Assembly (NCBI RefSeq): GCF_003751445.1
Contig: NZ_RJUU01000001.1
Coordinates: 439,001-503,000, forward strand
DNA from: Streptomyces sp. 840.1
Lineage (GTDB): Bacteria; Actinomycetota; Actinomycetes; Streptomycetales; Streptomycetaceae
Direction of reading: 5' to 3'
Length of the DNA stretch: 64,000 nt
Shown here piece after piece: positions 1-64,000 of the stretch. The stretch's first letter is position 1. Each line of letters opens with the position of its first letter. Below the pieces are notes generated by a model. That model was not told the origin of the DNA. It made no database searches and worked only from the letters and a program-made list of their open reading frames with translations. A program made the translations under genes and the position numbers.

Positions 1-1449
<1,449 letters not shown>

Positions 1450-1493
1450 TAGTCCCCACCGCCGCACCACTCATCGCGTAACCCCCGAAAAGC

Positions 1494-1528
1494 ACCGGGG
1501 AGACAGGTCCGCCCCCTGTCTCCCCGGT
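1494..1528. terminator. Bidirectional terminator between chitinase and DUF2550 gene
   Basis: A perfect 13-bp inverted repeat (1495-1507 with 1515-1527, extended by an A-T pair) closes a 7-nt loop and is followed by TTTT on the plus strand. It ends the chitinase transcript and lies correctly to end the convergent DUF2550 transcript too. Confidence 0.85.
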
Positions 1529-1611
1529 TTTCGTATGGGTGGCTCCTGAGCCACGTGCACCCGCCCCCGGAATTCGTCCGGGAGGTGCCCCTTTCCGGCG
1601 GGCCTGCCGGT

Positions 1612-2064
1612 CTACGCCACGTTGACCCGCTGGCCGGGAGGCGCCGCCTCCAGCCAGGCGAGGAAACCGGTCAGCGCGTCCTCGCTCATCGCCAGCTCCA
1701 GGCGGGTCTCCCGGTGGAGACAGCCGAGCACGATGGCGTCGGAGAGCAGCGCGAGCTCCTCCTCGCCCTCCGGCATCCGGCGGGCGACCACCTCGATGGC
1801 GGACCGCTCCAGCACCCGGCGCGGACGCGGGGAGTAGCTGAAGACCCGGAACCAGTTCACCTTGTCGCCGCTGTACCGGGCGACGCCGTACACCCAGCCC
1901 TTGCCCGAGAGATCCGGCTCCACCGGCACATTCCAGCGCAGGCTGCAGTCGAAGGTCCCGCCGGAGCGCTGAATCAGCCGCCGGCGCAGACCGAAGACGA
2001 AGAGACCAACCGCGACCAGTGCGACGACCAGCCCGCCCACCCACAGCGCGAGGAACATCTCCAC
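1612..2064 (-). CDS. DUF2550 domain membrane protein
   Basis: The 150-residue protein has one N-terminal membrane segment (about residues 4-26, LALWVGGLVVALVAVGLFVF), then an Arg-rich turn and a soluble domain with the pattern GGTFDCSLRW typical of DUF2550. This family is conserved in actinobacteria directly downstream of the ATP synthase operon; its biochemical role is unknown. It lies 134 bp after atpC on the same strand, with a hairpin between, so it is probably transcribed partly by read-through. The start ATG at 2064 directly precedes the membrane segment. Confidence 0.85.
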   Translation of the reverse strand: MEMFLALWVGGLVVALVAVGLFVFGLRRRLIQRSGGTFDCSLRWNVPVEPDLSGKGWVYGVARYSGDKVNWFRVFSYSPRPRRVLERSAIEVVARRMPEGEEELALLSDAIVLGCLHRETRLELAMSEDALTGFLAWLEAAPPGQRVNVA

Positions 2065-2124
2065 CGACCTCCTCGCGTCATCGAGTAAACGGATACCGCC
2101 CGAACTTCAACTGCACCTGCATCG

Positions 2125-2176
2125 CCTCAGCCGCGACACGGTCTGGAGAGGTCTCCAGCTCGGGCCGCGGCTGAGG
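2125..2176 (-). terminator. Stem-loop after atpC
   Basis: Arms 2125-2135 and 2166-2176 form a perfect 11-bp stem, and the loop holds a second small hairpin (CTGGAGA/TCTCCAG). It sits just downstream of the atpC stop, so it is a probable intrinsic terminator or processing site between the atp operon and the DUF2550 gene. There is no strong T-run, as is usual in Streptomyces. Confidence 0.55.
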
Positions 2177-2198
2177 GTAAAGACATTTCGCGGGGCGG

Positions 2199-2573
2199 TT
2201 AGGGCGCCGCCACCGCACGCAGTCGCACATCGGCGCGACGCTCGGCGGCGCCGTCCGTGTCCGACTTCGCACGTTCCAGCGCACGCTCCGCGCGCTCGAC
2301 ATCGATCTCGTCCGCCAGCTCGGCGATCTCCGCCAGCAGCGAGAGCTTGTTGTCCGCGAACGAGATGAAACCGCCGTGCACCGCGGCGATGACAGTGGAG
2401 CCATCGCTCGTACGGATCGTCACCGGGCCCGATTCCAGCACACCCAGAAGCGGCTGGTGACCGGGCATGACGCCGATGTCGCCGGACGTGGTGCGCGCGA
2501 CGACCAGGGTGGCCTCGCCGGACCAGACACTACGGTCCGCCGCGACCAGCTCGACGTGCAGCTCAGCAGCCAA
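2199..2573 (-). CDS. atpC: ATP synthase F1 subunit epsilon
   Basis: The 124-residue protein has the N-terminal beta-sandwich of epsilon (AELHVELVAADRSVWSGEA, then GDIGVMPGHQPLLGVLE) followed by a helical hairpin rich in Glu, Arg and Ala. It belongs to the central stalk and couples rotation to catalysis, and it can inhibit ATP hydrolysis. It is the last gene of the atp operon, 109 bp downstream of atpD. Length and motif order match actinobacterial AtpC. Confidence 0.97.
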   Translation of the reverse strand: MAAELHVELVAADRSVWSGEATLVVARTTSGDIGVMPGHQPLLGVLESGPVTIRTSDGSTVIAAVHGGFISFADNKLSLLAEIAELADEIDVERAERALERAKSDTDGAAERRADVRLRAVAAP

Positions 2574-2682
2574 GGGTGGCTCCTCGGGTCACCACCCGGC
2601 GGTCATGCCGGGTGTTGGGTCAATTCTACGGGGCGTGGTGAGGGGGACGGGACGCACCCGCCCCCCTCGGTGAGCCGGAGGC

Positions 2683-5039
<2,357 letters not shown>

Positions 5040-5042
5040 CGA

Positions 5043-6614
5043 TCAGCCCTCGCCCAGAAGCTTGCCGTCCGAGGTCTCGAACTGCTGCTTGAAGGCGGCG
5101 ACCGCGTCGGCGATCGACTGCAGCGTGTCGTCGGACATCTTGCCGCCCTCGACGATGCTGGTCAGGAGCTCCTTGCGCTCGCGGCGCAGGTACTCCAGCA
5201 GCTCGCTCTCGAAGCGACGGATGTCCTCGACCGGGACGTCGTCCATCTTGCCCGTGGTGCCGGCCCAGACCGAGACGACCTGCTCCTCGACCGGGATCGG
5301 GGCGTACTGCGGCTGCTTCAGCAGCTCGACCATGCGCTTACCGCGCTCCAGCGAGGCCTTCGAGGCCGCGTCCAGGTCGGAACCGAAGGCGGCGAACGCC
5401 TCCAGCTCGCGGTACTGGGCGAGGTCCACGCGGAGCCGGCCGGAGACCTGCTTCATGGCCTTGTGCTGGGCGGAGCCACCGACACGCGAGACCGAGATAC
5501 CGACGTTCAGAGCCGGACGCTGGCCGGCGTTGAACAGGTCGGACTCCAGGAAGCACTGGCCGTCGGTGATGGAGATGACGTTGGTCGGAATGAACGCCGA
5601 CACGTCGTTCGCCTTGGTCTCGACGATCGGGAGGCCCGTCATCGAACCGGCACCCATGTCGTCGGAGAGCTTGGCGCAGCGCTCCAGCAGACGCGAGTGG
5701 AGGTAGAAGACGTCGCCCGGGTAGGCCTCGCGGCCCGGCGGACGGCGCAGCAGAAGCGATACGGCGCGGTACGCGTCGGCCTGCTTCGAAAGGTCGTCGA
5801 AGATGATCAGGACGTGCTTGCCCGCGTACATCCAGTGCTGGCCGATGGCCGAACCGGTGTACGGCGCCAGGTACTTGAAGCCGGCCGGGTCGGACGCCGG
5901 GGCGGCGACGATGGTCGTGTACTCCAGCGCGCCGGCCTCTTCGAGGGCACCGCGCACGGAGGCGATGGTGGAGCCCTTCTGACCGATGGCGACGTAGATG
6001 CAGCGCACCTGCTTGTTCACGTCGCCCGAACGCCAGTTGTCACGCTGGTTGATGATCGTGTCGACGGCCAGCGCGGTCTTACCCGTCTGACGGTCGCCGA
6101 TGATCAGCTGACGCTGGCCGCGGCCGATCGGCACCATGGCGTCGACGGCCTTGTAGCCGGTCTGCATCGGCTCGTGCACCGACTTACGGACCATGACGCC
6201 AGGGGCCTGCAGCTCGAGGGCGCGGCGGCCGTCGGTCGCGATCTCGCCGAGACCGTCGATCGGGTTGCCGAGCGGGTCGACGACGCGGCCGAGGTATCCC
6301 TCGCCGACGCCGACGGAGAGCACCTCACCGGTGCGCTGCACCGGCTGGCCCTCCTCGATCCCGCTGAACTCGCCGAGGACGATCGCACCGATCTCGCGCT
6401 CCTCGAGGTTGAGGGCGAGACCGAGGGTGCCGTCCTCGAACTTCAGCAGCTCGTTCGCCATGGCGGAGGGCAGGCCCTCCACCTTCGCGATGCCGTCGCC
6501 GGCAACGCTGACCGTACCGACCTCCTCGCGCGAGGCCGCGTCCGGCTTGTACGACTGGACAAAGTTCTCCAGCGCATCCCGGATCTCCTCCGGCCGGATC
6601 GTGAGCTCCGCCAT
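5043..6614 (-). CDS. atpA: ATP synthase F1 subunit alpha
   Basis: The 523-residue protein starts [15 protein letters not shown]; this ATG at 6614 is preceded by Shine-Dalgarno-like purines, and a longer in-frame extension upstream looks non-coding. It has the P-loop [11 protein letters not shown] and conserved [13 protein letters not shown]. It is the non-catalytic nucleotide-binding partner of beta in F1. It lies between atpH and atpG in the standard actinobacterial order. Confidence 0.98.
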
Positions 6615-6754
6615 CTGGGTTCCCTGCTCTCCTTGTTGGGCCCGAAGTTTCTTAAGGGGGTCTGGGGGCCGACCCCCAGGAATCTTCTGCAATTTCTGCA
6701 CGGCCCAACCGGGCCGCTGGTCTTGCTCTGTCTCTGTTACTGCGCCGGGCTGGG

Positions 6755-7570
6755 TCAGCCGGCCATCCGTCGGGTCGCCTCGTCGAGACGCTCCGCGATG
6801 GTGCCGTTGACGACCTCGTCACCGACTCGCACTGTGACTCCGCCGAGGACCTCGGGGTCCACGTCGAGATTCAGGTGCATCTGGCGGCCGTAGATCTTCG
6901 CCAGAGCGGCGCCGAGCCGCTGCTTCTGCCGGTCGCTCAGCGGCACTGCCGAGGTGACGATCGCGACCATGCGGTCACGGCGCTCCGCGGCGAGCTTGGA
7001 GAGGGAGTCGAGTCCCTCCTCCAGGCTACGTCCCCGGGGCTGTGTGACAAGCCGCACGATGACGCGCTCGGTGGTGGGCCGCGCCTTTCCGCCGAGCAGG
7101 CTGCGCAGCAGCTCGCCCTTGGCGGCGGTGGTCGCGGTCCGGCTGGTGAGCGCGGCGCGCAGTGCGGGGTCGGAGGCGACGATCCGGCCGAACCGGAACA
7201 GCTCGTCCTCGACGTCGTCGAGGTCTCCGCTCCGCTGGGCGGCGGTGAGGTCTGCGGTGTTCGCCAGTTCCTCGACCGAGTCGACCAGGTCGCGCGACTG
7301 CGACCAGCGCGAGCGGACCATGCCGGAGATCAGGTCGACGGCTTCGCCGCCGACCTGGCCGCCCAGCAGACGCCCGGCCAGCTCGGCCCTGGCCTCGCCG
7401 GCCTGGGCCGGGTCGGTCAGTACCCGGCGCAGCGACACCTCGCGGTGCAGCAGCGCCGTGACGCCGGCCAGGTCCTCGGCGAGCTTCGACGCGTCGACCG
7501 ACGTGCTGTCGGTCAGTGCGTCGAGACGCTCACGTGCGGCGGCCAGTGCCTCGCGGCTCGCGCCGTTCAT
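6755..7570 (-). CDS. atpH: ATP synthase subunit delta
   Basis: The 271-residue protein is longer than the E. coli delta (about 177 residues), as in most actinobacteria. An extended helical N-terminal region precedes the OSCP-like domain, which ends in the conserved [20 protein letters not shown]. It links the peripheral stalk (b subunit) to the top of F1. Its start overlaps the end of atpF by 4 bp, so the two are probably translationally coupled. Confidence 0.96.
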
Positions 7571-8112
7571 CGGACGGCCTCGGCCTTCGCCTCGAGCTCG
7601 TCGAGGAAACGGTCGACGGTGCCGCTCTGCCGGGCGTGGTCCTCAAGGGACTCCCCGACGAGCTTGCCGGCCAGGTCGGTGGCGAGCTTGCCCACGTCCT
7701 GGCGCAGCGCGGACGCCGCGGCCTTGCGGTCGGCCTCGATCTGGGCGTGGCCCGCAGCGACGATCTCCTCGCGCTGCCGCTGGCCTTCCGCCCGCATCTC
7801 CTGCAGGATCACGGCGCCCTGCTCCTGCGCCTCCTGGCGCATACGAGCGGCTTCGTGGCGGGCCTCGGCGAGCTGAGCCTTGTACTGCTCAAGCACGCTC
7901 TGGGCCTCGGTCTGGGCCGCATCGGCCTTTTCGATACCGCCTTCGATGGCCTCGCGACGCTCTTCCAGAACCTTGTTGATGTTCGGGAGGAGCTTCTTCG
8001 CGAGGAAGCCGAAGACGATGACAAAGGCGATGAAGCCAATGACGAGCTCAGGAATCGGCGGGATGAGCGGGTTTTCCGCTTCCTCCGCCGCGAGCTGAAC
8101 CAGAGGGTTCAC
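7567..8112 (-). CDS. atpF: ATP synthase Fo subunit b
   Basis: This 181-residue protein has one N-terminal membrane helix (ELVIGFIAFVIVFGFLAKKL, residues 22-41) followed by a long charged helix rich in Ala, Glu, Gln and Arg, which forms the dimeric peripheral stalk. It lies between atpE and atpH, overlapping the latter by 4 bp. Confidence 0.97.
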   Translation of the reverse strand: MNPLVQLAAEEAENPLIPPIPELVIGFIAFVIVFGFLAKKLLPNINKVLEERREAIEGGIEKADAAQTEAQSVLEQYKAQLAEARHEAARMRQEAQEQGAVILQEMRAEGQRQREEIVAAGHAQIEADRKAAASALRQDVGKLATDLAGKLVGESLEDHARQSGTVDRFLDELEAKAEAVR

Positions 8113-8149
8113 GTCAGTGCCTTCCGTCGAATGGGCTGTTCGCGACCGG

Positions 8150-9296
<1,147 letters not shown>

Positions 9297-9521
9297 CGCG
9301 GGCTCCTTCAGCGTGGCGCATAGGTACGGCAACCTCGTTGTGTCGGCGCGGCGCGCAGCCGCGGTTCGGCACTGGACTGGTGTTTCGGATGTGTGAGCGG
9401 CAGTCAGGCATTGAGCCTCGCGATCGAGCAGGCGTCAGCTCACATGCCCGCGCCCGCGGTGCCGCAGTTGGAACCGGACGATAGCAGGGTCCTGAACTTA
9501 CCCTTATCCCGCCCCTACCCT

Positions 9522-9959
9522 TCACGACCGGTGCCCAGTGTTCTTGGGCTTCTCACCCTTGTCGGACTCGGGCTCGACGTAAAGGATCTTGGCCTTCATG
9601 TGCGCACGCGCCTGTGCGCCGATCCACACGAGAGTCGTCGCGACCAGAGTGATCGCGAAGGCCTTCGGGTTGAACATCGTGGTGTTCTTGAATACGGCGA
9701 CAAAGATGAACAGCAGGAGCAGCTGAGCCGTGTACAGCATCAGCCCCATCGCCTGGAACAGGTGGGGCATGGACTTGGCGGTCCGTTGCAGGACCACGAG
9801 CCCGATGCCCATGAAGAGAATGACCACGATCGTCGCAACGATCGCGCCCAGGGCTCCCTTGCCACCGGCGACGCCAGCGCTGATCGCGGCGGCAACAGCG
9901 CCGGCGACAACGGTGGGTACGGCGGTCTGGAGGAGAGTCCGGACGTCGTTGGACGGCAT
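9522..9959 (-). CDS. atpI: AtpI-like membrane protein of the ATP synthase operon
   Basis: The ATG at 9959 (MPSNDVRTLLQ) has a purine-rich ribosome site; the frame stays open further upstream but is not coding-like. The 145-residue protein has about four membrane helices (TVVAGAVAAAISAGVAGG; IVATIVVILFMGIGLVVL; LMLYTAQLLLLFIFVAVF; AITLVATTLVWIGAQ) and a charged C terminus. It is the first gene of the atp operon, in the place of the Fo assembly factor AtpI, with weak sequence similarity. A role in c-ring assembly is inference from position. Confidence 0.82.
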   Translation of the reverse strand: MPSNDVRTLLQTAVPTVVAGAVAAAISAGVAGGKGALGAIVATIVVILFMGIGLVVLQRTAKSMPHLFQAMGLMLYTAQLLLLFIFVAVFKNTTMFNPKAFAITLVATTLVWIGAQARAHMKAKILYVEPESDKGEKPKNTGHRS

Positions 9960-10069
9960 GGCGGCAGCTCCGCTTGCTGGGGGTCGGCAGTGTGTCGTCA
10001 ATGGACGAGCGTAGGCCCGGTCCGAGTCGATGCCTCGGGGCCAAGGGACCGCGCTACTCAGGTCCTTCG

Positions 10070-10145
10070 GCTCTGTCACCGGGTTCGTGAACGGTATCAC
10101 AAACTATTTGATGAGGTCTTTACCAAGAAAGTGTGGTTGCTGTCA
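10070..10145 (-). promoter_or_regulatory. Probable promoter region of the atp operon
   Basis: Between the WecA-like gene and atpI lies an A+T-rich patch unlike its surroundings. On the minus strand TTTCTT and TAGTTT are separated by 18 bases and read toward atpI. This fits a housekeeping sigma promoter for the atp genes, but the -35 match is weak. Confidence 0.4.
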
Positions 10146-10219
10146 CACGTGAGTGTGAACAAGCGCGTGTGAGCGCGACGACACAACCACTTGTCTGGTA
10201 TTGCCCGTTGATGCCCGAA

Positions 10220-11593
10220 TCACCGATGAGAGGAATCGGCCTTGCGCCGGTCCGAAAATCGCGAACGGGGGCCAATGGCGGTCGCTCCGTTGACGCCGGA
10301 GACTCCTGCGGCGATCGGGGCCCGGGGCGCCTGCTCGGCCCCCTCCCGTCCCATCTGATCGTCCAGCGGCCGCTGTTGCCCCTCCGGCCCGTCCGCGGGC
10401 TCCTGCGGCCCCTCGGCCCGGCGGCGCCGCCTCCGGTACCGCGGCGGCACGATGCGCTGCGCCCACAGCGGGGCACGCGGGGTGAAGCGGGGCATCAGGA
10501 GCAGGATCAGGCCCAGCGCGCTCAGCCCCACGATCACCAGGACGATCCACATCGACGCCGAGTGCACGGAGTAGCCGACCGCGCCGAACGCGATCAGGGC
10601 CGACCAGAAGTACATGATCAGCACCGACCGGCTGTGCGAGTGGCCGATCTCCAGCAGCCGGTGGTGCAGGTGACCCCGGTCGGCGGCGAACGGCGACTGG
10701 CCGTTCCAGGTGCGCCGCACGATCGCCAGCACCAGGTCGGCCGCCGGGATCGCGATGATGGTCAGCGGCAGCAGCAGCGGGATGAAGACCGGCAGCATCG
10801 CGTGGGTCGCCTGCCGCTCACTGCCCTCGAAGATCTTCATGGTGTCCGGGTCGACCTGCCCGGTCACCGAGATCGCGCCGGCGGCCAGCACCAGGCCGAT
10901 CAGCATCGAACCGGAGTCCCCCATGAAGATCCGGGCCGGGTGCATGTTGTGCGGCAGGAAGCCGAGGCACATGCCCATCAGGATCGCCGTGAAGAGCGTC
11001 GCCGGGGCGGCCGCCTCGATCATGTGTCCGTACCAGAGCCGGTAGGTGTAGAGGAAGAACGCGGCCGACGCGATGAGGACCATGCCGGCGGCCAGACCGT
11101 CGAGCCCGTCGACGAAGTTCACCGCGTTGATCGTGATGACGACCAGGGCCACCGTGAGCAGCGTGCCCTGCCACTGGGTGAGGGCGACGGTGCCGACGCC
11201 GGGGATCGGCAGCCACAGGATCGTCAGACCCTGCAGGACCATGACCGCGGCCGCGATCATCTGGCCGCCCAGCTTGATCAGCGCGTCGATCTCGAACTTG
11301 TCGTCCAGGACACCGATCAGCCAGATCAGCGCCGCCCCGGAGAGCAGCGCGCGCGGTTCGCTGGAGAGGTCGAAGACGCTGTCGAGGTTGGCCAGGTGAT
11401 CGGCGACGATCAGCCCGGCGCACAGCCCGCCGAACATGGCGATACCGCCGAGCCTCGGTGTCGGTTCACGGTGGACGTCGCGCGCCCGGATCGCGGGCAT
11501 CGCCCCGACCGCGATGGCGAACTTACGCACCGGGCCGGTGAGCAGGTAGGTCACCGCTGCCGTGACACAGAGCGTCAGCAAGTAATCACGCAC
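10220..11593 (-). CDS. WecA/TagO-family undecaprenyl-phosphate sugar-1-phosphate transferase
   Basis: The product (457 residues from the GTG at 11593, with GGGG upstream; an in-frame GTG four codons earlier is possible) is a polytopic membrane enzyme of the MraY/WecA/TagO family. Diagnostic features are the Asp-rich cytoplasmic loop NFVDGLDGLAAG, FMGDSGSML and the HLHHRLLEIGHS motif of polyprenyl-phosphate HexNAc-1-P transferases. It should move a HexNAc-1-phosphate from its UDP form to undecaprenyl phosphate, starting a teichoic acid or other envelope polymer. The C-terminal 100 residues are a basic, Arg-rich cytoplasmic tail. With the LCP-family gene at 16925 it fits an envelope-polymer role. 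Confidence 0.9.
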   Translation of the reverse strand: MRDYLLTLCVTAAVTYLLTGPVRKFAIAVGAMPAIRARDVHREPTPRLGGIAMFGGLCAGLIVADHLANLDSVFDLSSEPRALLSGAALIWLIGVLDDKFEIDALIKLGGQMIAAAVMVLQGLTILWLPIPGVGTVALTQWQGTLLTVALVVITINAVNFVDGLDGLAAGMVLIASAAFFLYTYRLWYGHMIEAAAPATLFTAILMGMCLGFLPHNMHPARIFMGDSGSMLIGLVLAAGAISVTGQVDPDTMKIFEGSERQATHAMLPVFIPLLLPLTIIAIPAADLVLAIVRRTWNGQSPFAADRGHLHHRLLEIGHSHSRSVLIMYFWSALIAFGAVGYSVHSASMWIVLVIVGLSALGLILLLMPRFTPRAPLWAQRIVPPRYRRRRRRAEGPQEPADGPEGQQRPLDDQMGREGAEQAPRAPIAAGVSGVNGATAIGPRSRFSDRRKADSSHR

Positions 11594-11720
11594 GGGCTGC
11601 CCCACAACTATCGCCGGCCATCTCAGCCCACACCTTAACTAGGTCGGCCTCATGGTTGAGGACACGTATGTACCCGCGATGGTTGCACGAGCCACCCTCA
11701 TTCGGGACATAGAGCCCAAG

Positions 11721-12974
11721 TCACACCGGGTACGGCGGAAATTTCGCCGACAGTTCCCGGACCTCCCCCAGAACGTCACCGTCCTCGCGTACCGCCGCGC
11801 CGAACAGCGCCGCGAGCCGGGCCATGGCGGCCTCGTCCATGCCCTGCGTGGTGACGGCCGCGGTGCCGAGCCTGATGCCCCGGGCGTCTCCGTACGGAAG
11901 CGCGCAGGTGTCCAGCACCAGGCCGGCGGCGGCCAGCCGGGCGCGGGCGGTGGGGCCGTCCACACCGAGCGGGGCGGGGTCCGCGACGATCAGGTGGGTG
12001 TCGGTGCCGCCGGTGGTGACGTCGAAGCCCTCGGCGGCCAGACCGGCCGCGAGGACGCGGGCGTGGGAGACCACACGATGGGCGTACGCGGCGAAGGCCG
12101 GCGTACCCGCCTCGTGGAAGGCGACGGCCTTGGCGGCGACCGTGTGCATCTGGGCGCCGCCCTGGGTGAAGGGGAAGACCGCCCGGTCGATCCGCTCGGC
12201 CAGCTCCGCGCCGCACAGGATCATGCCGCCGCGCGGACCGCGCAGCACCTTGTGCGTGGTGGCGCAGACGACGTCCGCGTACGGGACGGGACTGGGGGCC
12301 GCTCCCCCGGCGATCAGCCCCATCGGGTGCGCGGCGTCGGCGATTAGGTAGGCGCCGACCTCGTCGGCGATCTCGCGGAACCGCTGGTGGTCCGGGTGGC
12401 GCGGATAGGAGATGGAGCCGCTGACGATCGCCTTGGGGCGGTGGGTGCGGGCCAGGGCGCGGACCTGGTCGTAGTCGATCAGCCCGCTTCCCGCGTCGAC
12501 CCCGTAGCCGACGAACTCGAACCAGCGGCCGGAGAAGTTGGCCGGTGAGCCGTGCGTGAGGTGTCCCCCGTACGGGAGCCCCATCGCGAGCACCGTGTCG
12601 CCGGGCCGCAGCAGCGCCGCGTACGCGGCGAGGACGGCGGAGGAGCCCGAGTGCGGCTGGACGTTGGCGTGCTCGGCACCGAAGAGGGAGGTGGCGCGGC
12701 GGACGGCGATGCGTTCGGCGGCGTCCGCCTGTTCGCAGCCGCCGTGGTGGCGCCTGCCGGGGTATCCCTCGGCGTACTTGTTGGCGAGCGGCGAGCCCAG
12801 GGCGGCCAGGACCGCGGGCGAGGTGAAGTTCTCGGCGGCGGTCAGCTGGAGCGTGCCGGACTGCCGGCCCAGCTCCCCCAGCAGCACGTCGGCGATCTCC
12901 GGGTCCTCCCGGAGCAGGGCGCCGAAGTCCTGCGGGAGGGTGGCCGGTGGTGCGGCGGAAGCGGCGGGCGGCAT
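11721..12974 (-). CDS. Serine hydroxymethyltransferase paralogue (PLP fold type I)
   Basis: The ATG at 12974 has CGGAGG five bases upstream, giving 417 residues. The SHMT frame is clear: AAENFTSPAV, NKYAEGYPGRR, HSGSSA and the PLP-lysine motif TTHKVLRGPRGG. The normal YPGKRYYGG motif reads YPGRRHHGG here, with both tyrosines replaced by histidines. A second, more conventional glyA lies at 57382. This gene is therefore a divergent SHMT-like enzyme, perhaps acting on another beta-hydroxy amino acid (inference). It lies in the conserved block between the phosphatase-like gene and the WecA-like gene. Confidence 0.88.
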   Translation of the reverse strand: MPPAASAAPPATLPQDFGALLREDPEIADVLLGELGRQSGTLQLTAAENFTSPAVLAALGSPLANKYAEGYPGRRHHGGCEQADAAERIAVRRATSLFGAEHANVQPHSGSSAVLAAYAALLRPGDTVLAMGLPYGGHLTHGSPANFSGRWFEFVGYGVDAGSGLIDYDQVRALARTHRPKAIVSGSISYPRHPDHQRFREIADEVGAYLIADAAHPMGLIAGGAAPSPVPYADVVCATTHKVLRGPRGGMILCGAELAERIDRAVFPFTQGGAQMHTVAAKAVAFHEAGTPAFAAYAHRVVSHARVLAAGLAAEGFDVTTGGTDTHLIVADPAPLGVDGPTARARLAAAGLVLDTCALPYGDARGIRLGTAAVTTQGMDEAAMARLAALFGAAVREDGDVLGEVRELSAKFPPYPV

Positions 12975-13098
12975 CGGGGCCTCCGGGCCTGGGAGGAGTG
13001 CGCTGACGTCAGCTCCAATGTAGGCCCGCGACGGGCCCGCTGCCCGCTGCCGCGCCCCGCGGTGCACCCGTCCGGAGGGCCGGCGGACCCCGCGCCGG

Positions 13099-13740
13099 TC
13101 AGCGCGGAGTCGATACGCCGGTCAGCGCGGTGACGACCGGCTCCAGGGCCTGGTTGATCTCGTCGCCGATGGACCGGAAGAACGTGATCGGCGCACCGTA
13201 CGGGTCGTACACCTCATCGGCCTCGGCGGTCGGGGCCAGCAGCCAGCCGCGCAGCGCGGCGGCGGCGCGCACCAGCGCGCGGGCACGCTCGACGACGCCC
13301 TCGTCCTCGGCGTCGGGCAGCGTCGCGTGGTCTATCGCCCGGACCAGCCGGGTGAACTCCTTGAGGGTGAAGGTCCGCAGGCCCGCCGAGTGCCCCATCG
13401 AGATGACCTGGGCCCGGTGGTCGCGGGTCGCTGTGAGCACCAGGTCGGCACGGATCACGTGTTCGTCCAGCAGTTCACGGCCGACGAAGCCGGTGGCGTC
13501 CGCGCCGAAGTCCGCGAGGACCACCTCGGCGTTGGCCTCCATCGGGGCGCCCTCGTGCCCCCAGGTGCCGGCGCTCTCCACGATCAGGCCGCCCTGGAGC
13601 GGGTCGCCCAGGCGGTCCACGAGGGCATGGCGGGTCAGCCGCTCGGTGATCGGTGAGCGGCAGACGTTGCCGGTGCTGACGTGGAGGATGCGGAAAGTGT
13701 CGGTCTGCCCCGCTATGCCACGCCCCTCAGGGGCGGTCAA
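13099..13740 (-). CDS. Low-molecular-weight protein-tyrosine-phosphatase-like protein, nucleophile Cys replaced by Ser
   Basis: The probable start is TTG at 13740, overlapping the stop of the upstream Sua5 gene (TTGA), giving 213 residues. The phosphate loop reads HVSTGNVCRSP; in active enzymes it is VCxGNxCRSP, so the catalytic Cys of CX5R is Ser here, while the Arg and the later DPYG general-acid segment remain. The fold family is clear, but cysteine-based phosphatase activity is unlikely; it may bind phosphotyrosine or arsenate-like ligands, or act as a regulator. It is coupled to Sua5/TsaC in this conserved cluster. Confidence 0.82.
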   Translation of the reverse strand: MTAPEGRGIAGQTDTFRILHVSTGNVCRSPITERLTRHALVDRLGDPLQGGLIVESAGTWGHEGAPMEANAEVVLADFGADATGFVGRELLDEHVIRADLVLTATRDHRAQVISMGHSAGLRTFTLKEFTRLVRAIDHATLPDAEDEGVVERARALVRAAAALRGWLLAPTAEADEVYDPYGAPITFFRSIGDEINQALEPVVTALTGVSTPR

Positions 13741-14384
13741 TTGGCCACCTCGAGGTCGGGTACCACCTTGCGCAGCTCCTCCGCGGAGAGCGCGCCGGCG
13801 CGCAGCAGGACCGGGACCTTGCCGGTGACGTCGACGATCGAGGACGGGACGATGCCCGGCGTCGGACCGCCGTCGAGGTAGACGGAGACGGAGTCGCCCA
13901 GCATCTCCTGGGCGGCGTCGCAGTCCTCGGGCGAGGGGTGTCCGGTGAGGTTGGCGCTGGAGACGGCCATCGGGCCGACCTCGGTGAGCAGCTCGATGGC
14001 GACCGGGTGCAGCGGCATCCGGATGGCGACGGTGCCCCGGGTGTCCCCGAGGTCCCACTGGAGGGAGGGCTGGTGCTTGGCGACGAGCGTGAGGGCGCCG
14101 GGCCAGAACGCGTCGACGAGCTCCCAGGCCTGCTCGGAGAAGTCCGTGACCAGGCCGTGCAGGGTGTTCGGGGAACCGATCAGGACGGGCGTGGGCATGT
14201 TGCGGCCTCGGCCCTTGGCGTCCAGCAGGTCCGCGACGGCCTCGGAACCGAAGGCGTCCGCACCGATCCCGTACACCGTGTCGGTGGGCAGCACGACCAG
14301 TTCGCCGCGGCGGACGGCGGACGCGGCCTCACGCAGACCCGTCGTACGGTCGGTCGCGTCGTTGCAGTCGTATCGCCGTGCCAT
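13737..14384 (-). CDS. L-threonylcarbamoyladenylate synthase (Sua5/YciO/YrdC/TsaC family)
   Basis: This 215-residue YrdC-fold protein carries LVVLPTDTVYGIGADAF, the KGRGRNMPTPVLIG basic segment and PMAVSSANLTGHPSP. It makes threonylcarbamoyl-AMP from threonine, bicarbonate and ATP for t6A37 modification of tRNA. It lacks the extra C-terminal Sua5 domain, so it is TsaC-like in length. It lies downstream of prmC and overlaps the next gene by 4 bp. Confidence 0.95.
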   Translation of the reverse strand: MARRYDCNDATDRTTGLREAASAVRRGELVVLPTDTVYGIGADAFGSEAVADLLDAKGRGRNMPTPVLIGSPNTLHGLVTDFSEQAWELVDAFWPGALTLVAKHQPSLQWDLGDTRGTVAIRMPLHPVAIELLTEVGPMAVSSANLTGHPSPEDCDAAQEMLGDSVSVYLDGGPTPGIVPSSIVDVTGKVPVLLRAGALSAEELRKVVPDLEVAN

Positions 14385-14448
14385 CAGCCGGCCTCCTCAA
14401 GCATGTACGGGTAGGGCTGGTACGGGTCGTGCGGGTGGTGTGCGCCGG

Positions 14449-15294
14449 TCACGGCATGGCCTTGCGGGCCGTGGCGAAACGGGGGCGGTTGTTCAGGTCG
14501 GGGTGATCGGCCGCGTCGGCCCAGCCCCGCTCCTCGGTGAAGATCCACGGCACCTGGCCGCCCTGGGTGTCGGCGTGCTCGATGACGACGAGGCCGCCGG
14601 GGCGCAGCAGCCGGTGGGCGGTGCGCTCGATGCCGCGGATGGTGTCGAGGCCGTCCTCGCCGGAGAACAGCGCCATCTGCGGGTCGTGGTCGCGGGCCTC
14701 GGGGGCCACGTACTCCCATTCGGTGAGCGGGATGTACGGCGGGTTGGAGATGACCAGGTCGACCTGTCCGTCGAGCTCGGGAAGGGCCGTCAGAGCGTCT
14801 CCGCGGTGCACGGTGACCCTGGAGTCCTCGGCGTTCTTCCTGGTCCATTTGAGGGCGTCCTCGGACAGCTCCACGGCGTGCACGCGCGAGCGCGGCACCT
14901 CCTGGGCCATGGCGAGGGCGATGGCGCCCGATCCCGTGCACAGGTCGACGATCAGCGGCTCGACCACGTCCATCGCGCGGACGGCGTCTATCGCCCAGCC
15001 GACGACCGATTCGGTCTCCGGCCGAGGCACGAAGACCCCCGGCCCCACCTGGAGCTCCAGGTAGCGGAAGAAGGCGCGTCCGGTGATGTGCTGGAGCGGT
15101 TCGCGGGCCTCGCGACGGGCGATGGTCTCCCAGTAGCGGGCGTCGAAGTCGGCGTCCGGCACGTTGTGCAGCTCGCCCCGCTTGACGCCGTGCACGAACG
15201 CGGCGAGTTCCTCCGCGTCGAATCTCGGCGAAGGCACACCGGCGTCGGCCAGCCGCTGGGTGGCCTGGGCCACCTCGGCGAGCAGCAGGTTCAT
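14449..15294 (-). CDS. prmC: Peptide chain release factor N5-glutamine methyltransferase
   Basis: The ATG at 15294 (MNLLLAEVAQATQRL) gives 281 residues; upstream in-frame sequence is Arg-rich and non-coding in character. An N-terminal helical substrate domain is followed by a Rossmann SAM domain with VDLCTGSGAIALAMA and the Gln-methyltransferase motif NPPY (ISNPPYIPL). It methylates the GGQ glutamine of release factors; its neighbour prfA encodes the substrate RF1. Confidence 0.96.
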   Translation of the reverse strand: MNLLLAEVAQATQRLADAGVPSPRFDAEELAAFVHGVKRGELHNVPDADFDARYWETIARREAREPLQHITGRAFFRYLELQVGPGVFVPRPETESVVGWAIDAVRAMDVVEPLIVDLCTGSGAIALAMAQEVPRSRVHAVELSEDALKWTRKNAEDSRVTVHRGDALTALPELDGQVDLVISNPPYIPLTEWEYVAPEARDHDPQMALFSGEDGLDTIRGIERTAHRLLRPGGLVVIEHADTQGGQVPWIFTEERGWADAADHPDLNNRPRFATARKAMP

Positions 15295-15338
15295 CGCGGT
15301 TCTCCGTACAGGTTCACGAGCGGTGCGGGTGGTGGAGC

Positions 15339-16415
15339 TTACGCGGCGGCGAGCTTGGCGGCGGAGTCGGCGTCGACACACGCCTGGATCACGGCGCTCA
15401 GCTCACCGTCGAGCACCTGGTCCAAGTTGTACGCCTTGAAGCCGACGCGGTGGTCCGAGATGCGGTTTTCCGGGAAGTTGTAGGTACGGATCTTCTCGGA
15501 GCGGTCGACCGTGCGGACCTGGCTGCGCCGTACGTCGGAGGCTTCCTGCTCGGCGGCCTCCTGGGCGGCGGCGAGGAGCCGCGAGCGCAGGATGCGCATG
15601 GCCTGCTCCTTGTTCTGGAGCTGGCTCTTCTCGTTCTGGCAGGAGGCAACGACGCCGGTGGGCAGGTGCGTGATGCGGACGGCGGAGTCCGTGGTGTTGA
15701 CGGACTGGCCGCCGGGGCCCGAGGAGCGGTAGACGTCGATCCGCAGGTCGTTGGCGTGGATCTCGACGTCGACCTCCTCCGCCTCGGGTGTGACCAGCAC
15801 ACCGGCGGCGGAGGTGTGGATGCGGCCCTGGGACTCGGTGGAGGGCACGCGCTGCACGCGGTGCACGCCGCCCTCGTACTTCATCCGGGCCCAGACGCCC
15901 TGGCCGGGTTCGGTGGCTCCGTTGCCGCCCTTGGTCTTGACCGCGACCTGGACGTCCTTGTAGCCGCCGAGCTCGGACTCGGTGGAGTCGATGATCTCGG
16001 TCTTCCAGCCGACCCGCTCGGCGTAGCGCAGGTACATGCGCAGGAGGTCACCGGCGAACAGGGCGGACTCGTCGCCGCCCGCGCCCGCCTTGATCTCCAG
16101 GAGCACGTCCTTGTCGTCACTGGGGTCACGGGGTACGAGCAGGAGGCGGAGCTTCTCGGTGAGCTCCTCGCGCTCCTTCTCCAGGTCCTTGACCTCGGCG
16201 GCGAAGTCGGGGTCGTCGGCGGCGAACTCGCGGGCCGTCTCGATGTCCTCGCCGGTCTGCTTCCAGGAGCGGTACGTGGCGACGATCGGGGTCAGCTCGG
16301 CGTAGCGCTTGTTGAGCTTGCGCGCGTTGGCCTGGTCGGCGTGGACCGCCGGGTCCGCGAGCTTCTTCTCGAGATCGGACTGTTCGCCGATCAGTTCCTC
16401 GACCGCCTCGAACAT
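15339..16415 (-). CDS. prfA: Peptide chain release factor 1
   Basis: The 358-residue class I release factor shows the catalytic GGQ motif ([12 protein letters not shown]) and the PxT-type stop-codon recognition segment ([14 protein letters not shown]) that marks RF1 (UAA/UAG) rather than RF2. Its stop lies 44 bp upstream of prmC. Length and domain order are normal. Confidence 0.98.
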
Positions 16416-16556
16416 CTTCGGGCTCCTGGTTTCTTCGCTTTTCTTCGCTGGACGTGCCTGCCTGGCGGGACGCGGGGGTGCCGTGTCCCGGCCGGAAAAA
16501 ACGCCGGCCCCGACGCCCCCGGGAAGAGGGCGCCGAGAACCGGCGCAGTTGGCTCG

Positions 16557-16781
16557 CTACTTGCTGGCGGAGCCGGCAGCCTTGCCGAAGCGGGCCTCGA
16601 AGCGGGCCACACGGCCACCGGTGTCGAGGATCTTCTGCTTGCCCGTGTAGAACGGGTGGCACTCGGAGCAGACGTCGGCACGGATGGCGCCGCTGTCCAG
16701 GGTCGAGCGGGTGGTGAACGAGGCGCCACAGGTGCAGCTGACCTGGGTCTCGAAGTACTGGGGGTGGATCTCGCGCTTCAA
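16557..16781 (-). CDS. rpmE: 50S ribosomal protein L31, zinc-binding form
   Basis: The 74-residue protein MKREIHPQY... has CTCG and CSEC pairs, the C+ (zinc) type of L31. It lies on the ribosome at the central protuberance. A close match to the SigR (disulphide stress) promoter consensus lies about 105 bp upstream, which agrees with published SigR control of rpmE in S. coelicolor. It lies upstream of prfA. Confidence 0.97.
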
Positions 16782-16885
16782 GGGTGTCTCCTAGTTTCGG
16801 GAGGGCGCCGGGTCGTACGCGCGGATTGCGTGTCCGTGAACCGGGGCCGACGTACCAGTCTGCCAGGACCGGCCGTATCTCCCAA

Positions 16886-16912
16886 AACCGGGGTCTGCCC
16901 GGAACTATTCCC
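16886..16912 (-). promoter_or_regulatory. SigR-type promoter of rpmE
   Basis: On the minus strand GGGAAT, an 18-base spacer and GTT match the SigR consensus GGGAAT-N18-GTT. It lies 105 bp upstream of the rpmE start and inside the 3' flank of the LCP gene. Established knowledge: rpmE is a SigR target in S. coelicolor. Confidence 0.7.
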
Positions 16913-16924
16913 GGGTGCTCCGGG

Positions 16925-18025
16925 TCATCCCACGATGTCGCCCGCGTCACCCTTGTCGCCCGCCGACTTCTCGGTGGCGGACGCGGGGATCGGCAGGTCG
17001 TGCCGGAGCGCCGTCCACACCTGCTGTCCGGCCTTCTCCTGCGGTATGACGCGGTTCGGGTCGGCCGGGTCGTACTCGACCGGCATCGTCACCATGTGGA
17101 CGTCGCTCGCACCGAGCCCCTTGAGCCCGTTGGCGAAGCCGGTGAGCTTGGTGACCGAGCCCAGGTCGGAGTCGGTCGTGATGGCCTTGGTCGCCGTGTC
17201 GGCGAGGCCGTACAGCTTGGTGCCGTTGAGGACGCCGACGCTCTTCGCCTGCACCATCAGCGCCTTGATGAAGGCCTGCTGGAGCTGGATGCGGCCGAGG
17301 TCGCTGCCGTCGCCGACGCTGTGGCGGGTACGGACCAGGCCGAGCGACTCCTCGCCGTTCAGGGTGTGGGTGCCCGGCTGGAGGTCCAGATGGCTCTTGG
17401 GATCGTTGATCGCCTTCTTGGTGGTGATCTCGACCCCGCCGAGCTTGTCGATCAGCTTCTTGAAGCCGGTGAAGTCGACCTCGAGGTAGTGGTCCATCCG
17501 GATCCCGGACATCGACTCGACGGTCTTGACCGCGCAGGCCGGTCCGCCGACCTCGTACGCCGTGTTGAACATCGCGCGCTGCTCGCCCGCGACGTCCGCG
17601 CCGCTCTCGTCGCTTGTGCACTCGGGCCGGGTCACGAGGGTGTCGCGGGGGATGGAGACGACGCTGGCGCTCTTGTGGCCCTTGTTGACGTGCAGGACCA
17701 TCGCGGTGTCCGAGCGGGCGCCCCCCTGATCGGCGCCGTACTGCTTGTTCGCGCCGGAGCGGGAGTCGGAGCCCAGGACGAGGATGTCCTCGGAGCCGTT
17801 GTCGACGTTCTGCGGGCGGTTCTTGCCGAGCGCGTTGTTGATGTCGACGGCCTTGAGATTGCCGTCGAGCTGGAAGTAGGCGTAGCCGAGTCCTCCACCG
17901 CCCACGACGACCAGGCCGGCCAGACTCCACGCGGCTATGACGGTCGCCCTGCGACGGCGGGACGGCTTCCTCCGGCGTTTGCCGGTGGCCCGTATTCGGC
18001 TGTTGCTCCCGCTCTGCTCGGTCAT
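16925..18025 (-). CDS. LCP (LytR-CpsA-Psr) family cell-wall polymer ligase
   Basis: The 366-residue protein has a basic cytoplasmic N terminus (GKRRRKPSRRRR), one membrane helix (about 31-53) and an extracellular LCP domain. Conserved LCP features include ILVLGSDSRSG, GARSDTAMVLHVN and SIPRDTLVTRPEC, whose Arg and Asp residues bind the polyprenyl pyrophosphate. Such enzymes transfer teichoic acid or glycan from undecaprenyl carrier to peptidoglycan. GAGGAG lies upstream of the ATG at 18025. A role with the WecA-like enzyme at 10220 is plausible. Confidence 0.93.
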   Translation of the reverse strand: MTEQSGSNSRIRATGKRRRKPSRRRRATVIAAWSLAGLVVVGGGGLGYAYFQLDGNLKAVDINNALGKNRPQNVDNGSEDILVLGSDSRSGANKQYGADQGGARSDTAMVLHVNKGHKSASVVSIPRDTLVTRPECTSDESGADVAGEQRAMFNTAYEVGGPACAVKTVESMSGIRMDHYLEVDFTGFKKLIDKLGGVEITTKKAINDPKSHLDLQPGTHTLNGEESLGLVRTRHSVGDGSDLGRIQLQQAFIKALMVQAKSVGVLNGTKLYGLADTATKAITTDSDLGSVTKLTGFANGLKGLGASDVHMVTMPVEYDPADPNRVIPQEKAGQQVWTALRHDLPIPASATEKSAGDKGDAGDIVG

Positions 18026-18368
18026 CCGTCTCCTCGATCCCTCGGCTGCTCCCGGCTACCCCCTGCTGCGGTGTACGGGTCCTTGCGCCGCTCCGTCGCT
18101 TGCTGGATACGACGCCACGGCGACAAGAAGGGTTGCACAGGACGGCGGGGCCACCGGGTGTCCGCGAGACGGTCCGGCGGCGGCCGGAAACAGCCCGTTA
18201 TCCGGCGTTCACCTGCGGTTTCTTGCCGGATACAGGCAATGCGGGGAGCGTGCGGGAGCCACCGGCCGTGTGGCGAAGGTCTCGGACCGGTCACGGCGTA
18301 CGGCACAGGGCCGCCCCCGGCACCGAAGTGGCGGGGGCGGCCCTGTGTACGGCTGCGGGCGGCTACGA
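18026..18368. other. Intergenic region between rho and the LCP gene
   Basis: This 343-bp gap holds the rho terminator hairpin (18304-18347) and the leader of the LCP gene. I see no coding frame with Streptomyces codon bias in it. Confidence 0.6.
18304..18347 (-). terminator. rho transcript terminator
   Basis: A perfect 16-bp inverted repeat (18304-18319 with 18332-18347) with a 12-nt loop lies 21 bp past the rho stop codon. It is a strong G+C-rich hairpin without a T-run. Confidence 0.75.
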
Positions 18369-20444
18369 CTAGTCGTTGTTGCCCGGGGCCGGCGTCGTCT
18401 TCTGGATCTGGAGCAGGAACTCCGCGTTGGACTGGGTCTTCTTCATCCGGTCCAGGAGGAGCTCGATCGCCTGCTGCTGGTCCAGCGCGTGGAGCACCCG
18501 GCGCAGCTTCCAGACAATCGCCAACTCGTCGCTGCCGAGCAGGATTTCTTCCTTACGGGTGCTGGACGCGTCGACGTCCACCGCCGGGAAGATGCGCTTG
18601 TCGGAGAGCTTGCGGTCGAGCTTGAGCTCCATGTTGCCGGTGCCCTTGAACTCCTCGAAGATCACCTCGTCCATGCGCGAGCCGGTCTCGACGAGCGCGG
18701 TGGCCAGGATGGTCAGCGAGCCGCCGTCCTCGATGTTGCGCGCCGCACCGAAGAACCGCTTCGGCGGGTACAGCGCGGTCGAGTCGACACCACCGGACAG
18801 GATGCGGCCGGAGGCCGGGGCGGCGAGGTTGTACGCGCGTCCCAGACGGGTGATCGAGTCCAGCAGGACGACCACGTCGTGACCCAGCTCGACGAGGCGC
18901 TTGGCGCGCTCGATGGCCAGCTCGGCGACAGTGGTGTGGTCCTCGGCGGGACGGTCGAAGGTCGAGGAGATGACCTCGCCCTTCACCGACCGCTGCATGT
19001 CGGTGACCTCTTCCGGACGCTCGTCGACCAGGACGACCATCAGGTGGCACTCGGGGCTGTTGACCGTGATCGCGTTGGCGATCGCCTGGAGGATCATGGT
19101 CTTACCGGTCTTCGGCGGGGCCACGATCAGGCCTCGCTGGCCCTTGCCGATGGGGGCGACCAGGTCGACGATGCGCGTCGTCAGGACGTTGGAGTCGGTC
19201 TCCAGGCGGAGCCGGTCCTGCGGGTACAGCGGCGTCAGCTTCTGGAACTCCGGGCGGCCGCGGCCGGTTTCGGGCGCCATGCCGTTGACGGTGTCGAGGC
19301 GGACCAGCGCGTTGAACTTCTCGCGGCGCTCGCCGTCCTTGGGCTGACGCACCGCACCGGTGACGTGGTCACCCTTGCGCAGGCCGTTCTTGCGGACCTG
19401 GGCGAGCGACACGTACACGTCGTTCGGGCCCGGCAGGTAGCCGGAGGTCCGGATGAACGCGTAGTTGTCGAGGATGTCCAGGATGCCCGCGACGGGGATC
19501 AGGACGTCGTCGTCGGTGACCGGCGGTGCGTCGCTGGCGAAGTCGTCACGGCCACGACGGCCGCGGCGGTCGCGGTAACGGCCGCGCCGGCCACGACGGC
19601 CGCCCTCGTCGTCGAAGTCGTCCTGCGGTCCGCCGCCACCCTGCTGGCCCTGGCCCTGGTTCTGGCCCTGGCCCTGGTTCTGCCCCTGCCCCTGGCCCTG
19701 GCGCTGACGCTGGCCGCCCTGGCCACCGCCCTGCTCGTCGCCGCCCTTGCCCCGGCGGTCGCGCTGCCGCTCGCGACGGTCACCACGGTCGCCCCGGTCA
19801 CCACGCTCGCCGCGCTGACCGCGCTCACCACGCTCGCCCCGGCGGCCCTCGGCGTTGTCCGCCGCGGCCTCGGCCTTGGACTCGGAGCGGTCCTCGGCCG
19901 GCGTCTCGCGCTTCGGCTCGTCCTGCGTACGCTCCTTGGCCTGCGCCTTGGGCTCCGCCTTGGTCTCCGGGCTGCCCGCGGAAGCGGTCGCGCGGCGCCG
20001 GCGGCGCTCACCCGCGGGCTGCTCGTCGCTGGCCGGCTGACCGGGGATGTCGATCTGCTGCTGCGCGGCGGCCTTGTCGGCGGCAGCGGCGGCCGGCGCC
20101 TCGTCCTCGGCGCCGGTGCGCGCCTTGGAGGTGGCCCGGCGCTTCGGCTTGGTCCCGGCCTCATCGGCGGGGGCCGCGGCGGCGGCCTTGGCCTTGGGCG
20201 CGGAGGAGGAGCCGGCCTGGGTCTCCTTGATGACCTCGATCAGCTGGCTCTTGCGCATCCGCGCAGTGCCCTTGATACCGAGGCCGGACGCGACCTGCTG
20301 CAGCTCGGCCAGGACCATGCCGTCAAGGCCGGTGCCGGAGCGGCGGCGCCGTGCGGTGGTGCCAGTGGCAGCACCTTCGGCGGGCGCGGCACTGTCGACG
20401 TTCTTGTCGGCAGTCACGCCCATCAGATCGGTGGTGTCGCTCAC
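18369..20444 (-). CDS. rho: Transcription termination factor Rho
   Basis: The GTG at 20444 follows GGGAAGGA at correct spacing and gives 691 residues. The order is: an N-terminal helical Rho-N segment (MVLAELQQVASGLGIKGTARMRKSQLIEVI), a long low-complexity insert of Ala/Glu/Arg and then Gln/Gly/Asn repeats (about residues 105-290), the cold-shock RNA-binding domain and the hexameric ATPase (P-loop APPKTGKTMI; VLLDSITRLGRAYN). The insert is typical of actinobacterial Rho and may aid RNA binding or condensate formation. It terminates untranslated transcripts genome-wide. Confidence 0.98.
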   Translation of the reverse strand: MSDTTDLMGVTADKNVDSAAPAEGAATGTTARRRRSGTGLDGMVLAELQQVASGLGIKGTARMRKSQLIEVIKETQAGSSSAPKAKAAAAAPADEAGTKPKRRATSKARTGAEDEAPAAAAADKAAAQQQIDIPGQPASDEQPAGERRRRRATASAGSPETKAEPKAQAKERTQDEPKRETPAEDRSESKAEAAADNAEGRRGERGERGQRGERGDRGDRGDRRERQRDRRGKGGDEQGGGQGGQRQRQGQGQGQNQGQGQNQGQGQQGGGGPQDDFDDEGGRRGRRGRYRDRRGRRGRDDFASDAPPVTDDDVLIPVAGILDILDNYAFIRTSGYLPGPNDVYVSLAQVRKNGLRKGDHVTGAVRQPKDGERREKFNALVRLDTVNGMAPETGRGRPEFQKLTPLYPQDRLRLETDSNVLTTRIVDLVAPIGKGQRGLIVAPPKTGKTMILQAIANAITVNSPECHLMVVLVDERPEEVTDMQRSVKGEVISSTFDRPAEDHTTVAELAIERAKRLVELGHDVVVLLDSITRLGRAYNLAAPASGRILSGGVDSTALYPPKRFFGAARNIEDGGSLTILATALVETGSRMDEVIFEEFKGTGNMELKLDRKLSDKRIFPAVDVDASSTRKEEILLGSDELAIVWKLRRVLHALDQQQAIELLLDRMKKTQSNAEFLLQIQKTTPAPGNND

Positions 20445-20835
20445 GAAGGGTCCTTCCCTGGAGCGGACGTCGGCCTTCTGGCTCGGCGACCGGTTGTGCT
20501 GTCCGACTGCGGTCTCTGGTTGTGCGGACCGTGCCGGGGCGGTGGTCCGCCGGGTAGGTACGGCGGAGAGATGAACGTGTGCATGGGCCCGGCGCGAGCA
20601 TCCCCCTGCTCGGCCCACTCCTGGACGAGCGAGAGGGTGTCGTGCCGGTTCCGGAGCGTGCTCGAAACTGCTCAGGCAGGCTGCTCAGGCAGTTGGGGAG
20701 GCTCCCGGAAGAAATGGTGGTCCCGGAAAGGGACACGAAGCAACGCGCCACATAGACGTCGATTGCAGACTTGAGGTTAACACTACCGGCTCCAACAAAC
20801 ATTCCCCCTCTCACGCACCGGCAATCACTTCGCGG
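20445..20835. other. Long rho leader region
   Basis: This 391-bp stretch separates thrB and rho on the minus strand. Rho genes are often autoregulated by attenuation in a long leader. A possible ECF-type promoter is at 20779-20806. I see no supported coding frame. Confidence 0.5.
20779..20806 (-). promoter_or_regulatory. Possible ECF (SigR/SigE-like) promoter upstream of rho
   Basis: On the minus strand GGGAAT and GTT are separated by 19 bases, one longer than the rpmE element but within the range seen for SigR promoters. It would give a leader of about 330 nt for rho. This is a sequence match only. Confidence 0.35.
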
Positions 20836-21753
20836 CTACGGGGCGAGCGGCAGCACACTCGCGCCCGGGGCGTCGAGAGTCAGCCGGTTGGCCGCCCATC
20901 CCTCGCCCGCCAGCCGTGCGACCTTGTCGGCCGCACCGTCCTCGGCCAGTGCCAGCACGGTCGGCCCGGCACCGGAGATGACCGCGGGGACGCCGTCCGC
21001 ACGCAGTCGGTTGACGAGTTCCACGCTCTGCGGCATCGCCGGGGAGCGGTATTCCTGGTGCAGGCGGTCCTCGGTGGCGGTGAGCAGGAGCTCGGGGCGC
21101 CTGGTCAGGGCCTCGACGAGCAGGGCCGCACGGCCCGCGTTGAAGGCGGCGTCGACGTGCGGGACGGTGCGCGGCAGCAGTCCGCGGGCGGTCTCGGTGA
21201 GCACCGGGTTGCCGGGGACGAAAACCACCGGAACGATGGAATCCGCAGGGTCCATTCTAATGGCGCGGGCAGATCCGCCGTCCATCCAGGCGAGCGTGAA
21301 CCCACCGAGAAGACAGGCCGCGACATTGTCCGGGTGACCCTCGATCTCGGTGGCGAGCTCCAGCAGGGCGGCGTCGTCGAGCCGGGCGTCACCCCCGGTC
21401 GTGACGGCACGGGCGGCGACGATGCCGGCGCAGATGGCGGCGGAGGAGGAACCGAGGCCCCGGCCGTGCGGGATGCGGTTGGCGCAGACGATCTCCAGGC
21501 CGCGGGGCTGTCCGCCGAGCAGGTCGAAGGCGGTGCGCAGGGACCGTACGAGCAGGTGGCTCTCGTCGCGGGGCAGCGTCTCCGCGCCCTCACCGGCGAT
21601 GTCGATGTGCAGCCCGGCGTCGGCGACGCGGACGACGACGTCGTCATAGAGCCCCAGCGACAGGCCCAGGGCGTCGAAGCCCGGACCCAGATTGGCGCTG
21701 GTGGCGGGGACGCGCACCCGTACGGCGGCGGCTCGGAAGGCGGGACCGGCCAT
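20836..21753 (-). CDS. thrB: Homoserine kinase
   Basis: The 305-residue GHMP kinase shows the N-terminal motif VRVPATSANLGPGFDALG, the ATP-binding loop IPHGRGLGSSSAAICAG and the C-terminal motif AVISGAGPTVLAL. It phosphorylates L-homoserine with ATP for threonine synthesis. It follows hom and thrC on the same strand, but a strong hairpin and a 311-bp gap separate it from thrC, so it may have its own promoter. Confidence 0.97.
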   Translation of the reverse strand: MAGPAFRAAAVRVRVPATSANLGPGFDALGLSLGLYDDVVVRVADAGLHIDIAGEGAETLPRDESHLLVRSLRTAFDLLGGQPRGLEIVCANRIPHGRGLGSSSAAICAGIVAARAVTTGGDARLDDAALLELATEIEGHPDNVAACLLGGFTLAWMDGGSARAIRMDPADSIVPVVFVPGNPVLTETARGLLPRTVPHVDAAFNAGRAALLVEALTRRPELLLTATEDRLHQEYRSPAMPQSVELVNRLRADGVPAVISGAGPTVLALAEDGAADKVARLAGEGWAANRLTLDAPGASVLPLAP

Positions 21754-22064
21754 CGCTCTGACGACTCTCCTTGTGAGGCGGCGGGGAATTCGAGGAGCTG
21801 CGGATTATGGGATTCCGGGGATTCTTCATGGGGGAACCACAGCGGCCCGTACACCCCGGCATATACGGCGGGGCTGATTGGGTACAGCTTATCGAAGGAA
21901 GGTTCTGTGGCGACATAGGGCGCACAGGAGGCGCACGATGCGTGTCGCACCCCTCCGGTGCGCTCTCCGTCCCGGGAAGGGCGGCTGAGCTGTCTTCCTG
22001 ACGGCCCGTCGTCACGGTCGCGTCCCGGGGGCCGTGCCCCCGGGACGCGACCGCGCGGTGCGTA
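21754..22064. other. thrC-thrB intergenic region
   Basis: The 311-bp gap holds the thrC terminator (22015-22053) and about 260 bp of thrB leader of lower G+C. No coding frame is supported. Confidence 0.55.
22015..22053 (-). terminator. thrC terminator hairpin
   Basis: A perfect 18-bp inverted repeat (22015-22032 with 22036-22053) with a 3-nt loop lies 12 bp past the thrC stop. It is one of the strongest hairpins in the window. Confidence 0.85.
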
Positions 22065-23135
22065 CTACGCGAGGCCCAGCTTCTCCGCGGCGGCGGCCGC
22101 GTCGACCGGGACCGTGACGGGCTGGGGGGCGCCGGCGACGGCCCAGTCCGGGTCCTTGAGGCCGTTGCCGGTGACCGTGCAGACGATCCGCTGGCCCCGG
22201 TCGACCTTGCCCTCTTCGGCGGCCTTGAGCAGACCGGCGACCGACGCGGCCGACGCGGGCTCCACGAAGACGCCCTCCTGGGAGGCCAACAGCCGGTAGG
22301 CGGACAGGATCTGCCGGTCCGTCACCTCGTCGATGAAGCCGCCCGACTCGTCCCGCGCGTTGAGCGCGAACTGCCAGGAGGCCGGGTTGCCGATCCGGAT
22401 GGCGGTGGCGATGGTCGACGGGTCCTTGACGATCTCGCCGCGCACGATGGGCGCGGAGCCGGAGGCCTGGAAGCCCCACATCCGCGGCTTGTGCGTGGAC
22501 AGGCCGTCCCCGGCGTACTCGGTGTAGCCCTTCCAGTACGCGGTGATGTTGCCCGCGTTGCCGACCGGGAGGACATGGATGTCCGGGGCGTCGCCGAGCG
22601 CGTCGACGATCTCGAAGGCGGCGGTCTTCTGGCCCTCGATACGGACCGGGTTGACCGAATTGACCAGCGCGACCGGGTAGTTGTCCGAGAGCGAGCGGGC
22701 CAGCGTGAGGCAGTCGTCGAAGTTGCCGTCGACCTGGAGGATCTTGGCGCCGTGCACGAGCGCCTGGCCCATCTTGCCGAGCGCGATCTTGCCCTGCGGT
22801 ACGAGGACGGCGCAGACCATGCCCGCGCGGACCGCGTACGCGGCGGCGGAGGCGGAGGTGTTGCCGGTGGAGGCGCAGATGACGGCCTGCGCACCCTCCT
22901 CCTTGGCCCGGGTGATGGCCATCGTCATGCCGCGGTCCTTGAAGGACCCGGTGGGGTTGGCGCCCTCGACCTTGAGGTGCACCTCGCAGCCCGTGCGCTC
23001 GGAGAGGACCTGAGCCGGTACGAGCGGCGTGCCGCCCTCACGGAGCGTGACGACCGGCGTCGTGCTCGTGACCGGGAGACGGTCCCGGTACTCCTCGATG
23101 ATGCCGCGCCACTGGTGGGTGCCCTTGGTGGTCAT
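22065..23135 (-). CDS. thrC: Threonine synthase
   Basis: The 356-residue PLP enzyme of fold type II has the lysine motif [12 protein letters not shown] and the phosphate-binding [12 protein letters not shown]. It converts O-phosphohomoserine to threonine. The short (about 350 residues) monofunctional form is usual in actinobacteria. It lies 6 bp downstream of hom, in an operon with it. Confidence 0.97.
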
Positions 23136-23141
23136 GGGTCC

Positions 23142-24443
23142 TTACTCCCCTTCAACACGCATGATGCTGGCGACACCGCGCACGGTGTCGAGCTTGCGCA
23201 GCGCCTCGACGGTCCCGGAGAGGGCGGCGTCGGGCGCGCGGTGGGTGACGACGACGAGCGAAGCCTCGCCGCTCTTGTCCTGTCGGCCTTTCTGGCGGAC
23301 CGTATCGATGGATACGCCCTGTTCGGCGAAGACCGTCGCGACCTGGGCGAGCACGCCAGGCTTGTCGGCCACGTCGAGACTGATGTGGTACCGCGTGACG
23401 ACCTCGCCCATGGCGCTGACCGGCAGACGCGTGTACGCGGACTCACCGGGGCCGGGGGCCTCGTTGAGCTTGTTGCGGCAGACCGCGACGAGGTCGCCGA
23501 GGACCGCGGAGGCGGTCGGCGCGCCCCCGGCGCCGGGGCCGTAGAACATCAGCTGCCCGGCGGCCTCGGCCTCGACGAACACCGCGTTGTACGCCTCGCG
23601 GACGGAGGCCAGCGGGTGGCTGAGCGGGATCATCGCGGGGTGCACGCGGGCCGTGACCGACTGCCCGTCGGCGGCCCGCTCGCAGATGGCGAGGAGCTTG
23701 ACGGTGCAGCCCATGCGGCGGGCGGAGGCGATGTCGGCGGCGGTGACCTCGGTGATGCCCTCGCGGTGCACGTCACCGATCTTCACCCGGGTGTGGAAGG
23801 CGATTCCGGCGAGGATCGCGGCCTTCGCGGCGGCGTCGAAACCCTCGACGTCGGCCGTCGGGTCGGCCTCCGCGTATCCGAGCGCGGTGGCCTCGTCGAG
23901 CGCCTCGGAGTAACCGGCGCCGCTGGTGTCCATCTTGTCGAGGATGAAGTTCGTGGTGCCGTTGACGATGCCGAGGACCCGGTTGACCTTGTCGCCGGCG
24001 AGGGACTCGCGCAGCGGCCGCACCAGCGGGATGGCGCCTGCGACGGCGGCCTCGTAGTAGAGGTCCCGGCCGTGCTGCTCGGCGGCGGCGTGCAGGGCGG
24101 CGCCGTCCTCGGCGAGCAGCGCCTTGTTGGCCGAGACGACGCTCGCGCCGTGCTCGAAGGCGGTCGTGATGAGCGTGCGGGCGGGCTCGATGCCACCGAT
24201 GACCTCGATGACGACGTCGATGTCGCCCCGTTTGACCAGGGCCGTCGCGTCGGTGGTGATCAGTGCGGGGTCGATGCCCTCGCGCACCTTGGAGGGCCGG
24301 CGCACGGCGACACCGGCGAGCTCCACCGGCGCGCCGATGCGCGCGGCGAGGTCGTCGGCGTGCGTCGTCATGATGCGCGCCACCTCTGAGCCGACCACTC
24401 CACAGCCCAGCAGCGCCACCTTCAGCGGACGCGTACGCATCAT
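23142..24443 (-). CDS. hom: Homoserine dehydrogenase
   Basis: The 433-residue protein has an N-terminal NAD(P)-binding domain (VALLGCGVVGSEVARIM), the catalytic centre (GGIEPARTLI; NKALLAEDG; NFILDKM) and a C-terminal ACT domain starting at about residue 350 (YHISLDVADKPGVLAQVATVF), which mediates threonine feedback. Two ATGs lie in a row; GAGG suits the second about as well. It reduces aspartate semialdehyde to homoserine. lysA is upstream, thrC downstream. Confidence 0.97.
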   Translation of the reverse strand: MMRTRPLKVALLGCGVVGSEVARIMTTHADDLAARIGAPVELAGVAVRRPSKVREGIDPALITTDATALVKRGDIDVVIEVIGGIEPARTLITTAFEHGASVVSANKALLAEDGAALHAAAEQHGRDLYYEAAVAGAIPLVRPLRESLAGDKVNRVLGIVNGTTNFILDKMDTSGAGYSEALDEATALGYAEADPTADVEGFDAAAKAAILAGIAFHTRVKIGDVHREGITEVTAADIASARRMGCTVKLLAICERAADGQSVTARVHPAMIPLSHPLASVREAYNAVFVEAEAAGQLMFYGPGAGGAPTASAVLGDLVAVCRNKLNEAPGPGESAYTRLPVSAMGEVVTRYHISLDVADKPGVLAQVATVFAEQGVSIDTVRQKGRQDKSGEASLVVVTHRAPDAALSGTVEALRKLDTVRGVASIMRVEGE

Positions 24444-24489
24444 CCGACCTCGTTTCCTTTACATCTGATGTATGGACCAGTCTCACTCA

Positions 24490-24518
24490 CCGGACGGGCG
24501 TTCCCGCCACCCGTCCGG
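24490..24518 (-). terminator. Stem-loop between lysA and hom
   Basis: A perfect 9-bp stem (24490-24498 with 24510-24518) with an 11-nt loop lies 48 bp past the lysA stop and 47 bp before hom. It could attenuate read-through from lysA. A 13-nt palindrome TACATCTGATGTA at 24460-24472, next to the hom ribosome site, may be an operator. Confidence 0.45.
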
Positions 24519-24565
24519 ATCCTGAGATGTTTACGTGGGACCGGGGTGCCCCGGGAAATACGGCA

Positions 24566-25957
24566 TCAGCCGACATCCAGACGCAGAAGATCTTCCTCCG
24601 TCTCGCGGCGGACGATGACCCGCGCCTGTCCGTCGCGCACCGCGACGACCGGCGGGCGCAGGGCGTGGTTGTAGTTGCTCGCCATGGAACGGCAGTACGC
24701 GCCGGTGGCGGGCACCGCGATCAGGTCGCCGGGGGCCAGGTCGGACGGCAGGAAGGCGTCCTTGACCACGATGTCGCCGCTCTCGCAGTGCTTCCCGACG
24801 ACCCGGACGAGCATCGGCTCGGCGTCCGAGGTCCGCGAGACGAGCGCGACGCTGTACTCGGCGTCGTACAGCGCGGTGCGGATGTTGTCCGACATCCCGC
24901 CGTCCACGCTGACGTACGTCCGCAGCCCCTCCAGGGGCTTGATCGTGCCGACCTCGTACAGCGTGAAGGCGGTCGGCCCGACGATGGCGCGGCCCGGCTC
25001 GACGGAGATCCGGGGGGTGGCGAGCCCGGCGGCCTCGCACTCACGGGTCACGATGTCACCGAGCGCCTTGGCGATCTCCTGCGGCTCGCGCGGGTCGTCC
25101 TCGGAGGTGTACGCGATACCGAGGCCGCCGCCGAGGTCGATCTCGGGCAGCTCGACGCCGTGCTCGTCGCGCACCTCGGCGAGCAGCTGCACCACGCGCC
25201 GGGCGGAGACCTCGAAGCCGGCCATGTCGAAGATCTGCGAGCCGATGTGCGAGTGGATCCCGATCAGTTCGAGCCCGTCGAGGGTGAGCGCCCGGCGGAC
25301 GGCCTCGGCGGCCTGTCCGCCGGCCAGCGCGATGCCGAACTTCTGGTCCTCGTGCGCGGTGGCGATGAACTCGTGGGTGTGGGCCTCGACGCCGACGGTC
25401 ACCCGGATCTGCACGGGCTGGCGCCGGCCGAGCCGCTGCGCGATGTGGGAGACCCGGACGATCTCCTGGAAGGAGTCGAGGACGATCCGCCCGACGCCGG
25501 CCGTGACGGCCCGCTCGATCTCGTCGACGGTCTTGTTGTTGCCGTGGAAGGCGATGCGCTCGGCGGGCATCCCGGCGTCCAGCGCGGTGGTCAGCTCGCC
25601 GCCGGAGCAGACGTCGAGGTTGAGCCCCTCCTCCTTCAGCCAGCGCACGACCGCGCGGGAGAGGAAGGCCTTGCCGGCATAGAAGACGTCGGCGCCGGGG
25701 CCGAAGGCGTCGGACCAGGCGCGGCAGCGGGCCCGGAAGTCGGCCTCGTCCAGGAAGTAGGCCGGGGTACCGAACTCCTCGGCCAGCCGGGCGACTTCGA
25801 TCCCGCCGACGGTCAGCGCGCCGTTCCCGTCGCGGGTGACGGTACGGGACCAGACCTTGTCGTCGAGGACGTTGAGGTCCTCGGCCGGGGCGGAGTAGTG
25901 GCCCTCGGTCATGACGTCGGCGTGGCGGGGACCGGCGGGGTGTGCGGATCGGCTCAT
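24566..25957 (-). CDS. lysA: Diaminopimelate decarboxylase
   Basis: The 463-residue PLP enzyme of the alanine-racemase-like (TIM barrel) fold carries FYAGKAFLSRAVVRW (PLP lysine), the HSHIGSQIFDMAGFEV loop, the GGGLGIAYT phosphate motif and the C-terminal GAYCRSMASNYNH. It makes L-lysine from meso-DAP. It lies 21 bp downstream of the ArgRS-like gene and upstream of hom, as in other Streptomyces. Confidence 0.97.
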   Translation of the reverse strand: MSRSAHPAGPRHADVMTEGHYSAPAEDLNVLDDKVWSRTVTRDGNGALTVGGIEVARLAEEFGTPAYFLDEADFRARCRAWSDAFGPGADVFYAGKAFLSRAVVRWLKEEGLNLDVCSGGELTTALDAGMPAERIAFHGNNKTVDEIERAVTAGVGRIVLDSFQEIVRVSHIAQRLGRRQPVQIRVTVGVEAHTHEFIATAHEDQKFGIALAGGQAAEAVRRALTLDGLELIGIHSHIGSQIFDMAGFEVSARRVVQLLAEVRDEHGVELPEIDLGGGLGIAYTSEDDPREPQEIAKALGDIVTRECEAAGLATPRISVEPGRAIVGPTAFTLYEVGTIKPLEGLRTYVSVDGGMSDNIRTALYDAEYSVALVSRTSDAEPMLVRVVGKHCESGDIVVKDAFLPSDLAPGDLIAVPATGAYCRSMASNYNHALRPPVVAVRDGQARVIVRRETEEDLLRLDVG

Positions 25958-25978
25958 CGTGTTGCTCTCTCGGGTCTC

Positions 25979-27157
25979 TCAGAGGTACGGGGGCGCGCTG
26001 ATGCCGAGCAGGGACAGGCCGCCTGCGAGCACCGTCCCGGCGGCTTCGGCAAGAGCGAGCCGGGTGCGGTGGGCGGCCGAGGGTTTCTCGTCCCCGACGG
26101 GCAGGGGTGACGCGGCGTCGTGGAGGTCGAGGAACGCGTGCGCGACCGCTTCGAGGTGCCGGGCGAGCCGGTCGGGCGCGCGGTGGCGCGCCGCGGCGGC
26201 GAGCACGGCGGGGTGGTCGGCGACGAGGGCGAGGAGCGCGAGCGCCTCGGGCTCATCGAAAGCGGCTCGGCCGGGGGTGGGGGCGGGGCCCAGCTTCTGG
26301 CCCTGGTTCCGGTTCCGGCCGAGGTCCTGGTCCTGGTCCTGGTCCTGGGCGCGGTTCGAGTCCTGGCCGGGGGCCTGGCCGGGGTCGCTGGTGAACCCGA
26401 GCCGCTGGGCGCCGAGGGTGAACGTGTGGGCGCGGGAGTGGGCGTAGCGGACCAGGAACAGCGGGTTGCCCTCGCCCTGGACGAGGAGCCCGCCATCGAG
26501 CCGGGCGCGGTCGTGACCGGCCGGCCGGAGCAGCCCCCAGCGGGTGGCGTCGGGCCCGAGCCGCTCCAGCAGCTCCCCGGCGGTGGCGCCGGCCGGGACC
26601 GGCCGGATCTCCGTCAGCGGTACGGGGGGCCGGCCGTGGGCGTCGACGGCGATGCCGAGGCGCACCCAGTCCGGGTCGGAGGCCTCGTCGCAGCTGATGC
26701 GCACGGGCGCGCCCTGGGACCGTACGAGCCTGCGCACCGCGTCCGCGGTGACGGCGGCCCGGACCTCGCGGGCGTGGCTGAATTGCAGCGGCGTCCCGGC
26801 GAGCGCGTCGCCGTGTCCGTAGCGCAGCCCCTGGTCCAGCACCTGGCGCACGAGAGCGCCGTGGGCGTCGGCGGGGGCGTCGAGCGTGAAGTTCAGGAAT
26901 CCGGGTCCGGTGATCTCGACCCGCCCGATCCCCGGTGCGCCGGCCATCCGCTCCCGAAGGATCTCGGCCACCTCGCGCGCGGGCAGTGCGGCGGGCCCGG
27001 CCAGCTGGAGAGCGACGGCACTGGCGTAGTCGCCCCGGCCGCCCGGCCGCGTCCTCTCCACTCGCACGCGCGCGGGCACGGGCGCGTGCAAGGCGTCCTC
27101 GTCGACCGCGCGGCGCACGGCGTGCAGCACGGTCGAGGAGAGGTCGGCGGGGGTCAC
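25979..27157 (-). CDS. Degenerate arginyl-tRNA-synthetase-like protein with DALR anticodon-binding domain
   Basis: I choose the GTG at 27157 (VTPADLSSTVLHAVRRAV), giving 392 residues; no good ribosome site is visible, and a start 17 codons upstream is possible. The N-terminal Add-1-like domain ends GPGFLNFTLD as in ArgRS. The HIGH segment survives only as FSHAREVRAAVTADAVRRL, most of the catalytic Rossmann fold is missing, and the protein then passes to LGPDATRWGLLRP...NPLFLVRYAHSRAHT and a C-terminal DALR domain. A charged Asp/Gln repeat interrupts the helical domain near residue 280. Arginine activation is not expected. It may bind tRNA-Arg or act in Lys/Arg regulation (inference). Confidence 0.8.
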   Translation of the reverse strand: MTPADLSSTVLHAVRRAVDEDALHAPVPARVRVERTRPGGRGDYASAVALQLAGPAALPAREVAEILRERMAGAPGIGRVEITGPGFLNFTLDAPADAHGALVRQVLDQGLRYGHGDALAGTPLQFSHAREVRAAVTADAVRRLVRSQGAPVRISCDEASDPDWVRLGIAVDAHGRPPVPLTEIRPVPAGATAGELLERLGPDATRWGLLRPAGHDRARLDGGLLVQGEGNPLFLVRYAHSRAHTFTLGAQRLGFTSDPGQAPGQDSNRAQDQDQDQDLGRNRNQGQKLGPAPTPGRAAFDEPEALALLALVADHPAVLAAAARHRAPDRLARHLEAVAHAFLDLHDAASPLPVGDEKPSAAHRTRLALAEAAGTVLAGGLSLLGISAPPYL

Positions 27158-27212
27158 GGGACAAGCGTATGGGAGGGAGGGGGGCCTTTCGCGAACCGGT
27201 TTCGCCATCCGG

Positions 27213-27647
27213 TCAGCCGGCGGCGCGCTCCGCCCGCCCGGCGCCCTGCCTGCCGTCGAGCGCCGACGGGCGGCCGCGCTCCATCAACTCCCGCACCACC
27301 CGCACCAGCTCGCTCGGCTCGAAGGGCTTCGCGAGGAACGCGTCGACCCCCGCCGCGACACCGTTGTCCACCTCGTACGGCGTACAGGCGCTGATGATCG
27401 CGACGGGCAGATGCCGCGTCCGTGGATCGGAGCGCAGTCTGGTGGCCGTCTGCAGACCGTCCAGCCGGGGCATGACGACATCGAGCGTGATCACATCGGG
27501 ACTGACCCGATGCACCAGATCCAGACACTCGACACCATCGGCCGCGGTCACGACCTCGAAGCCCTCAAGCTCGAGATTGACCCTGATCAACTGCCGGATG
27601 ACCTTGTTGTCGTCGACAACAAGCACGCGGCCGGACGCCCCTGACAC
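27213..27647 (-). CDS. Stand-alone response regulator receiver protein
   Basis: The probable GTG start at 27647 gives 144 residues of essentially one CheY-like domain: acidic DD pair in VLVVDDNK, phosphoacceptor Asp in ITLDVVMPRLDG, Ser in IISA and Lys in AKPFEP. The C-terminal tail is short and basic, with no DNA-binding domain, so output is by protein contact. No histidine kinase is adjacent. It is conserved at this place upstream of the ArgRS-like gene. Confidence 0.9.
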   Translation of the reverse strand: MSGASGRVLVVDDNKVIRQLIRVNLELEGFEVVTAADGVECLDLVHRVSPDVITLDVVMPRLDGLQTATRLRSDPRTRHLPVAIISACTPYEVDNGVAAGVDAFLAKPFEPSELVRVVRELMERGRPSALDGRQGAGRAERAAG

Positions 27648-27865
27648 CCTTCGAGAGTAGGCGGGCCGGAGTGGCTGCGTCCGGGTTTTGCCCACTTCCG
27701 TCCCCGGACGGATGGCGGCGCAGGTTGGCCGGATGTGTGTGCGACGGGTCCGGCGGGGCTCGCGGGACGTCCGCGACACCTCCGCGACGGCTCGGAAATA
27801 CCTGTTCACGGCCACCCCGTCGAAGCTGGTAGTGTTTCACCCGTCGCCAAGCAACACAGCGATAC

Positions 27866-27937
27866 GCCCCCGTAGCTCAGGGGATAGAGCATCGGCCTCC
27901 GGAGCCGGGTGCGCAGGTTCGAATCCTGCCGGGGGCA
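27866..27937 (+). tRNA. tRNA-Arg (anticodon CCG)
   Basis: The 72-nt cloverleaf has a 7-bp acceptor stem (GCCCCCG with CGGGGGC), a D-loop with TAGCTCAGGGG, a 5-bp anticodon stem and loop CTCCGGA with anticodon CCG at 27899-27901, and a T arm GGTTCGAATCC. The CCA end is not encoded. It reads CGG codons, common in this G+C-rich genome. Its 3' end faces the accessory region; tRNA-Arg genes are frequent integration sites. Confidence 0.96.
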
Positions 27938-27990
27938 CTTTCACCGGACAGCGTGATCATTACGTTGAAAAAGTGAAGTGCCAGACTTCG

Positions 27991-28023
27991 AGAGCCGGAT
28001 CCAGTTCCACTGGATCCGGCTCT
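27991..28023. terminator. Strong hairpin after tRNA-Arg
   Basis: A perfect 14-bp inverted repeat (27991-28004 with 28010-28023) with loop TTCCA lies 53 bp past the tRNA and 90 bp before the cellulase stop on the other strand. It can end both converging transcripts. Confidence 0.85.
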
Positions 28024-28113
28024 TCTGTCGTTGCGTGACCAGCCACCACGGGCGGTGGCTCAGCCGAGGACATGAAGATCGGCGCGCTTGGCACCCCGCG
28101 CCGGACCGTCGAG

Positions 28114-29484
28114 TCAGCCGGTGGGGAAGTGGTCCGGAGTGCTGATCCGGTCCTTGAGCAGTGCTCCGGACTCGGTCAGTACGCCGCTGGTGCTGTAGTC
28201 GGTGCCGTCGCACGTACCCGGGCGCAGCGCGGCGCTGCTCTCCGGAGCGTCGGAGTAGGTCCAGTTCGCGTAGCTGATCTTCAGCTGATCGAGGAGGTCC
28301 AGCCAGGCCGTGGTGCTCGCCCGGTCCATCGCTCCACCGCCGGTGGCGCTCACCGTGCCGAACTCGGTCACGAACAGGGGCAGTCGCGCGGCGGCCCGGC
28401 TCACTGCGGCGCGGTAGTTGTCCTTGTGGCTCGCGGCGTAGAAGTGGAACGTGTACATGATGTTGGTGGCATTGACCGGGTTGTTGATGACCTCGCTCTC
28501 GCCGGAGCCGTCGGAGACTCCCAGCGAGGACCAGCCACGGGTGCCGACCACGATCACGGCGTCCGGGTCAGCGGCCCGGATGACCGGGATGACCTGTTCG
28601 GCGTAGCTCTTGATGGCCGCCCAGCTCACGCCGTTGGGCTCGTTGGCGATCTCGTAGATCACGTTCGCCTTGTCGGCGTTGCGGGCGGCGACGGACGCGA
28701 AGAACGTCTTGGCGCGGTCGAGGTTGTAGTTCGGATCGCCCGGCGTCAGGGTGTGGAAGTCGATCAGGGCGTACATGTCGCGGGCCTCGGCCATGTCGAC
28801 GAGGCCGTTCACGCGGTCCGTGAAGCCGGCCGGGTCGGTCTCGTAGCCGTCTTCCTGGACGTACATGGCGATACGCAGGAGGTCCGCCTTCCAGTCATGG
28901 GCCAGCGCGTCCATGGAGGCGGCGTTGTAGCACTGGCTGAACCACTGGATGCCGTGCGTACTCATGCCCCGCAGTTGTACGGGGCGGTCGTACTGGTTGC
29001 ACAGGTTCACCCCGCAGACGTGAAGCCGTCCGTTGGTCCCCACGGGGGTGCCGTCGTCCACGACCGGGGGCTCTCCGGTGGAGCCCGTGCAGGGGACGCC
29101 GTTGAGCGTGAACGCCGAGGGGGCCGGGTTGGCGCCGGCGAAGGAGCCCGTGAAGCCGAGGTCGGCCGCTGCGCCGGTGGCCAGCGTGGCGTTCCAGTCC
29201 GGGGCGGTGGCGGTGACGGCGGAGCCGGCCTGCGACCAGGTGGCGTTCCAGCCCTGCGCGACCCGCTGCCCCGTGTCCGGCATGGCGAATGCGAGCTTCC
29301 AGCCGGCGACGGGGGCGCCCAGGTTGGTGACCTTCACCGCGGCCTGGAAGCCGCCCTGCCAGGTGTTGGTGACGGTGTAGTCGACCTGGCAGCCGGTCGC
29401 GGCCACCGCCGCCTGAGGGGTGGCCAGTGCCGTGAGGCCCAGGACCGTCGCGCAGGTCGCCAGTAAGGCGAGTAGACGCTTCAA
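28114..29484 (-). CDS. Secreted GH5 endoglucanase with N-terminal CBM2
   Basis: The TTG at 29484 has GAGGAGG at ideal spacing and begins a signal peptide (LKRLLALLATCATVLGLTALA, cut after QAAVA-A), giving 456 residues. Residues about 31-130 are a family 2 cellulose-binding module (CQVDYTVTNTWQGGFQAAVKV), then a short acidic linker and a GH5 barrel with acid/base Glu282 in NEPNG and nucleophile Glu374 in FVTEFG. It should cut beta-1,4-glucans outside the cell. A perfect CebR operator lies 34 bp upstream, so cellobiose should induce it. Confidence 0.95.
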   Translation of the reverse strand: MKRLLALLATCATVLGLTALATPQAAVAATGCQVDYTVTNTWQGGFQAAVKVTNLGAPVAGWKLAFAMPDTGQRVAQGWNATWSQAGSAVTATAPDWNATLATGAAADLGFTGSFAGANPAPSAFTLNGVPCTGSTGEPPVVDDGTPVGTNGRLHVCGVNLCNQYDRPVQLRGMSTHGIQWFSQCYNAASMDALAHDWKADLLRIAMYVQEDGYETDPAGFTDRVNGLVDMAEARDMYALIDFHTLTPGDPNYNLDRAKTFFASVAARNADKANVIYEIANEPNGVSWAAIKSYAEQVIPVIRAADPDAVIVVGTRGWSSLGVSDGSGESEVINNPVNATNIMYTFHFYAASHKDNYRAAVSRAAARLPLFVTEFGTVSATGGGAMDRASTTAWLDLLDQLKISYANWTYSDAPESSAALRPGTCDGTDYSTSGVLTESGALLKDRISTPDHFPTG

Positions 29485-29518
29485 GGTGTTCCTCCTCGTT
29501 CGAAGCGGACAACCGATA

Positions 29519-29532
29519 TGGGAGCGCTCCCA
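29519..29532. promoter_or_regulatory. CebR operator (TGGGAGCGCTCCCA)
   Basis: The perfect 14-bp palindrome is identical to the consensus bound by the cellulose-utilisation repressor CebR in Streptomyces. It lies 34 bp upstream of the cellulase start, in the promoter area. Confidence 0.9.
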
Positions 29533-29670
29533 CTTCCCCGTTGGCCCGAGACCGTACACCGGAACGCCGATGCGCAGAAGGCATTCGACCGCCGCGGATT
29601 CCGGCGTCCGGTGACCGGCGGAGCGAATCCGACGGCGGCGGGCGACGGGCCGGTCGCGCCTGGTATCAAG

Positions 29671-29754
29671 ATGATCAACGACAAGGGCAAGGCCCTACCG
29701 GTCGGTCCGGAACGCTTCAGCTACTCCGACGGAGAGCCGGGGCGCGATGAGTGA
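29671..29754 (+). pseudogene. Possible 3' remnant of an unidentified gene
   Basis: A frame reading IKMINDKGKALPVGPERF to GRDE and stopping at 29754 has fairly good coding bias for its last 27-60 codons but no ribosome site or start; upstream it runs into the CebR box. Its stop overlaps the next ATG (ATGAGTGA). It may be the tail of a lost partner gene of the 29747 protein. Confidence 0.3.
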
Positions 29755-30181
29755 GGTGATGGTGGGCGTGACAGATTTCCGCCGGGAGGGGCGGCTCTTC
29801 AGGGTCAGCGGGTTCAACCCCTCGCACCGGCAGCTCTTTCTCACCAGTGAGGCCACTTTGGTGGACCGGACCACGACGAGGGTCGAGGTGTACTTCGGCC
29901 ACGTCACGCTGATGTTCCTCAAGCCCCTCTACCGGAACGGGCTTTACGTCCGGGCGGCGAACGAGGCCGAGTTCGGCGTGCTGAGCGAGCGGCACGGCAT
30001 TCCGGAGGAGGACGCCCCCTTCACATGGATGCTGGAGCAGGACGGCGACAGCTTCGTCCGCAGCGGCAAGCCGTCGTGGCGGGAGGCGGAGTACGAGCTG
30101 ATGGGCGAGCGGCAGTCGTTGTACGGCCCACAAGCGGCCTGGCCTCCGGACTTCCCGGCGCAATGGGGGCAGATCGGCTGA
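29747..30181 (+). CDS. Hypothetical protein, 144 aa
   Basis: The soluble protein MSEVMVGVTDFRREGRLFRVSGF... has no signal peptide or membrane segment and an alternating beta-like N-terminal half (RVEVYFGHVTLMFLKPLY), followed by an acidic region and a Trp-rich C terminus (QAAWPPDFPAQW). Codon bias is normal. I do not recognise the family. Its start overlaps a coding-like remnant upstream; the arrangement of a gene remnant plus a small acidic protein would fit an orphan immunity gene, but that is speculation. Confidence 0.6.
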   Translation: MSEVMVGVTDFRREGRLFRVSGFNPSHRQLFLTSEATLVDRTTTRVEVYFGHVTLMFLKPLYRNGLYVRAANEAEFGVLSERHGIPEEDAPFTWMLEQDGDSFVRSGKPSWREAEYELMGERQSLYGPQAAWPPDFPAQWGQIG

Positions 30182-30246
30182 CCGTCGGCTGACCGTCGGC
30201 CGGCCGAAGCCCCGGCGGCCGGACCGAGAGGCGGGACGCTCGGCGC

Positions 30247-30296
30247 GCTACGGCGGCCCGCACAACCCCAGCAGGGTCCGTGCGGGCCGCCGTAGC
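30247..30296. terminator. Bidirectional terminator
   Basis: A perfect 17-bp inverted repeat (30247-30263 with 30280-30296) separates the hypothetical gene on plus from the phosphopantetheinyl transferase gene on minus. It isolates the biosynthetic cluster at its left edge. Confidence 0.85.
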
Positions 30297-30370
30297 GTGC
30301 GCGCCCGACCGGCCGAGGGCGTCCTGAGCGGTTGAGGCTCACCGGGGGCGGGCCCCGGCCGGGGCGCCGC

Positions 30371-31033
30371 TCACCGGCAGCCGGGCTCCGCGATCCCGGG
30401 CAGGACGTCGACCGGTGCGGCGCTCGCGACCGCCGCCGTGGCGCCACGGCCGGGGTCCTCCCATTCCAGCAGCGGGAGGCCGGCGCCGCCCGCCTTCAGC
30501 AGGGCCTCCCGGCGCACCCAGGCCCGGAGCAGTCCGGGGCCCGGGTCCCGCGAAGCGGCCGCCGCCCGCAGTTCGGCCTCGGGCAGCACCCGCCGCAGCA
30601 CCGCCATCGGGCCGGGCCGGCGGGTGGCGGGCTCCACGTCGATGCCCACGGCGCCGGGGCCGGCCGCCGCCGCGACCAGGCCCTGGGCGTGGCTCATGCT
30701 GACGCCGGTGCGGGGGCTGTCCCGGAGCGAGGGGCGGCCGTGCTCGTCCTGCCGGCACTCGGGGCAGAACTGGACGAGCTCGTGGGCGTCCGGGGCGCTG
30801 CCGGTGAAGCGTGAGGCGCACAGGCGCAGCAGGAGTCGCGCCGCGACCACGTCGTCGCGGCGGGCCGGCACCCGTATCCGGGCCAGGCGCCGTTGCTCCC
30901 AGGGGGCGAGCATGTCCGCGTCCAGCTCAGGGTGGGCCAGGACCTCCGCCGTGGTGGCCACCGCGGCCACCACGCGGCCGGGGCGCGGCCGGGGACGGAC
31001 GCTCAACGGCGGACGCTCATCCGGACGCCGCAC
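30371..31033 (-). CDS. Sfp-type 4'-phosphopantetheinyl transferase
   Basis: The 220-residue protein has the Mg-binding motif GIDVE (130-134) and the second signature WVRREALLK (172-180, the WxxKEAxxK motif with Arg for the first Lys). It moves phosphopantetheine from CoA to the serine of carrier proteins. Its GTG start overlaps the 3' end of the carrier-protein gene by 17 bp, so the pair is coupled and this carrier is the likely substrate. A Cys pair in FCPECRQDEHG replaces a loop of the usual form. Confidence 0.88.
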   Translation of the reverse strand: MRRPDERPPLSVRPRPRPGRVVAAVATTAEVLAHPELDADMLAPWEQRRLARIRVPARRDDVVAARLLLRLCASRFTGSAPDAHELVQFCPECRQDEHGRPSLRDSPRTGVSMSHAQGLVAAAAGPGAVGIDVEPATRRPGPMAVLRRVLPEAELRAAAASRDPGPGLLRAWVRREALLKAGGAGLPLLEWEDPGRGATAAVASAAPVDVLPGIAEPGCR

Positions 31034-31289
31034 CTGCGGCTGCCCCGGAGGCCGCCGAGGGGACGGGCGGGGTCAGGAAGGTCCGCTGTATGCGGTCGAG
31101 GGTGCGGAAGTCGTCGATGGTGACTTCCTGGAGGTCGATGCTGTTGCCGGAGAGCTCCTCCAGCAGGTCGATGAACTCCAGGAAGTCCATGGAGTCGATG
31201 AGGCGCGCCTCGATCAGGTCCTCGTCCGGGGCGAGGGCGCCGGTGAGGCCGGGGTTCTTCTCGTGGAGCCACGCGGTGATGCTGTCCAT
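31017..31289 (-). CDS. Stand-alone acyl/aminoacyl carrier protein
   Basis: The 90-residue protein is an acidic four-helix carrier with the phosphopantetheine site at Ser33 (LIDSMDFLEFIDLLEE; the usual DSL/DSM motif), followed by an Ala/Gly/Ser-rich tail. It lies between the aaRS-like ligase and its phosphopantetheinyl transferase. In characterised amino acid:carrier-protein ligase systems the ligase aminoacylates such a free carrier. A fatty-acid ACP is less likely from context. There is no DNA between the three genes for an independent promoter. Confidence 0.9.
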   Translation of the reverse strand: MDSITAWLHEKNPGLTGALAPDEDLIEARLIDSMDFLEFIDLLEELSGNSIDLQEVTIDDFRTLDRIQRTFLTPPVPSAASGAAAGAASG

Positions 31290-31381
31290 GGTGGGGAACC
31301 GTTCCTTGTCGTACGGGTGTTGTCGGAGCCGAGGCGGCCCGGAGCCGGGCCGCCTCGGCTCCGGGGTGAGCCGGAAGGCGC

Positions 31382-32239
31382 TCAGTCGCCGGCGCGGCGG
31401 AGCCGGTCGAGGGCCAGTTCGGGGGTGCCGTGGGCGAGGACCATCGCGTGGACCCAGCGCTCGACGCCGAAGGCCACGCAGGAGCTGTACACGGGTTCCT
31501 GGGAGCCCGCGCGGATGCCGAGCCGCTCGCCGAAGAAGTTGCGGTGCCGGTTGACCGAGGCGATCGCGGTACCGTCCGGGGCGCTGAACTCGTGCTTGAC
31601 CGGGTCCAGCATCATCAGACGGGCGCGGGATCCGCCCTTGTCGTAGAACGGGTCGTCGGCTGCGGCCCGGGTCAGCTCCAGGCCGAGCAGGGCGGCGGCC
31701 TCGCGGATGAACTCCGCCCCTCGGTCCAGGTGTTCGGATGCCCCGTCCTGGGTGCCGAGGTACAGCACCTCGCGCATGTGGAAGCCCCAGAGCCGCCGCA
31801 GCCCGTCGTAGTGGGTCTCGTTGCGGTAGCAGCGGCCGGTCGCCGAGAGCCTCAGCCCGTCCGCGCCGATGTCCTGTCCCTCCAGCGAGAGCAGGAGCCC
31901 GTAGCAGGTGGCGGAGGGCAGGAGGTGGCCGGTGGGCTCCAGCGGCAGGCCGCCCGGCTGCTGACCGCCGGCCAGCCCGTCGAAGGCGTCCGGGGCGAAG
32001 CGGCCTGCGGCGACACCGAGATGGGGGAAGTTGCGGAAGTAGTCCAGCCGGGACAGGCCCTCTGCGGAGAGCAGGGGCGGGCCCACCACCTCCGGTGCCG
32101 AGAGCCTGGCCGCCAGGCCCGTCAGCAGGGAGTCCAGTCCGTGCAGCAGGGCGGTGTGGACCGGGTCCAGTGGGACCAGTCCGGGTCCCGGGCTCTTCAG
32201 GGTGATACCCGACGGCTTCGTGGTGTCGGTTGTGCTCAT
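31382..32239 (-). CDS. Amino acid:[carrier protein] ligase (class II aminoacyl-tRNA-synthetase-like)
   Basis: The 285-residue protein looks like the catalytic core of an atypical seryl-tRNA synthetase without the tRNA-binding arm: motif 2 around GRCYRNE (Arg138) and motif 3 around AFGVERW (258-262). Cys112, Glu157 and Cys254 are placed like the Zn-binding Cys-Glu-Cys set of the published amino acid:CP ligases. It should adenylate a small amino acid (Gly, Ala or Ser-like) and load it on the carrier protein encoded next. AGGGAG lies 8 bases before the ATG. It reads divergently from the oxygenase operon. Confidence 0.88.
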   Translation of the reverse strand: MSTTDTTKPSGITLKSPGPGLVPLDPVHTALLHGLDSLLTGLAARLSAPEVVGPPLLSAEGLSRLDYFRNFPHLGVAAGRFAPDAFDGLAGGQQPGGLPLEPTGHLLPSATCYGLLLSLEGQDIGADGLRLSATGRCYRNETHYDGLRRLWGFHMREVLYLGTQDGASEHLDRGAEFIREAAALLGLELTRAAADDPFYDKGGSRARLMMLDPVKHEFSAPDGTAIASVNRHRNFFGERLGIRAGSQEPVYSSCVAFGVERWVHAMVLAHGTPELALDRLRRAGD

Positions 32240-32435
32240 GCAGACCGCTCCCTCTGAGCGTGGCGAGGAGAGCCGAGGAGATGGTCCATCGGCAGGGCGG
32301 AACGTTCCGGACCGCTGGTCGGGGCGGAGCGAAGTTCCTTGTGAAGGTGGCCATTTCGACGGAACGCACGGAATGCGCCGACGGAGGCTCCGTCAGGAGC
32401 CATGCCACGTAGGGACCTTAGGGCGGGTCGCCGTA

Positions 32436-32451
32436 ATTTGTCTAGACCAAA
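32436..32451. promoter_or_regulatory. DasR-like (GntR/HutC) operator, site 1
   Basis: ATTTGTCTAGACCAAA matches 12 of 16 positions of the dre consensus ACTGGTCTAGACCACT, including the full TCTAGACCA core. It lies about 200 bp upstream of the ligase operon. Confidence 0.5.
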
Positions 32452-32529
32452 GATGACGAAACACCTTGCTGACCCGGCACGTTGCCCACGGCGGTGACAA
32501 CGGCCCGCGCGCCCGTACCGGCGCGTCGC

Positions 32530-32558
32530 TTGACAGGGGTAATGGTCTGGACCACTGT
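32530..32558 (+). promoter_or_regulatory. Probable promoter of the oxygenase operon
   Basis: A perfect TTGACA at 32530-32535 is followed after 17 bases by CACTGT, a weak -10 element. The spacer contains most of DasR-like site 2, so binding there should block the polymerase. The leader would be about 210 nt. Confidence 0.45.
32541..32556. promoter_or_regulatory. DasR-like (GntR/HutC) operator, site 2
   Basis: AATGGTCTGGACCACT matches 14 of 16 positions of the dre consensus ACTGGTCTAGACCACT, with full TGGTC-N2-GACCA symmetry. It overlaps the probable promoter of the oxygenase operon. Confidence 0.65.
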
Positions 32559-32773
32559 GCTGATCGCGGGATCTCCACCGATCCGCCGGAGTGACCGCCC
32601 CCGATCCTGCCGTTCGCACTCTCCGCGGACAGCGGCGTGCTGCCCCTGGCCGAGAAGGAGTCCGTGTCCGCCATGCCCTTCTCACGCCTCCCGCGCGCCC
32701 TTCCTCCGGCGCCTGCCAACGGGACCCCGGGCGACCGCCGGGCCGCCCGAGTCCCCCTGCCCAGAAGGTCAGA

Positions 32774-33904
32774 GTGATACCCAACACCCCGCAAGGCTCC
32801 CGCCGTCCCCGGTTGCACCGGGCGGCGTCCGACCGTCCCTACTTCAGCGCCGACGGCGAGTCCTACCTCGCCCAGACCACCCTTCGGGAACTGAGCAAGT
32901 CGCGGCCGCTGCGGGTGCTGTCCGAGGAGGACTTCGCCCACTGGCAGACCTATGGCTACGTCGTCGTCCGCGAGGCGGTCCCCGCACAGACGGCCCGTCA
33001 ACTCCTCGACTTCACGTGGGACTTCCAGGGCCTCGACCCGGACCGGCCGGACAGCTGGTACGAGGACCGCCCGTTCCGCTCCCAACTGGACCGCCAGCTG
33101 CACGTCTACGGCTTCGTCGAGGCGTACCACCACCAGCTGCTGTGGGACAACCGCCAGGCCCAGCGGGTGTACGACGCCTTCGTCGACGTGTGGGACTGCG
33201 AGGAGCTGTGGGTCACCCTGGACCGGCTCAACCTCAACCCGCCCAACGTCGGGAACCGGGACCGCGCTCTCATCGACGCCACCGACCGGGGCTTCGACAT
33301 CGAGCTGCACTGGGACATCGACACCACGCTGGGCGTCCCGCCGCAGCGGGTGCAGGGCATCATCGCGCTCAACGACACCAGCCCGGAGACGGGCGGCTTC
33401 CAGTGCGGCCCCGAGCTGTTCCGGCGGTTCGAGGAGTGGAAGATCGGCCAGCCCGCGGACCGGGACCCCATCCGTCCTTCGGTGGACCGTTCCGAGTTCC
33501 CGGTCGTGCGGCCCGACCTGCACCCCGGTGACCTGCTGATCTGGAACGGCCTGCTCGCCCACGGGGTGGCCCGCAACACCTCGCGCGACGGCGTCCGGGC
33601 GGTCCAGTACCTGTCCATGATGCCCGCGCTGGAGGAGCACGAGAGGCTGCGGCGCTCACGCGTCGAGTCCTGGCGGCACCTGCGCACCCCGCGCTGGAAC
33701 CGCACCCTGGTCGGCGATCTCACCCAGCACGAGTCCAAGCGCTACCCCACCGCCACGCTCGACGGGCTCGGCAGCCGGCTGCTCGGCCTCACCTCGTGGA
33801 ACGACGCGGACCAGGAGCAGGGCCAGGAGCAGGTCCAGGGCCAGGACCAGGAGCAGCCCGCCGCCGGACGGAGCGAGGAGCCGTCGTGCGCCGCGTCTGC
33901 CTGA
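32774..33904 (+). CDS. Phytanoyl-CoA dioxygenase (PhyH) family Fe(II)/2-oxoglutarate oxygenase
   Basis: The GTG at 32774 with AGAAGG upstream gives 376 residues. The double-stranded beta-helix fold carries the iron triad H179-W-D181 (ELHWDID) and H263 (NGLLAHGVARN) with Arg275 for 2-oxoglutarate. The C-terminal 30 residues are a Gln/Asp/Glu repeat, probably disordered. In natural-product clusters PhyH enzymes hydroxylate free or carrier-bound amino acids, so the aminoacyl carrier is a reasonable substrate (inference). It overlaps the next gene by 19 bp. Confidence 0.9.
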   Translation: MIPNTPQGSRRPRLHRAASDRPYFSADGESYLAQTTLRELSKSRPLRVLSEEDFAHWQTYGYVVVREAVPAQTARQLLDFTWDFQGLDPDRPDSWYEDRPFRSQLDRQLHVYGFVEAYHHQLLWDNRQAQRVYDAFVDVWDCEELWVTLDRLNLNPPNVGNRDRALIDATDRGFDIELHWDIDTTLGVPPQRVQGIIALNDTSPETGGFQCGPELFRRFEEWKIGQPADRDPIRPSVDRSEFPVVRPDLHPGDLLIWNGLLAHGVARNTSRDGVRAVQYLSMMPALEEHERLRRSRVESWRHLRTPRWNRTLVGDLTQHESKRYPTATLDGLGSRLLGLTSWNDADQEQGQEQVQGQDQEQPAAGRSEEPSCAASA

Positions 33905-36900
33905 CCCTCCCGACGAACCGGCCCTGCGCCGAGACGATCGCCGCGGTCGCCGCGGAGGCGGCCCACGGCGCCCGGCACTTCGGCGTCGAGGTGCACCTGC
34001 TGATCCTGGACTCGTCCGACGCCCCGGCACTCACCGGGCACCGGGCGGCCGTCTCAGCTCTGCCCCGGGAACCCGGCGTGGTCGTCCACCACCTCGACGA
34101 GGCCCGGCAGCGGGCCTTCCTGCGGGAGGTGGCCACCGCGTCCGGCGTCGCCGACCCGGACCGGGTGCTCGGCCTGATGCTGCCCGACCGCGTGTCGTAC
34201 GGCGCCTGCACCAACCGGGCCTTCCTGATCGCGGAGGCGCTCGGCTGCGAATCGGTGCACCGCCGGGACTCCGACAGCCGGTACCAGAGCCTGGACGGCG
34301 AGCCGGTCTTCCCCCTCCACCAGGAACTGACCTCCCTGGGGCGGCGGGCCGCCGACGTCGCGGACCTGGTGTCGCGCAGCCGGCTCGACCCCGCGTACGC
34401 GCACCGGCCGGTGGCCATGGTGGGCGGCTCCTTCATCGGCGAGATGTCCGTGGACGTCGAGGAGATCCGCCGGCTCGACCCGGCCGTGCACCACGAACTG
34501 GTCGGGCTGTCGGTGCCGGAGGGGTATCCGGAGATCTGGCGGCGGAACCTGATCGAGGAGTCCTTCCGCGGCGCCGGGACGACTCCGTTCGCCGCCGACC
34601 TCACCACCCTCACCAGGGTCGCGCCGACCCGCGTCGACATGTGCAACATCGGCTTCGACAGCCGGGTCTACGGGGCGGTTCCGCTGCCGCCCGCCACGGA
34701 CACCATCGGCAGCGACTACTTCCTCATCCACCTGGTCCACGACGCCCGCCTCCCCGGCGTGCTGCACAACCGGCACATCGTCAACTACCACACCGGTGAA
34801 CGCCGTTCGGATGCCGGTTTCGTCGCCTACCAGGTGCGGCTGGCGAAGTTCCTGCTGTCGACGCCGTACTTCAACGCCGTGTACGCGGCAGCGGCGGCGG
34901 CCGGCGACACGCTGCTGGACCCGGCGGGCCGGGTCCGTCCCGACGCCGTCGCCGCGCTGGTCCGGGACAGCACACGGCTGGACCCGGCGGGGAACGCCGA
35001 ACGGTTCGACGTCATCGAGCGCTCCTACCGTGCGCTGGGCGGCCGGTACACGGCGGTCGCGGAGGCCCTCGCCGCGCACCGCGAACCGCTGCTCGCCGCG
35101 GCCAGGGCGGACATGGAGGACTTCGCCCTGCTGATCGACGCCTGGGAACCCCTGGTACGGGCCGCCGGACGCGCCGGCCTCGGTACCGGTGCCGGGACCC
35201 GGAGCGGGACGCCCCGGCCGGGGCAGGAACGTACGGTCACCGTCGCCTACGCGGGCGGCGAGAGGCGCCGGGGCCCCGTCACGATGGGGCAGGCGAACAT
35301 GATCCGCTGCATCCTGCGGGACGAGCCCCTGCACATCAACAACCACGACGTCTGGCCGGTCCCCCAGGGCGCCGCGCTGCAGCAGGTCCTCGACGCGCTG
35401 CGCGAACTGGTGGTACGCCACGAAGCGCTGCGCACCACCTTCCCCGAGCCGGCCGCCGGCGCGTCCCGCACCCAAGTCGTCGCCGCCGAAGGCGATTTCA
35501 CCGTACGCGTCCTGGACCACGAGGAGTTGGGCGCGGACCCCGCGCACTACGCCGAGACGGTCGCCCGGCAGGCCCGTGCGGGGCGGTTCCGGCTGGACCG
35601 CGACTTCCCGCTCCGCATCACCCTGCTCAGCCTGCGCGGAGCACCGGCCTTCGTCACCCTGTCCTCCAGCCACGCGGTGACGGACGGCAGCGCCCTGGCC
35701 GTACTGCGCGAGGAGTGGCTCGCGCTGCTGGACGGCGCCGGGCTGCCGCCGGTGGAAGCGCTCACCCCGCTCGATCTCGCGGCCGAGGAGGCGACACCGG
35801 CCGGACTGCGCAGGTCGGAGGCGTCACTGCGGTACTGGAAGCAGATCATCGGCACCGGGCCGCAGGAGATGTTCGCCGAACCGAGGGCCGTCCGCTCGGA
35901 CGGGCAGCAGCCGCAGCTCACCCTGCGCTCGCGGCGGGGTGCCCGAGCGCTCGCGCAGGCGGCCAAGCGCACCGGCAGCCCGTCGCCCACCGTGCTGCTG
36001 ACGGCGTGGTGCACGCTCGTCGCGCACCGCGCCGGCCAGTCCACCTGCGTCGCCGCCGCCCCGCTGTCCAACCGGTCGCGCCCGGGGCTCGCCCGCTCGG
36101 TCAACACCCTGTCGCAGGACGCGCTGCTCTCCCTCGACGTGCGGGGGCCCTCCTTCGACGCGGTGCTGCGCAAGGCGTGGGGGGCGGCGCTCGGCGCCTA
36201 CCGCCACAGCCAGTTCGACTCGGTACGCCTGTGGGAGGCGATCGAGGGGACCACCTTCGAACGGGGCAGCCACTTCGCGCGCGACGTGGTCTTCAACGAC
36301 GTGAGCGTCCTCACCGACACCCGCGCTCCCGCCACCGACAGCCGCACCGGGGACGCGCAGGACGCCGAACTCGACCTGGACTGGGGCCCGGTGCAGGTAC
36401 TGCCGACCCGCCTGCTGTGCTTCGCCTACCGGACGGACCCGGTGCTGCACCTCGGGATGTGGGCGGACCCCGCACTGTTCTCCCGGGAGGAGGCGGAGAC
36501 CTTCCTCACCGGTCTGGTGAAGCTGCTCGAGGTGGTCGCGTACGAGGACGTACCGCTGGCCGCACTGACGGAAGTCACCGGGATCCGGCCGGCCGTGCGC
36601 GCGGGCGACTGGCTGCAGGTGGACGGCTGCTGGACATCACCGACCGCCGTGGCGGGCGCCCTGAGCGACGCACTGGGCGGCCTGCCCGTACACGTCACGA
36701 CGGACGACGTCTCCGGACCCGAGCCGGTCGGCGATTCCCCCGGAGGCGGCCTGACCGCCTTCATCGCGTCCGGCGGCGCGCCACTCACCCCGGACGGGGC
36801 CCACACCGCGCTGATGGACGTGATCTCCGCGCCCGGCCCCGGCCATTCGGGACTCCTGGCGCCCACGCGATACGTCATCGTTCACGATTCGCCGGCCACT

Positions 36901-36984
36901 CCGGGCGAAAGCACCGCATGGCTCCGGCAGCGGATCCTCATGGAAGGGAACGGCCGTCACCGGCCGACGCGAGATGACCACTGA
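33886..36984 (+). CDS. Fusion of a glycosyltransferase-like domain and an NRPS-type condensation domain
   Basis: The GTG at 33886 with GAGGAG gives 1,032 residues. Residues 1 to about 440 form a GT-A-like domain starting VRRVCLTLPTNRPC, with a DSD metal motif at 128-130; I recall similar uncharacterised actinobacterial proteins as DUF6271 but cannot verify it. From about 450 a condensation domain follows (TMGQANMIRCIL; LRELVVRHEALRTTF), with the active motif SHAVTDG at 595-601: the first His of HHxxxDG is Ser, the catalytic second His is kept. The last 150 residues resemble no domain I know. It could join the carrier-bound amino acid to an amine or a sugar. It overlaps the exporter gene by 11 bp. 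Confidence 0.78.
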   Translation: MRRVCLTLPTNRPCAETIAAVAAEAAHGARHFGVEVHLLILDSSDAPALTGHRAAVSALPREPGVVVHHLDEARQRAFLREVATASGVADPDRVLGLMLPDRVSYGACTNRAFLIAEALGCESVHRRDSDSRYQSLDGEPVFPLHQELTSLGRRAADVADLVSRSRLDPAYAHRPVAMVGGSFIGEMSVDVEEIRRLDPAVHHELVGLSVPEGYPEIWRRNLIEESFRGAGTTPFAADLTTLTRVAPTRVDMCNIGFDSRVYGAVPLPPATDTIGSDYFLIHLVHDARLPGVLHNRHIVNYHTGERRSDAGFVAYQVRLAKFLLSTPYFNAVYAAAAAAGDTLLDPAGRVRPDAVAALVRDSTRLDPAGNAERFDVIERSYRALGGRYTAVAEALAAHREPLLAAARADMEDFALLIDAWEPLVRAAGRAGLGTGAGTRSGTPRPGQERTVTVAYAGGERRRGPVTMGQANMIRCILRDEPLHINNHDVWPVPQGAALQQVLDALRELVVRHEALRTTFPEPAAGASRTQVVAAEGDFTVRVLDHEELGADPAHYAETVARQARAGRFRLDRDFPLRITLLSLRGAPAFVTLSSSHAVTDGSALAVLREEWLALLDGAGLPPVEALTPLDLAAEEATPAGLRRSEASLRYWKQIIGTGPQEMFAEPRAVRSDGQQPQLTLRSRRGARALAQAAKRTGSPSPTVLLTAWCTLVAHRAGQSTCVAAAPLSNRSRPGLARSVNTLSQDALLSLDVRGPSFDAVLRKAWGAALGAYRHSQFDSVRLWEAIEGTTFERGSHFARDVVFNDVSVLTDTRAPATDSRTGDAQDAELDLDWGPVQVLPTRLLCFAYRTDPVLHLGMWADPALFSREEAETFLTGLVKLLEVVAYEDVPLAALTEVTGIRPAVRAGDWLQVDGCWTSPTAVAGALSDALGGLPVHVTTDDVSGPEPVGDSPGGGLTAFIASGGAPLTPDGAHTALMDVISAPGPGHSGLLAPTRYVIVHDSPATPGESTAWLRQRILMEGNGRHRPTRDDH

Positions 36985-38290
36985 CGAAGTGCTGGACCGG
37001 CCGGAGTCCCCGGATTCCGCTCCGCTCCCCAGCCCCTGGAAGTCGGGTTCCTTCCGGCTCTTCTTCACCGCCCGCAGCGCCTCGCTGCTCGCCGACGGCA
37101 TGCTGATGGTCTCGCTGACCACGGCCGTGCTGGGGGCCGGATACGGCGCCGGCGGTGTGGGATACGCGCTGGCCGCGTGGATGGCACCGATCGCCCTGCT
37201 CGTGCTGTTCGGCGGCGTGCTCGCGGACCGGTTCACCCCGCAGGTGATGATGGTCGGCGCCGACCTGGTGCGGATGCTGGCCATGCTCACCCTCGCGGCG
37301 CTGCTCCTCACGACCGAGGTGCGCCTGTGGCAGATCATGGCCCTGATGGCGCTCAGCGGCGCCGCGACCGCCATGTTCCAGCCCGGGGTAGCCAGCATGG
37401 TTCCGCAGGTCGCGCCGGACATCCAGCGGGCCAACGCGCTGCTGCGGATATCCGAGGCGATGAGCGCGCTGGTCGGCCCCGGCCTGGCCGGTCTGCTGGT
37501 CGGCTACTGGCAGGTGGCGGGCTCCTACTTCGTGATCGCGGCGGCCTACGGGCTCAGCGCGCTGGTCCTCGTACCGCTGCGCAGGCTCAGCGTCGTCCGG
37601 GAGGAGGGCGACGACCCGGTGCTGCACCGCCTGAAGGCGGGCTGGCAGGAGTTCCGCTCCCGCTCCTGGCTGTGGGGCGTGATCGTCGTCTGGGCGATCT
37701 ACGGCCTGTTCGTCTTCGGGCCGGCCCTGCCGCTGGGCGCCGCCCTGCTCACCGAGCAGCACGGGGCGGACGGCTACGGCTGGATCGCCTCCGCCGACGG
37801 CGCCGGAACGATCGTCGGCGGCCTGCTCGGCATGCGGGTACGGCCCACCCGCCCGCTCGTCGCGGGAGCCTGCGCGATGTTCTGCTTCGCCCTCAACCCC
37901 CTGGCCCCGGCCCTGGGTTGGTCCTTCACCGCCACCATGCTCACCGGGGTCCTGGCCGGCTGCGGCTTCGCCTTCTGGGGGGTGATGTGGGCGACCAGTG
38001 TGCAGTCCCACATCCCGCTCGCCGTGCTGAGCCGGGTGTACGCCTACGACGTCGCCGGGTCCATCATGGCCATCCCGCTGGGCAGGGCCCTGGCCGGCCC
38101 GGCATCCGAGGCCTTCGGCGCGGACCGCGTGCTGCTGTTCTCCTCGGCCGTCTCGGTGGTGTGTCTGGCCGCCATGCTGAGCGTGCCCGCCATCCGCCGC
38201 CTGGGCCGGGAGCCGGGGAAGGCCGACGCGCTGGAGTCGCCGATCACGGCGGAGGAGGTGCCGGCGGTCGGGCCGGCGGGGGCTGTGTGA
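36974..38290 (+). CDS. MFS exporter
   Basis: The 438-residue protein has about 12 membrane helices of the MFS_3/enterobactin-exporter type (first loop LFGGVLADRFTPQ; AMFQPGVASMVPQV between helices 4 and 5; LRISEAMSALVGPGLAG). It overlaps the fusion gene by 11 bp, so it is translated with it, and it most likely exports the cluster product and gives self-protection. No other transporter lies in the cluster. Confidence 0.9.
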   Translation: MTTDEVLDRPESPDSAPLPSPWKSGSFRLFFTARSASLLADGMLMVSLTTAVLGAGYGAGGVGYALAAWMAPIALLVLFGGVLADRFTPQVMMVGADLVRMLAMLTLAALLLTTEVRLWQIMALMALSGAATAMFQPGVASMVPQVAPDIQRANALLRISEAMSALVGPGLAGLLVGYWQVAGSYFVIAAAYGLSALVLVPLRRLSVVREEGDDPVLHRLKAGWQEFRSRSWLWGVIVVWAIYGLFVFGPALPLGAALLTEQHGADGYGWIASADGAGTIVGGLLGMRVRPTRPLVAGACAMFCFALNPLAPALGWSFTATMLTGVLAGCGFAFWGVMWATSVQSHIPLAVLSRVYAYDVAGSIMAIPLGRALAGPASEAFGADRVLLFSSAVSVVCLAAMLSVPAIRRLGREPGKADALESPITAEEVPAVGPAGAV

Positions 38291-38639
38291 GGGGCGGCGG
38301 GGCGCTGCGGGGGCCGGGAGCCATCGACAGCCAACGCAGTCGCCTCACGACCGAGCCCCGAAGCTACTGGGCTGTCTCGGTTGGCTCCTGGCCCTGCCCC
38401 CGGCTCCAGCGCAGTTCGTTCATCGCCTCTGCCGCCTCCCTGCGGACCTCGGGACGGAGGTCGCGAAGGAACCGCTCGACGATCGGCAGCGATCCCTGTC
38501 ACTGCTCGAACCGGCGGTACGTTGACGGAGTCGGGTGGCTGAGCCACGCGGACCGGCATCCAATGCCAGCTGCCCTCTCGACCAGGCTTCCCTCTCAGCT
38601 GGTCGGGCCTGGACGGATTGAGCAACCCGGGACCTGCGT
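38291..38639. other. Junction between biosynthetic cluster and toxin locus
   Basis: The 349-bp stretch between convergent genes holds one degraded gene fragment on minus (38364-38594). To its right the G+C content drops sharply. I see nothing else in it. Confidence 0.5.
38364..38594 (-). pseudogene. Degraded 3' fragment of an unidentified gene
   Basis: One minus-strand frame reads protein-like through WLSHPTPSTYRRFEQ, an in-frame TGA at 38499-38501, and then QGSLPIVERFLRDLRPEVRR to ETAQ before TAG. Third positions remain G/C-rich on both sides of the TGA, so it looks like one gene broken by a nonsense change. It lies just past the immunity gene of the toxin locus and may be an older orphan immunity gene. 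The family is not recognised. Confidence 0.4.
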
Positions 38640-39041
38640 TCAGGCCGATGACGAACCATCAATTGACGGGACTTCCTCAAGTTTCCGAAAGATATTTTCG
38701 AGGTCTTCCGCCGTCGCCGCACAGAATTCCTGGTCACTCTCCCGAATTGCACCCATAGCATCATTGAAGTTTGCACCATCCGGCCCAGCCTCTCGCATGA
38801 GACGACTCGGCACGATCATCCAGTTCCTCACCGATTTAAACGTCCACTCGACCCTCTCCGGCGCTTCTTTCACGGCCGCCTCGAACAATTTCTTCAGCTC
38901 TTCACGGGGCTCAACATAACGCCACGCCACAAATGAGATCTGAAGGTAGCCATAAATGGGGTGACGCTCCACCGGGTGTCTAAACCACGCCACATCACCG
39001 AAACGACTCAACACCTGCCGTGCCCGCTCATTTCGTTTCAT
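38640..39041 (-). CDS. Probable immunity protein of the RHS toxin
   Basis: The ATG at 39041 has AGGAG eight bases upstream and gives 133 residues, starting MKRNERARQVL 20 bp past the toxin stop. The protein is soluble, mostly helical and acidic at the C terminus (ESDQEFCAATAEDLENIF), with Trp-rich segments. The gene has clearly lower G+C than the surroundings, like the toxin tip. Position directly after the toxin C terminus is the normal place of a cognate immunity gene; the family itself I do not recognise. Confidence 0.72.
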   Translation of the reverse strand: MKRNERARQVLSRFGDVAWFRHPVERHPIYGYLQISFVAWRYVEPREELKKLFEAAVKEAPERVEWTFKSVRNWMIVPSRLMREAGPDGANFNDAMGAIRESDQEFCAATAEDLENIFRKLEEVPSIDGSSSA

Positions 39042-39061
39042 GCCTGCCTCTCCTGCCGACT

Positions 39062-42000
39062 TCAACGCCGCCTCCACGGGGGCGGCATCTTGTATTCCCC
39101 ATTGTTCCGGATGACTTTCTCTCCATCATTCGTCAGCCTCAACGCCCGCTCATAGTCACCAAGAGGAACTGGATTGTGACTGAGAGTTGGATCGTAGACA
39201 TAACGCCCGTCCGTATACACCTCATGGAAGGTGTAATCCTCAATATCCACACGGGCGCCGGCGCGTTCAGGGATCCTGATGTCACCGCCCGAGAAAGTCG
39301 TATAGTGCACTATTCTACCTTCCCCATCGGCTCTGCGAGATATGAAAGAAGCGATGTCGGAGCAGTCAACCTCCGGGCCTCGGGGTGCCGCTCTCATTAC
39401 ATCAGTGAGGTTGGCACTTGGCGGATGAGCGGAATTTGGTTCCCGAAAGTCGTAGGGGCCGCGCGGGCATGGCGAAAGCCCCAGAGGATCTGACCAGGTA
39501 TGTGGATTATGGACGTAGGTACTGGGGTTCGGTGCGGCGGCCAAACCGAGTGGGTCAGAGCTGAAGTACCGCGCAGTTTCCGGGTCGTAGTGGCGGTGAA
39601 AATTGTAGTGGAGACTCGTTTCCGGGTCGAAGTACTGCCCCGGGAAGCGCAGCGGGATGTATGAGGTGCTGGACGCCGCCCACGTAGTCGTGCCCCACAG
39701 AGTGGCACGCGTCCGCCACGCGATAGCCCCCCGCTCGTCAATGAGCTCGGTCGGCGTACCAACAAGATCTGTGACGATCGAGAAGAAGCGCTCGTTGATC
39801 TCGCTCTGCGGTACATCCTTGGCCAGTATGCGTTCGGTCTGGGCCACAGGACGCATGTCGTGATAGTCCCAAGTCACCGAGACCGGGTGGGGCAATATGG
39901 GAGAGTACGTCACCTGCTCGCACAGAATGGGGCCATCCCAGATGAAGTCCACCCTCTCCAGCGCGGTCGAGCCGTCGGGGGCCAGTCGCCGCTTCCCTAT
40001 GCGCCGCCCCACAGGGTCGTAGAGGTAGCGCCACAGGGTTCCGTCGGGTGTGGTGACGGCGGCAAGTCGATCCTCGACGCCCCAGCGAAAGCGCCAAACA
40101 TCTGCCTTGCGCGAGAGGCGCTGTCTCCTGCGCAGTACAACGCGCCCCTGAGTGTCGTACTCGTAGTGCACGTTTCCTGCTTGAGTGATGCGCGTGCCGC
40201 GGTAAAGCCGAGGCCCTGTGGCTTCCTGCCCGGGATGTGAAGATGGCCAGACCGCATTCGTTTGGTTTCCGGCATCGTCATAGGTGTACTGCTCTGTCCA
40301 CCCTGCTGCATGGACCGCAGTTACTCGGCCTGTGGTGTCGAGGTCGAAGGTCCGCGAGCCATTGAGGTCATCGTGAATACTCGTGAGGTGCCCATCCGTG
40401 CGATAGGCGTAAGCACGACGCTGGATGGGCTCACCTTGCGCCCCTGTCACTGATTGGCTAGTGATTCGACCTACTTCGTCGAGGGAATTCTGTATGGTTA
40501 CAGCCTCGTTTATCTGGCGGACGACTTCCCGCCCGGCCACGTCGTAGCCAAACCGGAATGTGCGCCCCGAGGTTGTCAACTCGTTGCATCGACCTGCCCG
40601 GTTGTACTTCCAAGTACTGATCACACCGCTCGGCGTCTTGCGCCCTGTTCTGCGACCGATAGCATCGTAGGTGAACTCGATTATGCCGCCATTGACGGTC
40701 TCAGACTTCAGGCGGCCATTTCGATCACGCAGCCGCGTCAACGTCGCATCTGGGCCAATAGCCAAGGCGATTTCGTCGAATAGGTCGTACTCAAAAGTGG
40801 TGACCGCGCCCTGCGCCGTCTTGCGCAGGGTCTGGCCAAGCGCGTTGCGTTCGTATTCCACGGTATGGCCAATACCGTCGGTACGCGATATGAGATGCCC
40901 GGCATCGTCGTACACGTAACTCAGCGTACGAGAATCAAAGTCGGTTTCGCTCACGATCCGGCCGGCCGGATCGTAGTCATAACTCCATGATTGGCCCTGG
41001 GGGTTGAGCACCCGAGTCAGGCGCAGCCCGACATCGTGGCTGAACTCGTACCTCACGCCATCCGGCTCGGTCCGTGCCACCTGCAGATCGAAGCTCGTGT
41101 ACTCAAAAGAGGTCGTCCCGCCGGACGACGCAGTGTGGGAAGTGCAGTTACTCTCGCCGTCGTATGTCCAAGACTCGTAGGAGCCGTCGGCTTCGATTTG
41201 GCGAGCAAGCTTCCCCTCGACTGTCCATTCGAAGGAGATGGTTGCGCCAAGAGGGCCGGTAACTGCAGCGAGGCGACCGAAGCAATCCCGTGAGTAGCGG
41301 ATCGTGGCCCCCGACGAATCGGTGAACTCGACGGGAAGTCCCGCGGGGTCGCAGCGAAGCTGCGAGGCACGGCCAAGGGCATCCGTCACTGATATGAGAT
41401 TCCCCGCGTCGTCGTACAAGAACCGAGTCGTCAAGCCTGCAGAGTCTGTGGTCGCGAGACGATTACCTCGCGCGTCGTAAGCACTGCGTAGAACGGTGCC
41501 GTCTGTTCTCCTCACAAGAACGGGCAGCCCTAGAGCGTTGAACTCCGCCGTAGCCCTGCGTCCGTCCGCGCGCTCCACGACAACAGGCCGGCCGTGCTCG
41601 TCGTACGTCGAGCGGCTGACGTGTCCCAGTGGGTCGGTGACGGACAGCAGCCGGTGGTATTGGTCGTATTCGAAGCGGGTGACAGCTCCCAGTGCGTTGA
41701 TCTCGGCTATGACCTGGGAGCGGTCATTGATGACGTACCGGGTGGTGTGGCCGAGGCCGTCGGTCATGGAGGTCATGCGCAGGCCGGTGACGGGGTCGGT
41801 GTCGTCCCAGGTGAAGTGGGCTTCGAGGTAGCCGTTGGTGCCGGCCTGGTGGATGCAGCGGTCGTGTTCGTCGTAGACGTATTCGTAGCGGCTGTTGTTG
41901 GTGTCGGTCCACGCGGTGATGCGGCCGTGCTCGTCGCAGTCGAAGCGCAGGGGCTTGCCTGAGGAGTTGGTGGTCGCGGTGAGGTGGCCGTCGGTGTAGC

Positions 42001-43762
42001 CGTAGCGCAGGATCTCCTGGTCGGTGCCGTCGGGGGCGGCGCCTGCCAGGTGGAGGGCGGTGACTCTTCCCTCGTGCGTGGTGAGCTTCAGGTGGTAGCC
42101 GCCGTGGTGGACGATCGACGTCGGGGCGCCCGTCTCGTCGTACTCGAAGGCGATCCATCGGTTGTTGCGGTCGTCGATCTGGGCCAGGAGCGCCAGTTCG
42201 CCGTTGGAGTGGTCGGCGAAGTAGCGGACCTGGCCGGTGTCCGGGTCGGTGATGGTGTAGCCGTCGTCGACCCGGTCCAGGGGCCAGCGCCGGCCGTGCG
42301 TCGGCAGGACGGGAACGCCGGGCGCGGGGTGCGGGTAGGCCAGCAGGCTGCCGTCCTCGGCGCTGAACACCACTCCTTCCGCGTCGATCTCCAGGCGCTG
42401 GTCGACCGTGCTCGACCAGCCGGACCCGAACCAGTTGCCGGCCCGGTAGGAGGAGTCGAAGACCCGCTCGAAGGCGAGAGGCAGCGATCCGGGCAGCGCG
42501 ATGTCCGTCTGCGGAAGCAGCATGCGGCCGGTCGCGACGTCGATGGGGTCACCGGCGCATTTGACCTCGCTGCACTTCTTGGCGCTGGAGGCGGGGTTCT
42601 TCTCGTGGCCGCGGCGGCCCTTGCCCTTGGGGTGTTTGAGGAGGTCCTTCATTCCGGCGCGCAGACCGCCCTTGAGCAGGCCGCCTCCCTTGGTGCCGAA
42701 TACTTCGGGGACGAGTCGGCCGAGGAATTCGGCGGGGTCGCCCTTGGCTGCGCTCCAGGCGTTCTGCAGTGCCCGGTCGGGATTGGCGGCGGTGGATGCG
42801 AGCCCGGCGAGCGTCGTGTTGACGCCCTTGTAGTACTCGGCCGGGTGGGTCAGGTTGTAGGGGTCGAGCGGGTCGACCGAGCGGACGAAGTTCAGTATCC
42901 CCGCGGTGCCCTTGAGGACTCCGCCGCCGAAGTGGGACAGCTCGATTCCCTGGCCGACCTCGTAGTCGATGAGCTCCTGCTCGGCGCGGGCCAGACCGGT
43001 GGGCTCCTTGGGTGCGTGTGCCATCGCCGCGGTGATGGCCGACTTGGCCACTTCGGCGGCCTCGTTCCGCGCCCGCCGCGCGTCTTGCAGGATCTCCTGG
43101 GCGTGCTGGCGTTTGGCCACGCCCGGATCGGTGAACTTTCCCGGATGCGGGAGCGGATGATCGGTGTTGCGGACCGCGTTGTACGCCTCCGCCTTCTCCT
43201 TGAACGCGGCTGCGGCACGCTCGTAGTCCTGCTTGCTCTCCTTGTAGAGAGCTATCGCCTCAGTGGCCTTGGCCTGCGCGCTCGTGACCGTGCCGCAGTA
43301 CGTCTCCAACGCCCCCGCAGCGTCCTCGAACGCATCCGCCGCCCGCAGCCAGTCCGTCGGCAGCGTCTCGAACTTCGCCCGGAAGGCATCGGCAGCCGCA
43401 CCCTTCCAGTGACCGGAGTCGAGCCGTTTCATCCCGCCGCCGACGAGATCGAACGCCCGGTGGAAGTCCCGGAGGTTCGTCACCGTCGCGCTGATCTTCT
43501 CCGGCCGGCCATGGATCAGCTCGTCCGCTTCCTCACTCTGACCGAGCTGCTGCTCCCCGATCTCCGCACCCAGTGAGGACGCGGTCTCGTCGCCCCAGTC
43601 CTCGACCGTGTCCGCCCACTCGTGCGCACCGACCTTCTCCAGGCCCGAGCCGACGATGTCGGTGCCCTCGTCGACGACCTCACCGACGACCTTCTTGCCC
43701 TTGTCGACCAGCTTGCCCGCACCGTCGTACAGGTCTCCGCCGAGCTTCCCCCAGTCCACCAT
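39062..43762 (-). CDS. RHS-repeat polymorphic toxin with papain-like C-terminal domain
   Basis: The ATG at 43762 has GGGGGAG and overlaps the upstream stop (TGATG), giving 1,566 residues. The order is: a helical WXG/LXG-like N-terminal domain (about 80-220), a DUF6531-type domain from about 400 (CAGDPIDVATG), more than 20 YD/RHS repeats, the core end DPLGL near 1425, and a toxin tip. The tip has Cys1467 (VDCSDIA), His1513 (TFHEVY) and Asp1524 (YVYDP), consistent with a papain/NlpC-like peptidase or deamidase triad. The N-terminal domain suggests type VII-like export. The 3' half has lower G+C than the 5' half. Confidence 0.88.
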   Translation of the reverse strand: MVDWGKLGGDLYDGAGKLVDKGKKVVGEVVDEGTDIVGSGLEKVGAHEWADTVEDWGDETASSLGAEIGEQQLGQSEEADELIHGRPEKISATVTNLRDFHRAFDLVGGGMKRLDSGHWKGAAADAFRAKFETLPTDWLRAADAFEDAAGALETYCGTVTSAQAKATEAIALYKESKQDYERAAAAFKEKAEAYNAVRNTDHPLPHPGKFTDPGVAKRQHAQEILQDARRARNEAAEVAKSAITAAMAHAPKEPTGLARAEQELIDYEVGQGIELSHFGGGVLKGTAGILNFVRSVDPLDPYNLTHPAEYYKGVNTTLAGLASTAANPDRALQNAWSAAKGDPAEFLGRLVPEVFGTKGGGLLKGGLRAGMKDLLKHPKGKGRRGHEKNPASSAKKCSEVKCAGDPIDVATGRMLLPQTDIALPGSLPLAFERVFDSSYRAGNWFGSGWSSTVDQRLEIDAEGVVFSAEDGSLLAYPHPAPGVPVLPTHGRRWPLDRVDDGYTITDPDTGQVRYFADHSNGELALLAQIDDRNNRWIAFEYDETGAPTSIVHHGGYHLKLTTHEGRVTALHLAGAAPDGTDQEILRYGYTDGHLTATTNSSGKPLRFDCDEHGRITAWTDTNNSRYEYVYDEHDRCIHQAGTNGYLEAHFTWDDTDPVTGLRMTSMTDGLGHTTRYVINDRSQVIAEINALGAVTRFEYDQYHRLLSVTDPLGHVSRSTYDEHGRPVVVERADGRRATAEFNALGLPVLVRRTDGTVLRSAYDARGNRLATTDSAGLTTRFLYDDAGNLISVTDALGRASQLRCDPAGLPVEFTDSSGATIRYSRDCFGRLAAVTGPLGATISFEWTVEGKLARQIEADGSYESWTYDGESNCTSHTASSGGTTSFEYTSFDLQVARTEPDGVRYEFSHDVGLRLTRVLNPQGQSWSYDYDPAGRIVSETDFDSRTLSYVYDDAGHLISRTDGIGHTVEYERNALGQTLRKTAQGAVTTFEYDLFDEIALAIGPDATLTRLRDRNGRLKSETVNGGIIEFTYDAIGRRTGRKTPSGVISTWKYNRAGRCNELTTSGRTFRFGYDVAGREVVRQINEAVTIQNSLDEVGRITSQSVTGAQGEPIQRRAYAYRTDGHLTSIHDDLNGSRTFDLDTTGRVTAVHAAGWTEQYTYDDAGNQTNAVWPSSHPGQEATGPRLYRGTRITQAGNVHYEYDTQGRVVLRRRQRLSRKADVWRFRWGVEDRLAAVTTPDGTLWRYLYDPVGRRIGKRRLAPDGSTALERVDFIWDGPILCEQVTYSPILPHPVSVTWDYHDMRPVAQTERILAKDVPQSEINERFFSIVTDLVGTPTELIDERGAIAWRTRATLWGTTTWAASSTSYIPLRFPGQYFDPETSLHYNFHRHYDPETARYFSSDPLGLAAAPNPSTYVHNPHTWSDPLGLSPCPRGPYDFREPNSAHPPSANLTDVMRAAPRGPEVDCSDIASFISRRADGEGRIVHYTTFSGGDIRIPERAGARVDIEDYTFHEVYTDGRYVYDPTLSHNPVPLGDYERALRLTNDGEKVIRNNGEYKMPPPWRRR

Positions 43763-44310
43763 CAGCGGTTCTCCCCCCACCGCGGCTTCTCGGCCCGATC
43801 GATCGTCTCCTGCGACGGATCGAGCTTCTGCTTCAGCTGTTCATCCGCCGCCGCCCGCACATCCGGGTCCACCATCCCGGAGCGCTCCATCGAGTCGAGC
43901 AGGGAATCCTCCACGTCGTAGGTCGTGTCCTTCCAGGTCTGCTTCACCTCGTCGTGCGCCTCCAGCATCGACTTCGCACTCCAGTCCGGGTTGTCGTACG
44001 AGGTCTGGCTGCTGATCGTGTCCCAGCTCTTGTCCTTGACCTCGTCCTCGGACAGGTGCGGATTCCCGTTCAGGGAGTTCACGCCGATCTTCACCGAGTC
44101 CTTTACGTACTGCTCCTGCTCGGCGAAAGACCCAGCCGACAGCCCCACGCCCAGCGCGAAGCCGTTGCCCTTCTGCGTCAGAGCCCGCACACCCCACTCC
44201 CAGCGATCGCAGAACGTCCCGAACTCCGACGTCAGCCCGCCATGCCCCAACTCCAGCCCCGACAAAGCGAGATCGGAGAATCCCCGGCCCATCGACGCCT
44301 GTCCGATCAT
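43762..44310 (-). CDS. RHS toxin partner protein, frameshifted at its 5' end
   Basis: The open frame gives 182 residues from MIGQASMGRGF, a helical, Trp-containing protein of the kind found upstream of Streptomyces RHS toxins, possibly an export partner. Upstream, a start at 44404 (ATGA overlap with the SseB-like stop) reads MSGEGSELRVPPEA, then an extra base near 44361 shifts the frame to EIAKGIDLAHAELKDLG, which continues in frame into MIGQ. The intact gene would be 43762-44404. The ATG at 44310 has AAGGA seven bases upstream, so a shortened protein may still be made. Confidence 0.68.
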   Translation of the reverse strand: MIGQASMGRGFSDLALSGLELGHGGLTSEFGTFCDRWEWGVRALTQKGNGFALGVGLSAGSFAEQEQYVKDSVKIGVNSLNGNPHLSEDEVKDKSWDTISSQTSYDNPDWSAKSMLEAHDEVKQTWKDTTYDVEDSLLDSMERSGMVDPDVRAAADEQLKQKLDPSQETIDRAEKPRWGENR

Positions 44311-44400
44311 GCCGAGATCCTTCAGCTCCGCATGCGCCAGATCGATCCCCTTCGCGATCTCCGGCCTCCGGCGGCACCCGAAGCTCCGAGCCCTCCCCGC

Positions 44401-44919
44401 TCATCGCAGCCCCCCGAGATCCACAGCAACCCCGTCGGGCACGATCCCGGCCACCGGCGGAAACAACATCCCGCCATCCGCACTGCCCGCGTCCAACGCC
44501 ACCCGGGCAGGCCCCGGCAACATCGGCACCATCACATCCAGCAACCGCGCACCCAGCACTGCCCGGAACACCCACTCACGCCCGGCTTCCCCACGGACCT
44601 CCGCGAACCGGGCCAACGCCGCCTCGTCCGAGAACGCACAGATCCAACGGACCCCGTCCCACTCCGCCGACCACAGATCCCCGGCCCCATCCAGCGGCAC
44701 CAACACCGCCGCACGCCGGAACTCACCCAGCAACACAGCAAACTCACGCCGCGCCACCGCGACCGGATCATCGGCGTCTGTCATGGCACCGGCCGCGTCG
44801 GATACAGCCCTCAGCGCGGGATCCCCTTCGCCGGCGGGCCGGACGGCCAGACCCGCCGTGCCGGCCGTCCCTGGAAGCCGGGCAGGCGCAGCCGCCACAT
44901 CATCCCCGTTATCGAACAT
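44401..44919 (-). CDS. SseB-like protein, copy 1
   Basis: The ATG at 44919 (MFDNGDDVAAAPARL) gives 172 residues; no clear ribosome site is seen and a later start is possible. The C-terminal 110 residues form an SseB N-terminal-type domain (FAVLLGEFRRAAVLVPLD; WSAEWDGVRWICAFSDEAALARF; VMVPMLPG). Such proteins accompany RHS and WXG100 loci in Streptomyces; the function is unknown. It overlaps the next gene by 4 bp. A near-identical truncated copy lies at 47261. Confidence 0.72.
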   Translation of the reverse strand: MFDNGDDVAAAPARLPGTAGTAGLAVRPAGEGDPALRAVSDAAGAMTDADDPVAVARREFAVLLGEFRRAAVLVPLDGAGDLWSAEWDGVRWICAFSDEAALARFAEVRGEAGREWVFRAVLGARLLDVMVPMLPGPARVALDAGSADGGMLFPPVAGIVPDGVAVDLGGLR

Positions 44920-44945
44920 ACATTGCAGACTGTCACGGAGTCGTT
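44421..44945. repeat. Direct repeat of about 520 bp, copy A
   Basis: This segment, including nearly all of the SseB-like gene and its upstream sequence, recurs almost identically at 47275-47790 in the same orientation. Similarity stops close to the end of the coding region on one side and shortly upstream of the start on the other. Confidence 0.8.
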
Positions 44946-45148
44946 TCCAGGAGCAACGACGAAAAGTAGTCAGCCGCGTTCCGGCCCCGGGCCTGCCGTT
45001 CGGCAGTGAACGCCTGGCGCGTCCGGCGCGCCAGCTGCTTGGCCACGGCATGTGGAAGCTTCTGCCGGGGCGGGCAGCGACAACCGGCGCGTTCTGTAGG
45101 ACGTGTGGTCGGGGAACGGTTTCGGGGCCGGAAACCTCCGATCAACAC
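44933..45148 (-). pseudogene. Possible remnant upstream of SseB-like copy 1
   Basis: The frame (71 codons from a GTG at 45148, no ribosome site) is coding-like only in its second half (QKLPHAVAKQLARRTRQAF to LLLETTP) and ends exactly at the edge of the direct repeat. It looks like the tail of a gene cut by the rearrangement that made the duplication. Confidence 0.3.
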
Positions 45149-45201
45149 GTCGCGGCGCCGGAACCGGCACCGGCACCGGGGCGCATTCGTACAGCCAGTC
45201 C

Positions 45202-46188
45202 CTACAGCGCCGGCAGGAAGGCCATCGGCGGTGCCTGGGTGAAGCTGCCGGTGACATCTCCGACGAGTCCGCCTTCGAGGCCGGTGTCGTGGGCCAGGTC
45301 GAGCTTCAGCACGGGCGCACCCTCCGAGAGATCGAGTCCGGACATACGGACCCAGACGATGTTGGGCCGTGACGTCGACTCATAGACATAGATGCCGTTG
45401 GTCAGGTCAACGAGGGTGCGCCAAATGGTCTGCGAGGCGTAGGGCTTGTCGGGGTCGGCCACACGGAAGGGCTGAGCGGCGTTGCGCATCACGCTCAGCA
45501 GCGACGCCACGGCCTCGGTGGTGCCGGCGGGCTGCGGGAGCCTGGACAAGTAGTACGCCGCGCGGGCAAAACGGTCCGAGGGATCAGTCCCGCCCGGCAG
45601 GGGCTCAACTCCGCCCAAGCCCTCGATCGTGCGCAGGCGAGCAAGCTGCTCCTCGAACGGAGGCGAGTTGGTGACCACCGTGTAGGCCCGGTCATGATGC
45701 ACCCGCGGCGTCCCGTCCAGGTACTCGACGATCGCCGAGTCGCCCGACCGGTCATCCAGCGCCATGTGCAGCGTCACCGCCTTCCCGCTCGACGGGTCGG
45801 TCTGCGCGACCACTTGCAGCTGCGAGCTCTCGATCCAGGCGGCCGCGTCGGCGACGGTCGCGAAGTTGTCGAGTACGTACTGCATCCAGACCGCCGCACT
45901 CAACGCAGGCCGGCTCGTGTCCCGCTCGCCGTAGTCGGACTCCGGGAGGAACAGCTGATGCGCCGCAAGACCGGCTTCGTTCACCCCGTCGACGGTCATC
46001 AGGTCATGTGCACCGGCGACCACACTGCCGTACGTAGAGGCCCAGGTCAGCGCCCCACCGAGACCGTCTTCACGGGACATGCCACGCGGAAACGCCCAGA
46101 GGTTCGTCGCCATGTCCTCCATCCAGTCCATGTTCCGCCCAGCAAGAACCGCCCCGCCCGCATCAGCCCAGAGTGCCCGCGTACACAT
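45202..46188 (-). CDS. Linear amide C-N hydrolase (choloylglycine hydrolase/penicillin V acylase family)
   Basis: Starting at the ATG of 46188 (MCTRALW) the protein has 328 residues and Cys2 becomes the N-terminal nucleophile after Met removal, as in the Ntn hydrolases. LAGRNMDWMED supplies the conserved Arg and Asp, and NEAGLAAHQLFL a conserved Asn. Substrates may be N-acyl homoserine lactones, penicillin V or N-acyl amino acids; the sequence does not decide. No signal peptide is seen. It lies between the two SseB-like copies. Confidence 0.88.
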   Translation of the reverse strand: MCTRALWADAGGAVLAGRNMDWMEDMATNLWAFPRGMSREDGLGGALTWASTYGSVVAGAHDLMTVDGVNEAGLAAHQLFLPESDYGERDTSRPALSAAVWMQYVLDNFATVADAAAWIESSQLQVVAQTDPSSGKAVTLHMALDDRSGDSAIVEYLDGTPRVHHDRAYTVVTNSPPFEEQLARLRTIEGLGGVEPLPGGTDPSDRFARAAYYLSRLPQPAGTTEAVASLLSVMRNAAQPFRVADPDKPYASQTIWRTLVDLTNGIYVYESTSRPNIVWVRMSGLDLSEGAPVLKLDLAHDTGLEGGLVGDVTGSFTQAPPMAFLPAL

Positions 46189-46308
46189 ACGTTCTCGCTT
46201 TCCGGCCGTCAGAGATCCGAACTGACCCATAGTGGACAGAGGTCGTGATCGTCCACATCGCCATTATGGCGAATTAGGGGGAAATCGTCCTGCTGGTTCC
46301 GGTCGTGT

Positions 46309-46617
46309 TCAGCTCAGGACACGGGCTGGTCCCAGGGGCGCCGTCCTGCTGGGCCCGTACGTTGACCAGCCCCCGGCCGGGCCGGGCAGCGGAATAGCGA
46401 GTCCGCGGTGAAGCTGCTGAGCGGCCTCCGAAAGCGGCCGTAGCCTCGCCGGATCCTGACTGTCCGGGTACCGGGCCGAGCCAAAGCGCGACCCCAGGGC
46501 GGGAAGAACGCCGGCCAACACGTCGCGGAGCCGGTTGATCATCCGTCGCCGGCAGGAGACCGGACACGAACGTTGCCCGTCGAGCAGGACACAGGGCCCG
46601 CAGGGTTCCCGGGGCAT
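46309..46617 (-). CDS. Hypothetical small protein, 102 aa
   Basis: Of the two overlapping minus frames here, this one has the G/C third-position bias. It starts MPREPCGPCVLL with four Cys in the first 25 residues, followed by a basic helical part and a Pro/Gly-rich tail. The ribosome site is weak. It may be a real small protein or a remnant. Confidence 0.35.
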   Translation of the reverse strand: MPREPCGPCVLLDGQRSCPVSCRRRMINRLRDVLAGVLPALGSRFGSARYPDSQDPARLRPLSEAAQQLHRGLAIPLPGPAGGWSTYGPSRTAPLGPARVLS

Positions 46618-46626
46618 CCGCTTTGA

Positions 46627-47235
46627 TCACGTGATGCCGTGGGCCCGCCCCGCTGAGCCGGGGCCCGTCCGTGGTGTGGCCGACACCTCGCCGTCCAGTG
46701 CCCTCCGGGCCACGGCAACGAACCCGGTGCTGCCGGCGGACCGGGCACGCAGTGCCCCTGAGCGGGCTGAAGGCTCGAGTTCGGCGGCGCTGTCAGTCGC
46801 GTCCGGGCTGTCGTTCACGATGCGCGCGCACAGTCGGAACTCGCGACCTATGCTGCGAAGAACCTCGGCTCCGCGCTCCGCGACCTCGTCCGGTCCTACC
46901 AGCCGAACCCGGATGTACGCCTCATCCAGAGCCCTGCGCGCAGCGAATCCTGCTTCCCAGCGGCGCGACTCCGGGAGCGGAAGCGCGAACCACCCCTCGT
47001 CCAGGACGCGGTAGGCCGCGTCAGCCTCGGACAAGAGCTTCTCGTACGCCTCCCGGCGCATCTCCCGATGGTCGGTCGCCCGCCGCTCGGCCCGTTCCTC
47101 CCGGGCCAGGACACTCTGGTGACGTAGCTGCCGGCCGGTCACCCACGCCGAAGCCGCACCTGCGAGCCCCGCCGCGCTCAGCGTGGACAGGGACGTGATC
47201 AGGGCAACCGCGACAGTGTCATTCACGGCGCCCAT
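46627..47235 (-). CDS. Hypothetical membrane-anchored helical protein
   Basis: From the ATG at 47235 (a GTG three codons later is as likely) it has 202 residues: an N-terminal membrane helix (VALITSLSTLSAAGLAGAASAWV) and a long charged helix (REERAERRATDHREMRREAYEKLL), then a helical domain with LPESRRWEAGF. This layout is common in short Streptomyces proteins of unknown function. The family is not recognised. The coding bias is good. Confidence 0.65.
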   Translation of the reverse strand: MGAVNDTVAVALITSLSTLSAAGLAGAASAWVTGRQLRHQSVLAREERAERRATDHREMRREAYEKLLSEADAAYRVLDEGWFALPLPESRRWEAGFAARRALDEAYIRVRLVGPDEVAERGAEVLRSIGREFRLCARIVNDSPDATDSAAELEPSARSGALRARSAGSTGFVAVARRALDGEVSATPRTGPGSAGRAHGIT

Positions 47236-47260
47236 CCCTGAGCCTGAGGCTGGAAAAGGC

Positions 47261-47764
47261 TCATGGAATTCCCACGGCAACCGCGTCGGGCACGATCCCG
47301 GCCACCGGCGGAAACAACATCCCGCCATCCGCACTGCCCGCGTCCAACGCCACCCCGGCAGGCCCCGGCAACATCGGCACCATCACATCCAGCAACCGCG
47401 CACCCAGCACTGCCCGGAACACCCACTCACGCCCGGCTTCCCCACGGACCTCCGCGAACCGGGCCAACGCCGCCTCGTCCGAGAACGCACAGATCCAACG
47501 GACCCCGTCCCACTCCGCCGACCACAGATCCCCGGCCCCGTCCAGCGGCACCAACACCGCCGCACGCCGGAACTCACCCAGCAACACAGCAAACTCACGC
47601 CGCGTCACCGCATCACCCGCCGCCGTCATCGCACCGGCCATGACCGGTGCCCCCCTCAGTGCGGAATCCCCCTCGCCATCGGACCAGCCGGCCGGATCCG
47701 CCGCGCCGGCCGTCGTCGAACACCGGGCAGGCGCAGCCGCCGCATCATCCCCGTTATCGAACAT
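47261..47764 (-). CDS. SseB-like protein, copy 2 (3' truncated duplicate)
   Basis: The ATG at 47764 (MFDNGDDAAAAPAR) gives 167 residues nearly identical to copy 1, but the end reads AVGIP instead of AVDLGGLR because the repeat breaks off there. The partner and RHS genes that follow copy 1 are absent after this copy. It is either an orphan or a relic of duplication. Confidence 0.62.
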   Translation of the reverse strand: MFDNGDDAAAAPARCSTTAGAADPAGWSDGEGDSALRGAPVMAGAMTAAGDAVTRREFAVLLGEFRRAAVLVPLDGAGDLWSAEWDGVRWICAFSDEAALARFAEVRGEAGREWVFRAVLGARLLDVMVPMLPGPAGVALDAGSADGGMLFPPVAGIVPDAVAVGIP

Positions 47765-47790
47765 GCATAGCAGAATGTCACGGTGTGGTT
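47275..47790. repeat. Direct repeat of about 520 bp, copy B
   Basis: Same-orientation copy of 44421-44945. The two copies flank the amidohydrolase gene and two small genes, so recombination between them could delete about 2.85 kb. Confidence 0.8.
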
Positions 47791-47834
47791 CCCGGGAGCA
47801 ACGACTGGCGGAGTCGATTGGAACGGCACCGCCG

Positions 47835-48029
47835 TCAGTCGGTCCGCCCAGCGCGGAGCCGCTGAACGTCCCGCACGAGCGTGTACGAAGCGCTGAGGAA
47901 GATCGCGGCTCCAGCCACGACCCAGAGAACCGACGCGCCAGAGCGGTACTCACGAACGCCCGCAACGACCAGCATCACGCTCGCAAGAACACCTGAGGCC
48001 GAGATCAGAGCGCTGATGCGGTGAGTCAC
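47835..48029 (-). CDS. Small two-helix membrane protein
   Basis: From a GTG at 48029 it encodes 64 residues with two membrane segments (ISALISASGVLASVMLVVAGV and ASVLWVVAGAAIFLSASYTLV) and a basic C terminus. No ribosome site is clear. Membrane character and codon bias support it; there is no known family. Confidence 0.42.
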   Translation of the reverse strand: MTHRISALISASGVLASVMLVVAGVREYRSGASVLWVVAGAAIFLSASYTLVRDVQRLRAGRTD

Positions 48030-48569
48030 ACAGACATCATCAACGACAACCCCGGCCGGCGGAAGCGATCCAAACGAACCGGCCCAGCGGCCGGCACTCC
48101 AGGAGATCGCCGCCGAGGGACCCAAGTTGGTGCAGTTCGAGAACGGCCGCCGCGCGGGCTCCCTGCAGGAGGTTCGGGTCACGGACACCGAGGACCGGCC
48201 TACGGCGGCAGTGCCCCGACCACTCCGAGAGACCGAATGCCACTGCGTGCGCGACTCGGCAAGCCGGTGCTCGACCGGGACTTCTGAGTACGGGAGGAAG
48301 ATCTCCGTCTCTTGGTCGAGTTTTCGCCACGGAAGCCTCAAAGGCTGCCCAAGGGTTCTCGAAGAGAGTCAAGGTATCGGCATCTCGACACACCCACCCG
48401 CGCTTGTGATCAGCGAGCATCCCCGTGGGTGCCCGCTCGGTCACCAGTCGTCACCGAGCGTTTGCGGGCCACGCCGGGCGTACGCTTCAACAAGTTGTTG
48501 ACCGGGCATCAATCCCTTTAAACGCAGGGGTTGTTGGTGCATTCGACGTGTCACCACCAGGGAGAATGC
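48030..48569. other. 540-bp region without a supported gene
   Basis: Short protein-like stretches occur on both strands (on plus ...EIAAEGPKLVQFENGRRAG; on minus GWVCRDADTLTLFENPWAAFEA), but none extends into a full gene with start and bias. It looks like eroded coding DNA upstream of the urea transporter. Confidence 0.45.
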
Positions 48570-49523
48570 ATGCCTGCTGCCATGGGGGCGGCGCAGCCCG
48601 GACACCGGGCTGCCGCCGATGCGGGGCGGATACAGCTACGAGGCATTGCGCAGGTCGCCCTCAGCGCCAGCCCGTGGACCGGTTTGCTTTTCACCGCGGC
48701 ACTGTTCACGAACGGCTGGCGTATCGGCCTGTACGGTCTGCTCGGCGCGGCGGCCTCCACCGTGGCCGCGTCCTTGCTGGGCGCCGACCGGGAGGGTCTG
48801 GTCAGAGGGCTGGAGGGCTACTGCGGTTGCCTGACCGCCATCTCCGTCGTCGTCCGGCTCGGGGCCTCGTGGCGCACCGCGCTGCTCGCCGTCCTCGCCG
48901 GAGCGGTCTGCGCGGTACTGGGTGCGGCGGCCGGCCGTCTGCTGGGCCGGGTCGGCCTGCCCGTACTGACGGCCCCGTTCTGCCTGGTTGCCGGAGTGCT
49001 GCAGATCGCCCTGCCGACCGCCCCGGCCGCCGCCGCGCCGGCGATCGACGGTGACGGGATCACTCATCTGTCGGCCCTCGAACTCGGCCGCGCCTTCTGC
49101 GACAACTTCGGTCAGATCTTCTTTCTCGACAAGTGGTACGCGGGCCTGATCCTGCTGGCCGGGCTGCTCGTCGCGTCCCGGGCCGCCGCCGTGGCCGCGG
49201 CCTGCGGCAGCGTGGTCGCGATCGTGACCGCCTGTGCCACGGGCCTGCCCGCCGACCCGATCAGCGCGGGGCTGTACGGCTACAACGCGGTACTCGTCGC
49301 CATCGCGCTGGCGGCCACCTTCTTGACGGTCACCCCGTGGACCGCGGGATACGCCGCGCTCGCCGTCATCTCATCGGTCCCCTTCACGGCTGCCTGGCAG
49401 GCCTTCGCCCGGCCTTCCGGCGGCTCCCCCTTCACCTGGCCGTTCGTCGTGACGACCTGGCTCTTCCTGGCGGCCGCTCCAGCCTTGGACCGGCCGGGCA
49501 TCTCGCTCGAGAAGGCGAAATGA
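48570..49523 (+). CDS. Urea transporter (UT family)
   Basis: The ATG at 48570 follows GGGAG and gives 317 residues with about ten membrane helices in two homologous halves, the UT fold (first half GLYGLLGAAASTVAASLLG; second GLYGYNAVLVAIALAATFL). It would conduct urea down its gradient. No urease genes are near. A broken small gene follows directly and may once have been its operon partner. Confidence 0.87.
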   Translation: MPAAMGAAQPGHRAAADAGRIQLRGIAQVALSASPWTGLLFTAALFTNGWRIGLYGLLGAAASTVAASLLGADREGLVRGLEGYCGCLTAISVVVRLGASWRTALLAVLAGAVCAVLGAAAGRLLGRVGLPVLTAPFCLVAGVLQIALPTAPAAAAPAIDGDGITHLSALELGRAFCDNFGQIFFLDKWYAGLILLAGLLVASRAAAVAAACGSVVAIVTACATGLPADPISAGLYGYNAVLVAIALAATFLTVTPWTAGYAALAVISSVPFTAAWQAFARPSGGSPFTWPFVVTTWLFLAAAPALDRPGISLEKAK

Positions 49524-49527
49524 CGCC

Positions 49528-49717
49528 ATGAACCCCGCACCACGCGAGATCGACGAACTCCACACCTAGCAGACCGACGCCCCGCGGCATCGAGTTCGAG
49601 ATCGCGGACACCCCCGTGGTGGTCGACGTCGACGTGCCGGTCGAACCGCAAAGGCCGGACCCTTCGGACGTGGTGAAGGCCGAGGACGTACGCGGGCTGG
49701 ACCCCTTCGCGGAGTGA
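49528..49717 (+). pseudogene. Broken small gene after the urea transporter
   Basis: ATG at 49528 reads MNPAPREIDELHT and meets TAG at 49567; the adjacent frame then reads coding-like GIEFEIADTPVVVDVDVPVE to GLDPFAE, stopping at 49717. Both parts have strong G/C third positions and follow one another, so a frameshift plus nonsense change broke an acidic protein of about 60 residues. A similar size and acidity is seen in some leader or partner peptides, but no family is recognised. Confidence 0.5.
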
Positions 49718-49731
49718 GCCCGCGAGCGGCC

Positions 49732-50222
49732 TTACGCCTGCGAGTCCCCCAGCCCCACCAGCCCCACCAGCCCCACCAGTCCCACCAGCCCGAGCAATGC
49801 CCGCAGTTCCGGAGGCGTTCCGCGTAGGCGCAGCGCGCAGGCGGTCGTTCTGCGGGCTGTCAGGGAGAGGCGGGCGATGTCCTCGACCGTTGCCAGGTCC
49901 GGATGGACGACGCCGCTCAGGTCGCAGCGCACCGTTGTGTCGTCCGCCGGCCCGGCCAAGGGGGCTTCCGGGCCTGCGCACCAGTCGGGGGCGGCGTCGC
50001 GGGTGATGCGGCCGGAGACGTTGAGCGCGGCCGGGCGCGGGGCTTCCGTACCCTGGTAGACCCGGGGCCGCGCCGGAAAGTTCCATCGCCCTGCGTGCCT
50101 GCGGTCGAGACCGGCCGAGGGACGTCGACCGCTTCAGCAACCGTCGAGAGGGTGCCTCGCACGTGAGGCACACCCCCAGCTTCACGCTCGAAGGATCCCC
50201 ACCACCAGGCAAGATCGCTCAA
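49732..50222 (-). pseudogene. STAS-like (anti-sigma antagonist type) gene, apparently frameshifted
   Basis: The open 3' frame (49732-49959 from a TTG, 75 residues) reads VRCDLSGVVHPDLATVEDIARLSLTARR, a typical STAS-like C-terminal half, and ends in a GLV repeat. The frame stays open and coding-like upstream (AALNVSGRITRDAAPDW; RWNFPARPRVYQGTE) to a TGA near 50119, but has no good start. The next frame continues outward as TLSTVAEAV to a TTG at 50222 (LSDLAWWW). A one-base change near 50115 would join them into a protein of about 160 residues. A short version from 49959 may still be made. Confidence 0.45.
49750..49790. repeat. Tandem repeat of CCCCACCAG
   Basis: About four copies of a 9-bp unit, encoding the Gly-Leu-Val repeats near the C terminus of the STAS-like protein. 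Such units can vary in number by slippage. Confidence 0.8.
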
Positions 50223-50237
50223 AGTAACGAAGCACCA

Positions 50238-50639
50238 CTAGACCGCGAAGCCGTTCACCCGCTCCGGCGTGATCCGGACGATCAGACGCACTTCCTCCGC
50301 CCCCTCGTGCGGCGGGTCCTCGCCCAAGTAGCGGTGCGACAGCCGACGCGGCAGCTCCTTCTCCGGGTCCGGTAGCAGCTCGGCAGTGCCACGGACCTCG
50401 ACCGAGTGGTACGGGTTCGCCAGATCGAAGACCGTCAGGCTGACCCGGGGATCGCGGTCGATGTTGCGGGCCTTGCGCCGGGCCGCCGTCACCGAGACCA
50501 GCAGGGTGCCGTCCTCGCGCACGTACCAGACCACTGAAGTCTGCGGCCCACCATCGGGGTTGAGGGTGGCGAGCGTCGCGAAGTTCTTGCCGTCGAGGAG
50601 CTTTGCGGTGGCGGCGTCGAAGCCGTCGAAGCGTGTCAT
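50238..50639 (-). CDS. PPOX-class (F420/FMN-dependent) flavoenzyme family protein
   Basis: The ATG at 50639 (MTRFDGFDAATAKLL) gives 133 residues of one split-barrel domain: FATLATLNPDGGPQTSVVWYV, SVTAARRKARNIDRDPRVSLTV and the closing RLIVRITPERV. This is the actinobacterial group that commonly uses F420 for redox chemistry. The substrate is unknown. No ribosome site is visible, so it may be leaderless. Confidence 0.88.
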   Translation of the reverse strand: MTRFDGFDAATAKLLDGKNFATLATLNPDGGPQTSVVWYVREDGTLLVSVTAARRKARNIDRDPRVSLTVFDLANPYHSVEVRGTAELLPDPEKELPRRLSHRYLGEDPPHEGAEEVRLIVRITPERVNGFAV

Positions 50640-50895
50640 GTGAGGGGTCAACAGGGCTGCACGGCCCCACATTCCCGGTCCCGAGGAGCGCGGGCGAGAG
50701 ACCCGCCAGCCCTATGACCACGGCTCCTTACACTCCTTGGATGCCCGTTCCCCTTTCCTCACTCGAGCGGGCCGGTACCGGTAGTCACCCACGTTCCGTT
50801 CCGGACTCGAGGCTTTCCTTCGACGGCGGCTCTCGGGCTGGCGACACCCAACGTGTGTCATCGGCGGCAGAGTTGGGGTGGTGCCAGTGAGGCGC

Positions 50896-51531
50896 TCAGA
50901 CCATGAGGAGTGCGAGGAGCGAGACAACCATCCTGAGCAGTACGAGGCCGGCAAGCACTGTTCCGGCGATGAGCCAGGGGCCACGTGAGTGGCGCAGGAG
51001 GATGGCACCGCACCGGAGTCCGTAGGCGGCCAGGCCACCGGAGATGAGGAGGAACAGAAGAGTGCCGGCCAGTCCGTTCAGTCCGGCCGCACCCAGGAGG
51101 AACAGGACGACGTAGCACAGCAGGAGTTGTGGGAGCCCCAGTAGCCACACCTTCCGCACCTCTGCGGGGTCCGGGGCACCCAGGAGCGGAGGCGCAGCCG
51201 GTCCGGCAGGCGCCATAGGAGGCGGAGGTCCTGCGGTGACGTCGGGAGAGTAGTCATACGTCGCCGAGGTGGGAGGCGGCTGAAGGGCTGCACGCAACCG
51301 GTCGGCGAAGTCCGGGTCCGCCAGCAACTCGTCCGCGATCACGGATTCGACGATGCCCGACGACCCGGCACCGGGCTGCTCGTGCAGACGGGCGAGGGCG
51401 GAGGATCCCAGCGCGGTACGCCCGAGCTGGCCCCAGACTATTTCGCGAACCGCTGCGGTCTGCTCTGCCGAGGCCGGCGTGGACCCGGTCAGCACCCTGA
51501 CCGCCGCAGCGGATATCTCGGAAGCCTGCAT
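50896..51531 (-). CDS. Hypothetical membrane protein, 211 aa
   Basis: GGAAGG lies six bases before the ATG at 51531. A helical cytoplasmic domain (residues 1-85) and a Pro-rich linker (GPPPPMAPAGPAAPPLL) are followed by three membrane segments (WLLGLPQLLLCYVVLFLLG; LAGTLLFLLISGGLAAYG; LIAGTVLAGLVLLRMVVSLLAL). The function is unknown. Confidence 0.78.
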   Translation of the reverse strand: MQASEISAAAVRVLTGSTPASAEQTAAVREIVWGQLGRTALGSSALARLHEQPGAGSSGIVESVIADELLADPDFADRLRAALQPPPTSATYDYSPDVTAGPPPPMAPAGPAAPPLLGAPDPAEVRKVWLLGLPQLLLCYVVLFLLGAAGLNGLAGTLLFLLISGGLAAYGLRCGAILLRHSRGPWLIAGTVLAGLVLLRMVVSLLALLMV

Positions 51532-51694
51532 CTGGATCCTTCCGGCGCCTCAGTAGGTATTCGATCGTATGGGCGACCTTGGCGATTGGTCCCCGGTTTG
51601 CGACTACGCGCGGATGAGGGGCCGGGCCGCACGGCAGCTCGGCCGTGTCGTTGACGGACGGCCCTTGTCAGCACGGCTCGCTAGCATGCGAAAC

Positions 51695-52132
51695 ATGGGC
51701 ATCAAACTTGAGAACGTCGGCATCGCCGTTCGCGACCTCGAAGCAACGATCTCCTTCTTCACCGACCTCGGCCTCACGGTCCTCGGCCGTGACACGGTCA
51801 GTGGTGAGTGGACCGACACAGCCGTCGGCCTTGACGGCAACCACGCCAGGATCGCAATGCTCCAGACACCGGACGGCCAGGGTCGTCTTGAGCTCTTCGA
51901 GTACATCCACCCCGAAGCGATCGAGACGGAACCCACGCTTCCCAACGAGATCGGCATGCATCGCGTCGCCTTCTCGGTCGACGACATCGACAAAGCACTC
52001 GCAACCGCCGCAAAGCACGGATGCCATCCGCTGCGCGGTGTGGCGACTTATCAGGACGTCTACAAGCTCACGTACCTACGCGGCCCCAGCGGCATCCTTG
52101 TGATGCTCGCCGAGGAGCTGAAGAAGAGCTGA
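51695..52132 (+). CDS. VOC-family (glyoxalase-like) protein
   Basis: The ATG at 51695 (MGIKLENVGIAVRDL) gives 145 residues of two betaalphabetabetabeta units. TAGCAT lies seven bases upstream, which would suit a leaderless transcript. Conserved metal-site positions appear in ENVGIAV, LELFEY and MHRVAFSVDD. It could be an isomerase, lyase or dioxygenase of small molecules; the sequence does not tell. Confidence 0.85.
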   Translation: MGIKLENVGIAVRDLEATISFFTDLGLTVLGRDTVSGEWTDTAVGLDGNHARIAMLQTPDGQGRLELFEYIHPEAIETEPTLPNEIGMHRVAFSVDDIDKALATAAKHGCHPLRGVATYQDVYKLTYLRGPSGILVMLAEELKKS

Positions 52133-52288
52133 TCACGTCCGTCTGGATGGATGTGCTGACCTGACGGTTGGCCAGTGAGCCCAAGGGCCGTCCAGCAGTG
52201 TTGGTGGGGTGGGGCCGGTGGCCGCAGCAGCAGCTGCCCGACCGTTGACGTCGCTTCGGCGGCTGCGGCCGAAGGGGGCCGTGGCCTA

Positions 52289-52945
52289 CTAGTCGCCGGT
52301 GCAGAGGTCGGCGGTCAGAGCCGCGCTGGCCCACTCCTCCCAGGCGTCGGGTGACCAGCCCCGATCACGTACGAAGATCAGGTACAGCTCCGGGCTGAGG
52401 AGCCCGTACAGCAGGTCGGCGGCGCGGGTGGTGTCGACGTCGGGGCGAGCGTCGGGTTTGGAAGTCAGTGCTGTCGCCGCGGCGTGCTGGACGGTGTAGC
52501 GCGGGTCGGCGTCGGCGGGCCACTGCGCGGCGATCTCCGGGTCCGTGGCCGCGGCGGCGGCGATCAGCGGCACGATCGGGGCGACGCGGCCCAGCATGTC
52601 ACGTACACCCCGCACATGGGCGCGTAGTTGACCGGCTGCGGTGGGCTCGGCGCACGCGGCGCGAAACCAGTCCCGGTCCATCGTGGCGACCGGTTCGGCG
52701 TCGCCCGCGATGGATGTGTCGACGACGTCCTTGAACAGCGCGCGCTTGTTGCGGAACACGAAGTACACGGTCTGTACGGCCACACCCGCGCGATCCGCGA
52801 CCTCCTGAAGGCTCGTCGCGCCGTACCCCTGCGCGACGAACAGGTCCCGCGCCGCCGCCACGATCTTCTCGCGAGTGCGCCGTGAGCGCTCGGCCTGCTT
52901 ACCGGGGCGCTTGACGTTTCCGCCGGGTCCCTTGACTCCATCCAT
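52289..52945 (-). CDS. TetR-family transcriptional regulator
   Basis: The 218-residue protein has the N-terminal helix-turn-helix (RSRRTREKIVAAARDLFVAQGY...SLQEVADRAGVAVQTVYFVF) and a helical ligand domain of unknown effector. It reads away from a methyltransferase gene. The 61-bp spacer holds an inverted repeat with a third half site, the likely operator, so it probably represses both genes and is relieved by a small ligand. Confidence 0.93.
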   Translation of the reverse strand: MDGVKGPGGNVKRPGKQAERSRRTREKIVAAARDLFVAQGYGATSLQEVADRAGVAVQTVYFVFRNKRALFKDVVDTSIAGDAEPVATMDRDWFRAACAEPTAAGQLRAHVRGVRDMLGRVAPIVPLIAAAAATDPEIAAQWPADADPRYTVQHAAATALTSKPDARPDVDTTRAADLLYGLLSPELYLIFVRDRGWSPDAWEEWASAALTADLCTGD

Positions 52946-52961
52946 GACGGGAGTCTATCTC
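52932..52961 (+). promoter_or_regulatory. Promoter of the methyltransferase gene
   Basis: TTGACT at 52932-52937 and TATCTC at 52956-52961 with an 18-base spacer face the methyltransferase. The -35 element lies inside the start region of the TetR gene. The operator follows at once. Confidence 0.55.
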
Positions 52962-52990
52962 TAGAGTTAGCCACTAGAGCTGAACTCTAG
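52961..52990. promoter_or_regulatory. TetR operator: CTAGAGTT / AACTCTAG inverted repeat
   Basis: Perfect 8-bp arms at 52961-52968 and 52983-52990 with a 14-bp spacer that holds a third partial half site ACTAGAG. It covers the probable transcription start of the methyltransferase. An outer pair CTATCTC/GAGATAG lies around it. Confidence 0.65.
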
Positions 52991-53006
52991 TTTTGGAGAG
53001 ATAGCC

Positions 53007-53633
53007 ATGAACGAGACTCGGACAGCTGCGGAGCTCGGCCAGGAGGCGGCCGTGCGCCGCATGCTGGAGGACTACTACCGGAACGGTGAGCCACCGTGGG
53101 ACAGCGGCGTCACGCCGCCCGAGCTGGTGGCCGTAGTGGAAGGGCCCGGCGCGCCGATGGCCGGCCGGGCCCTCGAACTCGGCTGTGGCACCGGGACCAA
53201 CGCGGTGTACCTGGCCCGGCACGGCTGGCGGGTAGCGGCCGTCGACCTGGTCGACCGCGCGGTCCACCAGGCGAGGGAGAAGGCGGCCGAGGCCGGAGCA
53301 GACGTCACGGTGGTGTGCGGGGACGCCACCCGACTCGACGAGATGGACGTGCCCGGCCCGTACGATCTGTTCTTCGACCTGAGCTGCTACTGCGGGATTC
53401 CGCCGCACCGCCGCGACGCTTATGCCGCCGGCGTCACAAAGCGTGCCGCCCCCGGCGCGCGACTGCTGATGTTCGGTTACGGGCCCGAGGCGTTCGACGA
53501 CCCGATCTCCGGCGTCACCGCCGACGAACTCGCCACCAGGTTCACCGGGTGGCAGCTGGCCGACGTGACACCCGGCACGAATCCGGTCCCGACGTTCTGG
53601 TTCACGCTGTACCGCGCCGCAGCCATGTCGTGA
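53007..53633 (+). CDS. Class I SAM-dependent methyltransferase
   Basis: The 208-residue protein carries motif I ALELGCGTGTNAVYLA, the acidic residue after strand 2 (VAAVDLVDRAV) and VVCGDATRL. The N-terminal PPWDSG is typical of thiopurine/small-molecule methyltransferases. GGAG lies before the ATG. Under control of the divergent TetR gene it may methylate a toxic or signalling compound. Confidence 0.9.
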   Translation: MNETRTAAELGQEAAVRRMLEDYYRNGEPPWDSGVTPPELVAVVEGPGAPMAGRALELGCGTGTNAVYLARHGWRVAAVDLVDRAVHQAREKAAEAGADVTVVCGDATRLDEMDVPGPYDLFFDLSCYCGIPPHRRDAYAAGVTKRAAPGARLLMFGYGPEAFDDPISGVTADELATRFTGWQLADVTPGTNPVPTFWFTLYRAAAMS

Positions 53634-53657
53634 TCCCGGTACTCCGGGCCACAGACG

Positions 53658-54119
53658 TCACGCACGGCCGTGCTCATAAATGGTCGTCTCGGAGCAGGCA
53701 TCGGCGATGGCCCGCGTGTCCCAGTAGAACGGACGGACCTCCGTGATCCGCCGGTCCTTGACCGTGATCGTTTGCAGAATCGGGAAGCTGAGCTCGCGGC
53801 CGGTCGCACGGGCGCGAGCACGGACCTGGGTGAGCACGACCGCAGTTTCGCCGGTGGCGAGAAACTCCTGCTTCACCATCTCGAACGACTCCCACACCTC
53901 CCCCATCACGCGGAAGAACTGCGCCATGCCCTTGTGCCCACGCCAAGTGCCGCCGTAGGGCAGAGCGTCTGCTTGGTGCAGCTCGACGTCCGGTGCGAAG
54001 AAGGGGGCGAGCAGGTCGAACGAGGCCTCGCCGGGGCCTCCTGCCGCCAGGTACTCCGCCTCGGCCGCATACATGCCGGTGAGAACTGTCGTTGAGTCCG
54101 CAGTGGATGACATCGTCAT
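53658..54119 (-). CDS. NTF2-like/SnoaL-type protein
   Basis: The ATG at 54119 gives 153 residues of a cone-shaped NTF2-like fold: FDLLAPFFAPDVELHQADALPYGGTWRGHKGMAQFFRVMGEVWESF, ending ITVKDRRITEVRPFYWD. Members are isomerases, cyclases or ligand-binding proteins. The role here is unknown. Confidence 0.85.
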   Translation of the reverse strand: MTMSSTADSTTVLTGMYAAEAEYLAAGGPGEASFDLLAPFFAPDVELHQADALPYGGTWRGHKGMAQFFRVMGEVWESFEMVKQEFLATGETAVVLTQVRARARATGRELSFPILQTITVKDRRITEVRPFYWDTRAIADACSETTIYEHGRA

Positions 54120-54229
54120 GCCGCCAGAGTGATCAACGCAGGAGGATCTTGCTGGCGGCATTCGGACGTCGTCGTGGGGGACGGTTCGTTGTCCGGGACG
54201 GTCCGCTCTGCGGGCAACAGGCCCTGGTT

Positions 54230-54619
54230 CTACGGGGCCAGCGTGCGCACGACGCAGAACTCGTTGCCCTCGGGGTCCGCCAGGACCACCCAGTTCCGGT
54301 CCGGGCCCTGGCCCACGTCCGTCCTGGTGGCGCCGAGGCCGAGCAGTCTGCTCACCTCGTCCTCGGTACTGCGGTCGATCGGGCTGACGTCGAGGTGCAG
54401 CCGGTTCTTCGCAGTCTTGTCCTCGGGCACCTGGATGAACACCACGGTCGGTGGCATCTGACCGGCCCGGATATCCTCGACGGTCGGCTCCCAGGAGCCG
54501 ATCTCGACCTGGCCCGCTCTCCGGTCGATCACCTTGAAGTCCAGGACCTCGCACCAGAAGGCCGACAGCCTCTCCGGGTCGTGACAGTCAACGGTCAACT
54601 CGGTGAACCTGCTTGCCAT
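54230..54619 (-). CDS. VOC-family (Glyoxalase_6-type) protein
   Basis: The 129-residue protein MASRFTELTVDCHDPERLSAFWCEVLDF is a typical actinobacterial short VOC protein, with RLHLDVSPIDRS in the middle and the closing VVLADPEGNEFCVV. GGGGGAG precedes the ATG. It is not the same type as the protein at 51695. Confidence 0.9.
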   Translation of the reverse strand: MASRFTELTVDCHDPERLSAFWCEVLDFKVIDRRAGQVEIGSWEPTVEDIRAGQMPPTVVFIQVPEDKTAKNRLHLDVSPIDRSTEDEVSRLLGLGATRTDVGQGPDRNWVVLADPEGNEFCVVRTLAP

Positions 54620-54701
54620 GTCTCCCCCAGATAGTGCGGACGGGGTTCAGGGTACTGACCGGCCCGCCCGCGCAACAGGCGGGTCAGACACGTCTGCCCC
54701 G

Positions 54702-55076
54702 TCAGACCGGCATGACCTGTACGTCGTACTGAGGAATCCACGGGCTCCGGGTGACCAGCGCCAACCCCTCGGCCTGCGCCTGCGCGACGAGTATCCGGTC
54801 GAACGGATCGGTGTGCACCATCGGCAGCCGGCCCGCCCGGACGCCGTGCGCGGCTGTGATGGGCAGGGCGCCGAACTGGAGATCCCGCACCTGTTCGGCC
54901 AGGTCTCCGGGACCCTCCAAGCCGCCGAGATACTGCTTGACGGTGATCTCCCAAGCCGACACCGCGCTGATGTACACGGCCGGTGCGGTCTCCAGGAGCT
55001 CCTTGCATGACGCGGGCAGTTGTGGTGAGTCTGCGATCCACCACATGACCACGCGCGTATCGAGAAGAAGTCGCAT
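54702..55076 (-). CDS. PIN-domain toxin (VapC-like)
   Basis: The ATG at 55076 gives 124 residues with the PIN acidic residues: Asp in LLLDTRVVMWW, Glu in SAWEITVK and Asp in DPFDRILVAQAQAEG. The usual His after LLLDT is Arg. It is a probable Mg-dependent RNase. Its start overlaps the upstream antitoxin stop (TGATG). Confidence 0.9.
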   Translation of the reverse strand: MRLLLDTRVVMWWIADSPQLPASCKELLETAPAVYISAVSAWEITVKQYLGGLEGPGDLAEQVRDLQFGALPITAAHGVRAGRLPMVHTDPFDRILVAQAQAEGLALVTRSPWIPQYDVQVMPV

Positions 55077-55351
55077 CAGCGCATCCCCAGCGCTTCCGCC
55101 ACCGAGGCGCGCGCATCGTCGAAGTCCGCCGGGATACGGATACGGCCCCGCAGCGAGCCCCGCCCCGGCCGCCGCCACTGCGGTTGCGGCCTCGGGGGTG
55201 ACGGTGGCTGCAGAAGCCTCCTCGCCACCGGTTGGCCCGCCCTGCTGATGACGATCAGCCGGCCGTCGACCAGCTGAGTCAGCGTGCCGGTGAAACGCGG
55301 CACGCACTCAGGCACCCGGCGCCGGAGCAGCCTCTTCCAGAGCGCCCTCAC
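55076..55351 (-). CDS. Phd/YefM-like antitoxin with atypical N terminus
   Basis: The GTG at 55351 lies in a GTGA overlap with the stop of the RsbW-like gene and gives 91 residues. RFTGTLTQLVDGRLIVISRAGQPVARRL is the second half of a Phd fold; the first strand and helix (normally MxxxxxxEAR) is replaced by VRALWKRLLRRRVPE. The C-terminal RGRIRIPADFDD is the toxin-binding tail usual for partners of PIN toxins. DNA binding may be altered. Confidence 0.72.
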   Translation of the reverse strand: MRALWKRLLRRRVPECVPRFTGTLTQLVDGRLIVISRAGQPVARRLLQPPSPPRPQPQWRRPGRGSLRGRIRIPADFDDARASVAEALGMR

Positions 55352-56025
55352 GACGAGACCACCGGGCCCGTCGCCGCCTTGCCCCGGCTCTCGGCCGCCG
55401 GTGCTGTTGCCCGCACGGTCACCTGCTCGGCTGCGTGCAGGCGCAGGGCCGGGCCTCCGTCGGCCAGGACGATGAGGACCGCCAGTCCTCCCGATGCGTA
55501 CCGCTCGCTCCGTACCGCGCGAACCGTCTGCCAGGCGCCCCATGCGCGTACGCACTGGCCGGGCCGGACGGACACCGCCGCGATCTGGACCTCTGCGGGG
55601 GCGGGTACGGCGCCCGGTGCCAGGAGTTCCGCCCACACCGTCTTGCCGATCCCGGCCCGGCGCTCGTCCACGCCCCAGCGGTGTGCCAGCGCCTCGACGA
55701 GCAGGAGCCCGCGCCCGCCCTTGTCCAGTTCGCCGAGCCGTTGCACCTCGGGCCGACCCGACCCGGCGTCGCTCACCTCCAGCCGCAGGAGTTCGCCCCT
55801 CCCCCGGCACTCGATGCGTACGCCCACCATCCGGTCCCCGGGCACGGGCACCCGCACCGCGTTGGTCACCAGCTCCGAGAGGATCAACTCGCCATCCTCA
55901 GCGGCCGCCTGGACCGCCCGCCACTCCCCGAGCTTGGCGCGGAGCGCCGCTCTTGCCCTGGGGATGCTGCTGCGGCACCGAATCAGCCGAAGGCTGACTT
56001 CGCGACGGTCGAAATGCTCTGCCAT
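55348..56025 (-). CDS. RsbW-like ATP-binding protein (anti-sigma type)
   Basis: The 225-residue protein has a GHKL ATPase domain: N box GELILSELVTNAV, G1 box VSDAGSGRPE and G2 box GGRGLLLVEALAHRWG. It is the small actinobacterial type common beside XRE/DUF397 genes. After about residue 140 a separate C-terminal extension follows with no known domain. It reads divergently from the XRE gene and overlaps the antitoxin gene by 4 bp. Confidence 0.9.
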   Translation of the reverse strand: MAEHFDRREVSLRLIRCRSSIPRARAALRAKLGEWRAVQAAAEDGELILSELVTNAVRVPVPGDRMVGVRIECRGRGELLRLEVSDAGSGRPEVQRLGELDKGGRGLLLVEALAHRWGVDERRAGIGKTVWAELLAPGAVPAPAEVQIAAVSVRPGQCVRAWGAWQTVRAVRSERYASGGLAVLIVLADGGPALRLHAAEQVTVRATAPAAESRGKAATGPVVSS

Positions 56026-56214
56026 AGCGCTCCCTGAGGGTCGCAGGAATCAAGACAAGGGGCTTTCGTTCAGGTGAAGTTAGTGGCCACTCCCCACGCC
56101 CAGAATGCACGTACACTTTGTACTCGCGCAACGTTGAATGGTTACCCGATGCCCAATTCATCCGTTCGTGCATCATGAGCGCAAAATCCTCACGCGACTG
56201 GTAAGGAGTGACTT
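56026..56214. promoter_or_regulatory. Divergent promoter region, RsbW-like and XRE genes
   Basis: The 189-bp spacer is richer in A+T than its flanks, with GTACACTTTGTAC (near-palindrome, near 56110-56122) central. AAGGAGTGACTT before the XRE ATG is a strong ribosome site. It probably holds the promoters of both genes. Confidence 0.5.
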
Positions 56215-57087
56215 ATGCCATCCGTAAAGCCATCGACCGTCCTGGGGCGCCAACTCGGCGACGAGCTACGCCGTTTCCGTGAGGACGCCGGGCTGTCCAC
56301 TGCCGCGGCAGCTGAGGTTCTCGACTGCACCAAGGGCAAGATCAGCCGCATCGAGAACGGGCATGTACCGGTCCGAACACCCGATCTGAGCGCCCTGATA
56401 CACGCGTATGCCGTGTCGGATCCAGAGGCTCGCGACCGCCTCGCCTCACTTGCTCGCACAGCGAACCGTCGCCGCCGCGAGGGCTGGTGGCATCAGTACG
56501 GCTCCGTACTCGGTGACACATACCGCGACTACATCGAGATGGAGACGATCTGCGACGGCGTCAGGACGTTCCAGGTTCAGCTTGTCCCCGGGCTCCTGCA
56601 GACGCCGGAGTACGGGCGGGCGGTGACCGTCGCCTCCCGTGCCTGGCAAACCGCCGAGGAGATCGATCAGTTCGTACAAGTTCGACTGGCCCGGCAGAAG
56701 CGGCTGGCCGGCGACGATTCACTGGAGTTCTGGGCCGTTCTCGCGGAGGGCGTCCTCCACCAGCAGGTCGGCGGACAGGCCGTCATGCGCGACCAGCTGG
56801 AGCACTTGGCCAACCTGGCCGAGCAACCCAACATCACTGTCCAGGTGCTGCCGTTCTCACGCGGAGCGCACGCAGGTATGTTCGGTCCGTACCTGCTGCT
56901 GAGCTTTCCGCGGGTGTCGGCGCTCGATCTCGTACTGACGGAGACTCCGACCGGCAATATCTGGATGGAACGAGAGTCCGACGTCGCTCGATACCGGGAC
57001 CTCTTCGACGACGCTCGCACCTCGGCGTTGCCGCCAACGGAATCACTCAGCGTGATCCGACGCATCGCCAAGGAGTACAGACCATGA
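56215..57087 (+). CDS. XRE-family regulator with DUF5753 domain
   Basis: The 290-residue protein has an N-terminal helix-turn-helix (LGDELRRFREDAGLSTAAAAEVLDCTKGKISRIENGH) and a C-terminal DUF5753 ligand or interaction domain (WWHQYGSVLGDTYRDYIEME; LVPGLLQTPEYGRAV; NITVQVLPFSRGAH). This pair type, with DUF397 and RsbW-like partners, regulates development and antibiotic production in Streptomyces (WhiJ/AbaA-like families). Confidence 0.95.
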   Translation: MPSVKPSTVLGRQLGDELRRFREDAGLSTAAAAEVLDCTKGKISRIENGHVPVRTPDLSALIHAYAVSDPEARDRLASLARTANRRRREGWWHQYGSVLGDTYRDYIEMETICDGVRTFQVQLVPGLLQTPEYGRAVTVASRAWQTAEEIDQFVQVRLARQKRLAGDDSLEFWAVLAEGVLHQQVGGQAVMRDQLEHLANLAEQPNITVQVLPFSRGAHAGMFGPYLLLSFPRVSALDLVLTETPTGNIWMERESDVARYRDLFDDARTSALPPTESLSVIRRIAKEYRP

Positions 57088-57287
57088 CTCGAGACCGCCA
57101 CCTCCTGCCCGACCTTGCGGGAGCTGTTTGGCGCGTCAGCAGTTACAGCGGGGGCCAGGGCGAGTGTGTCCAAGTCGCTGACAACACCCCCCACCTCGTC
57201 CCCGTCCGCGACAGCAAGCGCCCCGCCGGTCCCGTGATCGCCTTCACCGCAGACGCCTGGCGCACCTTCGTCGGCGGACTGGGCTGA
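57084..57287 (+). CDS. DUF397 domain protein
   Basis: The 67-residue protein WRVSSYSGGQGECVQVADN...VPVRDSKRPAGPVIAFTADAWRTFVGGL is a complete DUF397 domain. It overlaps the XRE gene by 4 bp (ATGA) and is its usual partner, thought to modulate the regulator. Confidence 0.95.
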   Translation: MTRDRHLLPDLAGAVWRVSSYSGGQGECVQVADNTPHLVPVRDSKRPAGPVIAFTADAWRTFVGGLG

Positions 57288-57325
57288 GCCGGTCTCGGCG
57301 GCCGTCGGGCAGGCCGGCTACGCCT

Positions 57326-57375
57326 CCCGGGACGGCGCGGCGCCGGGTCCGTCCTTGGCGCCGCCCCGTCCCGGG
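57326..57375. terminator. Bidirectional terminator
   Basis: Arms 57326-57344 and 57357-57375 pair at 18 of 19 positions. It separates the DUF397 gene (plus) from glyA (minus) at their converging ends. Confidence 0.75.
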
Positions 57376-57381
57376 CACGGA

Positions 57382-58665
57382 TTACGACACCGGCAGCCCC
57401 GGCGCCGGGTAGCCGTCCATCAGGTCCTTCACCTCGGCGCGGACCTTGGCGATCGCCGGTTCGTCTCCGGTGCGGGACGCTGTGACGGCGCGGTCGATCC
57501 AGCCCGCGACCGTGGCCATCTCCGAAGCGGGGATTCCTCGTGACGTGAGGGCCGGGGTGCCGATCCGGATGCCCGAGGGGTCGAAGGGCTTGCGGGGGTC
57601 GTACGGGACGGCGTTGTAGTTCACGACGATGCCCGCGCGGTCCAGGGCCTTGGCCGCCGCCTTGCCGGGGACGTCCTTGGTGGTGAGGTCGATGAGCAGC
57701 AGGTGGTTGTCCGTGCCGCCGGAGACGAGGTCGAAGCCGCGGGCGGCCAGTTGCTCACCGAGGGCGCGGGCGTTGGCCACCACCTCGTGGGCGTAGGTCC
57801 GGAACTCCGGCGTGGCCGCTTCCCGCAGGGCGACGCCGATGGCTGCCGTGGTCTGGTTGTGCGGGCCGCCCTGGAGGCCCGGGAAGACGGCGCGGTCGAC
57901 GGCGCGGGCGTGTTCGGCGCGGCTGAGCAGCATCGCGCCGCGCGGGCCGCGCAGGGTCTTGTGGGTGGTCGTCGAGACGACGTCCACGTGCGGGGCGGGC
58001 GAGGGGTGGGCGCCGCCCGCGATCAGACCGGCGATATGGGCGATGTCCGCCACCAGGACGGCGCCCACCTCGCGGGCGATGGAGGCGAACCCGGCGAAGT
58101 CGATCTCGCGGGGGACGGCCGTGCCGCCACAGAAGATCACCTTGGGGCGCTCCGCGAGCGCCAGGTCGCGGACCTCGTCCAGGTCGACGCGGCCGGTGTC
58201 GCGCCGCACTCCGTACTGGACGCCGTTGAACCAGGTGCCGGTGGCGGAGACGCCCCAGCCGTGGGTGAGGTGGCCGCCCATGGGGAGCGCCATGCCGAGC
58301 ACCGTGTCGCCGGGCTTGAGGAAGGCCAGGTACACGGCGAGGTTGGCCGGTGAGCCCGAGTACGGCTGCACGTTGGCGTGGTCCATGTCGAAGAGCGCCT
58401 TGGCCCGGTCGGCGGTGAGCGTCTCGACCTGGTCGATGATCTGCTGGCCCTCGTAGTACCGCTTGCCGGGGTAGCCCTCGGAGTACTTGTTCTGGAGCAC
58501 GGTCCCCGAGGCTTCGAGCACGGCGGCCGATACGTAGTTCTCACTGGGGATCAGGCGGAGGGTGTCGGCCTGGAGCTGCTCCTCGGCGGCGACCAGGGCG
58601 GCGAGTTCCGGATCCGCCGCCGCCAGTGCGGGGTGGCGGGGGTTCGAGGGTACGGATGCGGTCAC
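57382..58665 (-). CDS. glyA: Serine hydroxymethyltransferase
   Basis: The GTG at 58665 has GGGAGG at good spacing and gives 427 residues. Motifs: LIPSENYVS, LQNKYSEGYPGKRYYEGQQ, the PLP-lysine STTTHKTLRGPRGA and HNQTTAAIGVALREA. It interconverts serine and glycine with tetrahydrofolate and is the main one-carbon source. The tyrosines lost in the paralogue at 11721 are present here. A ZTP riboswitch in its leader links it to folate status. Confidence 0.96.
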   Translation of the reverse strand: MTASVPSNPRHPALAAADPELAALVAAEEQLQADTLRLIPSENYVSAAVLEASGTVLQNKYSEGYPGKRYYEGQQIIDQVETLTADRAKALFDMDHANVQPYSGSPANLAVYLAFLKPGDTVLGMALPMGGHLTHGWGVSATGTWFNGVQYGVRRDTGRVDLDEVRDLALAERPKVIFCGGTAVPREIDFAGFASIAREVGAVLVADIAHIAGLIAGGAHPSPAPHVDVVSTTTHKTLRGPRGAMLLSRAEHARAVDRAVFPGLQGGPHNQTTAAIGVALREAATPEFRTYAHEVVANARALGEQLAARGFDLVSGGTDNHLLLIDLTTKDVPGKAAAKALDRAGIVVNYNAVPYDPRKPFDPSGIRIGTPALTSRGIPASEMATVAGWIDRAVTASRTGDEPAIAKVRAEVKDLMDGYPAPGLPVS

Positions 58666-58699
58666 GGGATCCTCCCGGGTCGGCCGCGTACTGCGGCGT

Positions 58700-58832
58700 G
58701 GACCCGGATGCCCAGGCGGACGGCTCTCCGGCGATGACACCCCGGGCAGGCCCGGGGGGTGCCGCTCCCCCGTGGTCGATTCCACTGAGCACCCCGGTGA
58801 GGGGTACGCGCCAGTCGCGGCGACTCGTACCT
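58700..58832 (-). promoter_or_regulatory. ZTP (pfl) riboswitch upstream of glyA
   Basis: On the minus strand the leader has CGCGACTGGCG near its 5' side, then CCACGGGGGAGCG and CCGCCTGGGCA near the 3' side, the conserved blocks of the pfl motif that binds ZTP/AICAR-type ribotides. The last block lies about 40 bp before the GTG. glyA is a usual target of this class in actinobacteria. The boundaries are approximate. Confidence 0.75.
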
Positions 58833-59219
58833 TACCGGGCGCCGACGCCTGTCGTCTGGATCGGGCTGAGCTCACGGGGCCCGATACACGCGGCGACACC
58901 GGGCGGGATTTGTTGGTCTCCGGCCATTCGGTGCGAACCGCCCCCAGGCGGCGCCGCAAGGCGATCTCGGGGCGGCGGGCACGCGTGCGCCTGTCCCTTC
59001 CGCGCACCGTTCTCCCCTCACTCCGCCCGCCCGTCCGCCGCATGTGACCCGCACGGTCACCCGTACGGGTTGTCCATGACTATGGCATATGCCAACTCGC
59101 GGGATGCGGGCGAGAATTCGACAAACGGTCGCACTCGGCCGCCGTGGGCCCGGGTATCGAGCGCCTGTACGGAAAGGATGTCTGTGGAAGTCGGTACTCG
59201 GCTGTCCGGAGGGGGACGC

Positions 59220-61454
59220 ATGCGGGGGTACGAGCACAGCAGCAACGATCTGAGCGGTACGGTGCACGGCTTCGTGGTGCAGGCGGGGAGCGTGCAGGGC
59301 GGCATCCATGTGGCCGGAACCGGGCCGCGGGAAAAGGTGCCGCCGCCCTGGCAGTTACCGCCCTCCGTCCGGATCACCGACCGCACCGACGAACTCCGCG
59401 CCCTGGAGGCGCACCGGTGCAGGGCTGCGGAGGACGGGCATTCCACGTTGGCGGCGGTGAGCGGGCTGGGCGGGGTGGGGAAGACCGCGGTCGCGGTCGC
59501 CTGGCTGCACACCCTGCGCCCGCACTTTCCCGGCGGTCAGCTGTACGCCGATCTGGGCGCGCAGGCACCGGGCGGACCCGTCGACCCCGGCGAGGTGGTG
59601 GGACGGTTTCTGCGGGCTCTGGGTGTCCCCACGGGCCAGGTGCCGTCGACGGTGGGCGAACGGGTCGCGCTCTACAGGTCATTGACCGCCGAACGACAGC
59701 TCGTAGTGCTGCTGGACGACGCCGCGACCGCTGCCCAGGTGCGGCCTCTGCTACCTGCGGGGCGGTGTGTGACGGCCGTGACGAGCCGCCGGCGAATGCC
59801 GGGGCTGAGCCTCGACGGGGGTCATGTGATCCATCTGGAGCCCCTCTCCACCGAGGCAGCGGTAGAACTCCTCGACGCGACCCTCGCCGACGGCCGCGTC
59901 GCCGCCCAGCCCGAGGAGGCGCGAGCCCTCGTCCTGCTGTGCGCGGGTTTGCCGCTCGCGGTGCGCATCGCCGGGGCTCGGCTGGCGGCCCGTCCCCGAC
60001 AGGGCATCACCACGATGGTCCGCGCCCTGTCCGAGGAGCACGAACGGCTGAAGGCCCTGGCGATAGAGGGCGACCACGACGTGCGGGCGGCGCTGGACCT
60101 CTCCTACCAGGGCCTCCCGCCCACGGCTGCCCGCCTCTACCGGCTACTGGGGCTCCATCCGGGCCCGGAGTACGGCGCTCCGGTGGCCCGAGCGCTGCTG
60201 GGTGGGGATGCCGTCGAAGCCCTCGACGCGTTGCACGACGCGAATCTGATCGTCGATATCGCCGGGGTATCGGGCGGTGAGCGCTACCGGTTCCACGATC
60301 TGGTGCGACTGCACGCCGCCGCATGGGCCCTGCAGGAGGAGAGCGGCGACGAGCGGGCCGCCGCCCTGCTCCGTATCGGTCACCACTACCTCGCCAACGC
60401 CGGCCGGGCCGAGCAGATCATCGAGCCCGGACGCGCCTCCTTGGAAAGGGACTTCGAGCCGGAATCCGTCGTGGAGGAGGATCTCGCCCCCCTGGCTGGG
60501 CAGACGGCGGCGGAGGCCGCGCTGGACTGGCTGGAGCGGGAACTGCCCAGTCTGATGGCAGTGGTCCGCCTGGCGCGCCCGGCCGGCGCCCCGGAGCTCG
60601 CCTGGGGGCTCACCGACGCGTTGTGGCCGCTGTTTCCGCGTCGCAAGCTCTACAGGGAGTGGCGCGAGGCCCATGAGGAGGGGCTGCTGGCCGCAGAGGA
60701 GGCGGGGAACGAGGAGGCCGCCTGCCGGATGCTGACCTCCGGGGCCCTGGGAAGGCTCGCGACGGGCGACCACGCCGAGGGGCTGGCGATGTTCGAGCGG
60801 GCCGCCGCCTCCTTCCGGGCGCGCGGCGACGCCCTCGGCCATGCCCGGACGCTGAACTACCGGGGGCTGGCCCATCAGCGGCTCGGGCAACCGGACCGCG
60901 CGGCTGAACTCTTCGCCCGAGCGGCGGCCGAACTCCCCGCCTGCGGGGACCTCCGGGCCGGCGCGCTGGCCCGGTTCAATCTGGCCGATGTCGCCCTGGG
61001 CCAGGGGCGGTACGGGGATGCCGTCGTCAACGCCGAGGCCGCCCGGCTCACCCTGGAGGCGGCCGGCGACACGTACAACGCCGCTCGGGCCGCCGGCCTC
61101 GCCGGGCGGGCCTGCGTAGGTCTGGGCAGGCTCGACGAGGCGGAGTCGGAGCTGTCGGCGGCGCTGTCCGCGCTGCAGACCGAGCGGGCCGGGTTCGAGG
61201 CTGCCCACGTGCTCGGAGGCCTGGCCCGGCTCTCCGAGCGGCGCGGGCAGCCGTTGCAAGCCCGGCAGTACTACCGCAAGGCGCTGTTCCTGTACTCCTC
61301 AGCCGGCCGGTCGCAGTCGGCGGAGGCGGCCGAAGCACTGGCACGGCTCAGTGCGCTGGAGCCGCCGGAAGCGAGGCCCGGGGATCCGGGCCCCGAGGCT
61401 CCGGAGCCGGATGTGTCCGACGATATCCAGGACGGCGATGCCGCCGGCCGATAG
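59220..61454 (+). CDS. NB-ARC ATPase with C-terminal TPR repeats
   Basis: The ATG at 59220 follows GGAGGGGG and gives 744 residues. A short N-terminal segment (NDLSGTVHGFVVQAGSVQGGIHV) common to many Streptomyces signalling proteins is followed by an NB-ARC ATPase (P-loop GLGGVGKTA at 81-89; Walker B LVVLLDDA near 161-168; GLPLAVRIAGARLA) and about six TPRs (from about 490). It lacks the SARP DNA-binding domain of AfsR; a separate SARP gene lies nearby. It is a probable STAND switch for development, metabolism or defence (inference). Confidence 0.9.
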   Translation: MRGYEHSSNDLSGTVHGFVVQAGSVQGGIHVAGTGPREKVPPPWQLPPSVRITDRTDELRALEAHRCRAAEDGHSTLAAVSGLGGVGKTAVAVAWLHTLRPHFPGGQLYADLGAQAPGGPVDPGEVVGRFLRALGVPTGQVPSTVGERVALYRSLTAERQLVVLLDDAATAAQVRPLLPAGRCVTAVTSRRRMPGLSLDGGHVIHLEPLSTEAAVELLDATLADGRVAAQPEEARALVLLCAGLPLAVRIAGARLAARPRQGITTMVRALSEEHERLKALAIEGDHDVRAALDLSYQGLPPTAARLYRLLGLHPGPEYGAPVARALLGGDAVEALDALHDANLIVDIAGVSGGERYRFHDLVRLHAAAWALQEESGDERAAALLRIGHHYLANAGRAEQIIEPGRASLERDFEPESVVEEDLAPLAGQTAAEAALDWLERELPSLMAVVRLARPAGAPELAWGLTDALWPLFPRRKLYREWREAHEEGLLAAEEAGNEEAACRMLTSGALGRLATGDHAEGLAMFERAAASFRARGDALGHARTLNYRGLAHQRLGQPDRAAELFARAAAELPACGDLRAGALARFNLADVALGQGRYGDAVVNAEAARLTLEAAGDTYNAARAAGLAGRACVGLGRLDEAESELSAALSALQTERAGFEAAHVLGGLARLSERRGQPLQARQYYRKALFLYSSAGRSQSAEAAEALARLSALEPPEARPGDPGPEAPEPDVSDDIQDGDAAGR

Positions 61455-61918
61455 CCGCGAACGGTCCTGACGACCCGTACGACCGCCGGGTCGAACTCGT
61501 CCGGGTCCCGGCCGGCCACCAGCCAGACGTGCGCGACCGAGGCCCAGACCGCCCAGGACTGCACCGGCCACCACGGCTCACGGACCAGCAGCCGTGGCCG
61601 GCCGCCGAACCGCAGCCAGCAGCAGGGGCCCCGGTACGCGGCCACCACCAGGGCGCCGGGGTGACAGTCGGCGAGGCCGGCCGTGTACCGGGCGGGGTCC
61701 TCGTGCGGCGGACGCCCTGCCGAGAGCAGTGCGACAGAAGGGAGTTCCGCCACCAGGACATCAGCCAGCAGCGGCATCGGAGGCGGTGCGGAGAGCCGGA
61801 CGCGCAGATGCTCATCGACGTCCCGCAGCGCTCGGTCCGGGCACAGCAGAGCCGCTTCGGTGTGGCGGACTCCTCGCTGCGGGACGTCCTCGGTGAGCTG
61901 TACGGTCATCGCGCTCAT
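61271..61918 (-). CDS. Hypothetical protein, 215 aa, antisense-overlapping the NB-ARC gene
   Basis: The ATG at 61918 overlaps the stop of the GT-B-like gene (TGATG). The first 155 residues (DRALRDVDEHLRVRLSAPPPMPLL; WWPVQSWAVWASVAHVWLV) look like a compact real protein; the last 60, Ser/Gly-rich, lie antisense to the NB-ARC 3' end (184 bp overlap) and may be a fortuitous extension. The family is not recognised. It is coupled to the transferase gene. Confidence 0.6.
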   Translation of the reverse strand: MSAMTVQLTEDVPQRGVRHTEAALLCPDRALRDVDEHLRVRLSAPPPMPLLADVLVAELPSVALLSAGRPPHEDPARYTAGLADCHPGALVVAAYRGPCCWLRFGGRPRLLVREPWWPVQSWAVWASVAHVWLVAGRDPDEFDPAVVRVVRTVRGYRPAASPSWISSDTSGSGASGPGSPGLASGGSSALSRASASAASADCDRPAEEYRNSALR

Positions 61919-63165
61919 CAGGCCGGTCCCCGGTCGTCGTGCCGCACCGTCACCGGCAGCGGGGCGTGGTCCGTACGCGGCCGGACGCCAGGGGCGCGCA
62001 GCCGGAGCTTGCGGTAGATCAGAGCCCGCATCCTGACGGCGAACCGCCCCGGCTCCGAGGTGATCCGAGCCGCCACCTGTTTGTATCGTTCGGCGCGATG
62101 GGCCGATGCGGCGCGGGCGAGCTGACGGTCCAGGGGACGGCCGATCTGCAGTCTCGGTGCGAAGGAGGCGAGTTCGGCGGCGGGCGAGGCGGGGTCCAGG
62201 TCGCCTGCCGGGTCGCTGCCCATGAAGACGGGGACTCCGGTCATCGCTCCGTAGAGAGTGATGGAGCCGTGGTCCCCGACGATGTAGTCGGCGGCGACCA
62301 GCGCGCCGACCCAGTCGGCGTACTGGCTGATCACCAACAGCCCGGCGCGTCCGAGCGCCGCGAGCCAGCTGCGGATCTGCCACACGCCGTGAGCGTTCCA
62401 GACATGCGGGTGGAGCAGGAGCGCGACGCGGAATCCCTCCCGGGGCAGCTCCCCGACCAGCCGTTCCAGCAGCTCCCACTGCTGGCCGAGGAGGGAACCC
62501 GGCCCCCAGGTGGAGCAGGCCATGACCAGTTGCTGTCGCGGCCCGACCCCCAGGGAGTCGCGGTAGAGGGCCCGTTGCGGCAGGCTCACGGTGATCCGGT
62601 CGAAGCAGGGGTCGCCGACCACCTCGGCTGCGGGCAGTGCCTCGGGGCATTCGCGTCCGAGGCGGGTCATGTCCTCGTGGTGGGCGAGCACGATCGATTC
62701 GGGCACCAGACGGCCGTCCTGGATCAGCCACTGCCGGTTGAGTCCGTAGATCCCGCGTCCGGCGACCCGGCGGCCGCGTTGCCCGGCGGGGACCAGCTTG
62801 TTGTGCCCGGCGCCGTGCGGGAGCACGATCACCGGGGCGTGTAACTCCCCCAGCCCGCCGTTGGCGGCCGCCAGTGCCAGGTCGAAGGGCATCTGGACCG
62901 CCTGGTGCCAGGGCAGTACCAGTCCCCCCAGCTGGTCCAGGAAGTGGTCCACCCCGTGGCTGAACACGTCGGGCGCCTGGGTGAAGAACACCTGCAGCCG
63001 CGCGTCACCCTCCAGCAGCCGTACGGCTTCGAGCAGCCGCTGCCCCGCTGTGACGGTGTGCACCACAGCCAGGATCTTTCTGCGCGTCCGCCGGGTGGCC
63101 CAGCGTTCGACGTCCAGGCGTACCGGTACGAGCGGCCGGTGCGCGTCCGACATGGTCAAGCTCAT
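61918..63165 (-). CDS. GT-B-fold transferase, CDP-glycerol glycerophosphotransferase-like
   Basis: The 415-residue protein starts at the ATG of 63165 (GGGGA upstream). The C-terminal half has the GT-B donor-site pattern (VALLLHPHVWNAHGVWQIRSWL; QYADWVGALVAADYIVGDHGSITLYGAMTGVPVFM) seen in CDP-glycerol and polysaccharide transferases. The N-terminal half has Rossmann-like ILAVVHTVTAGQRLLEAV and PHGAGHNKL. Donor and acceptor are unknown. It reads divergently from the SARP gene. Confidence 0.75.
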   Translation of the reverse strand: MSLTMSDAHRPLVPVRLDVERWATRRTRRKILAVVHTVTAGQRLLEAVRLLEGDARLQVFFTQAPDVFSHGVDHFLDQLGGLVLPWHQAVQMPFDLALAAANGGLGELHAPVIVLPHGAGHNKLVPAGQRGRRVAGRGIYGLNRQWLIQDGRLVPESIVLAHHEDMTRLGRECPEALPAAEVVGDPCFDRITVSLPQRALYRDSLGVGPRQQLVMACSTWGPGSLLGQQWELLERLVGELPREGFRVALLLHPHVWNAHGVWQIRSWLAALGRAGLLVISQYADWVGALVAADYIVGDHGSITLYGAMTGVPVFMGSDPAGDLDPASPAAELASFAPRLQIGRPLDRQLARAASAHRAERYKQVAARITSEPGRFAVRMRALIYRKLRLRAPGVRPRTDHAPLPVTVRHDDRGPA

Positions 63166-63362
63166 CTGATCAGTCCCCGTTTCCGTCGCCGCGGGCCAGT
63201 CGGCCTGCGGAGGCCGCGGCTGGTGGCGGCCCGGCACGCTTCTGCCCATGGGCGTGGACGGAGGGCTTGCAGGAATCCTGCGTTCCAGCTGTACGAAGAA
63301 GTGCGCTGCGCTATGCGCCCCGGCCGCGCCCCCATGCGCTCTAGTCCGGGTCGGTGGCTCAG

Positions 63363-63380
63363 GGAACAGTGGACTGTTCC
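63363..63380. promoter_or_regulatory. Palindrome GGAACAGT-GG-ACTGTTCC
   Basis: Perfect 8-bp arms with a 2-bp centre lie 60 bp before the SARP start and 198 bp before the transferase start. A likely operator of an unknown regulator; it does not match the actinobacterial LexA box. Confidence 0.55.
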
Positions 63381-63440
63381 GCACAGACGTGCGGGCGCTG
63401 CCGACGGCGGCAGGAAGTGACGCACCCATCGGGGGGCGAT

Positions 63441-64000
63441 ATGGACCTTCTTGCTCTGGGACCTCTGGAACTATGGCACGGAGACCAGCAGCACATGCTC
63501 GGTTCGGTGAAACACCGCTGTGTGCTCGCGGTTCTGGTACACGCGCGTGGGGAGCCCGTCGCCGTGGACACGTTGATGGAACGGGTCTGGGGCGACGAAC
63601 CTCCGCCCAAGGGCCCCGCCACGCTCCAGACCTACCTCTCCAAACTGCGCAGACATCTGGGCGACGCAGTGGGTCCGCTCGTGCAGGTGGACCATGTGGC
63701 GCCCCGGCTGTACCGACTCCGCATGAACGACCTGAACGACCTGGACCTGATCCGCTTCCAGCGGTTTCGCGCCGAGGCCGCGGTGGCGGCGGAGCAGGGC
63801 CGGACGGACTGGGCGATCGGGCTGCTGCGCACCGCCGAGAGCATGTGGCGGGGCGAGCCGCTGACGGAGAGCTCCGGCGAGTGGGCTGCGTCGGTACGCA
63901 CCCGCCTGATGGAGGACCACCGCCATGTCCGGGAGGAACGCATCCGGCTGGAGCTGGAGCTCGGCCGCCATGCCGATCTCATCGGTGAGCTGCGCGAGCT
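63441..64000 (+). CDS. SARP/AfsR-family regulator, 5' part (runs off the window)
   Basis: From the ATG at 63441 the frame stays open to the end, 186 residues. It has the OmpR-like winged helix of SARPs (LLALGPLELWHGDQQHMLGS; LMERVWGDEPPPKGPATLQTYLSKLRRHLG; LYRLRMNDLNDLDLIRF) and the start of the bacterial transcriptional activation domain (ESMWRGEPLTESSGEWA). SARPs activate antibiotic clusters or pleiotropic genes. Whether an NB-ARC/TPR part follows is not visible. Confidence 0.93.
   Translation, partial: MDLLALGPLELWHGDQQHMLGSVKHRCVLAVLVHARGEPVAVDTLMERVWGDEPPPKGPATLQTYLSKLRRHLGDAVGPLVQVDHVAPRLYRLRMNDLNDLDLIRFQRFRAEAAVAAEQGRTDWAIGLLRTAESMWRGEPLTESSGEWAASVRTRLMEDHRHVREERIRLELELGRHADLIGELRE

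Follow-up and report, generated by a model that had tools for sequence, protein, structure and literature searches.

Amino acid:carrier-protein (aa:CP) ligases have reportedly been known since 2010, in work that PMC9437257 cites, and to our knowledge no product pathway has been established for them. What could such an enzyme be doing in a compact gene cluster? We address this question in a window of 64,000 nucleotides from Streptomyces sp. 840.1, where a sequence-only reading had placed a six-gene cluster at 30371..38290. All six genes are open at these positions, and the set proved intact and conserved.

A six-gene cluster with its own ligase and carrier

The genes diverge, with the ligase, carrier protein (CP) and 4'-phosphopantetheinyl transferase (PPTase) on the minus strand and the PhyH oxygenase, DUF6271-condensation fusion and MFS exporter on the plus strand. 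The plus-strand genes overlap by 19 nt (PhyH/fusion) and 11 nt (fusion/MFS). On the minus strand, a 92-nt gap separates the ligase from the carrier, and the carrier and PPTase genes overlap only if the latter starts at 31033. The earlier description of two divergent, overlapping operons therefore holds for the divergence, but 'overlapping' is fully true of one operon only. Values of dN/dS between 0.05 and 0.52 in 21/21 comparisons (7 gene parts against 3 close loci), together with conservation, rule out a chance or artefactual origin. Control by bldA was rejected because none of the six genes contains a TTA codon. Scanned neighbours of the cluster include a GH5 cellulase, an ArgRS-like protein and LysA.

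The ligase-like protein (31382..32239, minus strand, 285 aa) aligns over residues 30-273 to Bll0957 (phmmer 3.3e-22, ~82 bits), in keeping with its first description as a tRNA-synthetase-like aa:CP ligase. The homologous region is a class II aaRS core, and the tRNA-binding domain is absent. Residues C112, E141 and C254, which we take to form a Zn site, align with the Cys/Glu/Cys of Bll0957 and are invariant in 70 rows. A SerRS-like class II core without a tRNA-binding domain and a Cys/Glu/Cys site are likewise features of the Bradyrhizobium aa:CP ligases (Bll0957, PDB 3mey/4h2w). Against NF005479, the amino acid--[acyl-carrier-protein] ligase equivalog, the protein scores 97.6 bits, below the curated cut-off of 357; judged by its sequence, it counts as a relative and not as the equivalog. 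A small carrier gene lies near both Bll0957 and the window ligase, but the latter, unlike Bll0957 systems, is tied to PhyH, DUF6271, a condensation (C) domain and an exporter.

The carrier (31017..31289, minus strand, 90 aa) is of type II, and a profile built from 16 carriers hits peptidyl carrier proteins of the PDB at 1.4e-7. Its presumed phosphopantetheine site, Ser33 (codon 31191..31193, minus strand), had been correctly assigned and is invariant both in 69 aligned rows and across 16 A-type and C-type carriers. The PPTase (30371..30973, minus strand; GTG start possible up to 31033) is Sfp-type as proposed (PF01648, 3e-10), and the MFS exporter gene (36974..38290, plus strand; PF07690, 5.5e-23) was also correctly named. 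A domain search of the six genes gave no AMP-binding (adenylation, A) match, again as claimed. Canonical NRPSs use an A domain to activate the amino acid, whereas this cluster has only a possible relic of one (A_sub, the A-domain C-terminal lobe). 'NRPS-independent' is a loose label, since the C domain belongs to the NRPS type and has that possible leftover lobe behind it. Type II NRPS parts (PCP 2my5; C domains SgcC5 4znm and CmnI 9uay) resemble the window in having a separate carrier and C domain; they differ in that the window has no A domain, an aaRS homologue as ligase and a C domain with a possible A_sub relic.

The sequence-only reading had named missing co-occurrence of the ligase, carrier and fusion genes in other genomes as one of two refuting outcomes, and this outcome did not arise. 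Across 199 same-genus genomes, 18/18 close ligases lie within about 3 kb of DUF6271, and gene order is kept in 18/18 mapped close-ligase loci. We assembled 70 loci that hold both PhyH and a close ligase, comprising 63 distinct ligase sequences and including a mosaic locus (L168) and contig-cut loci. DUF6271 is found in 70/70, the carrier in 69, the exporter and a homologous C domain in 67 each, and the PPTase in 65.

PhyH, DUF6271 and the condensation domain

The PhyH-family Fe(II)/2-oxoglutarate oxygenase (32774..33904, plus strand; PF05721, 4.8e-9) has an upstream in-frame GTG at 32591. Its HxD...H triad (H179, D181, H263) is intact, as first noted, and is invariant along with R275 in 71 rows, one of which is an extra query copy. 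In SyrB2-type halogenases, HxA or HxG replaces HxD; a halogenase reading of PhyH was ruled out, with HWD invariant in the aligned rows.

Where PhyH acts is a separate matter. The sequence-only reading had the ligase load a small amino acid, PhyH hydroxylate the carrier-bound form and the C domain couple it; on this line, DUF6271 would make or hold the acceptor. Some PhyH-family enzymes do act on amino acids bound to a carrier, for example SyrB2 and SyrP, and 18/18 mapped loci keep carrier, ligase and PhyH side by side. However, the gene order of PhyH is tied to DUF6271, which it adjoins in 41/41 mapped loci, and not to the carrier; a 68-80% identical PhyH also adjoins DUF6271 in clusters lacking both ligase and carrier. 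We consider hydroxylation on the carrier unlikely, and favour an oxygenase that works with DUF6271. Among 20 further, more divergent DUF6271 loci, PhyH is labelled in 6 and not labelled in 14.

The DUF6271-condensation protein (33886..36984, plus strand, 1032 aa) matches PF19787 at 725 bits and PF00668 at 72 bits. The fusion is present in the window as described but is not a conserved trait: the two parts are fused in 14 and split in 53 of the 67 loci with a C domain, and we rejected fusion as an essential feature. The C domain (35365..36540, plus strand; PF00668) carries SHxxxDG, whose His and Asp do not vary across 25 sequences; the first His of HHxxxDG is Ser. For the tail that follows (36541..36984, plus strand), hhalign gives E 0.075 to an A-domain C-terminal lobe, and 11 of 50 VIA rows extend all the way to the end of C-A structures. 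An A_sub relic here is only suggestive.

The DUF6271 part (33886..35205, plus strand) has a GT-A fold with a GT75 core and helices. Its best fold match, over 314 residues, is GT75 (MtdL; plant UAM/RGP NDP-pyranose mutases), with apparent counterparts of the DxD, metal His and general-base Asp of MtdL in a by-hand mapping. Identity to GT75 is 12%, and neither for Arg159, the autoglycosylated Arg of MtdL, nor for Arg257 did we see an invariant equivalent; across 73 DUF6271 sequences, the Arg159-matching region, mapped by hand as hhalign returned no usable alignment, lacks an invariant Arg. A profile link to GT75 was not found (hhalign probability 0.13, E 0.44, against a shallow 3-sequence GT75 profile). 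With no detectable profile relationship, we do not file DUF6271 as GT75, and the link is one of fold only. In another reading, DUF6271 would be a GT75-kind enzyme, either an NDP-sugar mutase or epimerase-like, and would provide an unusual donor sugar, with glycosyl transfer or sugar use taking place elsewhere. We find this improbable: the Arg159 that MtdL requires has no invariant equivalent by hand mapping, and the six-gene set holds no other glycosyltransferase.

Of 200 genomes sampled from the bacterial family, 101 carry DUF6271. With profile A1, most of what a PDB search found came from the C domain of the fused rows; 2o34 appeared as a single-sequence match (5.5e-5 over ~70 residues). In the literature searched, which had most subscription papers outside its scope, no paper names DUF6271 and no description is recognisable as this cluster.

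Paired dre-like sites in the divergent promoter

The dre element is the operator of DasR, a GlcNAc sensor. Between the two operons lie two 12-bp dre-like cores, TTGTCTAGACCA (32438..32449) and TGGTCTGGACCA (32543..32554), each with one mismatch to the DasR operator consensus A(G/C)TGGTCTAGACCA(G/C)T as given in PMC4398421 and PMC6097792. The second core is closely preceded by a -35-like box, TTGACA (32530..32535, plus strand), which begins at most 14 nt before a core in 68/70 loci.

Cores of this kind occur in 65/65 distinct A-type promoters, a count that leaves out L149 and L168, where genes lie between ligase and PhyH; these two loci have two dre-like sites each, at 2 mismatches. The paired cores are 102-106 bp apart in at least 44/64 A promoters, and in the S. 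clavuligerus pSCL4 promoter only one core was found. Upstream regions of B-type loci contain cores at one mismatch or fewer in 32/53 cases versus 0/1060 shuffles that preserved two-base blocks, not full dinucleotide content. The sites might instead bind another GntR/ROK-type regulator, or be kept for some other reason, leaving the cluster outside GlcNAc control. Several A-promoter cores carry one or two mismatches, and the whole-genome core count, 29 against 26 for a reversed control pattern, is hardly in excess, so that DasR is argued for by position, pairing and conservation. We nevertheless regard a non-DasR explanation as improbable, given the cores in every distinct A promoter, their recurrent spacing, their absence from 20 C-type loci and the known DasR-type targets next to the same core elsewhere in this genome, where it adjoins nagB, a GntR/UTRA regulator gene, NagE-type PTS genes and chitinase genes (15 of the 29 places inspected). 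DasR control, the preferred reading, would place the cluster with a regulon sharing dre-like palindromes, the core of which also stands beside nagB, NagE-type PTS and chitinase genes here; paired putative sites on an uncharacterised biosynthetic cluster set it apart from known DasR targets. As read from the sequence, dre-like operators in this divergent promoter appear to be a new observation.

A two-module model and its relatives

From the sequence-only interpretation we keep the wide co-occurrence of a ligase-like enzyme with its own carrier, PPTase, C domain and exporter, and drop carrier-bound hydroxylation and the conserved fusion; dre-like operators, the GT75-like fold and module exchange were absent from it. 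We judge the chances to be evenly balanced that these genes form a small, co-inherited natural-product cluster of two modules (PhyH with DUF6271; ligase, carrier, PPTase and C domain) with MFS export and DasR control. Module 1 would probably yield a carrier-free building block, with PhyH hydroxylating a small substrate and DUF6271 using a nucleotide sugar on that substrate, or preparing the sugar. Module 2 would charge the carrier with an aminoacyl group as a thioester. The predicted direction of transfer is from there, through the C domain, to an amine or hydroxyl of the module 1 product, which the MFS protein would export. Through the paired sites, DasR probably keeps the divergent promoters repressed until GlcNAc-derived signals release it, suggesting GlcNAc or chitin as a simple switch for the cluster.

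Related loci bear on how module 2 arose. Among the best 80 of 321 loci by similarity to the window's DUF6271, a sampling that over-represents the A type relative to B, 46 are A-type, 3 are contig-cut and A-like, and 31 are B-type (mosaic included). The ligase-free B type has a LysA-like decarboxylase in 18/20, a GNAT in 18/20 and an MFS protein in 19/20 loci. With decarboxylase and GNAT in the place of module 2, that module may replace acyl-CoA acylation by aminoacyl-carrier acylation. A broader and distinctly tentative proposal is that DUF6271 is the hallmark of a so far unrecognised family of glycoconjugate natural products in Streptomycetaceae that respond to chitin or GlcNAc. Its GT75-fold enzyme, devoid of the self-glycosylated Arg, would have turned into a genuine transferase acting on a small and often hydroxylated acceptor. 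One branch would have swapped GNAT and acyl-CoA for an aaRS-derived ligase, a carrier and a C domain, and an aa:CP ligase would then have a definite place in a pathway. DUF6271 gains a fold and a proposed, testable enzymatic role.

The window ties an aa:CP ligase-like gene to a compact cluster that is widely conserved and includes an exporter, and odd loci hint at the recruitment route of this gene. Distance-matrix correlations of 0.77-0.89 fit co-inheritance and species history alike. In the PhyH tree, A-type loci form a single clade (100/98); they do so too in the DUF6271 tree (100/96), where the contig-cut L131 joins them. The mosaic L168 is sister to the A type in both trees, and in the ligase tree it falls among A ligases, not outside them. 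This locus hints that ligase and carrier may have been recruited from an AurF-type cluster.

The six-gene cluster and its distribution

A six-gene set at 30371-38290, with all genes intact, constitutes a real, conserved biosynthetic cluster. On the minus strand lie genes for an Sfp-type PPTase, a carrier protein (90 aa) and an aaRS-like ligase (285 aa); on the plus strand, genes for a PhyH oxygenase, a DUF6271-condensation protein (1032 aa) and an MFS transporter. This is the parts list of the sequence-only reading, which was right. Gene assignments came from Pfam except for the ligase, which found no match in the Pfam library used and fell under the family cut-off in NCBIfam. Among solved structures, it matched the aa:CP ligase Bll0957 (3.3e-22) and type-2 SerRS (3.5e-5). 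Ligase residues Cys112, Glu141 and Cys254, invariant across 70 rows, align with the Zn ligands of the solved enzyme. Carrier Ser33 is likewise invariant across 69 rows. In the PDB, a profile built from 16 carriers matched peptidyl carrier proteins (1.4e-7 at best). A Pfam search with the carrier of locus L042 gave no match.

Comparing the cluster's genes with three close loci gave dN/dS values of 0.05-0.52 in all 21 comparisons. The window's genus was sampled with 199 genomes, of which 65 had a DUF6271 match, 61 some ligase relative and 18 a ligase at 77% identity or above. The search for the set elsewhere proposed by the sequence-only reading bore out the co-occurrence: by coordinates, DUF6271 lay within about 3 kb of this close ligase in 18/18 genomes. 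In all 18 mapped A-type loci (the window and L042-L058), PPTase, carrier and ligase genes run in that order on one strand and diverge from PhyH, DUF6271, condensation (C) domain and MFS on the other; flanks vary. We also assembled 70 loci from all sources with a close ligase and PhyH (63 distinct ligase sequences, counting contig-cut loci and the mosaic L168), which contained DUF6271 (70), carrier (69), MFS (67), a homologous C domain (67) and PPTase (65). Plasmid pSCL4 of S. clavuligerus F613-1 bears the whole set. DUF6271 matches concentrate in Streptomycetaceae (101/200 family genomes versus 5/396 phylum genomes, all five from the window's own genus).

Two modules and their origin

PhyH and DUF6271 also occur together in 20/20 mapped B-type loci, none of which has the ligase or carrier. 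As separate genes, these loci encode a LysA-like decarboxylase (18/20), a GNAT protein (18/20) and another MFS transporter (19/20). Proteins in which DUF6271 is joined with the decarboxylase, GNAT or both also exist. Since PhyH and DUF6271 function together in carrier-free loci, the proposed hydroxylation on the carrier is disfavoured. Twenty C-type loci picked for a distant ligase had a same-cluster carrier (16/20) and an AurF-type oxygenase (18/20), with PhyH and DUF6271 in 0/20. The earlier pathway of loading, hydroxylation, coupling and export is better recast with two modules, which DasR probably controls. PhyH may not be an inseparable partner, as it was unlabelled in 14 of 20 further, more divergent DUF6271 loci (labelled in 6). 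Eight of these 14 are Kitasatospora-like loci with DUF6271 and GNAT (L103, L104, L106-L108, L111, L114, L115), and several have in common a large set of adjacent genes that includes a PPTase. The separate AurF-type family of clusters with ligase and carrier (L082-L100; for example, L093:6994-12604) often carries a nitronate-monooxygenase-like (NMO) protein, an alpha/beta hydrolase, a second carrier and a PPTase, and could possibly N-oxygenate an aminoacyl-carrier.

Trees, rooted for drawing only, bear on how the modules met. In the PhyH tree, A-type sequences form a single clade (100/98) whose sister is L168 (100/97), and one branch separates B-type sequences from both. The DUF6271 tree groups 22 A-type rows with the contig-cut L131 (100/96), again with L168 as sister (100/99), and B-type rows are scattered at several places around this clade. 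L168 (Streptomyces sp. TRM64462; L168:2-12612) is a mosaic combining PhyH, DUF6271, decarboxylase and GNAT with an AurF-ligase-NMO-methyltransferase-carrier array and a pair of ABC genes; its contig ends just past the carrier. L149, the earliest A-type branch in both trees, has an ABC pair of the same kind and a different C domain. We infer that an AurF-type cluster supplied ligase and carrier to a decarboxylase/GNAT-type cluster, which afterwards shed decarboxylase and GNAT and picked up a C domain. In the ligase tree, A-type ligases and L168 form a clade (100/98) adjoined by the AurF-type L082 (97/91). Because L168 falls inside the A-type ligases, paired with L149 (86/82), its ligase may instead have been transferred in later.

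dre-like sites and probable DasR control

The divergent promoter contains two 12-bp cores, TTGTCTAGACCA at 32438 and TGGTCTGGACCA at 32543, resembling the operator (dre) of the GlcNAc sensor DasR, whose consensus is A(G/C)TGGTCTAGACCA(G/C)T (PMC4398421, PMC6097792). At two or fewer mismatches, the whole window holds 4 cores versus 1.15 expected. Across 65 distinct A-type promoters from 68 loci, all had at least one core at one mismatch or fewer, and 64 had two or more at up to two mismatches; shuffled promoters had a core in 1/1300. Spacing was 102-106 bp, about ten helical turns, in at least 44/64 promoters, and TTGACA begins 14 nt or less ahead of a core in 68/70 loci. The pSCL4 promoter has one core. 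Judged from these motifs, the promoter is probably under DasR control.

Cores at one mismatch or fewer also occur in 32/53 B-type upstream regions (500 nt; shuffles 0/1060). Eighteen regions had three or more mismatches, and 14 of the 16 inspected had a core elsewhere in the locus. Kitasatospora-like loci had a core in 7/8, about 0.7 kb or less upstream of DUF6271 in 6, and searches found cores in 0/20 C-type and 0/4 distant DUF6271 loci. Counting against DasR control, the core is hardly commoner genome-wide than its reversed control (29 versus 26 places). All 15 places examined were intergenic. Genes scanned next to them included nagB, one for a GntR/UTRA regulator, two of the NagE-type PTS and three for chitinases (two GH19, one GH18), but also RNase PH and an MFS gene adjoining an FtrA-like regulator. 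A further link to GlcNAc is a GH3 beta-N-acetylhexosaminidase-like protein, a separate gene in 15/20 B-type loci (L062-L081; for example, L062:6014-13545).

Elsewhere in the window, a large Rhs/YD-repeat gene (39062-43780) directly adjoins the cluster within a lower-GC stretch (about 0.62). A protein at 25979-27157 has ArgRS N-terminal and DALR domains but, at the threshold applied, no match to a catalytic domain; it adjoins LysA (24566-25912) and a tRNA-Arg gene (27866-27938).
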